Part shown: positions 1-39,108 of the stretch, piece by piece
Numbering within the stretch: the first letter of the stretch is position 1
Layout: every line of letters starts with the position of its first letter
NCBI GenBank assembly: GCA_946411935.1
Contig: CAMKFS010000003.1
Location: forward strand, 1-39,108
DNA: 39,108 nucleotides
Source: an uncultured Candidatus Saccharibacteria bacterium
GTDB lineage: Bacteria > Patescibacteriota > Saccharimonadia > Saccharimonadales > Saccharimonadaceae
Direction: 5' to 3'
Translations under genes and position numbers: made by a program
The notes under the pieces: generated by a model
What the model saw: the letters and a program-made list of their open reading frames with translations, nothing else
What the model was told of the DNA's origin: nothing
Databases searched by the model: none

Positions 1-11
1 AAAAAATGTGA

Positions 12-17
12 TAAAAT
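12..17 (+). promoter_or_regulatory. Extended -10 box before rplS
   Basis: TGATAAAAT occurs here, and the same nine bases are found before the ltaS-like gene and before the flavoprotein gene. A start site about 7 nt downstream gives a leader of roughly 25 nt before the ATG at 49. The -35 would lie outside the window. Confidence 0.45.
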
Positions 18-48
18 GAGGAAAGTTTTTAATATAAAAGGTAAGAAT

Positions 49-531
49 ATGTCGTTTGAATTACTCAAAATGGTGGGTGATGCCCAGAAAAAGAAGGCCG
101 TCATTGACGTCCGTTCTGGTGATACTGTGCGTGTTTCACAGAAAATTAAGGAAGGTGACAAGTTCCGCATTCAGGTATTTGAAGGTACTGTAATTCGCGT
201 TGATCGCAAAGCTTCTCATACTGAGCGTATCGTTGTCCGTAAAGTTACGTCTGGTGTTGGTGTCGAGAAGAGCTTCTTGATGCACAGCCCACTCGTAGAA
301 AAGGTCGAGATTGTTCGCCGTGGCAAAGTCCGCCGCAACAACCTCCGCTATCTCCGTGAGCGCTCTGGTAAGTCCGCTCGTCTCACTCAGAAGGATTTCG
401 ATCGCCACGCAGTAAACGAACTCCCAGCTGAGGAAGAAGCTCCAGTTGAGGAAGCTCCAAAGGCTGAAGAAACCGCTGAAGCTGCAGAAGCAAAAGCAGA
501 AGCTCCAGCAGAAGAAAAGACGGAAGCTTAA
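49..531 (+). CDS. rplS: Ribosomal protein bL19
   Basis: bL19 of the large ribosomal subunit, at the 30S-50S interface. The body (VRSGDTVRVSQKI, FEGTVIRVDR, GVGVEKSFLMHSP, KVRRNNLRYLRER) is typical of the family. A C-terminal tail of roughly 40 residues rich in Ala, Glu and Pro extends beyond the usual ~115-residue length, an acidic extension seen in some CPR ribosomal proteins. The ORF track starts at 16, but that ATG overlaps the -10 box. The ATG at 49 has an AAGGTAAG Shine-Dalgarno-like sequence and begins with the family-typical N-terminus MSFELLKMV. The next gene starts 3 nt after the stop, so translational coupling is likely. Confidence 0.93.
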   Translation: MSFELLKMVGDAQKKKAVIDVRSGDTVRVSQKIKEGDKFRIQVFEGTVIRVDRKASHTERIVVRKVTSGVGVEKSFLMHSPLVEKVEIVRRGKVRRNNLRYLRERSGKSARLTQKDFDRHAVNELPAEEEAPVEEAPKAEETAEAAEAKAEAPAEEKTEA

Positions 532-534
532 AGC

Positions 535-1428
535 TTGAAAAAGCTCTTAGGAATAGATGAAGTAGGAAGAGGTCCCTGGGCGGGACCTCTTGTTGTTGGT
601 GCTTGCGTTCTGCGCGAACCGATCGACGGTTTAAACGACAGTAAAAAATTAACCGCGAAACGCCGCGAGGCTTTGGCGGCAGAAATACATAAAAAAGCCT
701 ACTGCGGACTGGGGTGGATCCCAGCAAAAGAACTCGATGAGCTTGGGCTCTCCGCTTCTCTGCGAAAAGCTTGTCGCGAAGCGGTCAAAGCCATCCAGAC
801 ACAAAAGCCCGAATTCAACGAAATAATCATCGACGGCACAATTAACTTCCTGAGCGATACGCCGCTCGGTAAATACGTTACGGTTCTTCCGAAAGCTGAT
901 GCGCTTGTACCGGAAGTATCTGCCGCCTCAATTATTGCAAAAGTTGCGCGCGACAACTATATGATTAAACTTGCAGAAAAATACCCAAATTATGGCTTCG
1001 AGAAACACGTCGGTTATGGCACTGCCCTTCACCGCGCTGCGCTAGAAAAATTTGGTCCTTGCGATGAGCATCGCAAAAGTTTTCGCCCGATTGCAGAATT
1101 GACGCATAATAACGAGGCTGGGCATAAGGGCGAAGATGCGGCGGCCGATTATCTCATTAAACATGGGCACGAAATCATAGCGCGAAACTGGAAAACAAAA
1201 TGGTGCGAAATTGACATCGTGTCTAAACTTGGAGGCATTCTGTATTTTACCGAAGTAAAATATCGTCGGGTTGGCGGTGGGCTCGATGCAATAACGCCCA
1301 AAAAGCAAGAGCAGATGCGCTTTGCGGCAGAAATGTATTTACAGGGCCACTCGGAAACTAGCGCTCGTCTCGCAACTGTCGCCGTCAGCGGCGATAACTA
1401 TATAGTCACTGACTTCGTCGAGATATAA
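535..1428 (+). CDS. rnhB: RNase HII fused to YraN/UPF0102 nuclease-like domain
   Basis: Residues 1 to ~190 are RNase HII, which removes ribonucleotides from DNA and RNA primers. Visible are GIDEVGRGPWAGPL (acidic D8/E9), IIIDGTIN, ARDNYM, and the GYGTALH...HRKSF block. Residues ~192-297 are a UPF0102/YraN domain: GHKGEDAAADYL, RNWKTKWCEIDIV and FTEVKYRR, the E-D-EVK pattern of PD-(D/E)XK nucleases. The two are normally separate, adjacent genes; here they form one frame without an internal stop. The start is TTG, 3 nt after the rplS stop; no better ATG lies upstream of the catalytic motif. Confidence 0.92.
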   Translation: MKKLLGIDEVGRGPWAGPLVVGACVLREPIDGLNDSKKLTAKRREALAAEIHKKAYCGLGWIPAKELDELGLSASLRKACREAVKAIQTQKPEFNEIIIDGTINFLSDTPLGKYVTVLPKADALVPEVSAASIIAKVARDNYMIKLAEKYPNYGFEKHVGYGTALHRAALEKFGPCDEHRKSFRPIAELTHNNEAGHKGEDAAADYLIKHGHEIIARNWKTKWCEIDIVSKLGGILYFTEVKYRRVGGGLDAITPKKQEQMRFAAEMYLQGHSETSARLATVAVSGDNYIVTDFVEI

Positions 1429-1434
1429 TCTCTA

Positions 1435-1463
1435 TTGATTTTTCGGCGTAAAGATTATATAAT
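1435..1463 (+). promoter_or_regulatory. Promoter of the 1511 gene
   Basis: TTGATT, a 17-nt spacer and TATAAT. The predicted leader is about 40 nt and carries a Shine-Dalgarno sequence. Confidence 0.65.
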
Positions 1464-1510
1464 ATATATTACGTTTCTACGAGTTCTTTTTCAGAGAAAG
1501 AGGTGGTTGA

Positions 1511-2008
1511 ATGAAAGTCAAAAGAGGCAGTGTTGTGTATCTACAGAAGTATGATGCCGTTTTCATACTCCATGAGTTAAACTCAATTCCGGCAGGAATG
1601 CTAGAACAAATTTTCGATAACGACGATGGCTATATCTTTATGAATGGCTTTAATGACGGTCTAACCTTTGATATTAGGATCAAAGACCCAAATAGTGCCG
1701 ACTGGGTAATGAAGCAGGATTGGATTATCAATTTCGACGACTACAGAAAGCGCAAGGCTAAGGAGGTCGAGAGCTTCATGCAAGACTTTATTGATTACAT
1801 AGAGGCAAAGCTTGAAGCGTTCAATGAAGACGGTCCCGCCAAAAAAGATGAGGAAGAAATAGACAATTGGCTAAAGCGGCAACAACATAAACTCATGTCG
1901 TTAGATTTAATGGTCGGCTATCTAATCAAGAAAGCTCGATTCAAAGTGCCAAGAAGACGCCTAATTGATATATTCCGCCTTAAAAAATCAGAAGAGCCCT
2001 CGCTATAG
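1511..2008 (+). CDS. Uncharacterised 165-aa protein
   Basis: I do not recognise a family. It is soluble, without signal peptide or membrane segment. The N-terminal ~80 residues look like a small beta-rich fold (MKVKRGSVVYLQKYDAVFIL). The middle is charged and helical (roughly residues 75-130, KRKAKEVESFMQDFIDYIEAKLEAF), and the tail is basic (KVPRRRLIDIFRLKK). AGAGGTGG lies 7-8 nt before the ATG. The gene is monocistronic, with its own full promoter and a terminator overlapping the stop codon. This self-contained layout matches other orphan genes in the window (8113, 29417, 30381). Confidence 0.8.
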   Translation: MKVKRGSVVYLQKYDAVFILHELNSIPAGMLEQIFDNDDGYIFMNGFNDGLTFDIRIKDPNSADWVMKQDWIINFDDYRKRKAKEVESFMQDFIDYIEAKLEAFNEDGPAKKDEEEIDNWLKRQQHKLMSLDLMVGYLIKKARFKVPRRRLIDIFRLKKSEEPSL

Positions 2009-2018
2009 AGGGCTTTTT
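1995..2018 (+). terminator. Intrinsic terminator after the 1511 gene
   Basis: Hairpin AGCCCTC / GAGGGCT followed by TTTTT. The TAG stop codon lies in the loop and 3' arm. Confidence 0.8.
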
Positions 2019-2026
2019 GCTACCAA

Positions 2027-2770
2027 TTATTCTAATCCGCGAGTGGGCTCATTCGGGCAAGTAGCAAGAACTTTTTGCATGGCGAGTTTTTCGGCAGGAG
2101 TAACCCAAAGTTTATATTTATATTTAACCGAAATCTGACGCGCAACATATTGACAACGAAAAGCTTCATTACTCGGCAACCAAGTATCAGCAGCCTGGTC
2201 GGACTTTTCTTGATTGGCCGGGCCATCAACGGCGAGGAGGTTTAGTGGGTCCTGGCTGATTTCATAACGCGTATTCTTGTCAAGTAGACCGGCTCCGCTC
2301 GCCCAGGCATTACTAAGCGCGACAACATGATCAATTTGCACGGCGCTAGAAGTTGCTTCGCCGCGTTCAAATTGAATTATTTTGCCAGTGTACGGATCAT
2401 CGAGAGTGCCAGTCTGCACTTTGCAGGAATTCGCCTTGTATTCTATGTTTTTTAAATCACGAGCAAGAATCGCCTCGCGCGTATTACAGCCGCTTGCAGT
2501 CTGGCCCCAATTATCGTAAAAAGCTTTTCGATAGTATTTTTGCTCGGTATATTTATCCTTGACGGCTAAATTCTCGAGTACATCTTTCGCGAGCAAAGAA
2601 TCTGCTTTCGATTGCTCAAGTTTATACTCCGGCAACTTTCCGTCAGAAAAACCAAGCTGGCTCGCATATTCGTAAGACTTCGGATTAAATAGTACGAAAG
2701 CGCCAAAAGCCAACGCAGCAACAATTACTGCGCCAATGCGACGAATTTGATAGCGAGTCAAACGAGGCAT
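2027..2770 (-). CDS. Membrane-anchored HNH nuclease (DUF1524/GmrSD C-terminal type)
   Basis: One N-terminal membrane segment (about residues 10-27, IGAVIVAALAFGAFVLF) places the nuclease domain outside the cell. The domain carries GCNTREAILARDL, the VQIDHVVALSNAWASG core with the catalytic D-H pair, then NLLAVDGPANQEKSDQAADTWLPSN. This is the secreted DUF1524-like HNH family common in Actinobacteria. A likely role is cutting extracellular DNA for nucleotide salvage or uptake; this is inference, but ComEC and pilin genes are nearby. It lies 2 nt after rubrerythrin (TAAGGATG) and is probably co-transcribed with it. The substrate is unknown. Confidence 0.85.
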   Translation of the reverse strand: MPRLTRYQIRRIGAVIVAALAFGAFVLFNPKSYEYASQLGFSDGKLPEYKLEQSKADSLLAKDVLENLAVKDKYTEQKYYRKAFYDNWGQTASGCNTREAILARDLKNIEYKANSCKVQTGTLDDPYTGKIIQFERGEATSSAVQIDHVVALSNAWASGAGLLDKNTRYEISQDPLNLLAVDGPANQEKSDQAADTWLPSNEAFRCQYVARQISVKYKYKLWVTPAEKLAMQKVLATCPNEPTRGLE

Positions 2771-2772
2771 CC

Positions 2773-3312
2773 TTAGTAGTTCTCTGCCTGAATTTCAAAA
2801 TATGATTGCGGGTGATTACAGACTGGACATACTTCTGGCGCAGAATCGCCAATGTGAATATAGCCACAGTTGCGGCACTTCCAGACCGTTACGCCATCAC
2901 CCTTGAAGACCATGCCTTTCTCGATATTTTCGACGAGTTTAAGGTAGCGCTCCTCGTGATGCTTCTCGATTTCGCCGACTTTTTCAAATAGATCAGCAAT
3001 CTCATTGAAGCCTTCTTCGCGTGCTTCCTCGGCGAATTTTTTATACATATCAGTATACTCATAATTCTCACCGGCAGCAGCATCCTTGAGGTTGGTCATC
3101 GTGTCAGCGACGCCATCATGGAGAAGCTTGTACCAAATCTTGGCATGCTCTTTTTCGTTGTCGCTAGTCTCCTGGAAGATGGCAGCAATTTGCTCATAGC
3201 CTTCTTTCTTTGCTTTGCTTGCATAGAACTGATATTTTACGCGCGCCTGCGATTCGCCTGCGAACGCGGCGTTTAAGTTTTTCTCTGTTTTTGTGCCTTT
3301 AATTTCTGCCAT
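2773..3312 (-). CDS. rbr: Rubrerythrin
   Basis: Non-haem di-iron peroxidase that reduces hydrogen peroxide in anaerobes and microaerophiles. An N-terminal ferritin-like four-helix domain carries the iron-ligand glutamates ([47 protein letters not shown]). A C-terminal rubredoxin domain carries two CxxC pairs ([17 protein letters not shown]). At 179 aa it is a typical length. AGGAGG precedes the ATG and a TAAAAT box lies further upstream. First gene of a two-gene unit with the nuclease. Confidence 0.96.
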
Positions 3313-3356
3313 AATCCTCCTATTTTATTCTATTTTAACAGATTAGCGTCAGATGG

Positions 3357-3362
3357 TATAAT
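3357..3362 (+). promoter_or_regulatory. Extended -10 box of ruvB, leaderless geometry
   Basis: TGGTATAAT ends 7 nt before the ATG at 3370. TTAACA lies 16 nt upstream as a possible -35. No Shine-Dalgarno sequence fits, so the mRNA probably starts at or next to the ATG. Confidence 0.7.
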
Positions 3363-3369
3363 AATAGAT

Positions 3370-4371
3370 ATGGCAATTGAGAGAGTTATCGACACGAGCC
3401 TACATGAAGATGACGGCGAAGAAAATATCGTCGAATTTAGCTTGCGTCCGACCAGCTTCGAAGAATACATCGGTCAGGATCGCTTAAAAACTAATCTCAA
3501 ACTCGCGATTGAAGCCGCAAAGAAACGCGGCGACGTACTAGATCATATATTATTATATGGTCCTCCAGGACTTGGCAAGACAACAATGGCCGGAGTGATT
3601 GCGCGCGAGATGAATGCAAACTTTCGCGCCACCTCCGCCCCGTCAATTGAAAAGGCCGGCGACTTAGCAAGTATCCTAACTAGTTTGTCGGATGGAGATA
3701 TCTTGTTTATTGATGAAATCCATCGCTTGAGACGCGCGGTCGAGGAAATCCTATATTCCGCTATGGAAGATTACAAACTCGACATCGTAATCGGAAAAGG
3801 TACCACAGCGCACAGCGTGAAACTAGATTTGCCACGCTTCACATTAATTGGCGCTACAACACAGGCTGGTAACCTTGCTGGTCCATTACGTGATCGTTTT
3901 GGGCATAATTTCCGTCTTGAATATTACGCAGATAAAGATATTCAGAAGATTATTGAGCGTTCCGCAAAACTGCTCGACACAAAGATTGAGCCAGAAGCAG
4001 CTTCGCTACTTGCAAAGCGATCACGTCTAACACCACGCATCGCCAACCGCCTGTTGAAGCGTGTTCGCGATTATGCCGACGTTAATGGCGACGGCATCAT
4101 AGATATGCCAGCAACTAATGGCGCGCTCGAATTGCTCGAAATTGACGAGCTTGGCCTAGATCCAGCCGATCGAAATATGCTAAATCTTATGATCGACAAG
4201 TACGGGAATCGGCCTGTCGGCCTAAATACAATCGCCGCTTTAACCGGCGACGAGGCTTCTACGATTGAGGATTATTTTGAGCCATATCTTATTCAGATTG
4301 GCATGATTCAGCGCACACCAAAAGGCCGCATTATTACAGAAAATGCAAAGAAGCATCTCGGAAGAGCTTAA
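3370..4371 (+). CDS. ruvB: Holliday junction branch migration ATPase RuvB
   Basis: AAA+ motor of RuvAB. Walker A GPPGLGKTT lies at about residues 65-73, Walker B is DILFIDEIHRL, sensor 1 is FTLIGATTQAG, the arginine finger region is PLRDRFG, and a C-terminal winged helix includes RTPKGRIITE. At 333 aa it matches the family. It is transcribed from a leaderless promoter. Its stop overlaps that of the convergent murJ (shared TTAA at 4368-4371). The resolvase ruvC lies about 17 kb away, not in an operon with it. Confidence 0.97.
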   Translation: MAIERVIDTSLHEDDGEENIVEFSLRPTSFEEYIGQDRLKTNLKLAIEAAKKRGDVLDHILLYGPPGLGKTTMAGVIAREMNANFRATSAPSIEKAGDLASILTSLSDGDILFIDEIHRLRRAVEEILYSAMEDYKLDIVIGKGTTAHSVKLDLPRFTLIGATTQAGNLAGPLRDRFGHNFRLEYYADKDIQKIIERSAKLLDTKIEPEAASLLAKRSRLTPRIANRLLKRVRDYADVNGDGIIDMPATNGALELLEIDELGLDPADRNMLNLMIDKYGNRPVGLNTIAALTGDEASTIEDYFEPYLIQIGMIQRTPKGRIITENAKKHLGRA

Positions 4372-6011
4372 TTTTTAGGCTCAGTCGGCTTTGCGTTTTT
4401 GAAGAGAATTTTGACAATACGATTGATGATTGGCTGAACTTCTTTAATCTTAAATAGAACACAAACTACAAGATAGAATGCAAGGCTAACAACCGAAATA
4501 ATGCAGAACTTCGGGAAGGTCGAGAAGAAGGAGTTATCGGTCGCGCGAAGCGGCAATAATTTTGTAAGAATATACGAAACGACTCCGGCAAGCATGGCAG
4601 CAATCGTCATTTTGAATGCAGTCTTCCAAAAAGCGCGGTCGAGGAGATGGCGCTCACGGTTTTGGATAAGCAACAATACACCCACTTCAAATACAGCAGA
4701 AATACTCGTTGCATAAGCGAGGCCTTCTGGACCATAATTCCAAATACTAAATAGGACGGCAAATACTATCTGAACAATGAAAGCGACAATCGAAATAATG
4801 AGCGGAGTTTTCGCGTTTTGACGAGCATAAAAACCGCGCGCAACAATATGATACATTGACTGCGTAATAATCGCGATAATGAATGCGCCGAGAACGCTAG
4901 CAATCTTCGGATCACCACCATTCTTGATAAAGTTCACAACGTAACCGCGCGTGAAGAATGCAATTAGAGCAATCGGCATCGATATTAAAATAATCGTGCT
5001 CAACGCTGAGCGATAAGTCTCACGAAACGCCTCTTTATCCCCGCGTCCCGCCTCTTCTGTTAGCTTCGGGAAGAAAGCAGTCGAAATCGCAACGCCAATT
5101 AAGTTCACTGGCATGGAGTGAAGCGACGAAGCTTGCTGATAAGCACGAATCGATTGTTCACCCATACGAGATGCAAGATTCGTGTTAACGATACTCATGA
5201 CGTAATCAATGCCCTGGTCTGCTGAGCGCGATGGAAGAAGGCGAAGAACCTTACGAAAGCCCTGATTGCGCCAACTGATTTTAAAATTGTAGTCAAAGCC
5301 AAGACCAATAAGACCGATGATACTGACGCCAAGCTGAAGCAACGCGCCAAAAACGACTCCGAGTGCGACGCCCATAATTCCGCCCTCAAATATCTGGATG
5401 CCAAATATATTAATTCCGTTCGTAAACACTAGAATGCCTACGATGATTCCGATATTGTAAAGTGCCGGTGCGAGCGAGTAGAAAATGAAACGCCCAACCG
5501 CCTGCTGCATACTCGATAGTACTGTAGAAATCGAAAACAAGAATGGATTGATTGCAATCACGCGCATCATATTAATCGCCAGAGACATTGCCGATTCGTT
5601 GAGGCCCGGTGCGACAATATAACGAACTAGTGGGTCAGCAAAAATCATGATAAGAATAGAAGCAACGAGACTGATAAAGGCTAGGAAATTAAGCGTACTA
5701 GTGCTAAGCTCCCAGGCAGACTTCTTATTGCCCGCAACAAGACGCTGGTTGAAGACTGGGACGAATGTTACCGCTAGTGCGCCAGATGTAATAATAAAGA
5801 AAAGAAAATCCGGGACAGTGAAGGCTGCTGTATAGGCATCTAGCCCTGCAGGATAGGTATCATAATACATAGTATTAAGCCAGCGATCGCGGAAAATTCC
5901 GAGCAGAGCGGAAATGAGAGTCGAGCTAGCAATCACGATTGCAGCAGTCTTAACAGAAAGACGCTGATTCGCTAGCGAGACAACCGATCTAAAGTGAATT
6001 TTATGCTTCAT
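4368..6011 (-). CDS. murJ: Lipid II flippase MurJ (MviN)
   Basis: MOP-superfamily flippase that moves lipid II across the membrane for peptidoglycan synthesis. At 547 aa it has about 14 hydrophobic segments. The N-terminal pattern (STLISALLGIFRDRWL, FTVPDFLFFIITSGAL, FVPVFNQRL) is the MurJ signature region. A short polar N-terminus and a basic C-terminal tail are visible. TATAAT at 6021-6026 ends 9 nt before the ATG and no Shine-Dalgarno sequence is seen. Together with murC and ftsB it gives the window several wall-synthesis genes. Confidence 0.95.
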   Translation of the reverse strand: MKHKIHFRSVVSLANQRLSVKTAAIVIASSTLISALLGIFRDRWLNTMYYDTYPAGLDAYTAAFTVPDFLFFIITSGALAVTFVPVFNQRLVAGNKKSAWELSTSTLNFLAFISLVASILIMIFADPLVRYIVAPGLNESAMSLAINMMRVIAINPFLFSISTVLSSMQQAVGRFIFYSLAPALYNIGIIVGILVFTNGINIFGIQIFEGGIMGVALGVVFGALLQLGVSIIGLIGLGFDYNFKISWRNQGFRKVLRLLPSRSADQGIDYVMSIVNTNLASRMGEQSIRAYQQASSLHSMPVNLIGVAISTAFFPKLTEEAGRGDKEAFRETYRSALSTIILISMPIALIAFFTRGYVVNFIKNGGDPKIASVLGAFIIAIITQSMYHIVARGFYARQNAKTPLIISIVAFIVQIVFAVLFSIWNYGPEGLAYATSISAVFEVGVLLLIQNRERHLLDRAFWKTAFKMTIAAMLAGVVSYILTKLLPLRATDNSFFSTFPKFCIISVVSLAFYLVVCVLFKIKEVQPIINRIVKILFKNAKPTEPKN

Positions 6012-6020
6012 ACTATGCTT

Positions 6021-6026
6021 ATTATA
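6021..6026 (-). promoter_or_regulatory. -10 box of murJ
   Basis: GGTATAAT on the minus strand, 9 nt before the ATG, in the short gap after ftsH. Confidence 0.55.
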
Positions 6027-6028
6027 CC

Positions 6029-7924
6029 TTAATCATGTAGCTTTGCCGCTGTTGGCATAGTAGTGCCCTTCAGAATAGCAGCAACTTCTTTTTCTTCCAA
6101 AGTTTCTTTTTCGAGCAGAGCCTCAGCAAGCTCGTCGAGATGCTTTTTGTTGGCTTTCAACACAGCTTCCGCGCGCGAATTCGCTTCTTTCGTAAGCGAT
6201 TCAATCTCCGCATCGATAAGCTCAGAAGTTTTCTCGGAGTAAGTCTTAGCACGGTCGCCAAAGAAGTTAACCTCGTCAGAATTAAAGACTTGGTCGCGAA
6301 GCTTAACGCCCATACCTTCTTGCGAAACCATCTCGCGTGCAAGCTCAGCGACATGTTGAAGATCAGAGCTTGCGCCAGTCGTAATGCCGTCGACGCCAAG
6401 GATTAGACGCTCCGCAACGCGGCCGCCCATTGCGCGAGCAAGGACATCTTTCAGTTCGTAGACATTCTTGTAGCTGCGATCTTCAGGTGGAAGGAACCAC
6501 GTAACACCACCGGTGCGACCACGAGGAATAATAGTAACCTTATGAACAGGATCAGAATCCGGCAAGACATGGCCAACAATTGCGTGACCGGCTTCATGAT
6601 AAGCAGTAATTTTACGTTCTTGCTCATTCATAACCTTCGATTTGCGTTCTGGGCCAATCGCTACACGCTCAAATGCCTCAGTAACATCATCGTTCGTGAT
6701 TACTTTGCGATTATTGCGCGCAGCACCAATTGCGGCTTCGTTTGCGATATTTGCGAGGTCGGCACCGCTCGAACCAGCAGTCTTAGCAGCAAGCGCATCG
6801 AGATTAACATCGTCCGCGATTGGCTTATTCTTAAAGTGGACTTTAAGAATTTCAACACGATCCTTGCGCTCCGGGAGCGTAACATTAACATGGCGATCAA
6901 AACGACCTGGGCGAAGAAGTGCTTTATCGAGCATATCGACACGGTTAGTAGCCGCGATTACGATTACACCAGTTTCATTATCGAAACCATCCATTTCGAC
7001 GAGAATCTGATTGAGCGTCTGCTCGTCTTCGCGGCCAGCACCGCCACGAGCATCGCGCTTATGTGCGACCGCATCAATTTCATCGATGAAGATAATACTA
7101 GGAGAATTTTTCTTCGCCTTAGCAAAGAGATCACGGACACGAGATGCGCCGACACCAACAAACATTTCGGCAAACTCAGAGCCAGAAATCGAGAAAAATG
7201 GGACGTTTGCTTCGCCAGCGACAGCACGAGCCATGAGAGTTTTACCGGTACCAGGGTCGCCCGCTAGCAGAACGCCGCGCGGAATCTTGGCACCAACTTT
7301 TTCGTATTTCTTTGGGTTCTTGAGAAAATCTACGACTTCGGATAGGTCCTGTTTTGCAGCCTCATTGCCAGCAACGTCAGTGAAGAGAACCTTCTTTTTC
7401 TCATTGCCATATAGGCGAGCTTTTGCCTTGCCGAATCCCATATTCTGGTTGTTCATATTCTGCGCTTGGCGCATCATGAAAATTAGAAAACCGATAATTA
7501 AAACAACCGGGACAACGATCAAAGCAATATCCATAATCGTGCCAAAGATATCAGTGTTGTCTTTAATTTCGACAGCAACTTTGCCTTCGTTAATAACTTC
7601 CTCGAAGCCCTGCTCTTGAAGCGTGCCAGATCCGTCCTTGCGAGAAATCATATTCTTTGGCAAGTCCGTGTTGTCTTTGGCGGTAATTTTTAATTCATTA
7701 CCAGTTACTTCAATTTTCTCTAGCTTCTCTTCCCTAGCGTAACTGAGAATTTCTGTAATATTACGTTCTTCAGCATTCTTGAAGTCGCCGCCATTGAGGC
7801 TAGTCGTAAAGGAATAGGCGATTAATAAAATAATTGCCCAGAAGACACCGAGTCTAATGAAATTTAACACTTTGTTTGGTTTCTGCGGTTTTTTCTTGCC
7901 GGCAGTATTCTTATATTCTGGCAC
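6029..7924 (-). CDS. ftsH: ATP-dependent zinc metalloprotease FtsH
   Basis: Membrane-anchored AAA+ protease for quality control of membrane and regulatory proteins. Two N-terminal membrane segments (about residues 22-42 and 128-150) flank a small extracytoplasmic domain. The AAA domain has Walker A GDPGTGKT, Walker B IIFIDEID, and an SRH with [20 protein letters not shown]. The zinc site is HEAGH, with the third ligand in the downstream helical region. At 631 aa it is normal. The start is GTG, chosen because GGAG lies 6-7 nt upstream. Promoter TGATATAAT at 7953-7958 gives a leader of about 20 nt. Confidence 0.97.
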
Positions 7925-7952
7925 GTTTCACTCCTATAAAGTCAATATATTT

Positions 7953-7958
7953 ATTATA
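7953..7958 (-). promoter_or_regulatory. Extended -10 box of ftsH
   Basis: TGATATAAT on the minus strand. Unlike many core genes here, a short leader with GGAG follows. Confidence 0.6.
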
Positions 7959-8031
7959 TCACGGACGGTTGGCCGAACAGCTTATCTCCTGTTATTTTGC
8001 GTAGTTCTTGCACGTCTTTTCTTCGCGCGTC

Positions 8032-8059
8032 TTGACTATTTTTAGTTTTGTTGTAAAAT
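8032..8059 (+). promoter_or_regulatory. Promoter of the 8113 gene
   Basis: TTGACT, 16-nt spacer, TAAAAT, divergent from ftsH. The predicted leader is about 45 nt. Confidence 0.6.
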
Positions 8060-8112
8060 AGTGGCAGTAATTGCACATTAATGTCCCAAGTATTATGAGA
8101 GGAGGTGGGGAT

Positions 8113-8697
8113 ATGGCTACTCATAAACTGTTTATCGATAATTATAGCGTCACTAAGTATAGAGTCGGAAATGCTCGCTCCGTCGAATATAGCTATGACA
8201 GCGACGAGCATAGACTCGACATCTTCTGGAGAGACGAAAAAGTATTCTCGAAAGATAACGTTATGCCTGGCGATGCATTCTATGTAACCTGCGACGGCGG
8301 AGCGCCAGCGATTGAAGTCCTGCATTTGCCTAAGCATCCGAGCGATTTACTAATGTACATCCTTGGATTTGGTAAAGGAATTCGGAGTCATAATAAACGT
8401 GCTTTTATGGCGGCATTAGGTAGAGAACGTATAAAAAAATTCGCCGACGATCGCGATGAATATTACTTCGACGGCGAGCATTATGACTTTCGTTATTACA
8501 AAGATCCGAAAGGACGCATTTACCATTTGTCTGCATTCATTGCTTGCGATTTGTCTAGAGATGAATATTTCGAAATACTAACAGAATGGCCATATGAAAT
8601 TCGATTTCCGCGCGTTTTCTTAAGGCATATTTTTCGAGAGAAATTCGAGCTGAGCGATCGAGACGTAGATGATATTTTTAGAATATGGGACAGATAA
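8113..8697 (+). CDS. Uncharacterised 194-aa protein
   Basis: Family not recognised. It is soluble and rich in Asp, Tyr, Phe and Arg (DRDEYYFDGEHYDFRYYKDPKGRIYHL). The first ~70 residues look like beta strands (HKLFIDNYSVTKYRVGNARSVEYSYDSDEHRLDIFW), the rest mixed. No membrane segment or known catalytic motif is visible. The ORF track starts at 8071, but AGGAGGTGG lies just before the ATG at 8113, which I take as the start. A monocistronic unit with its own promoter, strong ribosome binding site and bidirectional terminator. Confidence 0.8.
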   Translation: MATHKLFIDNYSVTKYRVGNARSVEYSYDSDEHRLDIFWRDEKVFSKDNVMPGDAFYVTCDGGAPAIEVLHLPKHPSDLLMYILGFGKGIRSHNKRAFMAALGRERIKKFADDRDEYYFDGEHYDFRYYKDPKGRIYHLSAFIACDLSRDEYFEILTEWPYEIRFPRVFLRHIFREKFELSDRDVDDIFRIWDR

Positions 8698-8730
8698 AAA
8701 TCCGGGCCGCAATACTGGACCCGGATTTTT
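8696..8730 (+). terminator. Bidirectional intrinsic terminator
   Basis: AAAAATCCGGG ... CCCGGATTTTT. It ends the 8113 gene on plus and tRNA-Pro on minus. Confidence 0.85.
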
Positions 8731-8745
8731 CTTGCAATAGTAAAA

Positions 8746-8821
8746 TGGTCGGGGCGACCCGATTCGAACGGGCGACCTCGCAGTCCCGAACCGCGCGCGC
8801 TACCAGCTGCGCCACGCCCCG
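8746..8821 (-). tRNA. tRNA-Pro(CGG)
   Basis: The cloverleaf reads on the minus strand. Acceptor CGGGGCG pairs with CGCCCCG, the D arm is GCGC/GCGC, the anticodon loop TTCGGGA gives CGG, and the T arm is GCCCG TTCGAAT CGGGT. A73 and an encoded CCA follow. The D loop and discriminator fit tRNA-Pro. Confidence 0.95.
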
Positions 8822-8837
8822 ACTAGGAGATATTATA

Positions 8838-9728
8838 TCACTCTTTCTCTAGCTTGACGATTGCATACAGTTTGCCGTCAGAAAAAACCATGCTCGAATA
8901 TTCAGTCACCCGCCAGCCTTCGCGCTCGTATTTTGCGTGCGGCTGGCCGCTCTTATCGATAGTCGTAATAAACCATGTCGCCAACTCGTCACTCATAGTA
9001 GTCGAAAAATTCATCTCATGATATATTTTACGTCCAGAATAGAATGCCAGCACATCGGCGAGCTCATCTGAATCGCAGACGATGCTAGTATTTTGCTCGT
9101 TATCAAGAACAGCAATTGTCTGGCCCAAATCCTTGCCGGCCGATGGTTTTTGCGCATATAGAGCAATTAGACCACAAACATTAAATACTAACAGTACAAC
9201 AAAAGAAATCCAGGCGAATCTCGGTAGTTTTAATCGATGCCGCAAGATAATTCGCATAATAATAGATAGGACCAAAAATACTTCTAGTGATATAAAAATC
9301 CATGAGTTAATGCTCTGGCCCAGAGCAACGAAAAGTGGCGAACTGGCGGCCAAAAATGAAACTAAAAGCGCGATCTTTAAACCGAAGGTTCTTCGAATAG
9401 TTAGATAGATTAGTAAAACAAGCAACGCACCGCATAAAACAGACAACATGCGCATTGCAAAATCAGTATGCCCAAGAAAATGAGACCATGTTTTTAAGAT
9501 AAGAATATATAGCGGCGATTGCTGTTCGTTCACTGCAACACTTAGAACTTTCGGGAATTCTGTCTGCACAAGATTAGCGCATTTTACCTCGCTCGAGCTA
9601 AGCGAGCGATTAATACTAACTATACAGAAGGCCATAAATAATAAGCCAAACGCCATTGGAGCGATCATCGCAATAATACGCTTGCGACTTCGCATATAGC
9701 GATAAAGACTGTCTAGGTATTTAGCCAT
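8838..9728 (-). CDS. ArnT/PMT-like multi-pass membrane protein, shortened
   Basis: Resembles the GT-C glycosyltransferase superfamily (PMT_2/ArnT-like). QQSPLYILILKTWSHFLG followed by DFAMRMLSVLCGALLVLLIYLTIRRTFG and SPLFVALGQSIN matches the typical second-loop region. About five hydrophobic segments are followed by a soluble C-terminal ~100 residues (SIVCDSDELADVLAFYSGRKIYHE). At 296 aa it is well short of the usual ~500, so full transferase activity is uncertain. It ends in TGA, one of only two TGA stops seen; TAG follows four sense codons later. TATAAT lies 6 nt before the ATG. Confidence 0.6.
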   Translation of the reverse strand: MAKYLDSLYRYMRSRKRIIAMIAPMAFGLLFMAFCIVSINRSLSSSEVKCANLVQTEFPKVLSVAVNEQQSPLYILILKTWSHFLGHTDFAMRMLSVLCGALLVLLIYLTIRRTFGLKIALLVSFLAASSPLFVALGQSINSWIFISLEVFLVLSIIMRIILRHRLKLPRFAWISFVVLLVFNVCGLIALYAQKPSAGKDLGQTIAVLDNEQNTSIVCDSDELADVLAFYSGRKIYHEMNFSTTMSDELATWFITTIDKSGQPHAKYEREGWRVTEYSSMVFSDGKLYAIVKLEKE

Positions 9729-9734
9729 AAATTA

Positions 9735-9740
9735 ATTATA
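9735..9740 (-). promoter_or_regulatory. -10 box, leaderless geometry (8838 gene)
   Basis: TATAAT on minus, exactly 6 nt before the ATG at 9728. No Shine-Dalgarno sequence. Confidence 0.65.
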
Positions 9741-9751
9741 TCCTGCTATGT

Positions 9752-9757
9752 TATAAT
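9752..9757 (+). promoter_or_regulatory. -10 box of tRNA-Leu
   Basis: TATAAT 11 nt before the first base of the tRNA. Confidence 0.6.
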
Positions 9758-9768
9758 AACTCTATCGT

Positions 9769-9855
9769 GCCCGCGTGGCGGAATTGGTAGACGCGCTAGC
9801 TTCAGGTGCTAGTGTCCTTACGGATGTACTGGTTCGAGTCCAGCCGCGGGCACCA
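9769..9855 (+). tRNA. tRNA-Leu(CAG)
   Basis: Type II tRNA with a long variable arm (TGTCCTTACGGATGT). Acceptor GCCCGCG pairs with CGCGGGC, the anticodon stem CTAGC...GCTAG encloses TTCAGGT (CAG), the T loop is TTCGAGT, and A73 plus encoded CCA follow. A run of six T follows. Confidence 0.96.
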
Positions 9856-9869
9856 TTTTTTATGACTTT

Positions 9870-11366
9870 CTACTGTCCATTCACTCCATCGGCGGTAGAG
9901 CAAGCTTTTGCGCCAGGATTAACATGGACAGGGAGGAAACCATTAGAAATATAATTAATCTCTTTATCATCAGAGCCCACAACCCCGCCTGCGCCGTTCG
10001 GCTTGCTCGATGTGTATATGCATGGGTTAGTAGTGACATAAAAGTCCTTCTGCACACCAGGCCCTTCCTCATTAGTATCCGCGAGCGCATAATTAGAAAT
10101 AGGGAAGCTTGTATCGGCGAGCTCAATGCGAGATTCGACGCGACGGAAAAGGTCATTTGCACGACCAGTCGAATCGACCATCGGTTGGACTCCGGCGAAT
10201 TTCAAAATCGTACATGGGTTATTTTCTGCACCGATTGGGTCGGTACCATTCGCACATTCATACATCTTGACCGCAATATCAGTTTCAGGCTTAGCGTACG
10301 GAAGACTGACAATTAGATAAGAGGTGTCCATACCTCTTTTGCCTTCAATCGGAGCGGGCACATAGAAATCCGCCGAGCAGGCGTAGTTCCCCCAATTCTC
10401 GCTGCCAATTTCAGTTATATTACAATAGACATCGATTGGCGTATTGAAGCTTTTATTGGCGGAATATGTGAGCGAGTTCTGCGGCAAAGTATTTGGGAAT
10501 CCGCTGGTCGGTTTTAGATTCTCATTTGAAGTGGGGCGCAAAAACAAGGTGCCGCGATTCGTGCTGCTATTATTGCCTATATCCGTGCTAGCATAGAAGT
10601 TTTTTATGCTGAATTTCTCACCAGCCTGGATAAACGTAAGCTGCATCGGCGGCGGGACAATTGCCTTCTCGCCAAATGAGTTTCCGTAATTTTTCCCATT
10701 ATCATATACCGGATTAATGCTCGAAAGATCTCCTGTTCCGAGTTTGTCGTAGATGTCGGTGTTTAGATTGTTATCCTTGCTGACGCTTCCGAGATTGCCG
10801 TCATCAAACCACTGGATCTGAATACGATTGATTGCTTTCTGCCTTTCTGCCTCTGTTCGAATTGGGATTATTTTCGTCGAAGAATGTTCGCCGAGCACCG
10901 CAAGAAAGTCATCAGTGTAGGTCGCAATTTTAACACAAGTGTAAGCTTGGTCGATCACGTCAGTCTCCGTGTTTTTAGAAGTCTGGAGAATTTTCTCACC
11001 ATCATTATTATCGCCGTATAGAAAACGCTTAACAACATCGCAATCCTGTGCAGTTTTCATAGCATCTTCTTCCGACCAGAACGCATCCTCGTAATTGCTG
11101 CAGTCATTGTTGTATTTCTTAGTACCCGACGAATAGGAGTTAAAATTAATACAGTTCTGATTGCGAAGAAGAACGATTTTCGCATCCTCTATACCGGCAA
11201 GCGCAGAGTTGTAGGCCGACTGCGAGAGACTATAGTTCGTCGTCCGGATTGACTCAGCAAGCATAATACGGACAAAGCTAAGCGCTATAACACCAAGCAA
11301 AGTTGTTGTAAAAATTACAATATAAATTGAGGCTGCGCCTTTTTTAGTTCGGGACACTTTCTTCAT
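9870..11366 (-). CDS. PilX/GspK-like minor pseudopilin
   Basis: Last gene of the four-gene pilin operon. After a basic leader, KKG|AASIYIVIFTTTLLGVIALSF gives a prepilin peptidase site and hydrophobic helix. It lacks the Glu at position +5, as GspK/PilX proteins do. The following SQSAYNSALAGIEDAKIVLL matches the PilX N-terminal pattern. At ~498 aa it is by far the largest of the four, as GspK is in type II systems. The large extracellular domain is Cys- and Asn-rich. The ORF track starts at 11420; I prefer the ATG at 11366, which has GGAGAG upstream and lies 1 nt after the preceding stop. Confidence 0.82.
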   Translation of the reverse strand: MKKVSRTKKGAASIYIVIFTTTLLGVIALSFVRIMLAESIRTTNYSLSQSAYNSALAGIEDAKIVLLRNQNCINFNSYSSGTKKYNNDCSNYEDAFWSEEDAMKTAQDCDVVKRFLYGDNNDGEKILQTSKNTETDVIDQAYTCVKIATYTDDFLAVLGEHSSTKIIPIRTEAERQKAINRIQIQWFDDGNLGSVSKDNNLNTDIYDKLGTGDLSSINPVYDNGKNYGNSFGEKAIVPPPMQLTFIQAGEKFSIKNFYASTDIGNNSSTNRGTLFLRPTSNENLKPTSGFPNTLPQNSLTYSANKSFNTPIDVYCNITEIGSENWGNYACSADFYVPAPIEGKRGMDTSYLIVSLPYAKPETDIAVKMYECANGTDPIGAENNPCTILKFAGVQPMVDSTGRANDLFRRVESRIELADTSFPISNYALADTNEEGPGVQKDFYVTTNPCIYTSSKPNGAGGVVGSDDKEINYISNGFLPVHVNPGAKACSTADGVNGQ

Positions 11367-11367
11367 T

Positions 11368-12324
11368 TTAATTCTCTCCATGTTGATTAATGCCTGTTTC
11401 GCCTGTTGCTCGAATTGCAAAATTAAACTTATTTACCGCACAGTAATCAAAGTCATTGCCAGTGTATTCCTCTGCGTTATCAATCGAGCCATCCTCTTTG
11501 TCTGAACCCTGACAAAAATCTCCGTTCGACAAGATATTTACGCCGCCACGAAGAGTCGCCAAAATAAATGTACCTGAATAGAAAATTTGATAGGTTGTAG
11601 GATTTTGCGTTGCCGGTAGAATCGAAAAGTCATAGAGAACTAAATCCGCCTCGTTCTCTTGGATAAGTTCGTTAATGCTATTGTCGCTATACTCCGATAC
11701 GTCAAACAGAGTCTTGTCCTTTTTGATAGACTGGTTTTCGTCTCCCGCAGGCTCGAATTTTTTCTGGTCAACACTTTCAGTATGCAAGCAGGCGTTACGC
11801 TCGTTGTCGACAAAACGTACTAGCTTCGGCACAATATATCCGTCCTTCTTTTTAATGATAAATACCCCATCATTCAGTAATTTATTGACAGATGCATCAC
11901 TAATTTTCCCCTCCAAATAGCCATCCGCATTCCTCGCTATGCGAATATTTTCAGCAGTGTTCCAGACATAACTATATGATCCAGTGCAAAATACGCCGCC
12001 CATTTGTTTGCCGTCTTTGACCGTTTCAACGAAGTAGTCCGCACGTGCACGCCGAACTAATTCATCGTTAATTTCCGTATTGATAGTCCCATTCGAGTTA
12101 GTACTACTCGGATTAATAGTTACATTAACACGCGACGCCTCAACGGTACGCGTTAAATCGGAAATAATTTCACGTCCAACAGCATTAATGCCGCGTATCG
12201 AAAGGCCCTTTTGGTAAATATTCGTAATTTGCAAAATGAGTGTCGCAATTCCTAATAGCATTGTCCCGAGAAAAGCCATCGCAAGCATTAATTCGATAAT
12301 AGTAAAAGCTTTTTTCGTATTCAT
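11368..12324 (-). CDS. PilW/GspJ-like minor pseudopilin
   Basis: MNTKKA|FTIIELMLAMAFLGTMLLGIATLILQ is a short class III leader, with Glu at +5 and a hydrophobic helix. The residue before the cleavage site is Ala instead of the usual Gly; prepilin peptidases tolerate this in some pilins. At 318 aa, the extracellular domain has paired Cys that may form disulfides. Its ATG overlaps the preceding stop (TAATG), so translation is coupled. Third gene in the operon, in the GspJ/PilW position. Confidence 0.85.
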   Translation of the reverse strand: MNTKKAFTIIELMLAMAFLGTMLLGIATLILQITNIYQKGLSIRGINAVGREIISDLTRTVEASRVNVTINPSSTNSNGTINTEINDELVRRARADYFVETVKDGKQMGGVFCTGSYSYVWNTAENIRIARNADGYLEGKISDASVNKLLNDGVFIIKKKDGYIVPKLVRFVDNERNACLHTESVDQKKFEPAGDENQSIKKDKTLFDVSEYSDNSINELIQENEADLVLYDFSILPATQNPTTYQIFYSGTFILATLRGGVNILSNGDFCQGSDKEDGSIDNAEEYTGNDFDYCAVNKFNFAIRATGETGINQHGEN

Positions 12325-13193
12325 TATTCCATCACCTCCGGATTATAGAGACGAACAACAGTTGTGATCGTAGACGGTACACGAGTACCAGCGCTCTGCC
12401 AACATGTACGAATATAAAAATCGTAGTAGTCCGAATTCTTCACATTGTCCTGGTTGTTTCCAGAGACATTAATCCAAAGACCCTCAATCGCGGCGGCTTC
12501 ATTATAGATTTTGCCATTCTCAGACAAGGCTCGGTCTTCTATATTTTCCCCGCTCTCAGAATTGCCGAGTGTTTTGTAGATAATGCGCGGATAAAGCGAC
12601 GGAGCCGAGAATAAGCCCCCATCACTAACCCCTCCTTCTTTATTATTGTACGATATGAGCATCTTGTCTTTGATTTGTTCATAAGGAAGCCCCATATAAT
12701 TGATGTCCTTGTTATAAAAATTAGATTTGTTGTTTATCGTGTCGAAGCTATTAGGGACTAAGAGTCGCGGATTAACAACAAAGGCTTTATATTTATTAAG
12801 ATGTCTTCCTGTACCATATGCATCTTCACACGAATTCATTCCGTTAATATCAAAAGAGACCGTAGTACCAGTTTCGGGATCAGAAATATCGTCTAAACCG
12901 CTTGGCGGCATAGTAAACTCGTCTACAATCTTTTTCCATGCCGCACGGAACTGACTATTATCCATATTTCTCTCTGACACGTAGTTGTTATGAATATAGC
13001 GCAGAGCTTCAGCCTGACCGTCAATCTCATTGCGTGCCATTTCCGCTTCGAGCGTACGCTGAGCAGTATTAATCCCGTCATTCATCATGTTGATAGTGAG
13101 CAACGAGACCATCGCAAAAATCGAAATAGACAACATCACTTCAATTAGCGTATCACCACGGCGACTATCCTGGCGGGTTATTTGTTGTCGCAT
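12324..13193 (-). CDS. PilV/GspI-like minor pseudopilin
   Basis: RRG|DTLIEVMLSISIFAMVSLLTINMM carries Gly at -1, Glu at +5 and a hydrophobic helix; LIEVMLSISIFA is close to the PilV/GspI signature. At 289 aa it is longer than typical GspI (~120 aa) and includes a large extracellular domain. The start overlaps the end of the preceding gene by 16 nt. Second gene in the operon. Confidence 0.85.
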   Translation of the reverse strand: MRQQITRQDSRRGDTLIEVMLSISIFAMVSLLTINMMNDGINTAQRTLEAEMARNEIDGQAEALRYIHNNYVSERNMDNSQFRAAWKKIVDEFTMPPSGLDDISDPETGTTVSFDINGMNSCEDAYGTGRHLNKYKAFVVNPRLLVPNSFDTINNKSNFYNKDINYMGLPYEQIKDKMLISYNNKEGGVSDGGLFSAPSLYPRIIYKTLGNSESGENIEDRALSENGKIYNEAAAIEGLWINVSGNNQDNVKNSDYYDFYIRTCWQSAGTRVPSTITTVVRLYNPEVME

Positions 13194-14140
13194 AGCACCT
13201 CTTTTCCGTCTGAGTCATATATCGTAGCATCAAAGTCCTCTAGCTTGACGCCGCTTTGCGAATGAGCATTCTTCATAATTCGAATCATTCTAGCATGATC
13301 AGCATAACTTTCCACCCCGCCACTGTCAATACAAAGATAAACATCTTGAGCCGAAAAGCTATCGTTATCAATATACTTATAGACGCCTTTGTCTTCTGGT
13401 CTGTCACTGGTGCCTATTTCCCTATAATCTACCGGCTCACCGGTCGCATCCTTGATCACATCATTCATAGTAAGAGTGCGTATGCTGCCATCGCGAGGAG
13501 AACGGAAAATAAGGAGAGTCAGTTCCATTTCCCCGCCTTCTTCCTGCCCGACAGATTCAATTGGTTTACGGAAATAGGTTCCCCACTTCAAAACGCGAGT
13601 CGAAGAGTTGCCGGCTACGTATGTACTGTTATTATCCTGAAAGAGGTTGTTGGCTTTCAATATTTTCAAAATTTCTATATCCGTATTTGACTGATTACTA
13701 AGTTTACAATAATCGATATTACTATCCTCAGCACATTCTGTTACGTTGTCGGCATGCATCATGACATCATAGTAATCTTTACCGACTAGCGTAGTAGTCT
13801 GAATCGTGTCTTTTTTGATCGTAATAACTGCGCCATAGACAGCACACGAGGTGCGACCGCGCCCCGCCTCGCCACTAAACATACTTGCTGCAGCATTACC
13901 GACTAGTGAAGTGCAGGCGTCGCTACCATCTCGCAATTCAATCTGCGTATCCGCAACAAAAGAATAGGCTTTGCGAATAGCATCAACCGAATCCTGAATG
14001 GCATCCTTGTAACGCTGGTTCGCAATGCTCGAGCCGGCGCCGACTAGAATCCCGGCAAGCAAAAAACCAGTCAATGCCAAGAATAGCATCACTTCTATGA
14101 TGGTGAAGCCGCTTTGCTCCTCCTTCAAAATAATGCCCAT
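13178..14140 (-). CDS. GspH/FimU-like minor pseudopilin
   Basis: MGIILKEEQSG|FTIIEVMLFLALTGFLLAGILVG has a prepilin peptidase site with Gly at -1 and Glu at +5. First gene of the operon, the position of GspH/FimU. The extracellular region has several Cys. The ORF track starts at 14161, but TATAAT at 14147-14152 sits exactly 6 nt before the ATG at 14140, so that is my start. The four proteins are expected to form the tip/priming complex of a type IV pilus or related filament. Major pilin, ATPase and platform genes are not in the window. Confidence 0.85.
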   Translation of the reverse strand: MGIILKEEQSGFTIIEVMLFLALTGFLLAGILVGAGSSIANQRYKDAIQDSVDAIRKAYSFVADTQIELRDGSDACTSLVGNAAASMFSGEAGRGRTSCAVYGAVITIKKDTIQTTTLVGKDYYDVMMHADNVTECAEDSNIDYCKLSNQSNTDIEILKILKANNLFQDNNSTYVAGNSSTRVLKWGTYFRKPIESVGQEEGGEMELTLLIFRSPRDGSIRTLTMNDVIKDATGEPVDYREIGTSDRPEDKGVYKYIDNDSFSAQDVYLCIDSGGVESYADHARMIRIMKNAHSQSGVKLEDFDATIYDSDGKEVLCDNK

Positions 14141-14146
14141 GCTTTT

Positions 14147-14152
14147 ATTATA
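14147..14152 (-). promoter_or_regulatory. -10 box of the pilin operon, leaderless geometry
   Basis: TATAAT on minus, 6 nt before the ATG at 14140. Confidence 0.65.
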
Positions 14153-14188
14153 CATTAGCATAAGCGAAAAATCACGTTATTTTACCTT

Positions 14189-14216
14189 AAAAATACCGCC
14201 TATATAGGCGGTATTT
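14189..14216 (-). terminator. Intrinsic terminator after rny
   Basis: AAATACCGCC TATATA GGCGGTATTT, with a T-run on the minus strand. Confidence 0.8.
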
Positions 14217-14231
14217 TCGGATCACGATTAA

Positions 14232-15752
14232 TTACTTTGCGTATTCAATTGCGCGAGTTTCGCGAATAACGTTTACCTTGATGACGCCAGGATATTGCAT
14301 CGTAGCTTCAATCTTGTCAGCAATATCGCGAGCGAGCTTGAGCGCAGATAGATCATCAATCTGCTTTGGCTCGACGATGACACGGACCTCACGACCAGCA
14401 GAAATCGCATAGGCCTTGTCGATGCCTGGGAAGCTGGTAGCGACATTCTCTAGCGCCTTCATGCGCTCGGCAAAGTTCTCAGCCGAAATATTACGAGCGC
14501 CTGGACGAGCCGCCGAAATTGCGTCCATGATTTTGACAATAATTGCTTCTGGAGTAGTAGGTTCAATATCGTTATGGTGCGCTGCGATTGCATGAGTGAT
14601 TTTCTCATCCATGCCATATTTCTTTGCAAGCTCCGCACCAATATCTGCGTGTTTACCCTCAATCTTGTGGGTGACCGCCTTGCCCATATCATGCAGAAGA
14701 CAAGCAGTCTTAGTCACCTGTACGTCGGCGCCAATTTCTTCTGCAATCATGCCGCCCATATGCGCCATCTCAATAGAATGCAAGAGAACGTTCTGGCCAT
14801 AGCTAGTACGGTATTTAAGCTCACCGAGTAAATGTAAAATCTCGCTCGGAATGCCAATAACGCCAACTTCGCGTGCTGCATCTTCACCGGCACGAACGAC
14901 TTCTTTTTCGATTTCGCGATTTGCCTTAGCGACGGCATCTTCAATGCTAGACGGATTTATACGGCCGTCCTTCATTAGGCGCTCAAGCGCATAGCGAGCA
15001 ACTTGACGACGAATTGGATCAAAGCTACTAAGAACAACCATGCCTGGAGTATCATCAACAAGAACATCGACGCCGGTGGCATGCTGGAGAGCCTGAATAT
15101 TGCGTCCTTCCTTACCGATGATGCGACCTTTCATATCGTCATCAGGAAGTTTCAAGCTGGTAACAGTACGGTCTGCAGTGACCTCAGAGGACATGCGTTC
15201 CATAGTCGTAAGGAGGATGGATTCAGCAGTCTCTTCGATGTGTTCGTGGAGAGCTTTTTGCTCTTTTATAACAAGTTCTGTAAGGTCGTGCTTGATGTCT
15301 TTTTCGGTCATCGCCATAAGTTTTTCCTTAGCATCACTTTTGCTAAGGCCAGCAATCTTCTCGAGCTTTTCCTGCGCTTTCGTGCGGATACCGCGAACTT
15401 CTTCTTTTAGTTCTTCTAGTTCATTTTCTTCTTTGCGAAGATTCTCGGATTTCTTGTCGAGTTGATCAAGTTTCTTGTCGAGTAAATTTTCGCGCTCAAC
15501 GAGACGCTCCTCGGTCTTTTTCCATTCTCGACGACGATTCGATTCTTCTTTTTGGGCGCTATCGTGAATTTCGGTAGCTTCCTTTTTTGCGTTAAGGACA
15601 ATCTCGCTCGCTTCATGTTTTGCCTTGCGAACTAGCTCGTCGGCTTTGTTTTTACCGCCGTTTTCTTTGTGTTTGTTCGATGCATAAGAAACACCAACAC
15701 CAGCACCAGCACCAACGACAAGTGCAGCAATAGCTGGAATAATCCATTCCAT
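14232..15752 (-). CDS. rny: Ribonuclease Y
   Basis: Membrane-anchored endoribonuclease that starts mRNA decay. Domains in order: N-terminal membrane helix (MEWIIPAIAALVVGAGAGVGVSYA), long charged coiled coil (~30-180), KH domain (GRIIGKEGRNIQALQHATGVDVLVDDTPG), and HD domain (LLHSIEMAHMG, CLLHDMGKAVTH, AIAAHHNDIEP). At 506 aa it is the usual length. AGAGG precedes the ATG; an extended TGCTAAAAT box at 15810-15815 gives a leader of about 50 nt. Confidence 0.97.
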   Translation of the reverse strand: MEWIIPAIAALVVGAGAGVGVSYASNKHKENGGKNKADELVRKAKHEASEIVLNAKKEATEIHDSAQKEESNRRREWKKTEERLVERENLLDKKLDQLDKKSENLRKEENELEELKEEVRGIRTKAQEKLEKIAGLSKSDAKEKLMAMTEKDIKHDLTELVIKEQKALHEHIEETAESILLTTMERMSSEVTADRTVTSLKLPDDDMKGRIIGKEGRNIQALQHATGVDVLVDDTPGMVVLSSFDPIRRQVARYALERLMKDGRINPSSIEDAVAKANREIEKEVVRAGEDAAREVGVIGIPSEILHLLGELKYRTSYGQNVLLHSIEMAHMGGMIAEEIGADVQVTKTACLLHDMGKAVTHKIEGKHADIGAELAKKYGMDEKITHAIAAHHNDIEPTTPEAIIVKIMDAISAARPGARNISAENFAERMKALENVATSFPGIDKAYAISAGREVRVIVEPKQIDDLSALKLARDIADKIEATMQYPGVIKVNVIRETRAIEYAK

Positions 15753-15809
15753 AGATACCTCTTTCTGTAATCAAATTAAAAACAAATAATCCATGCCCCC
15801 TATACAACT

Positions 15810-15815
15810 ATTTTA
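15810..15815 (-). promoter_or_regulatory. Extended -10 box of rny
   Basis: TGCTAAAAT on the minus strand, about 58 nt before the start; the leader carries AGAGG. Confidence 0.45.
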
Positions 15816-15824
15816 GCATGCAGA

Positions 15825-16157
15825 TTACTTTTTTGGTGGAGTAATATTTGCCGGACGTCCATATTCTGGCAAAATTATTTCAACCTTTTCGCCGCGATGA
15901 TTATAGAGTGGAACATTTAAATCTTGGGCGAGCGTATTTACTACCGTTGCGCCAATACGAAGCCCCGTAAAACTTCCTGGGCCAGCAAAAAATGTTATTT
16001 CTGAAATGTCTCGCCAGTCGGCATTATTTTCAACTAGTTTCTCGTGAATATATTTATGCAGATCGCGGGCAAGTGAACGACCGGATTCCCATTCGTATTG
16101 CTTATCGTCTAATTTAAGGATTGTTTTTGGCGATGATGTATCTAGATATAATTTCAT
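15825..16157 (-). CDS. tsaB: TsaB, short form (t6A37 synthesis)
   Basis: Partner of TsaD and TsaE in making N6-threonylcarbamoyladenosine in tRNA. MKLYLDTSS and the diagnostic FFAGPGSFTGLRIGATVVNTLAQ are present. At 110 aa it holds only the N-terminal half of the ASKHA fold; usual TsaB is about 220-230 aa. It ends with a clean TAA and no continuation in frame, so this is a compact form rather than a frameshift. Its ATG overlaps the TGA of tsaE (ATGA), giving coupled translation. Confidence 0.9.
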   Translation of the reverse strand: MKLYLDTSSPKTILKLDDKQYEWESGRSLARDLHKYIHEKLVENNADWRDISEITFFAGPGSFTGLRIGATVVNTLAQDLNVPLYNHRGEKVEIILPEYGRPANITPPKK

Positions 16158-16558
16158 TTTTCTATTAGCTCCCGAGTGTCTTCGTCGACATATTTTATTT
16201 CTATGACGGGATGGTCTGCTGGGAGAATATTTTTAATGCTCTGCCCCCATTCAATAATTGTAATTGTGTTCGGGTCCGTAATCGTCTCCGCTAAATCTTC
16301 GACCATAAGCCCAGGATCTTCGAGGCGATAAAAATCATAGTGGACGAGATTATATTTCTCGCCACGATATTCGCGCGAAATCGTAAAAGACGGCGAACTA
16401 AGCTCCTGCTTAACTCCAAGACCTTTCGCGAGACCGCGCGTAAAAGTTGTCTTGCCGACGCCAACATCACCAATCAACTCAATGACGATTGGAGCTTTTA
16501 GCTCGACAGCAAACTTCTCGCCATATTCTAGCATCTCTTTTTCAGAGTGAATTAGCAT
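16154..16558 (-). CDS. tsaE: TsaE ATPase (t6A37 synthesis)
   Basis: P-loop ATPase that resets the TsaBD complex. IELIGDVGVGKTTFTRGLAKGLG is the Walker A region. SSPSFTISREYRG, VHYDFYRL and ITIIEWG are family blocks. At 134 aa it is slightly short but complete. It overlaps the end of comEC by 7 nt, yet has its own leaderless -10 box (TGCTAAAAT, 6 nt before the ATG), so it does not depend on comEC transcription. It ends in TGA, with TAG four codons further on. Confidence 0.95.
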   Translation of the reverse strand: MLIHSEKEMLEYGEKFAVELKAPIVIELIGDVGVGKTTFTRGLAKGLGVKQELSSPSFTISREYRGEKYNLVHYDFYRLEDPGLMVEDLAETITDPNTITIIEWGQSIKNILPADHPVIEIKYVDEDTRELIEK

Positions 16559-17601
16559 GTATATATTTTAGCATAACTGGGGCGATAGCTATATTTCGTA
16601 ATGCGTTTTAGAATAAGCAACAAAGCGAAAATCGGTAAACATAGAAGAAAGACTGCTGGGTTATTAGCTTCAAAATCAATAGTCGCCCACGGGATACTGG
16701 CAATAAAATTTATCACTAATAAATGATACTGTGCCAGTATGCTCGCTAAAAATGCAAATAAAGGAAAGCTCGTAATTCCGGCCAAGATAGTAAAAAGCAT
16801 CACAAAAGAAATGGTCGGCGAAACAAGTACATTTGCAAGCAGAGCGAGCATCGAGACACTGCCAAAAGTATAAAGTGTCAGCGGCAGACAAAATGTCTGA
16901 GCAGAGATGCAGGCAATTATTAAGTTCGCGAGAAAACCAGGCTGTTTTTCGCCATACAGAAATTTGCATATTAGTGGCGTCATAAGTATTATTCCGGCAT
17001 ACGACGCGAAAGATAATTGCCAGGCAAGATTATTTATATTATCAGGATTGATCAATAAAGTAAGCGCCGCAACGAAAATTAACATTCGGATTGGATGAAT
17101 TTTGCGGCCGAAGTACCAAGCCCAGAGAGTGAGAAATGTAACAAGCCCAGCACGAGCAATACTAGGACTAAAGCCGGTAATACTCATATAAACAACCAGT
17201 AAAATGGATGCTCCAGCTAATGTAGCAAAGCGCGAAATTTTGCCAAAGATTTTTTTCGCAAAACTCACTACGACAGCAAGATGAAAACCGGATGCAACTA
17301 CGGCATGAGCCAGACCAGCAAGACGAAGATTTGTTTTCTGCTGTTCGGTTAGCAAGTTCTTTTGCCCAGTCAAATAGCTTAGGGCTAGATTGCTTTGTTC
17401 GACATTATTCATTAGGCGAACGACGTTTTGCGAAATCGCATTCCGCGCCTTCAGTGCAAAATCAGGAATAGTCGGGCTTGCGCGAGCAAGTATCTTTGGA
17501 TGATACATAAATGCTGCATAGTTCGCAAAACCTGGCTGCAGCTGTCCTTCAAGCGTTAATTGCTCAGAACGGCCGAACTCCTCTTTTGTTTCAAGCATCA
17601 C
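16552..17601 (-). CDS. comEC: ComEC/Rec2 competence channel (part downstream of an in-frame UGA)
   Basis: Inner-membrane channel that imports single-stranded DNA. Competence domain (PF03772-type): LAGLAHAVVASGFHLAVVVSF, SITGFSPSIARAGLVTFL, INNLAWQLSFASYAGIIL, then hydrophobic segments to the C-terminus. There is no C-terminal metallo-beta-lactamase domain. The frame is open beyond 17601: reading back gives a clear N-terminus starting at ATG 17814, interrupted by one TGA at 17734-17736. The whole gene is therefore 16552-17814 (420 codons before the stop, counting the TGA). The ORF-track start at 17601 is a GTG with no ribosome site, so I regard it as internal. Confidence 0.85.
   Translation of the reverse strand: MMLETKEEFGRSEQLTLEGQLQPGFANYAAFMYHPKILARASPTIPDFALKARNAISQNVVRLMNNVEQSNLALSYLTGQKNLLTEQQKTNLRLAGLAHAVVASGFHLAVVVSFAKKIFGKISRFATLAGASILLVVYMSITGFSPSIARAGLVTFLTLWAWYFGRKIHPIRMLIFVAALTLLINPDNINNLAWQLSFASYAGIILMTPLICKFLYGEKQPGFLANLIIACISAQTFCLPLTLYTFGSVSMLALLANVLVSPTISFVMLFTILAGITSFPLFAFLASILAQYHLLVINFIASIPWATIDFEANNPAVFLLCLPIFALLLILKRITKYSYRPSYAKIYTC
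16565..16570 (-). promoter_or_regulatory. Extended -10 box of tsaE inside comEC
   Basis: TGCTAAAAT ends 6 nt before the tsaE ATG, inside the last codons of comEC. Confidence 0.55.
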
Positions 17602-17814
17602 GTAAAGAGCACCAAGATTGGTTTTTAGATTGATTCGTGAATCATTATTCTTCTGAATTGGGTCATCGGAAATTTGTCCGGAAATAATAACGTTTCGGCT
17701 CGACTCTAATCGAGGCAGTGGAAGAAGAAGCTTTCAGAATACTACCGCTGCAATAATTATGATTGCTAAGATGAGTGGAATAATAGATGCATGAGGAAAG
17801 ATTTTTAGCTTCAT
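17602..17814 (-). other. comEC: N-terminal part of comEC with in-frame UGA at codon 27
   Basis: The frame reads MKLKIFPHASII..., a hydrophobic helix to VVF, then TGA (17734-17736). It continues without another stop through KLLLPLPRLESSRNVIISGQ into the downstream ORF. The helix followed by a strand-rich segment (NVIISGQISDD, NLGALYVMLETKEE) is the normal N-terminus of ComEC. The start is supported by TATAAT exactly 6 nt upstream (17821-17826). A nonsense mutation, a sense UGA (Trp would fit) or a sequencing error are all possible. Confidence 0.8.
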
Positions 17815-17820
17815 ATTTCT

Positions 17821-17826
17821 ATTATA
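17821..17826 (-). promoter_or_regulatory. -10 box of comEC, leaderless geometry
   Basis: TATAAT on minus, 6 nt before ATG 17814. It fixes the true comEC start upstream of the UGA. Confidence 0.65.
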
Positions 17827-17878
17827 AATTCGCTTATTTTTCGAGTAAAACATAAGAATAATAACAGTGGTTTTATGA

Positions 17879-17884
17879 TAAAAT
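17879..17884 (+). promoter_or_regulatory. Extended -10 box of the ltaS-like gene
   Basis: TGATAAAAT ends 7 nt before the ATG at 17892. Confidence 0.6.
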
Positions 17885-17891
17885 ATTGGTG

Positions 17892-19796
17892 ATGAGAAAA
17901 TATTTTAATCTCCTCAATCCGAAGACTTGGAATCAAAAGGCGCGCTTCATTTTTGCCTCGCTTTTATTCCTCGCTTTGAGCGCAATCGTTCTAACCTGGT
18001 TTTTAGAATACCGTTATTTTATTAATGATTTTTGGCGATCATGGGATTTCGTATTTAGCAAGCCAGCCGTATTTTTCTTTAGCGTTTTTTTGCTCTGGCT
18101 AATGCTGGTCGCAATTTGGGCGTTGACTGGTCGACCTATCCTTAGCGCCGGGGTTATGTTCGTTGTTGTCACAGTTATGACTTATATTCATATCTCGAAA
18201 TTTAATTCGCGCGGCTATCCATTGTTGCCGGAAGATTTTCAGCTTGCTGGCGAAACAACCACTTTAACCAAGTTTGTTGACGGTTGGTCGATTGTGCGAT
18301 TAATTATCGCAATTGTTATTGTTTGTATTTTGCTTGGCGTTTTTTCGCATTATTGCGGCAAAAAATTCTATTTGCGTTATCGGGAGGAAAGACGTCGCAA
18401 TTTCATTTTCCGACATCTGCTAATTACACGTGCAGTTTTCTTGGCGGGTGCGATTTTTATTTTCATGTCGTCGACAGTCTTCGTGCGACATAATTTAGGA
18501 GCGCGTTATGAAGACATTTTTCTAGGTACGACTTTTACGGCCTGGAATCAAAACCGCAACTACGATGATAATGGTTTTATTCTTGGCTTTCTTTATAATT
18601 TTCAAAAGCTAAGGCTCGGTGCGCCGGAAGGATATAGTGAAGAGCGGATTGCTAATATCAAGAAACAATACTCCATAATCGCGAATAACGACAACAATAA
18701 GCGACTTGACCCGAAGGACGAGAACGTGAGCGTCGTAGTTATTTTGAATGAATCATTCTTCGATCCGAACGTTTCATTCCAGGGTAAAAACTTTAGCGAC
18801 TATTATAAAGTGAATGGCGGAGATGTTTTGCCAGAATTGCATGCACTACAAAAACGAATGCCGCACGGCTTGATGTATTCGCTCGATTATGGCGGGGGAA
18901 CAGCTAACATCGAGTTTGAAGCTTTGACAAGTTTGACAAATTTTTGGACTAACACGGTACCGTATACGGCACTAATTCCAAAAGCCGGAAAAGTTCCTTC
19001 GATTGCTAGCATGCTCAAAGAAAGCGATTATTCCACGCTCGCAATTCATCCATTTAATGGCGGGATGTATAAACGTAATATCGCGTTAAAAAACGAAGGA
19101 TTCGACGAGTTTATTACTGAGATTGAAATGAATTATACGGAACATGATGGAGATTCTGAATACATCAACGATCGTTCGTCCTACCAACAGACTCTAGAAG
19201 CGCTTCGCGAGAATGACGAAAAGCAAGTGATTGGATTAATTACTATGCAAAATCATACACCGTATAATGAGAGTACTTACGAGAATTATGATTTTAGCAT
19301 CGAAAGCGATTTTGACATTCCGGAAGATCGCCAGAAATCGATCGTAACGTATTTGCAGACACTACATGAATCGGATAAGTATCTTGGCGATTTTATTCGC
19401 GAGCTCGATACGCTCGACAAAAAGGTCGCAGTGCTATATTTTGGCGACCATTCCGCAGGACTATTTGACGAAATTAATAATAGCGAGGAAGGCGCGGTAC
19501 GCAGTTTAGCGCGCGTAACGCCATATTTTATATATACAAATTACGACGCCGGTTTTAAAGATTTAAACTTACCGACAACGACGCCAAACTGCATGAGCAA
19601 CACGATACTTAATAGGCTTGGCTGGCAGAAGAGTCCGCTATATTATCTTGTCGACGACGTTTGCCGCGAACAACCAATTCTGACGCAAAACTATCTCGAA
19701 AACAAAGAATTCGAGCTGACCGAAACGCTACAAAATTATCAATTACTAACTTACGACATTCTCGGCGGCCAAAGATATTGGATTAAGAATAAATAA
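17892..19796 (+). CDS. LtaS-like sulfatase-fold phosphoglycerol transferase
   Basis: About five N-terminal membrane helices (residues ~20-205) precede an extracellular alkaline-phosphatase/sulfatase domain. VVVILNESFFDP carries the metal-binding Glu. DYGGGTANIEFEALTSL carries the likely catalytic Thr of LtaS-type enzymes. TMQNHTPYNE and LYFGDHSAG are further metal-site motifs. The family transfers glycerol phosphate from phosphatidylglycerol to make lipoteichoic acid or decorate glycans; the substrate here is not known. At ~634 aa it is normal. The track begins at a TTG (17886) that would overlap the expected transcription start; ATG 17892 is preferred. Confidence 0.88.
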   Translation: MRKYFNLLNPKTWNQKARFIFASLLFLALSAIVLTWFLEYRYFINDFWRSWDFVFSKPAVFFFSVFLLWLMLVAIWALTGRPILSAGVMFVVVTVMTYIHISKFNSRGYPLLPEDFQLAGETTTLTKFVDGWSIVRLIIAIVIVCILLGVFSHYCGKKFYLRYREERRRNFIFRHLLITRAVFLAGAIFIFMSSTVFVRHNLGARYEDIFLGTTFTAWNQNRNYDDNGFILGFLYNFQKLRLGAPEGYSEERIANIKKQYSIIANNDNNKRLDPKDENVSVVVILNESFFDPNVSFQGKNFSDYYKVNGGDVLPELHALQKRMPHGLMYSLDYGGGTANIEFEALTSLTNFWTNTVPYTALIPKAGKVPSIASMLKESDYSTLAIHPFNGGMYKRNIALKNEGFDEFITEIEMNYTEHDGDSEYINDRSSYQQTLEALRENDEKQVIGLITMQNHTPYNESTYENYDFSIESDFDIPEDRQKSIVTYLQTLHESDKYLGDFIRELDTLDKKVAVLYFGDHSAGLFDEINNSEEGAVRSLARVTPYFIYTNYDAGFKDLNLPTTTPNCMSNTILNRLGWQKSPLYYLVDDVCREQPILTQNYLENKEFELTETLQNYQLLTYDILGGQRYWIKNK

Positions 19797-21206
19797 TTAA
19801 GCTTTCGGAAATAGTGGCGTTGCCGGCGGAGTTATTTGCTTTGCCCCGAAGATATTTGCAATTTTTGCGGCAGTGTCTGGCAAGAAAATTGCGAGACGAA
19901 GATTTGTATTTACGAGCTCCTGGATAAGTTCCGCTAAGACAGCTTTTGCTTTTTTTGGATCAGTCTTCGCGAGGGCCCACGGCTTTTCTTCATCGATGCG
20001 TTTATTTAGATTCTGAATCTCACTCCAAAGAATATCGAAGGCAAAATTGAATTCATACTTGTCCATGCGAGAGTCGAATTCTGGCGCATCTTTTTGCTCG
20101 GCTTTAATGCCGGCAATCTCATTTTTCTTTGCAAGGGTCGCAAGACGCTGAACAAGATTGCCTAAATCATTAGCGAGCTCATTGTAAGAAGCTTCGTATT
20201 TTTCCCACGTAAAGTCGGCATCCTCAGTCGTCGAAGCATGACGAAGAAAATAATAGCGGAATGGAATTACGCCATGTTTTTCTAGAATTTCATCTGGAGC
20301 AATAACATTGCCGATGGATTTTGACATTTTCTCACCATTCACAGTAATGAAACCATGTGCAAGAAGATTTTTAGGCAATGGCAAATCTAAGCCCATCAGC
20401 ATTGCTGGCCAAATACCAGCATGGAAACGCAAAATATCTTTTCCGACAATCTGCGTGTTAGCTGGCCAAGAATCAGAAATGTCTTTTTCTGGATAACCAA
20501 GAACCGTAATATAGTTTGATAATGCATCAATCCAGACGTACATAACCTGGCTGTCGTCACCGGGAACTTGGACACCCCATTCAACTTGTTCTTTCGGGCG
20601 GGAGATCGAAACATCCGGCATATCCTTCAGTAAATTAAGGAATTCTTTTTTGCGGAAAGCAGGCGTAATTTTCATTTCGTCAGACTCGATTGCTTCACGA
20701 ATGCGATCTTTGAAATCCGCAATGCGAAGATAGTAATTCTCTTCGCTCAATTTAATATATGGCTTTTTATGGTCTGGGCATTCACCATTATTGTCGGCAT
20801 ATTCCTTGTCGGTTACAAAACCTTCACAGCCCTCACAATACCAGCCCTCATATTTATCTTTATAAATATGGTCACTGAGTTTTTCCCAAATCGCTTGGCA
20901 GCGACGTTCGTGATCAGCGTCGGTTGTGCGAACAAAGTCAGTATACTCGACGTCTAATGAATGAATAAAATCTTGAAACTTCTGTGAATTTTGATCGACA
21001 AATTCTTGAATCGGAGTATTTAGCTCGGCAGCTTTTTTGAATATTTTATTGCCATGCTCATCTGTGCCGGCCTGCAAGCGGACTGCCTTGCCCTGAAACA
21101 TCATATAGCGCCGCAACACGTCCGCAAGTAAATAATCCATCGCATGACCGAGGTGCGGATTACCATTGACATACGGGATAGCTGTGGTGATATATGTATT
21201 TTTCAT
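19797..21206 (-). CDS. metG: Methionyl-tRNA synthetase
   Basis: Class I enzyme charging initiator and elongator tRNA-Met. Visible are the HIGH-type motif HLGH (residues 18-21), KMSKS in GEKMSKSIGN, the zinc-knuckle region YCEGCEGFV...GECPDH, and anticodon-binding helices at the C-terminus. At 469 aa it lacks the C-terminal tRNA-binding (Trbp111-like) extension. TATAAT lies 7 nt before the ATG. Its stop abuts the stop of the ltaS-like gene with no gap and no visible terminator. Confidence 0.97.
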   Translation of the reverse strand: MKNTYITTAIPYVNGNPHLGHAMDYLLADVLRRYMMFQGKAVRLQAGTDEHGNKIFKKAAELNTPIQEFVDQNSQKFQDFIHSLDVEYTDFVRTTDADHERRCQAIWEKLSDHIYKDKYEGWYCEGCEGFVTDKEYADNNGECPDHKKPYIKLSEENYYLRIADFKDRIREAIESDEMKITPAFRKKEFLNLLKDMPDVSISRPKEQVEWGVQVPGDDSQVMYVWIDALSNYITVLGYPEKDISDSWPANTQIVGKDILRFHAGIWPAMLMGLDLPLPKNLLAHGFITVNGEKMSKSIGNVIAPDEILEKHGVIPFRYYFLRHASTTEDADFTWEKYEASYNELANDLGNLVQRLATLAKKNEIAGIKAEQKDAPEFDSRMDKYEFNFAFDILWSEIQNLNKRIDEEKPWALAKTDPKKAKAVLAELIQELVNTNLRLAIFLPDTAAKIANIFGAKQITPPATPLFPKA

Positions 21207-21213
21207 ACAAAAA

Positions 21214-21219
21214 ATTATA
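21214..21219 (-). promoter_or_regulatory. Extended -10 box of metG, leaderless geometry
   Basis: TGGTATAAT on minus, 7 nt before the ATG. Confidence 0.7.
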
Positions 21220-21239
21220 CCATCATATCTGTTGTTCCG

Positions 21240-21737
21240 CTAGTCGCGATACTGAATTTGCGTACTAAGCGCGTGAGTAATGGCGGCCGCAACCGCATCA
21301 GCTGCATCGTCCGGCTTGATAATTTTATCCATGTTTAGATAATTACGGACCGCTTCCTGCATGTCTTTTTTCTTGGCGCGACCATATCCAGTTAAAGTAT
21401 TTTTGATTTGAAGTGGCGTATATTCATAAATCGGAATATTATGCTGGCGAGCAGCAAGAATGCAAATTCCGCGTGCCTCGGCGACGGTAATACCAGTTGT
21501 TATGTTTGTATTGAAGAATAGTTTTTCGATTGCTACTTCGTCCGGATTGGTTTCATTAATAATTTGATTTAAAGATTCATATATATCCAACAGACGGTCA
21601 GCGAGTGGAGTATGAGCCGGAGTAGTAATAACGCCAGCAGTTTCCATCCTTGGCTGTTTACGTGTTGTAAATCTTACAACACCAAAGCCACAGATGCCGG
21701 TTCCTGGATCGATGCCTAAAACTTTCTTCGTCGACAT
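21240..21737 (-). CDS. ruvC: Holliday junction resolvase RuvC
   Basis: RNase H-fold endonuclease resolving Holliday junctions. Catalytic acids are in GIDPGTG, VAIEKLFF and the C-terminal DDAADAVAAAITH. YTPLQIKNTLTGYGRAKKKDMQ is the conserved central block. At 165 aa it is a normal length. It overlaps the 3' end of the LTD surface gene by 22 nt in another frame, so its translation may depend on ribosomes reaching that end. Confidence 0.96.
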   Translation of the reverse strand: MSTKKVLGIDPGTGICGFGVVRFTTRKQPRMETAGVITTPAHTPLADRLLDIYESLNQIINETNPDEVAIEKLFFNTNITTGITVAEARGICILAARQHNIPIYEYTPLQIKNTLTGYGRAKKKDMQEAVRNYLNMDKIIKPDDAADAVAAAITHALSTQIQYRD

Positions 21738-22252
21738 ACTATTAGTTTAGCACGCCTAAGAAGCTTCGCGATTTCGTGGCGGAATTGAAAGATAACATAC
21801 AGCAAAACTAGTGCGCCAACAGATATCAGCGCGATGCTTGCGATAAATATCTGCGGATTATCATATGTTTCATTCGTAACATCTTCGACTGGATATTTCG
21901 AGGCGTCCATCCGCTTCTTGCGACAACGATTCGTAGCTGGGTTTAGTTCATAGCCATCAGGACAAGTTTTGACTGTTTTAGTGGCAGCCTGTTTTCTGCA
22001 GCGCCCAGTCGACGGGCTTCGGTAGTAGCCCGCCTTGCATGCAGCCTGAACCTTCGTCTCTGGCATTTTCTTGCAACGATTCGTCAGAACATTGAGATAT
22101 TGACCTTCTGGACAAATTTTAATAAGTGAAGCAGCAAGAGATTTTTCATTAATACAATTCCCTGTTTCAGGATTAATGATTTTTCCTTCTGGACAACTGC
22201 GGTATTCTTGAAGTACATTATCGGCTGCAGGTGTCGGCAGGAAGGTGATTAG
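21716..22252 (-). CDS. C-terminal part of the LTD surface protein, after an in-frame UGA
   Basis: This frame is continuous with the 22253 ORF except for one TGA. It finishes the lamin-tail domain (TFLPTPAADNV). Four 14-residue C-x12-C repeats follow (CPEGKIINPETGNC, CPEGQYLNVLTNRC, CKAGYYRSPSTGRC, CPDGYELNPATNRC), then a membrane helix (IFIASIALISVGALVLLYVIF) and a basic tail. The ORF track shows only the piece from 22066, which omits the first two repeats. No ribosome site supports a start at 22066. This part would anchor the surface protein by its C-terminus. Confidence 0.8.
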   Translation of the reverse strand, partial: LITFLPTPAADNVLQEYRSCPEGKIINPETGNCINEKSLAASLIKICPEGQYLNVLTNRCKKMPETKVQAACKAGYYRSPSTGRCRKQAATKTVKTCPDGYELNPATNRCRKKRMDASKYPVEDVTNETYDNPQIFIASIALISVGALVLLYVIFQFRHEIAKLLRRAKLIVCRRRKF

Positions 22253-23188
22253 TCATTGCCCGTCAATATACGCAAAAGAAGCTCCGCGTTTTTGGCCATG
22301 CATATAAGTTAGCGATCCGACTAGGCCATTGCCATCAAATAGTTCAACGCTTAATGCAGCGCTTGGATCTTTCGTCAAAAGAATGTCTTGAATAATTGTA
22401 TAGCTATTGGCTTCCAGCTTACCTTGGAGAGAATAGTTTTTATTTTTATAACGCAACGTGCAGACGGAAAGATCCTGATCGTAGTCGTTTGAATTAAAAA
22501 GCTCAATAAACTGTTCGGACGAGTTTTCTTCGTAATACGAATATAACTCCGTAAGTTGCACCCCTTCACAAGACGGAAGTTCGACCGGCTCGGGTTCGGG
22601 GATATAAATCGCTTCAGGATTAATCGCCGGATAGTATTCTTCGAGCACAAATGGCTCCTCGCAATTCGAGCGACAAATCACCGCAGTGCGGTTATCTGAC
22701 GACTTCGTTGCGAACTTTGGCAATAGCTGTTCGCAGACGCTTTTGCCCCAACATATTTCATCGATTACTAGTTCGCCCTGCACTATTCGAAGACGTCCAG
22801 CAGTAGAAGCAAGACCACTAGAACTAAAAGAATAAAGATAACGCGAAGATGCCTCCTGATATTGCGGACTTTTATTGAAGCCAAAAATGACCGAATCGCC
22901 GCGAAGAATTGTTGGCTCAGCAAACTCGAGCTCTCCGGCGAAATTGTCGCTACTGTTGAAGTATTGGATTTTGAAGGGCGATAAATCAAGATCGTCTCCG
23001 ACGGTTTTCGTAAGTTCGAAAAAGTCATAGTTTTGGGAGGAATTATCGTCCTTGTAACCTGCATTGACGGAGCGAAAAAATATCGGAGCTTCAACTGGCG
23101 ACGATTCGGCAAAAACCGGTCGAGCGATTGCGGCGATAATGATGACTCCAAAGCTGGCGAAAAATTGATAGATTTTCATGCCCTTCAT
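22253..23188 (-). CDS. Secreted lamin-tail-domain surface protein, N-terminal part up to an in-frame UGA
   Basis: A signal peptide (MKIYQFFASFGVIIIAAIARPVFA) is followed by two beta-rich regions. The second resembles a lamin-tail domain (VQLTELYSYYEENSSEQFIELFN, then SLQGKLEANSYTIIQ, GQKRGASFAYIDGQ). In LTD proteins this block usually continues as W-x-W-T-x-PTPG; here the codon after DGQ is TGA (22253-22255) and the frame goes on with LITFLPTPAADN. The start is 23188 or 23179; the track start at 23218 adds an unlikely hydrophobic run. Taken as stopped here, the protein would lack any anchor. Confidence 0.75.
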   Translation of the reverse strand: MKGMKIYQFFASFGVIIIAAIARPVFAESSPVEAPIFFRSVNAGYKDDNSSQNYDFFELTKTVGDDLDLSPFKIQYFNSSDNFAGELEFAEPTILRGDSVIFGFNKSPQYQEASSRYLYSFSSSGLASTAGRLRIVQGELVIDEICWGKSVCEQLLPKFATKSSDNRTAVICRSNCEEPFVLEEYYPAINPEAIYIPEPEPVELPSCEGVQLTELYSYYEENSSEQFIELFNSNDYDQDLSVCTLRYKNKNYSLQGKLEANSYTIIQDILLTKDPSAALSVELFDGNGLVGSLTYMHGQKRGASFAYIDGQ

Positions 23189-23257
23189 AATATTACGCAT
23201 AAGAAATAGCACAAGCATGAGCTTAATGTTTTCTCTAGAACAGCGATTCGCTTATGC

Positions 23258-23263
23258 TATAAT
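23258..23263 (+). promoter_or_regulatory. Extended -10 box, leaderless geometry (23270 gene)
   Basis: TGCTATAAT ends 6 nt before the ATG at 23270. Confidence 0.7.
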
Positions 23264-23269
23264 ATAGGC

Positions 23270-23962
23270 ATGAGCGATATTACTAGCATCGCAACTATTA
23301 TCCTGGCTGCAATAACCCAGGCATCATTACAGTTGGGTCTCGGAGGCCTTATTTTGCTATATCACAATAGCATGGGTAAGCATCGCCGCAAGACGACGCG
23401 TTATCTTGCAAAAAATTACATCCTTGGCTCGTGCGCAATTACTTTCTTAATGGTATGCACTTTTTGCTTCTTGATTGGAAACTTTTTCGGTGGTTCGTTA
23501 TCAGCGGAATGGCTAGTTGTGAGTATCGGTATCTTTGCCGCAAGCGGCTCAGTAATGTGGTTCCTTTACTATCGCAAAGGAAAGAAAACAACCGAGCTCT
23601 GGCTACCAAAGGCTTTCACGAATTTTATACGCAAAAAAGCTCGCAATACGAACGACAATGTCGAGGCTTTTTCGCTCGGTCTGCTTAGTAGCTTTGCCGA
23701 AATACCGTTTAGTTTGGCAATTTATTTCGTAGTTGCAAATTGCATTTTAAACATGCACGGCTGGCTGCAAATTGTCGCAGCGCTTAGTTATACTATCCTT
23801 ACCGTCGTTCCGCTACTTGCGCTGAAGCTTAAAATGAAGACTGGCAAATCCGCAATCGAAGCGCAAAAATGGCGAGTGAAGAACAAGGCGTTCTCAAAAG
23901 CCTTCTCCGGAAGCAGTTTTATGCTTCTCGCGATATTCGTTTTAGCATTTTGGGTAATGTAG
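23270..23962 (+). CDS. Uncharacterised multi-pass membrane protein
   Basis: About six membrane helices in 230 aa, the first being SIATIILAAITQASLQLGLGGLILLY. Basic loops lie between (KHRRKTTRYLAK, RKGKKTTELWLPKAF). SFAEIPFSLAIYFVVANC contains a charged residue within a helix, hinting at a transport or channel role, but no family is recognised. Leaderless promoter. The ATP-cone gene starts 1 nt after its stop, so the two are probably co-expressed. Confidence 0.85.
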   Translation: MSDITSIATIILAAITQASLQLGLGGLILLYHNSMGKHRRKTTRYLAKNYILGSCAITFLMVCTFCFLIGNFFGGSLSAEWLVVSIGIFAASGSVMWFLYYRKGKKTTELWLPKAFTNFIRKKARNTNDNVEAFSLGLLSSFAEIPFSLAIYFVVANCILNMHGWLQIVAALSYTILTVVPLLALKLKMKTGKSAIEAQKWRVKNKAFSKAFSGSSFMLLAIFVLAFWVM

Positions 23963-23963
23963 T

Positions 23964-24227
23964 ATGGCAAGCAGAAAGAAAAAAATCACATACGAATATT
24001 CTTCGGATGGTGTTAAGCGTAGCATTTTGAGAAATGCGAGGAGCGCAAAAGTTGCTCCGGGTTGGGCTAAGCAAATTGCCGATCGCGTCGCAAAAGAAGT
24101 CGACGAATGGATTGCTGATAAGGAGATCGTAACGGAGGCTGATCTTCGAAAGAAGATTATTAAGGAGCTCGAGACATTGAGCCCCGATATCGCTTTTGCT
24201 TACAAAAATCATGATAAAATAATATAA
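23964..24227 (+). CDS. Stand-alone ATP-cone domain protein
   Basis: The 87 aa match an ATP-cone. A basic start, then VKRSILRNARSAKVAPGWAKQIADRVAKEVDEWI and EADLRKKIIKELETLSPDIAFAY follow the helix pattern of ATP-cones in ribonucleotide reductase and NrdR. There is no NrdR zinc ribbon and no reductase domain. It may sense ATP/dATP for a partner protein; none is identifiable here. The end of this gene contains the -10 box of the next gene. Confidence 0.72.
   Translation: MASRKKKITYEYSSDGVKRSILRNARSAKVAPGWAKQIADRVAKEVDEWIADKEIVTEADLRKKIIKELETLSPDIAFAYKNHDKII
24215..24220 (+). promoter_or_regulatory. Extended -10 box of the flavoprotein gene
   Basis: TGATAAAAT inside the last codons of the ATP-cone gene, 8 nt before the ATG at 24229. 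Confidence 0.55.
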
Positions 24228-24228
24228 G

Positions 24229-25590
24229 ATGAAGAAGAAATTTGATTTTGATTTAATTGTAATCGGAAGCGGCGATGCGGGCGGCGAAGCAGCCTTAATT
24301 GCGGCAAAAAGTGGCCTGAAGGTAGCAATCGTCGAGGCAAAACATTGGGGCGGCACAAACCTAAATAGCCTCAACGTGCCATTCGGCGCAGCAATGCACG
24401 CGGCCCTTACTTATAAGAGCGCTTTGGCCGGGGCGCGCTTTGGCATTTCGAGCGGAAATCTGCGCTACAATTACCCTACTCTCGTGAATTGGAAAAACCA
24501 AGCTGCAAAAAATGCTGGCGCTAACAGTAAAAAAATCTTCGAAGAAGCAAAGATTAGCTGCATCAGCGGCACAGCACGTTTCCTTTCGGCACACGAAATT
24601 GCCGTCGGTAGCGAGACGTTTGCGGCAAAGAAATTCTTGATCGCAACTGGTTCATCGGTCGCAGATACTGGTATTACTATTCCAGAAAATGTCGATTATT
24701 ATTTGCCAACTGACGTCGTCAATATTCCACGCGTACCAAGAAGCGTCTTTATCGTAGGTGCCGGATCGACAGGCTGCGAGTTTGCTCAGTATTTCGCCGC
24801 TCTCGGCAGCGAAGTCGTAATCGCAGATATCGCCGGTCGACTATTGCCGCGCGAAGATGAGGAAGTCGGACAGGTGCTAGATGAAGTATTTAAGAAAGAT
24901 CGCATCAAAACTCTCACGCAATCCCGTGTCGTCGCAATCGAGCAGAATGCCGGTGAAAAACGAGTCGTCTTTATGCGTGGCGGTCAAGAGAAATCAATCA
25001 AGGTCGACGCAGTTGTGTTATGTACTGGTAGCGCACCAAATGTAGATTTAGGCCTAGATAACGCAGGCGTCAAATATTCACGTAGTGGCATAAAAGTTGA
25101 CGATGCCCTGCAAACAAATGTAAAGCATATTTATGCGGCTGGTGATGTTATTGGCGGTAAGAGTTCTACCGAGAAGGCCATCATTGATGGGCGAGTAGCG
25201 GCAGCGCATATTATTGGCCGTTCTAAAGACTCCGTTAATTATAATGGCTTGATTCGAGTTACTAACACTTATCCAGAAGTCGCTCAGGTCGGTACGAGCG
25301 AAGATGATTGTATTCGTCGTGATCGCAAGGTCAAGAAAATTGTCGTACCGCTACAGGCCGTCCAAAAATCGAATATCACAAATTTCTATGACGGCTTTGT
25401 GAAATTAATCTTCAGCAAATCCGGCACACTTATTGGCGGTACCGTAATGGCCCCGAATGCAGGAATTATCGCCCAAGAAATTGCTTTTGGCGTTCGCTAC
25501 GAAATGTCCGCAAACGAAATCTCTTCAGTCCCACACGTCGCAAATGATTGGAGCGAATTAATTCGTTCTGCTGCAGAAAGAATTAAATAA
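24229..25590 (+). CDS. FAD/NAD(P) pyridine nucleotide-disulfide oxidoreductase family protein without the redox cysteines
   Basis: Fold of dihydrolipoamide dehydrogenase/mercuric reductase. FAD site is LIVIGSGDAGGEAA, NAD(P) site is FIVGAGSTGCEFAQYFAALGSEV, the second FAD block is HIYAAGDVIGG, and a C-terminal dimerisation domain is present. The motif normally written GGTCLNxGCxPSK reads GGTNLNSLNVPFG, so both active cysteines (positions 44 and 49) are Asn. The C-terminal HxHPTxSE motif reads PHVANDWSE, losing the catalytic His. It cannot work as a standard disulfide reductase; it may be an NAD(P)H oxidase, quinone reductase or diaphorase (inference). Confidence 0.88.
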   Translation: MKKKFDFDLIVIGSGDAGGEAALIAAKSGLKVAIVEAKHWGGTNLNSLNVPFGAAMHAALTYKSALAGARFGISSGNLRYNYPTLVNWKNQAAKNAGANSKKIFEEAKISCISGTARFLSAHEIAVGSETFAAKKFLIATGSSVADTGITIPENVDYYLPTDVVNIPRVPRSVFIVGAGSTGCEFAQYFAALGSEVVIADIAGRLLPREDEEVGQVLDEVFKKDRIKTLTQSRVVAIEQNAGEKRVVFMRGGQEKSIKVDAVVLCTGSAPNVDLGLDNAGVKYSRSGIKVDDALQTNVKHIYAAGDVIGGKSSTEKAIIDGRVAAAHIIGRSKDSVNYNGLIRVTNTYPEVAQVGTSEDDCIRRDRKVKKIVVPLQAVQKSNITNFYDGFVKLIFSKSGTLIGGTVMAPNAGIIAQEIAFGVRYEMSANEISSVPHVANDWSELIRSAAERIK

Positions 25591-25612
25591 AAAAATAGTC
25601 CGAATCGGACTC
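25588..25612 (-). terminator. Intrinsic terminator after initiator tRNA
   Basis: AGTCCG / CGGACT hairpin with a run of T on the minus strand, just after the flavoprotein stop on plus. Confidence 0.7.
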
Positions 25613-25622
25613 TCATGAAACT

Positions 25623-25699
25623 TGGTGGCGGGGGTTGGATTTGAACCAACGACCTTCTGGTTATGGGCCAGACGAGCTACCAGGCTGCTCTACCCCGCG
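25623..25699 (-). tRNA. Initiator tRNA-fMet(CAU), unusual form
   Basis: Acceptor CGCGGGG against CCCCGCC leaves a C1 x C72 mismatch, D stem GAGC/GCTC has the initiator A11-U24 pair, the D loop AGCCTGGTA is as in E. coli, the T arm is GTTGG TTCAAAT CCAAC, and A73 plus CCA are encoded. The anticodon loop reads CCCATAA, so position 33 is C rather than U. The anticodon stem is TCTGG/CCAGA, leaving two rather than three G-C pairs next to the loop. Confidence 0.93.
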
Positions 25700-25719
25700 A
25701 TGACTATATAATTATATAT

Positions 25720-26139
25720 CTAACCAAACAAAAAGTCAAGCCACTCGTCGAGATTTGTGCGTTTTTGGTTAAATTTATTATCAATTTCAGAATATTTATT
25801 AACTGCGCTCTCGGAATTTTCCGGAAGAATTACCATAGTTTCGCCTTCGAGCATCATGCCTTGCTTTTCGCGTGCCATAATCTCCTGATACTCCTCGGTA
25901 TTGTAATAATTCTGTTCGAATTTAAGCGTATCAACTTCAAGTTTTAGCTTCTCTGACTGAAGCGTAATTTCCTTCAGCTTCTGCTCGAGTTGCCAGTTGC
26001 GCGTAGTCGCCGTAATGGCATTATAGGTAAAAACGAGACCAAGAATCAGCGCCGCCGCAGCCGAAATATTATGCACGGTCAAATAATCTTTCTTCGTATA
26101 GTAGCGAAGACGACGCAGCTGAGTCTTAATTTTATCCAT
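25720..26139 (-). CDS. FtsB/DivIC-like septum formation initiator
   Basis: 139 aa with a cytoplasmic basic N-terminus (TQLRRLRYYTKKDY). One membrane helix (~28-47, AAAALILGLVFTYNAIT) follows, then a coiled coil (NWQLEQKLKEITLQSEKLKLEVDTLKFEQNYY) and the family-type TEEYQEIMAREKQGMMLEGETMVILPE. That layout and the ARE-x-x-GM-x-x-GE ending match FtsB/DivIC proteins of the divisome. TATAAT lies 6 nt before the ATG. Confidence 0.88.
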   Translation of the reverse strand: MDKIKTQLRRLRYYTKKDYLTVHNISAAAALILGLVFTYNAITATTRNWQLEQKLKEITLQSEKLKLEVDTLKFEQNYYNTEEYQEIMAREKQGMMLEGETMVILPENSESAVNKYSEIDNKFNQKRTNLDEWLDFLFG

Positions 26140-26145
26140 AAGGAT

Positions 26146-26151
26146 ATTATA
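26146..26151 (-). promoter_or_regulatory. Extended -10 box, leaderless geometry (ftsB-like gene)
   Basis: TGTTATAAT on minus, 6 nt before the ATG. Confidence 0.65.
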
Positions 26152-26189
26152 ACATCACAGATGCGTTAGGCGTACTATCGGAACTGTGG

Positions 26190-26195
26190 TAGAAT
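26190..26195 (+). promoter_or_regulatory. Extended -10 box of tRNA-Ile2
   Basis: TGGTAGAAT ends 10 nt before the tRNA. Confidence 0.5.
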
Positions 26196-26205
26196 TATAA
26201 GGTAT

Positions 26206-26281
26206 GGGGGCATAGCTCAGTGGTTAGAGCAGTCGGCTCATAACCGATTGGTCGCTGGTTCAAACCCAGCTGCCCCCACCA
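26206..26281 (+). tRNA. tRNA with CAU anticodon, probably tRNA-Ile2 (lysidine)
   Basis: Acceptor GGGGGCA/TGCCCCC, D arm GCTC AGTGGTTA GAGC, anticodon loop CTCATAA, T arm GCTGG TTCAAAC CCAGC, A73 and encoded CCA. The D loop, variable region TTGGTC and T arm closely follow E. coli tRNA-Ile2 (k2CAU) rather than elongator tRNA-Met. Assignment to Ile2 is inference; TilS would be needed. Confidence 0.9.
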
Positions 26282-26563
26282 AGAGGAATATAAAGCCGTT
26301 TTTTCGTCATTTTTCCCATGTAAATGGCTGTTAAATACCCTATCAATTTCTGGGGTAATTTTTTGTCGTTTTTTCCAATTTTTCGAGCCATGGATACGGT
26401 TCTACCTCTATAATTTTGGCCGTTAATACCTTGTCATTCGGTTCATATCCTACTTCTTGCTCAATAAGTATGACTGGCGGTCCGATTGATTGCAGAAATG
26501 TCCTGCGTCCCCCTCACTAATCTATTTAGCAAGAATACATGGGCGCTCTTGCTAATATACATA
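26282..26563 (+). other. Non-coding stretch after tRNA-Ile2
   Basis: No convincing gene in either strand. It is AT-rich with T-runs and contains two copies of a GTTAAwACC-like motif (26329-26340 and 26421-26430) that recurs in later gaps. With the promoter and leader that follow, the gene-free interval reaches 26754. Confidence 0.5.
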
Positions 26564-26592
26564 TTGACAAAAATAAAAATCTATGATATAAT
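26564..26592 (+). promoter_or_regulatory. Consensus promoter of the 26755 gene
   Basis: TTGACA, 17-nt spacer, TATAAT, plus an extended TGA before the -10: the best sigma-70 match I found. It is followed by a leader of about 155 nt. Confidence 0.85.
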
Positions 26593-26599
26593 CAAGCAG

Positions 26600-26632
26600 A
26601 TGTTCAAAAAAATGAGCATAGTAGCATCTTAA
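26600..26632 (+). CDS. Possible leaderless 10-aa leader peptide
   Basis: ATG 7 nt after the -10 box opens MFKKMSIVAS then TAA. The spacing is the same as for leaderless genes in this window, so initiation here is plausible. It lies at the head of the long leader of the 26755 gene. No homology is known to me. Confidence 0.3.
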   Translation: MFKKMSIVAS

Positions 26633-26754
26633 AAAATTTGTGGAATAGTGATCATTTGTGTAAAAAGATTTGGCGAAAGAAATGTTTTAAAGAAATTGAT
26701 GAAGAAATTGGATTTTAAGAAGAATCGCCAAGAACACAAAAAGGAGGTACTGTT

Positions 26755-27219
26755 ATGGAACTCTATATTCACTATGGCTCCACAAATTTCGACCCTAGTT
26801 ACTTTGCGCAGGTTACCAACCGAGACACGCTCAGAGTCAAGCCTGACGGCGGGCTCTGGGCCTCTCGCGTTGATGCGAAATACGGTTGGCGCGATTGGTG
26901 CGAAAATGCAGAATTCGGGCTCGAGAGCCTGAAAACTCATTTTTGTTTCCTAATTACGCCTGCCGCAAAGGTCTTTCATCTTTACACCAGTAAAGATTTA
27001 GACCGCCTGCCGCATCGTAACGACTGCCACGATCAATGGGAGTTCTATCCGGATTTTGAGCAGATGGTAACAGATGGCTGGGATGCCATCGAGCTCCATC
27101 TTTCAGATACGGATATAAGCTGGGGCAACGATAGTCTGCATTTTCGGCTTTATGGCTGGGATTGTGACTCAATCCTGATCATGAACCCCAAGATCATCTC
27201 ACCCGTTACCCATATCTAG
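26755..27219 (+). CDS. Uncharacterised 154-aa protein
   Basis: Soluble protein with LYIHYGSTNFDPSYF near the start, KPDGGLWASRVDAKYGWRDWC at about 30-50, and a C-terminal WDAIELHLSDTD...LYGWDCDSILIMNP. The combination of an early H-x-G-S, a central K-P-x-G-G-L-W-x-S and a late acidic block is reminiscent of ADP-ribosyltransferase-fold proteins, but I cannot establish this. AAAGGAGGT lies 8 nt before the ATG. It is monocistronic with a strong promoter, long leader and terminator. Confidence 0.8.
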   Translation: MELYIHYGSTNFDPSYFAQVTNRDTLRVKPDGGLWASRVDAKYGWRDWCENAEFGLESLKTHFCFLITPAAKVFHLYTSKDLDRLPHRNDCHDQWEFYPDFEQMVTDGWDAIELHLSDTDISWGNDSLHFRLYGWDCDSILIMNPKIISPVTHI

Positions 27220-27223
27220 GCAG

Positions 27224-27256
27224 AAAAGTCCTCGGCAACCAGCCGGGACTTTTTTA
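27224..27256 (+). terminator. Intrinsic terminator after the 26755 gene
   Basis: AAAAGTCC-CGG ... CCG-GGACTTTTTT hairpin with T-run. Confidence 0.85.
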
Positions 27257-27340
27257 TTTATGAACAACCTTCTATGCGTGACTGAGCATCAACCATCACA
27301 CTCATAGTTCTGTAGTTTTTTATATATCCTCCTTATATAC

Positions 27341-27380
27341 TGTTAATGCCTGAATAATTCGCCCCCACCAGATTTTATAC
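27341..27380 (+). repeat. Imperfect repeat with tRNA 3'-end sequence, copy 1
   Basis: GCCTGAATAATTCGCCCCCACCAGATTTTAT. Its GCCCCCACCA (27361-27370) is identical to the last ten bases of tRNA-Ile2. A second, diverged copy lies at 28639-28677. Confidence 0.5.
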
Positions 27381-27382
27381 GA

Positions 27383-27405
27383 GTCGGCATTTTCGCCGAT
27401 TTTTT
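27383..27405 (+). terminator. Terminator-like hairpin after repeat copy 1
   Basis: TCGGC ATTTTC GCCGA then TTTTTT. No plus-strand gene directly precedes it. Confidence 0.55.
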
Positions 27406-27448
27406 AGTAGCAATCTATTAAGCCTCTTGAATTGTAAAGCAAGCGGCA

Positions 27449-27477
27449 AAAGAAAACCTCGTACGTTAGTACGAGGT
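27449..27477 (-). terminator. Intrinsic terminator overlapping the 3' end of the 27466 gene
   Basis: ACCTCGTAC TAAC GTACGAGGT TTTCTTTT on minus; the TAA stop lies in the loop. Confidence 0.85.
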
Positions 27478-27873
27478 AAGAGACTGGAGCGCCTTGAGCG
27501 ATTTCTCGAACATCGGCGTCAGTTGCGGATTCAGGTTTTTATCAATCAGCGCCTTGAACATCTCGATGCGCTTCTCAATATAAGCCTTTCTTTCGGACTC
27601 CGGCATGACAGCGATTATCATCTTGTCGATTTCACTACACCGCATGTCCGGATCGCCCACAAGGGGTGCAAGGTGCTTGCATCGGCCCTGACAGATACAC
27701 TCGTGAATCGCGGCGTATTTTGCATACGAATCGCTTGCTCTTTCATCAACGAAGACCTGGTCGGTCTCGCCATCAGAGGCAAAGTACACGAGGCTGTCTG
27801 TGCCAAACTGACTAGCGAAGTCAGTCCTACCGAGTGCAACAACAATGAGGCTGCCAGCAAACTCAATCATCAT
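27466..27873 (-). CDS. Uncharacterised 135-aa protein with HECIC motif
   Basis: A soluble protein of unknown family. The centre reads AAIHECICQGRCKH (H57, E58, C59, C61, C65, H67), with another Cys near residue 79; this cluster could bind a metal. The first strand is hydrophobic (EFAGSLIVVALGR). The C-terminal half is helical (ESERKAYIEKRIEMFKALIDKNL). AGGAGG 7 nt before the first of two tandem ATG codons decides the start. Own promoter at 27919-27946 and own terminator. Confidence 0.78.
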   Translation of the reverse strand: MMIEFAGSLIVVALGRTDFASQFGTDSLVYFASDGETDQVFVDERASDSYAKYAAIHECICQGRCKHLAPLVGDPDMRCSEIDKMIIAVMPESERKAYIEKRIEMFKALIDKNLNPQLTPMFEKSLKALQSLTSY

Positions 27874-27918
27874 ATTATCCCCTCCTATTAGATATCTCCT
27901 GTTGCAAGCTGCCTTATT

Positions 27919-27946
27919 ATTATAACATACTCTTAATATTAGTCAA
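27919..27946 (-). promoter_or_regulatory. Promoter of the 27466 gene
   Basis: On minus: TTGACT, 16-nt spacer, TATAAT with extended TGT. Confidence 0.7.
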
Positions 27947-28064
27947 GCAAGATAACAAATATGTAATTGAATATTGTTCTAATGATAGAATTAGACACTA
28001 TTTCACCCCTGTAAACTTGTCTGTTAATACCCTTCTTTAGCCCATGCATTTTTATTGAAAATGA

Positions 28065-28070
28065 TATAAT
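28065..28070 (+). promoter_or_regulatory. Extended -10 box, leaderless geometry (28078 gene)
   Basis: TGATATAAT ends 7 nt before the ATG; no Shine-Dalgarno sequence. Confidence 0.7.
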
Positions 28071-28077
28071 CGAACAT

Positions 28078-28644
28078 ATGAATACAAAAATCGCGTTGTT
28101 AGTCCATGGCTATAATGGCGTTCCGAAGATTTATGAATACTTTCAAAAAGAGCTTAAAAGAAATGGATACAATGTTATAATTCCGGAATTTCCGGTTCGC
28201 GAAGATATCACGATTGGCAGCTATTTTGAAGTTTTTGACAAATATAAAGACCAAATAAATCCGGAAACGATTCTAATTGGCCATTCAATTGGAAATGCCA
28301 TGATTGTAAAGTATCTATCCGCTAATAATCTCTCAGCTAAGGCATACATTGGACTAGCCGGATTCGGAAACCCATTTATCGTTAATGGACGTGATGATCT
28401 AAATAAAGTAGTAGAGCCTCTCGGTTTAACAGACATAGAGACGAATGGTTTTAAGAAACTTGTCGAAAAGAGATATGCAATTTATAGCAATAACGACCAT
28501 ATCGTTCCGTTCGGTAACCTACAAGAGTTTCCGAAGATGATAGGTGCGGAAGAATTTTTAGTGCCAGGAATTGGCCATATGGGCAAGAAAAGCGGCCTCG
28601 AAGAATTGCCGATCGTTATCGAGTTGATTATTAATAATTGTTAA
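28078..28644 (+). CDS. RBBP9/YdeN-like alpha/beta serine hydrolase
   Basis: 188 aa. KIALLVHGYNG carries the oxyanion region; LIGHSIGNAMIVKYL is the nucleophile elbow with Ser. YSNNDHIVPF holds the acid Asp and GIGHMGKKSG the catalytic His, giving a complete triad in RBBP9/YdeN (PF06821-like) order. Substrate unknown, probably a small ester or peptide. Leaderless promoter, unlike its orphan neighbours. Confidence 0.88.
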   Translation: MNTKIALLVHGYNGVPKIYEYFQKELKRNGYNVIIPEFPVREDITIGSYFEVFDKYKDQINPETILIGHSIGNAMIVKYLSANNLSAKAYIGLAGFGNPFIVNGRDDLNKVVEPLGLTDIETNGFKKLVEKRYAIYSNNDHIVPFGNLQEFPKMIGAEEFLVPGIGHMGKKSGLEELPIVIELIINNC

Positions 28645-28677
28645 AGCCTGAACAATTCATTCCCACCAGATTTTATG
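28639..28677 (+). repeat. Imperfect repeat, copy 2
   Basis: GCCTGAACAATTCATTCCCACCAGATTTTAT, diverged from copy 1 at 27341-27380 mainly in the middle; it begins just after the hydrolase stop. Confidence 0.5.
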
Positions 28678-28681
28678 TATT

Positions 28682-28706
28682 AAAAAGGCGAGCACTAGGC
28701 TCGCCA
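28682..28706 (-). terminator. Intrinsic terminator after cdd
   Basis: GGCGAGC / GCTCGCC hairpin with TTTTT on minus. It may also end the hydrolase transcript on plus. Confidence 0.8.
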
Positions 28707-28711
28707 ATTTC

Positions 28712-29101
28712 TTATTCTAGATCTGATTCGTCGAATGGATGCGGGCAGAGTTCTTCGACGGTGTATTTCTCGAATTTACCGTCATTTGCGTAGAAATATA
28801 GCGGCACATCTTTATCGAATAGTTCGCTAATAACCTGTCTACAAGCAAAACAGCTGGTGCTGACTTTATTGCTATCCGCACATAGGCAATGCAGCTCCTT
28901 GAAATCACCCTTCTTGTAGCCTTGACTAATCGCACTCAAGATTGCGCTTCTCTCCGAGCAAATAGACGAGCCGTAGGCGGCGTTTTCGACGTTTACGCCC
29001 GGAATTTCCCTGCCGTCTTTCATGATCAGAATCGTAGCCACCCTGAAGTGCGAATATGGACTATACGAATTTTTTGCAAGTTCTAACAACTTATTTATCA
29101 T
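28712..29101 (-). CDS. cdd: Cytidine deaminase
   Basis: Zinc enzyme of pyrimidine salvage. AYSPYSHF-type motif (NSYSPYSHFRVA), GVNVENAAYGSSICSERSAI (zinc Cys and catalytic Glu as C-S-E), and SCFACRQVI, the P-C-x-x-C zinc pair with Ser replacing the usual Pro. At 129 aa it fits the homotetrameric class. The track starts at a TTG (29140); GGAGGT 7 nt before ATG 29101 supports the shorter form. Fits a nucleotide-scavenging lifestyle. Confidence 0.93.
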   Translation of the reverse strand: MINKLLELAKNSYSPYSHFRVATILIMKDGREIPGVNVENAAYGSSICSERSAILSAISQGYKKGDFKELHCLCADSNKVSTSCFACRQVISELFDKDVPLYFYANDGKFEKYTVEELCPHPFDESDLE

Positions 29102-29188
29102 GCTCTTTACCTCCAAACTGTACAAGATCTCCAGAAACAATAAAAAAACAACTCGCTTTTATCACCTCCCTAGCGTGAGTATTCTTAT

Positions 29189-29216
29189 ATTATAACATAT
29201 TTTCATGGTTTGTTAA
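29189..29216 (-). promoter_or_regulatory. Promoter of cdd
   Basis: On minus: TTAACA, 16-nt spacer, TATAAT with extended TGT. The leader is about 80 nt and holds a second GGGAGG site upstream. Confidence 0.6.
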
Positions 29217-29249
29217 TATCTCATTCTCGATTTGGATTATCTTTTACTA

Positions 29250-29278
29250 TTGACAAATGTACGCGCATATGGTTTAAT
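29250..29278 (+). promoter_or_regulatory. Promoter of the 29417 gene
   Basis: TTGACA, 17-nt spacer, TTTAAT with extended TGG. The leader is about 130 nt and contains a second GGAGG (near 29320) with no obvious ATG start. Confidence 0.7.
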
Positions 29279-29416
29279 TAGGTAACTGCTAGTTTTGAGC
29301 CTAGAGAGTATCTTTAAAGCGGAGGATTAAAAGTATAATTGTCGTAAATCTAGAATTAAGCCTGAGTAATAATTCAGAAAAGCTTGATGGAATCTATTGA
29401 AAAGGAGGCGATATAG

Positions 29417-30217
29417 ATGACTAAGGAAGAAATTAGCAATACAATACTTAGTCTGCACACTGATGAAGAAATAGTCGATTTTGTTGAAAGAAGAATTGAT
29501 GAATTAGAGGAAAATTCCATAGAAACAACCGTAGGTCAGAATTATACCGTATCATTCAGAGAGTATATTTCTAAGAAAACACATTACAAGGCTGGAGACA
29601 GATTCGAAAGAGGAGAATGTCCCGATTTAGTATATGACGATATTATACCTTATATTAATATCGTAAAAGTGATTAGGAAGAATGGTTGGTATACCGAACT
29701 TTTCTTATTTACCGCCATATACTTCGAGCTGGAAGGTTATTCGCCGATCGATAGCGACTTAGGCGCACTCGCAACCAGAGCATTCACCTATCTGGAAAAT
29801 ATAGGCAAAAGAGTATCTATCAAACAGATTAGAGATAAAGGATGCGCATTTTGTTCCGAAAGAGCTGGGATGGCCCATAATATTTTTAAGTTTTTAGGGG
29901 TCGATTCTGAGGTCGTAATCGGATACAGAGATTCTGAACGACATGCATATAACCTTGTTTATCCAAATGGATATGGCAATGAGCCTATGGTGATTTTCGA
30001 TCCATCATTTTCCGTAAAATTCATTAAAAAAGATCATGGATTAGCGGCCGGTTATTTTAAAGCTCTACGAAGAGAAGATTACGAAAAATTAATGTCTGGG
30101 GCACCAATAAAAATAGAGCTGTCAAAAACAGAGAAAAACTATAGGCAGTTTTATGATTTGGGAGAAGAGTATATCTTTAGTGGAGATACTCCATCTTATA
30201 TTGCTAGCTTAGACTAA
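29417..30217 (+). CDS. Transglutaminase-like cysteine protein
   Basis: 266 aa, no signal peptide. KGCAFCSERAGMAHNIFKFLGVDSEVVIGY (Cys146) is followed by ERHAYNLVYP (His176) and MVIFDPSFS (Asp195). Order, spacing and surrounding residues match the Cys-His-Asp core of transglutaminase-like/papain-fold proteins, where the Cys helix is followed by a GV-x-x-x-VV-GY strand. It may be a protease, amidase or crosslinking enzyme; the substrate is unknown. AAAGGAGGCG before the ATG. Monocistronic, with its own promoter and terminator. Confidence 0.8.
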   Translation: MTKEEISNTILSLHTDEEIVDFVERRIDELEENSIETTVGQNYTVSFREYISKKTHYKAGDRFERGECPDLVYDDIIPYINIVKVIRKNGWYTELFLFTAIYFELEGYSPIDSDLGALATRAFTYLENIGKRVSIKQIRDKGCAFCSERAGMAHNIFKFLGVDSEVVIGYRDSERHAYNLVYPNGYGNEPMVIFDPSFSVKFIKKDHGLAAGYFKALRREDYEKLMSGAPIKIELSKTEKNYRQFYDLGEEYIFSGDTPSYIASLD

Positions 30218-30236
30218 AATCCTCCATGTATTCCGG

Positions 30237-30269
30237 ATGCGTAGGACTCATTTGCCCTACGCATTTTTT
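30237..30269 (+). terminator. Intrinsic terminator after the 29417 gene
   Basis: ATGCGTAGG / CCTACGCAT hairpin followed by TTTTT. Confidence 0.85.
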
Positions 30270-30299
30270 ATTTAAATGTTCATATTACCGTTAACAGTA

Positions 30300-30328
30300 T
30301 TGCATTATTACGTTATTTATGGTATAAT
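30300..30328 (+). promoter_or_regulatory. Promoter of the 30381 gene
   Basis: TTGCAT, 17-nt spacer, TATAAT with extended TGG. Leader about 45-50 nt. Confidence 0.75.
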
Positions 30329-30380
30329 TATAAGAGGCACCCTTCTGGGCGCACTTTAAAAAGAAGGAAGGTGATTTACC

Positions 30381-31196
30381 TTGCAAAATGATTTCTTCAA
30401 AGAAAAGGAAGAAGCTTGGGCTATCTTCAGAAAAGAGGCGGCTAAGGTAGACGTCGAAACACGTATCAATGTTCTTGCTTTCAATATCTACAATGACGCG
30501 AGAATCGAGTATCAGAATCTGCTCAAAGATATCGAAGAAGCAAAGAAGATTTGGGACGAATTTAATAAGTTTAAGAAAGAAACTGAAGCCAAAATCAGCG
30601 AACTCTATAAACTTAGCGCACAAGAACATAGCCAAATGTGTGAGAGTTTTGCGCTCTCAAAACAGGCTAGAGATGAGAAAAAGGGATTTTTAGCCGACGA
30701 TTATTCAAAACTCGGTATAGAACATCGCGAAAAGCGTGACGCAATCAACGAAGAGATAAACGAGTTAAAGCAGGAAATCTTCGGTGCAAAAAAGAGAGCG
30801 AAGTCGAAAGCAAAATACATTGATTCAACAGTTCTCGAAGATGCCAAAGATCTCATGGATCATTGGAAGAAAAAGTATTCCGAACAAAATGACAAGGTCG
30901 AAGCAATCAAGAAGCATTGCGAAGATCTCAGAATTGAAGCCTCAAAGGCGCAGAAAAGATATGAAAATATGAAGAAGCCAAAAGACGACGATGTCGTAAA
31001 TAGAAGTTACGACACGACACTAGCGCACTATAATGAGTTAAAAATTGAATACGAAAAGATCCTCGCAGAAGATGCAGAAATAATGAAGGATCTTGAGAGA
31101 TGTAACAAGTTGGAAGCGCGTTTTAGACGAGACAGCGACATTTTTAGAAGAAAGGTTAAAAAAATTTGGTCGTTAGAACGAGCTAATGCTAAGTAG
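30381..31196 (+). CDS. Coiled-coil protein of unknown function
   Basis: 271 aa, almost entirely charged helix (Lys, Glu, Ala, Arg), consistent with a long coiled coil (EEAKKIWDEFNKFKKETEAKISEL; KAQKRYENMKKPKDDDVV marks a break). No signal peptide, membrane segment or enzymatic motif. The start is TTG, 8-9 nt after GGAAGGTG, and no in-frame ATG lies near the 5' end. A structural or scaffold role is possible but unproven. Monocistronic, with a good promoter and terminator. Confidence 0.8.
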   Translation: MQNDFFKEKEEAWAIFRKEAAKVDVETRINVLAFNIYNDARIEYQNLLKDIEEAKKIWDEFNKFKKETEAKISELYKLSAQEHSQMCESFALSKQARDEKKGFLADDYSKLGIEHREKRDAINEEINELKQEIFGAKKRAKSKAKYIDSTVLEDAKDLMDHWKKKYSEQNDKVEAIKKHCEDLRIEASKAQKRYENMKKPKDDDVVNRSYDTTLAHYNELKIEYEKILAEDAEIMKDLERCNKLEARFRRDSDIFRRKVKKIWSLERANAK

Positions 31197-31215
31197 GTCA
31201 ATCACTATAAACCGT

Positions 31216-31247
31216 AAGCGCTGAGCGATATTGCTCGGCGCTTTTTT
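31216..31247 (+). terminator. Intrinsic terminator after the 30381 gene
   Basis: AAGCGC-GAGC ... GCTC-GCGCTTTTTT. The T-run abuts the stop codon of the convergent transporter gene. Confidence 0.85.
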
Positions 31248-32175
31248 AATGCAGCAAAAGCAGCCAGACCATTGCTGGCATCGTAATTAACGAGAGAATA
31301 GTAGAAATCGTGACAAGCTCGGAAGACTCAATATCATTACCGCCATATTTCGCCGCAAAAAGGCCGAGGCTCGTAGCAGTCGGCAGAGTCTGGATAATCG
31401 TACAGACAATAACCACCTCATCCGGAAAATTCAAAAATCGGAGCAGAAAATATGTCATAACTGGACCAAGAATCAGCTGAATTACCGCCGTAACAGTAAG
31501 ACGCCACTTTTTGAGAAGCTTGCGGAAGTCGGCATGACTCAACATGAAACCAATACAAATAATCGAGAGTGTCGTAGTGGCATTGCCCGTGAACTGCGCG
31601 GCATCCATAACGAAGCCCGGGAAGCGAATTCCAGAGAGAAACATTGCCATACCAAGAAATACTGCGATAATATTCGGGTTTTTAATAATACCCCAAAAGA
31701 GCTTCGAGGTGAGCTTGCGTTCAAACAAATAGACACCATAGGAGAACAGCGCAATATTAAACGCAATAATAAAGCCGCAGTACGGAATAATTCCCTGTTC
31801 ACCGAAAACGCTCGAGATAATTGGATAACCTAGGAAGGTTGCATTGTTGAATATGAGCGCGAACTGAGACTCAAAACGGAGTTCGCCTTTATAGAAATGT
31901 TTATTAAAAATAATTCGGCTCGCAAAGATAAGAGCCATCATTACTATGACACCGGCAGCCAGACCTTTGAAGAAGAGGTCGGAAGTTTCCTCGCTGAATT
32001 CTGACGGGAAAGCGACAAAAAGCGAGGCTGGCATGAAGACCGTCAAAAGAAGATTGACGAGGCATTTATTTGCCTTCGTATCGATGAGCTTTGCCTTGCC
32101 AAGAATAAAGCCTAGGATCAAGATAATCGCAATAGTGCCGAGACGTGAATAGAAAAGCTCAAGCGGAATATTCAT
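31246..32175 (-). CDS. AEC-family transporter (auxin efflux carrier/malate permease-like)
   Basis: 309 aa with about ten membrane helices. Family blocks include LGFILGKAKLID, NNATFLGYPIISSVFGEQGI (the characteristic NxxFLGxP element), and a C-terminal ATSLGLFAAKYGGN with preceding TLPTA. Members export organic acids or amino-acid-like anions; the substrate is not predictable. TATAAT lies 6 nt before the ATG; no Shine-Dalgarno sequence. Confidence 0.92.
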   Translation of the reverse strand: MNIPLELFYSRLGTIAIILILGFILGKAKLIDTKANKCLVNLLLTVFMPASLFVAFPSEFSEETSDLFFKGLAAGVIVMMALIFASRIIFNKHFYKGELRFESQFALIFNNATFLGYPIISSVFGEQGIIPYCGFIIAFNIALFSYGVYLFERKLTSKLFWGIIKNPNIIAVFLGMAMFLSGIRFPGFVMDAAQFTGNATTTLSIICIGFMLSHADFRKLLKKWRLTVTAVIQLILGPVMTYFLLRFLNFPDEVVIVCTIIQTLPTATSLGLFAAKYGGNDIESSELVTISTILSLITMPAMVWLLLLH

Positions 32176-32181
32176 ACTCTA

Positions 32182-32187
32182 ATTATA
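32182..32187 (-). promoter_or_regulatory. -10 box, leaderless geometry (AEC transporter)
   Basis: TATAAT on minus, 6 nt before the ATG. Confidence 0.65.
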
Positions 32188-32198
32188 CACTAGATACA

Positions 32199-32229
32199 AA
32201 AAATACAGTCGCGCGTGGCGACTGTATTT
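32199..32229 (-). terminator. Intrinsic terminator after the 68-aa gene
   Basis: AAATACAGTCGC / GCGACTGTATTT with a six-T run on minus. Confidence 0.85.
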
Positions 32230-32257
32230 TAAAACCTAAATAATCAACTGGTGCTAA

Positions 32258-32464
32258 TTATTTCTTGCGGGAAACGGTCAAGAAACCGTTGCGTGGGTTT
32301 TCATTAACTTCGCGGTCTGCTGGAAGGTCACATGGGGTACCCTTAGCGTTCTTCGCAACCTTGGTGAAGAAGTAAATCGTCTGTGGTTTGCCGCCACGGA
32401 GAGTAACCTCGGATTTGTGAAGATAGTATTTTACACCCTTGGAATTGGTATGTTCGTAAGCCAT
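32258..32464 (-). CDS. Small conserved CPR-type protein
   Basis: 68 aa: MAYEHTNSKGVKYYLHKSEV, GGKPQTIYFFTK, and CDLPADREVNENPRNGFLTV. I recall similar short proteins from CPR genomes, with no assigned function. The track starts at 32527, but GGAGG lies upstream of the ATG at 32464 and the extra residues look untranslated. Own terminator. Confidence 0.8.
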   Translation of the reverse strand: MAYEHTNSKGVKYYLHKSEVTLRGGKPQTIYFFTKVAKNAKGTPCDLPADREVNENPRNGFLTVSRKK

Positions 32465-32537
32465 TTTAGACTTTCCTCCGTTAGTTATATATATTCTTAT
32501 CTTATGGCCCCTGTAAGGTGTTGTCAAGAGAAAAATA

Positions 32538-33251
32538 CTATTTTCTGTGGCTTTTTTCTAAGATTAGAAGAGCGAGGTGGATAGTTACCCAGATAACGAG
32601 GCGCACAGTAAGGATAAGAGCAAGGATAATACAGAGAAGGAGACAGATACCAGAAGCGCACGGATACCAGAGCGGCGAGGAATATTCGTGACGGAATAAC
32701 TCCGTTGGCGGCAAAGTGGCGGCGCCTTCTGCATCAAGAGTGCCCAAATCTGGATATTTTGCCAGCTCATCCTGGTAGCACTGAATATAACGTGCATTAA
32801 AGCCCCAGCCATTCGCGCGACTACGGGCGTCGCAGACTTCAGCGGCTTTCTTGTAGATATTGCCATTAGGGTTCGAGACATTTTTCTCTACTTCAGCCTT
32901 AGCAGCAGCAATTGCTTCATTTGCTTTGCGCAAATACTGATTCTCGAGATAAAACGGCCCTGTTCCGAAGGTGATTTTTTGGGTGCCATTTTCTTCTACG
33001 GTATTAAAGACAATATGCTTCAGAGTAAAGGAATGAAGTTCCTCGAGAGAGGAGGAGATCTTCTCGTCATTGTTTTCCGCATCCGCAGACATTACAGCAT
33101 CGCGCAGTTCGACCATCTTAATATGATCGAAACGCATCAGAGTTGCGGTTAGAAATCCCAAGAGTATCAAAATTAATACTATCTTCCAGCTCGAGAGGCG
33201 GAAGATTTTCATTAGCGACTGCTTTAACTTGTTTTTAGACAGTCCACCCAT
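32538..33251 (-). CDS. Uncharacterised protein with two membrane helices
   Basis: 237 aa. One helix near the N-terminus (~23-41, IVLILILLGFLTATLM) and one or two near the C-terminus (GICLLLCIILALILTVRLVIWVTIHLALLIL) flank an extracytoplasmic domain of about 150 residues. That domain has two Cys (VCDARSR, YIQCYQDE) that could form a disulfide. Family not recognised. Its start codon is only 19 bp from that of divergent murC, and no Shine-Dalgarno sequence precedes it. Confidence 0.8.
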   Translation of the reverse strand: MGGLSKNKLKQSLMKIFRLSSWKIVLILILLGFLTATLMRFDHIKMVELRDAVMSADAENNDEKISSSLEELHSFTLKHIVFNTVEENGTQKITFGTGPFYLENQYLRKANEAIAAAKAEVEKNVSNPNGNIYKKAAEVCDARSRANGWGFNARYIQCYQDELAKYPDLGTLDAEGAATLPPTELFRHEYSSPLWYPCASGICLLLCIILALILTVRLVIWVTIHLALLILEKSHRK

Positions 33252-33270
33252 AATATATTATTATTGTATC

Positions 33271-34491
33271 ATGAGTAGTATTTATTTTTCTGGAATTAAC
33301 GGTGTCGGAATCAGCCCACTGGCCGAGCTTGCACAAGATATGGGCGAGAAGGTATGCGGTTCAGATATGCGCCGCGGAGAATTGGCTCCCGAGCTCGAGA
33401 AGCGTGGAATTGAGGTCCATTATGGCCCACAAGATGGCGAATTCTTGCGCCAAAAGATTAACGAAGGCGTAGATTGGTTCGTTCATACTTCTGCACTTAC
33501 TCCAGATAATCCCGAGTTAATCGCTGCAAAAGAAGCCGGTATTCGCGTAAGTAAGCGCGATGAATGGCTAAATGAGTTCTTAAGCAAGAATAAACTAAAG
33601 ATGCTCGCCGTTGCGGGTACGCACGGCAAGACGACGACTACTTCGATGCTAATCTGGGTATTCCATGAGTTAGGCATGCCTCTAAACTATGCCGTCGGTA
33701 CTAGTTTACCATGGGCTGGACGAAGCAATTTCGATAAAAATTCGCCATATTTTGCTTATGAGTGCGACGAATTCGATCGCAATTTCTTGGCTTTTCACCC
33801 ATATGTCTCCGCAATCGTGTCCGTAGATTATGATCATGCCGATATTTATCCAACGGTCGAAGATTATCGGGCGGCATTCACACAATTTGAGAGCCAGTCA
33901 GAAATTGTTGTAAAAAACACAACAATAGACAAGCGAATTACTCTTCCGGGCGAATTGCGACGACAGGATGCCTCGGTTGTACTGGAAGTAATGCGTCATC
34001 TTTGCGATGAGCCAGACGAGAAGATTATTGAGATTCTCAATCGCTTCCCTGGTGCTGAGCGTCGCTTTGAAGAAGTTTCAAAACACGTATTCACCGATTA
34101 CGGCCATCATCCAAAAGAAATTAAAGCCACTGTGCAGATGGCGAAAGAATTGCGCGATCGCGCCAATTACAAGGGCGTTGCGATGGTTTACGAACCACTC
34201 CAAAACCGTCGCCAGTACGAAGTACGCAAAGATTACGGCGACGTATTCATTGGCATCGATAAGCTATTTTGGGTTCCATCTTTCCAGCTGCGCGAAGATC
34301 CAAATCTCCCAGTACTTACACCAAATGATTTAATTCCCTACATGAATAATCCCGAGATTGCCGAAGCAGCTGAGCTAAATGACGAATTATCCAAGAAGCT
34401 TCATCAATTACGTGATGAAGGTTGGATGATTTTAATGGAAGCAGGCGGTGCAACCGGAGACGAGTGGTTGCGAGAAGAATTTAAAGATTAA
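33271..34491 (+). CDS. murC: UDP-N-acetylmuramate--L-alanine ligase (MurC/Mpl family), compact
   Basis: First amino-acid ligase of peptidoglycan synthesis. N-terminal Rossmann IYFSGINGVGISPLAELA, P-loop LAVAGTHGKTTTTSM (~112-126), YECDEFDRNFLAFHP, VDYDHADIYPT, and C-terminal FTDYGHHPKEIKATVQ. At 406 aa it is shorter than usual MurC (~460-490); the central ATPase domain is trimmed between VVKNTT and LPGELRRQ. MurC is favoured over Mpl because CPR genomes usually carry only a MurC, but the two are hard to separate by eye. Start set at ATG 33271, not 33229. Confidence 0.88.
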   Translation: MSSIYFSGINGVGISPLAELAQDMGEKVCGSDMRRGELAPELEKRGIEVHYGPQDGEFLRQKINEGVDWFVHTSALTPDNPELIAAKEAGIRVSKRDEWLNEFLSKNKLKMLAVAGTHGKTTTTSMLIWVFHELGMPLNYAVGTSLPWAGRSNFDKNSPYFAYECDEFDRNFLAFHPYVSAIVSVDYDHADIYPTVEDYRAAFTQFESQSEIVVKNTTIDKRITLPGELRRQDASVVLEVMRHLCDEPDEKIIEILNRFPGAERRFEEVSKHVFTDYGHHPKEIKATVQMAKELRDRANYKGVAMVYEPLQNRRQYEVRKDYGDVFIGIDKLFWVPSFQLREDPNLPVLTPNDLIPYMNNPEIAEAAELNDELSKKLHQLRDEGWMILMEAGGATGDEWLREEFKD

Positions 34492-34521
34492 AAAATATGC
34501 TCCGTAGAGGAGCATATTTTT
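34491..34521 (+). terminator. Bidirectional intrinsic terminator
   Basis: ATATGCTCC GTAGA GGAGCATATTTTT between convergent murC and the 34520 gene. Confidence 0.85.
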
Positions 34522-34879
34522 ACTCTTCTTCGTCTAGCGAGATATTTAGCGAATCGTCCGAGAGTGGCTCTGGAGAGAAATCATCAGCCGAATCATCAAT
34601 TCGTTTTATCACCGTGTCAAGTTCATTGAGATATTCGTCGATTACTTCAACATTAATCTCACCTTCATTCGAGAAAGATTCTTTCTGGTCATCCTCCTCA
34701 TTATGTTTCTCATCTTCGAAAATGTAACCAGGACGAGAACGATCAAGATAAATGTCACCGGTCGCACGATAAATCTGGAGGCTTGCAATCGTAGTTATAG
34801 CAGCAATCAAAATCGAGCCTGCGCCAAGAATGATGAGGTTACGGCGACCGCGAATTGGTTTATCTGGATTACTGGCCAT
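34520..34879 (-). CDS. Small single-pass membrane protein, acidic C-terminus
   Basis: 119 aa from ATG 34879 (MASNPDKPIRGRRNL). One membrane helix (LIILGAGSILIAAITTIASLQIY) is followed by a strongly acidic tail (EEDDQKESFSNEGEINVEVIDEYLNELD). Positive-inside residues put the acidic part outside. The start overlaps the end of the preceding gene by 11 nt, so the two are co-translated. Function unknown. Confidence 0.8.
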   Translation of the reverse strand: MASNPDKPIRGRRNLIILGAGSILIAAITTIASLQIYRATGDIYLDRSRPGYIFEDEKHNEEDDQKESFSNEGEINVEVIDEYLNELDTVIKRIDDSADDFSPEPLSDDSLNISLDEEE

Positions 34880-35384
34880 TTGCCAACTCCTCACGTAACT
34901 TGCTAACAGATTCACGATGCTGGCCGATAATCTCGCGTAGACGAGCCATGCTCTCAGAGATTTCATTGCGTTTGCTTCGGACCACTACGAGCTTATCGTA
35001 AAAAGCCTGAGGCTCAGACTTACAATCAAAGTTCTTCAGTGACTCAAGCTCACGAGAATAATCAGTAAATTTATTGCGGAAATAGTCGCGTTCAGAAGAC
35101 AGCTTGATTTGCTGCTCGGCAATCTCGCCATTCGCGCGATTATTTTTTACAAGACGAAGATTAAGATTAATGATGAGATTCGTCAAAATCGATTCATACT
35201 GAGCACCAAGATGCTGGCGGCTCTTTGAGCCATATCGCTCAGTGTTCTGTAGCTGGAGTTTAATGCTGGCGCAGTTCGAGGAAATTAAGCCAGCCTGTTC
35301 ATCACTAATAGTTTGAGCGCTCACAGGATTGACCGCCGCAGCAGCCAATACAACAGCCGAAACTATCGCAAATGATTTTCTCAT
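34869..35384 (-). CDS. Secreted helical protein
   Basis: 171 aa. Signal peptide MRKSFAIVSAVVLAAAAVNPVSAQT with an Ala-x-Ala-like cleavage site. The mature part is mostly charged helix (LQLQNTERYGSKSRQHLGAQYESILTNL; ISESMARLREIIGQHRESVSKLREEL) with two Cys (SSNCASI, NFDCKSE). The track starts at 35447; ATG 35384 is preferred because TATAAT lies 6 nt upstream and the signal peptide then begins normally. Forms a pair with the acidic membrane protein. Confidence 0.82.
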   Translation of the reverse strand: MRKSFAIVSAVVLAAAAVNPVSAQTISDEQAGLISSNCASIKLQLQNTERYGSKSRQHLGAQYESILTNLIINLNLRLVKNNRANGEIAEQQIKLSSERDYFRNKFTDYSRELESLKNFDCKSEPQAFYDKLVVVRSKRNEISESMARLREIIGQHRESVSKLREELANGQ

Positions 35385-35390
35385 AGCTTT

Positions 35391-35396
35391 ATTATA
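35391..35396 (-). promoter_or_regulatory. -10 box, leaderless geometry (secreted helical protein)
   Basis: GGTATAAT on minus, 6 nt before ATG 35384, just after the aspS stop. Confidence 0.65.
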
Positions 35397-35410
35397 CCGC
35401 AAAAAGTCTA

Positions 35411-37177
35411 TTACTCTTCGTCTTCTGGGATAAGCTGAAGATGACAATCGGTAATTTGATACTCGTCAACAACGGATGGCGCACCCATCATGAGGTCAGC
35501 ACCAGAACCGTTCTTCGGGAAGGCGACAATATCGCGGATGTTTTCAGTTTCTTCGAGAACCATAAAGATACGATCAATACCATAGGCACAGCCAGCATGT
35601 GGAGGTGCGCCAAACTTGAACGCATTAAGCATACCGCCAAAGCGCGCTTCGACATATTTCTCGTCATAGCCGAGAATGCCAAAGACCTTATACATGATTT
35701 CCGGATTATGGTTGCGGACAGCGCCAGAGCAGATTTCGTAGCCATTCATAACCATGTCATATTGGTCGGCAACGATTGCGAGTTTTTCTTCGTCAGTCTT
35801 TGCGTTCTCGAGCGCTTCGAGGCCTCCTTTTGGCATCGAAAATGGGTTATGACCAAAGTCGAGTTTCTCTGCCCCGTCGTCCCATTCATAGAATGGAAAA
35901 TCTACAATCCAACAAAGAGCAACCTCTTTTGGATTCTTAAGACCAAAATGATCAGCAAAGGAAATGCGAAGTGCGCCAAGAACTTTATTAACTTTTTCGC
36001 GGAGATCTGCGCCGAAGAATACTGCATCGCCAGCTTTGGCGCTAGTTTTCTTCGTGATGGCATCCAGTTCTTCCTCACTTAAGAATTTAGCAATTGGAGA
36101 CTTGATGCCATCTGGCGTATAAGTAAGGTAAGCAAGACCACCCGCACCAAGTTTACGCGCCTGCTCAGTAAAGCCGTCAATCTGCGAGCGACTGAGGTCA
36201 GCGCCATTCTTAACGCAGATAGCTTTAACGCATTCAGCTTTTGCAAAAACAGCAAACTGTGTATTCTTCAAATCTTCCGTAAGGTCGATAAGCTCCATGC
36301 CATAGCGAAGATCTGGCTTGTCGGTACCGTATTTTTCCATTGCTTCCTGATACGGGATGCGCGGAATATCTTCGGTTAGCAACTTTTTGCCGCCAAAATC
36401 TTTTACTAGACCTTTAACGAGTGGCTCCATTTCTTGGCGAACAACTTCGCCGTCATCAACAAAGGACATTTCACAGTCGAGCTGATAAAATTCGCCATAG
36501 AGACGGTCAGCGCGTGGGTCCTCGTCGCGGAAACATGGAGCAATCTGATAGTAGCGAGGAATTCCGCCGACCATAAGAAGCTGCTTGAATTGCTGCGGCG
36601 CCTGCGGTAATGCATAGAATTGACCCGGGCGAAGACGAGACGGAATGATGAAATCACGTGCACCCTCTGGGGATGAATTAGCGAGAATCGGAGTAGTAAC
36701 TTCAATAAATTCATGCTCATTCATATAATCACGCATGTAGCGATAATAATCGGAGCGACGTGCTAGACGATGTTGCATGCTTGGGCGACGCAAATCGAGA
36801 TAGCGATACTTAAGACGTAGCTCTTCGCCAGTCTCAGCGCCTTCGTCATGAGTGGAAACTGGAAGAGCCTCGGAGCGGTTGAGAAGCTCCATGGATTCGA
36901 CAACAACCTCAATGTTGCCGGTTGGAATATTTGGATTCTCTAGCCCCTCGCCGCGCTGACGAACGGTACCTTCGGCGCGAATAACAAATTCATCGCGGAG
37001 ATGCTCGGCAAGCTCGAAAGCTTCCTTGGTCTGCGGATCGATAACGAGCTGAATAACGCCAGTATGATCGCGCAAGTCAATAAAAATGAGGCCACCGTGG
37101 TCGCGACGGGAATTAACCCAGCCGGCCAATTCAACTTTTCCAGATTTGACAGTAAGATCTTTTGCTAGGGACCGCAT
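35411..37177 (-). CDS. aspS: Aspartyl-tRNA synthetase
   Basis: Class II bacterial-type AspRS, 588 aa. N-terminal OB-fold (VELAGWVNSRRDHGGLIFIDLRDHTG), motif 2 (CFRDEDPRADRLYGEFYQLDCEMSF), GAD insertion domain in the middle, and motif 3 (APPHAGCAYGIDRIFMVL). In genomes lacking AsnRS or GlnRS such enzymes may be non-discriminating; the window does not decide this. GGAG lies 6 nt before the ATG, downstream of a GGTATAAT box. Confidence 0.97.
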   Translation of the reverse strand: MRSLAKDLTVKSGKVELAGWVNSRRDHGGLIFIDLRDHTGVIQLVIDPQTKEAFELAEHLRDEFVIRAEGTVRQRGEGLENPNIPTGNIEVVVESMELLNRSEALPVSTHDEGAETGEELRLKYRYLDLRRPSMQHRLARRSDYYRYMRDYMNEHEFIEVTTPILANSSPEGARDFIIPSRLRPGQFYALPQAPQQFKQLLMVGGIPRYYQIAPCFRDEDPRADRLYGEFYQLDCEMSFVDDGEVVRQEMEPLVKGLVKDFGGKKLLTEDIPRIPYQEAMEKYGTDKPDLRYGMELIDLTEDLKNTQFAVFAKAECVKAICVKNGADLSRSQIDGFTEQARKLGAGGLAYLTYTPDGIKSPIAKFLSEEELDAITKKTSAKAGDAVFFGADLREKVNKVLGALRISFADHFGLKNPKEVALCWIVDFPFYEWDDGAEKLDFGHNPFSMPKGGLEALENAKTDEEKLAIVADQYDMVMNGYEICSGAVRNHNPEIMYKVFGILGYDEKYVEARFGGMLNAFKFGAPPHAGCAYGIDRIFMVLEETENIRDIVAFPKNGSGADLMMGAPSVVDEYQITDCHLQLIPEDEE

Positions 37178-37235
37178 TTTTTACTCCATTAAAAATAATA
37201 ATATTTACAAGATTATATTATACCATAATTCTCTC

Positions 37236-37661
37236 TTAACGGAAACGTTTCGACTCGCGGTCGAGATCGCGTTTTTTAATTGTCTGACGCTTGTCGTATT
37301 TTTTCTTGCCTTCACCGACAGCAATAATGAGTTTGATATGGCGTTTGGTTGGCAATAATTCGACTGGGACAATAGTGTTGCCCTGTTGCTTAGCACGGTC
37401 AAGACCGGCAATCTGTTTTTTGGTCGCGAGCAGTTTGATATCCGTCTCCGTCTCAGTGCCGAGCGTGAGGCCGAGAAGCCAAAGCTCGCCACGACGAAGC
37501 GTAACATAAGTGCCCTTTAGCTGCGCATGGCGATCGCGAATGAGGCGAACCTGCGGGCCCGTCAAAACCATACCGACTTCTAGTTTATCGGAGAGATTAT
37601 AGTCATAATGCGCACGGCGATTGACGACTTTTTGCGCAGTCGGTTTTTTGGTCTTTGCCAT
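37236..37661 (-). CDS. smpB: SsrA-binding protein SmpB
   Basis: tmRNA partner in trans-translation. NRRAHYDYNLSDKLEVGMVLTGPQVRLIRDRHAQLKGTYVTL is the OB-fold; LLPTKRHIKLIIAVGEGKKKYDKRQTIKKRDLDRE is the conserved basic C-terminal tail. At 141 aa, normal length. The usual G-x-E-V-K-S segment reads GPQVRLI. TGGTATAAT lies 6 nt before the ATG. No tmRNA was recognised in this window. Confidence 0.95.
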   Translation of the reverse strand: MAKTKKPTAQKVVNRRAHYDYNLSDKLEVGMVLTGPQVRLIRDRHAQLKGTYVTLRRGELWLLGLTLGTETETDIKLLATKKQIAGLDRAKQQGNTIVPVELLPTKRHIKLIIAVGEGKKKYDKRQTIKKRDLDRESKRFR

Positions 37662-37667
37662 GCATTA

Positions 37668-37673
37668 ATTATA
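37668..37673 (-). promoter_or_regulatory. Extended -10 box of smpB, leaderless geometry
   Basis: TGGTATAAT on minus, 6 nt before the ATG. Confidence 0.7.
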
Positions 37674-37683
37674 CCACTGGTTT

Positions 37684-39108
37684 TTACTCTATAACCCAAG
37701 GGGAACTCGTGTCGCCGTTGCCAGACTTTACGACTGTACCCGGTTTTAGTGAAACTACTGGTCTGGCGTAAACAGGATCAGATAATAAATCTCCATAAAT
37801 CTTTCCGCCATAATGGAATGGATATAGACCTCTGCTACCACCGCTGAATGAAAATACCCATATATTGTCCGCAGTGCTCGAACCGCCAGGCGTCATTGTC
37901 CAAGAACGAGAGTTGCTCTTATTGAGATATGACTCCGTACTATCATAGGAAAGCAGTGCCTCGTCAGCAGTAAGCAAACCGACTGGATAAGTTAGAACGC
38001 CATTACCATTGCTCTCCGAAACAGTAAACGAATCGCGAACGTTGCTGCATGATAAGTCTGGAGTCGCACGAACGTCAGAAGTATATTCATTGCCTAATCG
38101 CTCATAGCCTTTGTAGTATGCGCGCCGTGAGAGATTATAGACATCATTAATGCTTGCGTATTTCGTGACACCACCTTTCCATGTTCGACGATCACTGCAG
38201 AATACAGTATCTTCTAATTTGTTAGTGTAGCTAGCCATGTTGTTGGCATACCAATCATCTACTACCTGCTTAGCCAGAGAACTGTGGTCGTTCGTAGATA
38301 TCTGATCAAGATATTGCTCGATTGTCTCGCCATTGCTGAATGTGATTGCAGTGCTTTCTCCAAGATCCGTACCCGAAATATAATCCAGATAATCAACCTG
38401 TTCGCATTCGGTGCCATGCTTATAGCAAGTATATCTGTGTCCGTCGCTAACTCTTTCGCCGTCAGACCAACGGTCAGTCATTTCAAATAAATCACCAGTT
38501 AGTATATATTTCTCGCCATCCCATTCGACATCTTCGGCAAAAGTCAGCGAACTATATTTGCTTGGATCAGAAGTGCTCCAGTTATTCGATATGTTGTTAG
38601 CAACATATCCACGATATGGCCGCTCGACAGTATTTACTGGATCACCGTACATATAGCCAATCTTTCGTAGCGACTCCTTATCTTCCGCAGTAGATAATTG
38701 ATAGTCGGTTCGAATACCGATGTCTGAGCTGTAATAATTACACATGTTGCCATATTCGCCAATCGGATTGCCATTATAGATTAGCTTTACGCCGCCGGTA
38801 CTCGTGGTACGTACAGCTTGCCAGCATTTGCCCGCAAATAGAACTGTATTGTTCCATACGCTCGAGCGGTAATAATAAACAGGATAATTATCGTCCTTAG
38901 TTGGCGCGTAAGTGTTTACGCCATACACACTGCTGTCGTAGCTTGCGTTCGTACCGAATGTCTTATCGTCGTCTGGACCTAAGGTTCGGCAAGCAATAAT
39001 ATCGTAAAGCTCGGTTGCGTTATCACAATCGATTATGTGACGTGGCTCTGGATACTCTTCATCACTCATCTGGAAAGTAATGTAGAGGTGGTAGTTAGCT
39101 TCGGAGTA
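37684..39108 (-). CDS. Large surface protein, C-terminal part (5' end beyond window)
   Basis: 474 residues visible. The track begins at a Met (39069), but the frame stays open to the window edge (YSEANYHLYITFQ precedes it), so the gene is longer. Features: YYYRSSVWNNTVLFAGKCWQAVRTTSTGGVKLIYNG, many Tyr/Ser/Asp, and several Cys. The C-terminal block is YPVGLLTADEALLSYD ... SWTMTPGG ... VYARPVVSLKPGTVVKSGNGD ... SPWVIE. That ending is common in secreted surface proteins of Saccharibacteria and some Firmicutes (DUF6273-like). Function probably adhesion or surface display; not established. Confidence 0.8.
   Translation of the reverse strand, partial: YSEANYHLYITFQMSDEEYPEPRHIIDCDNATELYDIIACRTLGPDDDKTFGTNASYDSSVYGVNTYAPTKDDNYPVYYYRSSVWNNTVLFAGKCWQAVRTTSTGGVKLIYNGNPIGEYGNMCNYYSSDIGIRTDYQLSTAEDKESLRKIGYMYGDPVNTVERPYRGYVANNISNNWSTSDPSKYSSLTFAEDVEWDGEKYILTGDLFEMTDRWSDGERVSDGHRYTCYKHGTECEQVDYLDYISGTDLGESTAITFSNGETIEQYLDQISTNDHSSLAKQVVDDWYANNMASYTNKLEDTVFCSDRRTWKGGVTKYASINDVYNLSRRAYYKGYERLGNEYTSDVRATPDLSCSNVRDSFTVSESNGNGVLTYPVGLLTADEALLSYDSTESYLNKSNSRSWTMTPGGSSTADNIWVFSFSGGSRGLYPFHYGGKIYGDLLSDPVYARPVVSLKPGTVVKSGNGDTSSPWVIE

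Follow-up and report, generated by a model that had tools for sequence, protein, structure and literature searches.

A tRNA gene in the 39,108-nucleotide stretch of Saccharibacteria DNA analysed here (the window) reads as an initiator, carries C at position 33 and has a U-A pair at 29-41. This raises the question of whether an initiator that departs in two places from the textbook rule of three G-C pairs plus U33 is genuine and in use, and how the ribosome would accommodate it. We conclude that the tRNA is genuine and functional, a known molecule in a form specific to its lineage, and that its tolerance by the initiation machinery can be proposed from published structures. The reading that we consider probable is that it is the single functional fMet initiator of a Saccharibacteria genus, with the identities of pair 29-41 and residue 33 only weakly constrained in the P site.

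Sequence and predicted fold of the initiator tRNA

ARAGORN identified a tRNA-Met(CAT) on the minus strand, running from 25699 to 25623, and Rfam also calls a tRNA there. Read directly and divided into its arms, the gene is CGCGGGG TA GAGC AGCCTGGTA GCTC G TCTGG CCCATAA CCAGA AGGTC GTTGG TTCAAAT CCAAC CCCCGCC A CCA; the full sequence is CGCGGGGTAGAGCAGCCTGGTAGCTCGTCTGGCCCATAACCAGAAGGTCGTTGGTTCAAATCCAACCCCCGCCACCA. The features of the locus, including a neighbouring tRNA that shares the CAT anticodon, are:

25623..25699, minus strand: initiator tRNA-fMet(CAU) gene with encoded CCA (ARAGORN; Rfam RF00005, 59.3 bits; fold; sequence)
25666, minus strand: C33, in the loop C32 C33 C34 A35 U36 A37 A38 (direct reading)
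25670, minus strand: U29, which pairs with A41; the first pair of the three-G-C set is lost (direct reading)
25658, minus strand: A41, the partner of U29 (direct reading)
25627, minus strand: C72, facing C1 (25699), with 1x72 unpaired (direct reading)
25711..25739, minus strand: putative promoter of the tRNA gene, sigma-70-type TTGACT-17-TATAAT (consensus scan, 11/12 matches; consensus only)
25597..25611, minus strand: predicted intrinsic terminator, AGTCCGATTCGGACT then ATTTTTTT (consensus scan; fold -7.6 kcal/mol)
26206..26281, plus strand: Ile2-like CAT tRNA of the lysidine type, with U33, not an initiator (ARAGORN; elongator D arm; Ile2 by resemblance)

The predicted fold is a cloverleaf of -27 kcal/mol with positions 1 and 72 unpaired. 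The molecule thus has the hallmarks of a bacterial tRNAfMet: its cloverleaf is intact and bears a CAU anticodon, residues 1 and 72 form no Watson-Crick pair, and G2-C71, C3-G70 and A11-U24, all three of which are important for formylation (PMC7949028), are present. The combination of C33, U29-A41, C1xC72 and A11-U24 given in the preliminary description was borne out by direct reading. The three G-C pairs of the anticodon stem have been described as highly conserved in initiators of all domains (PMC7949028); here 30-40 and 31-39 are both G-C and 29-41 is U-A, so the stem is not a canonical three-G-C stem.

Compared with E. coli tRNAfMet, the tRNA is alike in its CAU anticodon, unpaired 1x72, G2-C71, C3-G70, A11-U24, G30-C40, G31-C39, encoded CCA and length of 77 nucleotides, and unlike it in having C33, U29-A41 and C1xC72 where E. 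coli has U33, G29-C41 and C1xA72. The animal cytosolic initiator also has C33 in place of U33, but it is an unrelated eukaryotic molecule with A1-U72 and A54 (PMC9023262), and the likeness at position 33 is convergent.

A single initiator gene was found

In the genome to which the window belongs (764 kb in 50 contigs, 81% complete), 41 tRNAs were identified, three of them with a CAT anticodon: the initiator, the Ile2-like tRNA and an elongator tRNA-Met on contig C37. No second initiator was found among the 41 tRNAs of this 81%-complete genome, and a DNA search gave no other copy, which answers the call of the preliminary description for a check on a second fMet gene. Congeners at 97-100% completeness (G003, G005, G009 and others) likewise yielded a single initiator match. 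Two congeners, G011 (97% complete) and G181 (90% complete), had no initiator matching the search pattern, and G011 also had no DNA match; the gene may fall in a gap of these assemblies, or the initiator may have diverged further. As it is the only initiator found, we infer that the cell uses this tRNA to start translation in the P site.

The elongator tRNA-Met (contig C37:3-79) has an A31xG39 opposition and hence a four-base-pair anticodon stem, a form that is frequent in bacterial elongator tRNA-Met (27.3%; PMC13092985).

A draft assembly in 50 contigs invites the suspicion that the gene is an error of sequencing or assembly, or that it is in decay. The identical 77-mer was recovered independently from many genomes of the genus, named Saccharibacteria contigs contain it too, and promoter and terminator are intact, all of which makes that explanation vanishingly improbable. 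Moreover, the same bases are present in 38 of 40 initiators from 45 congeneric genomes, which excludes a read error. Phage collections were also considered as a source; they hold ordinary initiators, with up to about 91% identity, and there is no reason to think that the gene is phage-derived.

U29-A41 is normal for the order and C33 arose within the genus

We searched the genus, order and phylum with a pattern in which positions 26-33 and 39-44 were free, so that there was no selection on residues 29, 33 or 41. The pattern matched 40 of the 45 genomes of the genus; 38 share an identical C33 arm, including U29-A41, and two (G002 and G176) have U33, with the stem UUUGG and A72. Among the 137 initiators read in the order, 29-41 is U-A in 135, the other two having G-C, 30-40 is G-C in all 137, and 31-39 is G-C in 135, with A-U in the remaining two; C33 is confined to the five that come from the window's genus. 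The comparison across Saccharibacteria called for by the preliminary description therefore divides its two anomalies: C33 is particular to the genus, and U29-A41, the normal state of the whole order, is not special to this tRNA. The two order members with A31-U39 are G031 (contig C3, 11141-11171) and G058 (contig C32, 17561-17591), in which G30-C40 is the only G-C pair of the three that is kept.

Two congeners keep U33, and C33 arose inside the window's genus. Residue 72 also varies, with C72 in the C33 members of the genus, A72 in the two U33 congeners and mostly U72 elsewhere in the order. In the named contig of Saccharibacteria RGIG5735, C33 stands together with A72 and the older UUUGG stem; the change from U33 to C33 therefore probably came first, followed by the change of the 28-42 pair and A72C.

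The phylum search, in which 102 of 287 genomes had no pattern match, extended this picture. Among the matches listed, the 101 initiators from outside the order have A-U at 29-41 in 68, U-A in eight and G-C in 25; 30-40 is G-C in all 101 and 31-39 in 100, and five have C33. Taken over the 238 Patescibacteria initiators read among the matches listed, G30-C40 is present in 238, G31-C39 in 235, G29-C41 is missing from 211, and position 33 is never a purine. With 30-40 invariant, 31-39 nearly so and 29-41 mostly not G-C, the three-G-C rule is a two-G-C rule in Patescibacteria. Loss of one of the three pairs, as noted earlier, is thus upheld, and absence of G29-C41 is the majority state in this phylum. 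Patescibacteria thereby offer a natural experiment in which what each of the three pairs contributes can be told apart, G29-C41 having been lost in most initiators and G30-C40 in none, and no change being visible in the uS9 tail or the rRNA bases that hold the stem.

C33 recurs in bacterial initiators

A single scan of 84,980 species genomes for initiators with C33 returned at least 117 contigs, of which 80 were listed; U33 initiators were not counted, so the scan gives no frequency of C33. Of 82 C33 matches read among those listed, ARAGORN recognized 76 as tRNAs; the remainder are mostly truncated at contig ends. They come from at least seven phyla, some entries being single metagenome contigs, and among the matches listed include Planctomycetota, Elusimicrobiota, Omnitrophota, Bacillota, Chloroflexota, Victivallales and several Patescibacteria; the Bacillota among them are Weissella, Leuconostoc, Convivina, Fructilactobacillus and Erysipelotrichaceae. 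This spread suggests several independent origins of C33, and the earlier statement that C33 is unusual in bacteria needs revising. Our literature searches found no paper reporting C33 in bacterial initiators, nor any treating Saccharibacteria and initiator tRNA together.

In the 79 C33 initiators that could be parsed among the matches listed, 30-40 is G-C in 79 and 31-39 in 77, and 29-41 is A-U in 41, G-C in 29 and U-A in nine. The C33 initiators of Weissella, Leuconostoc, Phycisphaerae, Elusimicrobia, Falkowbacteria and others thus resemble the window's tRNA in joining C33 to G30-C40, and differ from one another at 29-41, which is G-C in Lactobacillales and most Phycisphaerales and A-U in Parcubacteria-type genomes and Elusimicrobia. 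The broadest lesson is accordingly twofold, a two-G-C stem rule in Patescibacteria and a C33 that recurs in bacterial initiators, and the textbook rule of three G-C pairs plus U33 holds less strictly than is generally claimed. The repeated occurrence of C33, culturable Weissella and Leuconostoc included, opens a direct route to the role of U33 in initiation as opposed to elongation.

A more sweeping generalization would hold that the universal rule is two G-C pairs plus a pyrimidine at 33, with 29-41 drifting phylum-wide and C33 convergent in many phyla and in animals through a shared benefit such as P-site loop geometry or nuclease resistance; we regard this as a tentative proposal with a modest chance of being right. 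A narrower idea is that C33 and the altered stem represent escape from ribonucleases that attack the anticodon loop, such as VapC-type toxins cleaving initiator tRNA. Repeated change at one loop base of one tRNA would fit such an arms race, and it has been proposed that phage tRNAs alter their anticodon loops to evade tRNA-cutting defences (PMC10264068). However, C33 is stable through the genus, without flicker between close relatives, and no nuclease was tied to its distribution; we consider nuclease escape quite unlikely.

Recognition partners and a proposed basis for tolerance

In published structures, A1339 of 16S rRNA contacts pair 30-40, and G1338 reaches pair 29-41 via the 2'-OH of C41 (PMC11497404). 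The terminal arginine of uS9 contacts the phosphates of residues 32, 33 and 35, and in E. coli G30 is the base that matters most (PMC7005279). A review (PMC11231383, citing Mandal 1996) reports that both G29-C41 and G30-C40 are needed for efficient synthesis in E. coli, which counts against taking a tolerance of U29-A41 for granted.

We examined these partners in the window's genome and its family. No 16S sequence was recovered from the window's genus, so statements on rRNA rest on the family, in which the G1338/A1339 context GTCGGAATCGC is present in all members readable there and the 790 region and the anti-Shine-Dalgarno CCTCC are intact. The C-terminus of uS9 is SKR in 30 of 30 sequences, the window's own genome included. 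That genome also encodes the formyltransferase Fmt (contig C19), which matches PF02911 and scores 194.3 bits against TIGR00460 (E 2.6e-57), slightly below the cut-off of 201.5.

On the reading that we favour, the tRNA keeps the determinants that count: the 1x72 mismatch, G2-C71, C3-G70 and A11-U24 for formylation, and G30-C40 and G31-C39 for selection in the P site. By analogy with the E. coli structures, A1339 would read G30-C40 through type I contacts, and G1338 would grip 29-41 by a type II A-minor interaction with residue 41; because that contact is made via the 2'-OH of the residue, U-A or A-U may replace G-C at this pair. The change from U33 to C would be a lineage-specific pyrimidine substitution tolerated in the P site, where residues 32-35 would be held by their phosphates through the C-terminal arginine of uS9 and where an initiator would act without A-site decoding. 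Both efficient function of the variant and its mechanistic tolerance would follow from this scheme.

A mycoplasma-like route, in which start-site selection is looser and the ribosome or initiation factors carry compensating changes, would also account for an altered stem. The unconventional mycoplasma initiators (PMC10568206, citing Ayyub 2018) resemble the present case in a 29-41 pair that is not G-C in a reduced-genome bacterium, and in Mycoplasma pneumoniae the stem is AU/GC/GU, with 31-39 also changed, accompanied by changes in IF3, uS9, uS13 and rRNA. The window's initiator, unlike that of M. pneumoniae, retains G-C at 31-39, and the uS9 SKR tail and the family's G1338/A1339 are unchanged; no compensating change was seen at these two sites.

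IF3 was found in one congener and ten other family members, and was not found in the window's own, incomplete assembly. In all 11 Saccharibacteria sequences, family members alone being compared, E. coli R99-P100 aligns to G-L or G-M, which might favour the mycoplasma-like route, but the position of R131 is R or K. Residue 99 of IF3 varies in bacteria and also differs in B. subtilis, whose initiator is canonical, so a glycine there is hard to interpret and is not diagnostic. Overall, we judge looser selection with compensating changes to be unlikely. The family IF3 sequences (L329-L339) read KQMRFGLKIG or similar where E. coli has KEIKFRPGTD.

Leaderless-type promoters do not track the tRNA changes

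The preliminary description had suggested that the unusual initiator could be linked to heavy use of leaderless initiation, and recruitment of leaderless mRNAs does rely on initiator tRNA (PMC7531240). As a measure we used a TATAAT-like element just 5' of the start; starts were picked mechanically, so percentages are approximate. In the window, such an element lies directly before the ATG in 16 of 38 open reading frames (ORFs), compared with 2.5% at internal ATGs. This makes leaderless mRNAs plausible and supports the presence of frequent leaderless-type promoters.

The supposed tie to the tRNA did not survive comparison. By the same measure, the signal was found in 24/65 ORFs of U33 congeners, 15/35 of a U33 sister genus and 14/60 of a family member with all three G-C pairs; a U33 member with two G-C pairs gave 5/48, another C33 member 7/41, and a distant C33 genome 4/43, without a clear signal. 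Thus, the signal tracks neither C33 nor 29-41. In addition, 30-40% of family ORFs have a Shine-Dalgarno-like motif, and the anti-Shine-Dalgarno sequence is intact. That the tRNA changes adapt initiation to leaderless mRNAs is therefore very unlikely.

A TATAAT or close match a few bases before the ATG is found in about 40% of window ORFs and also family-wide. Examples of this geometry in the window are 4368-6011, 8838-9728, 19797-21206, 25720-26139, 28078-28644, 34869-35447 and 37236-37661.

An elongator tRNA-Arg(UCU) also carries C33

The window's genome contains a second tRNA with C33, an elongator tRNA-Arg(UCU) on the plus strand of contig C5 (2418-2489; L036) with the loop CCTCTAA; the other 38 elongators all have U33. 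C33 is present in the tRNA-Arg(UCU) of every congener in which this form was found (38 of 45 genomes matched the search), and acceptor stems vary and re-pair among these congeners. In the sister genus g11 tRNA-Arg(UCU) has C33, yet the initiator has U33, and in the two congeners with a U33 initiator tRNA-Arg(UCU) is ordinary, with U33.

C33 is therefore not a pure initiator signature, and the argument that it is allowed because an initiator avoids the A site cannot explain everything; the tRNA-Arg(UCU) of this clade poses the U33 question for the A site. Either a clade-level tolerance of C33 or editing is worth testing. C-to-U editing of tRNA occurs in other organisms, and two tRNAs with C32-C33 in one genus, the initiator and tRNA-Arg(UCU), would suit an enzyme that edits C33 to U after transcription and leaves the mature tRNA canonical at 33. 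Against this, each unrelated bacterium with C33 would need an enzyme of its own, and vertebrate initiators work with C33 (PMC9023262); editing is, in our estimate, distinctly unlikely.

Contigs C7, C12, C27, C36 and C37 of the window's genome, and contig ends in G154, G161, G177 and G180, start or stop in or beside tRNA genes, as might be expected if repeats, or sites where elements attach, lie at tRNAs. The tRNA-Arg(UCU) gene is among these contig-end tRNAs, and G154 has two copies near contig ends.
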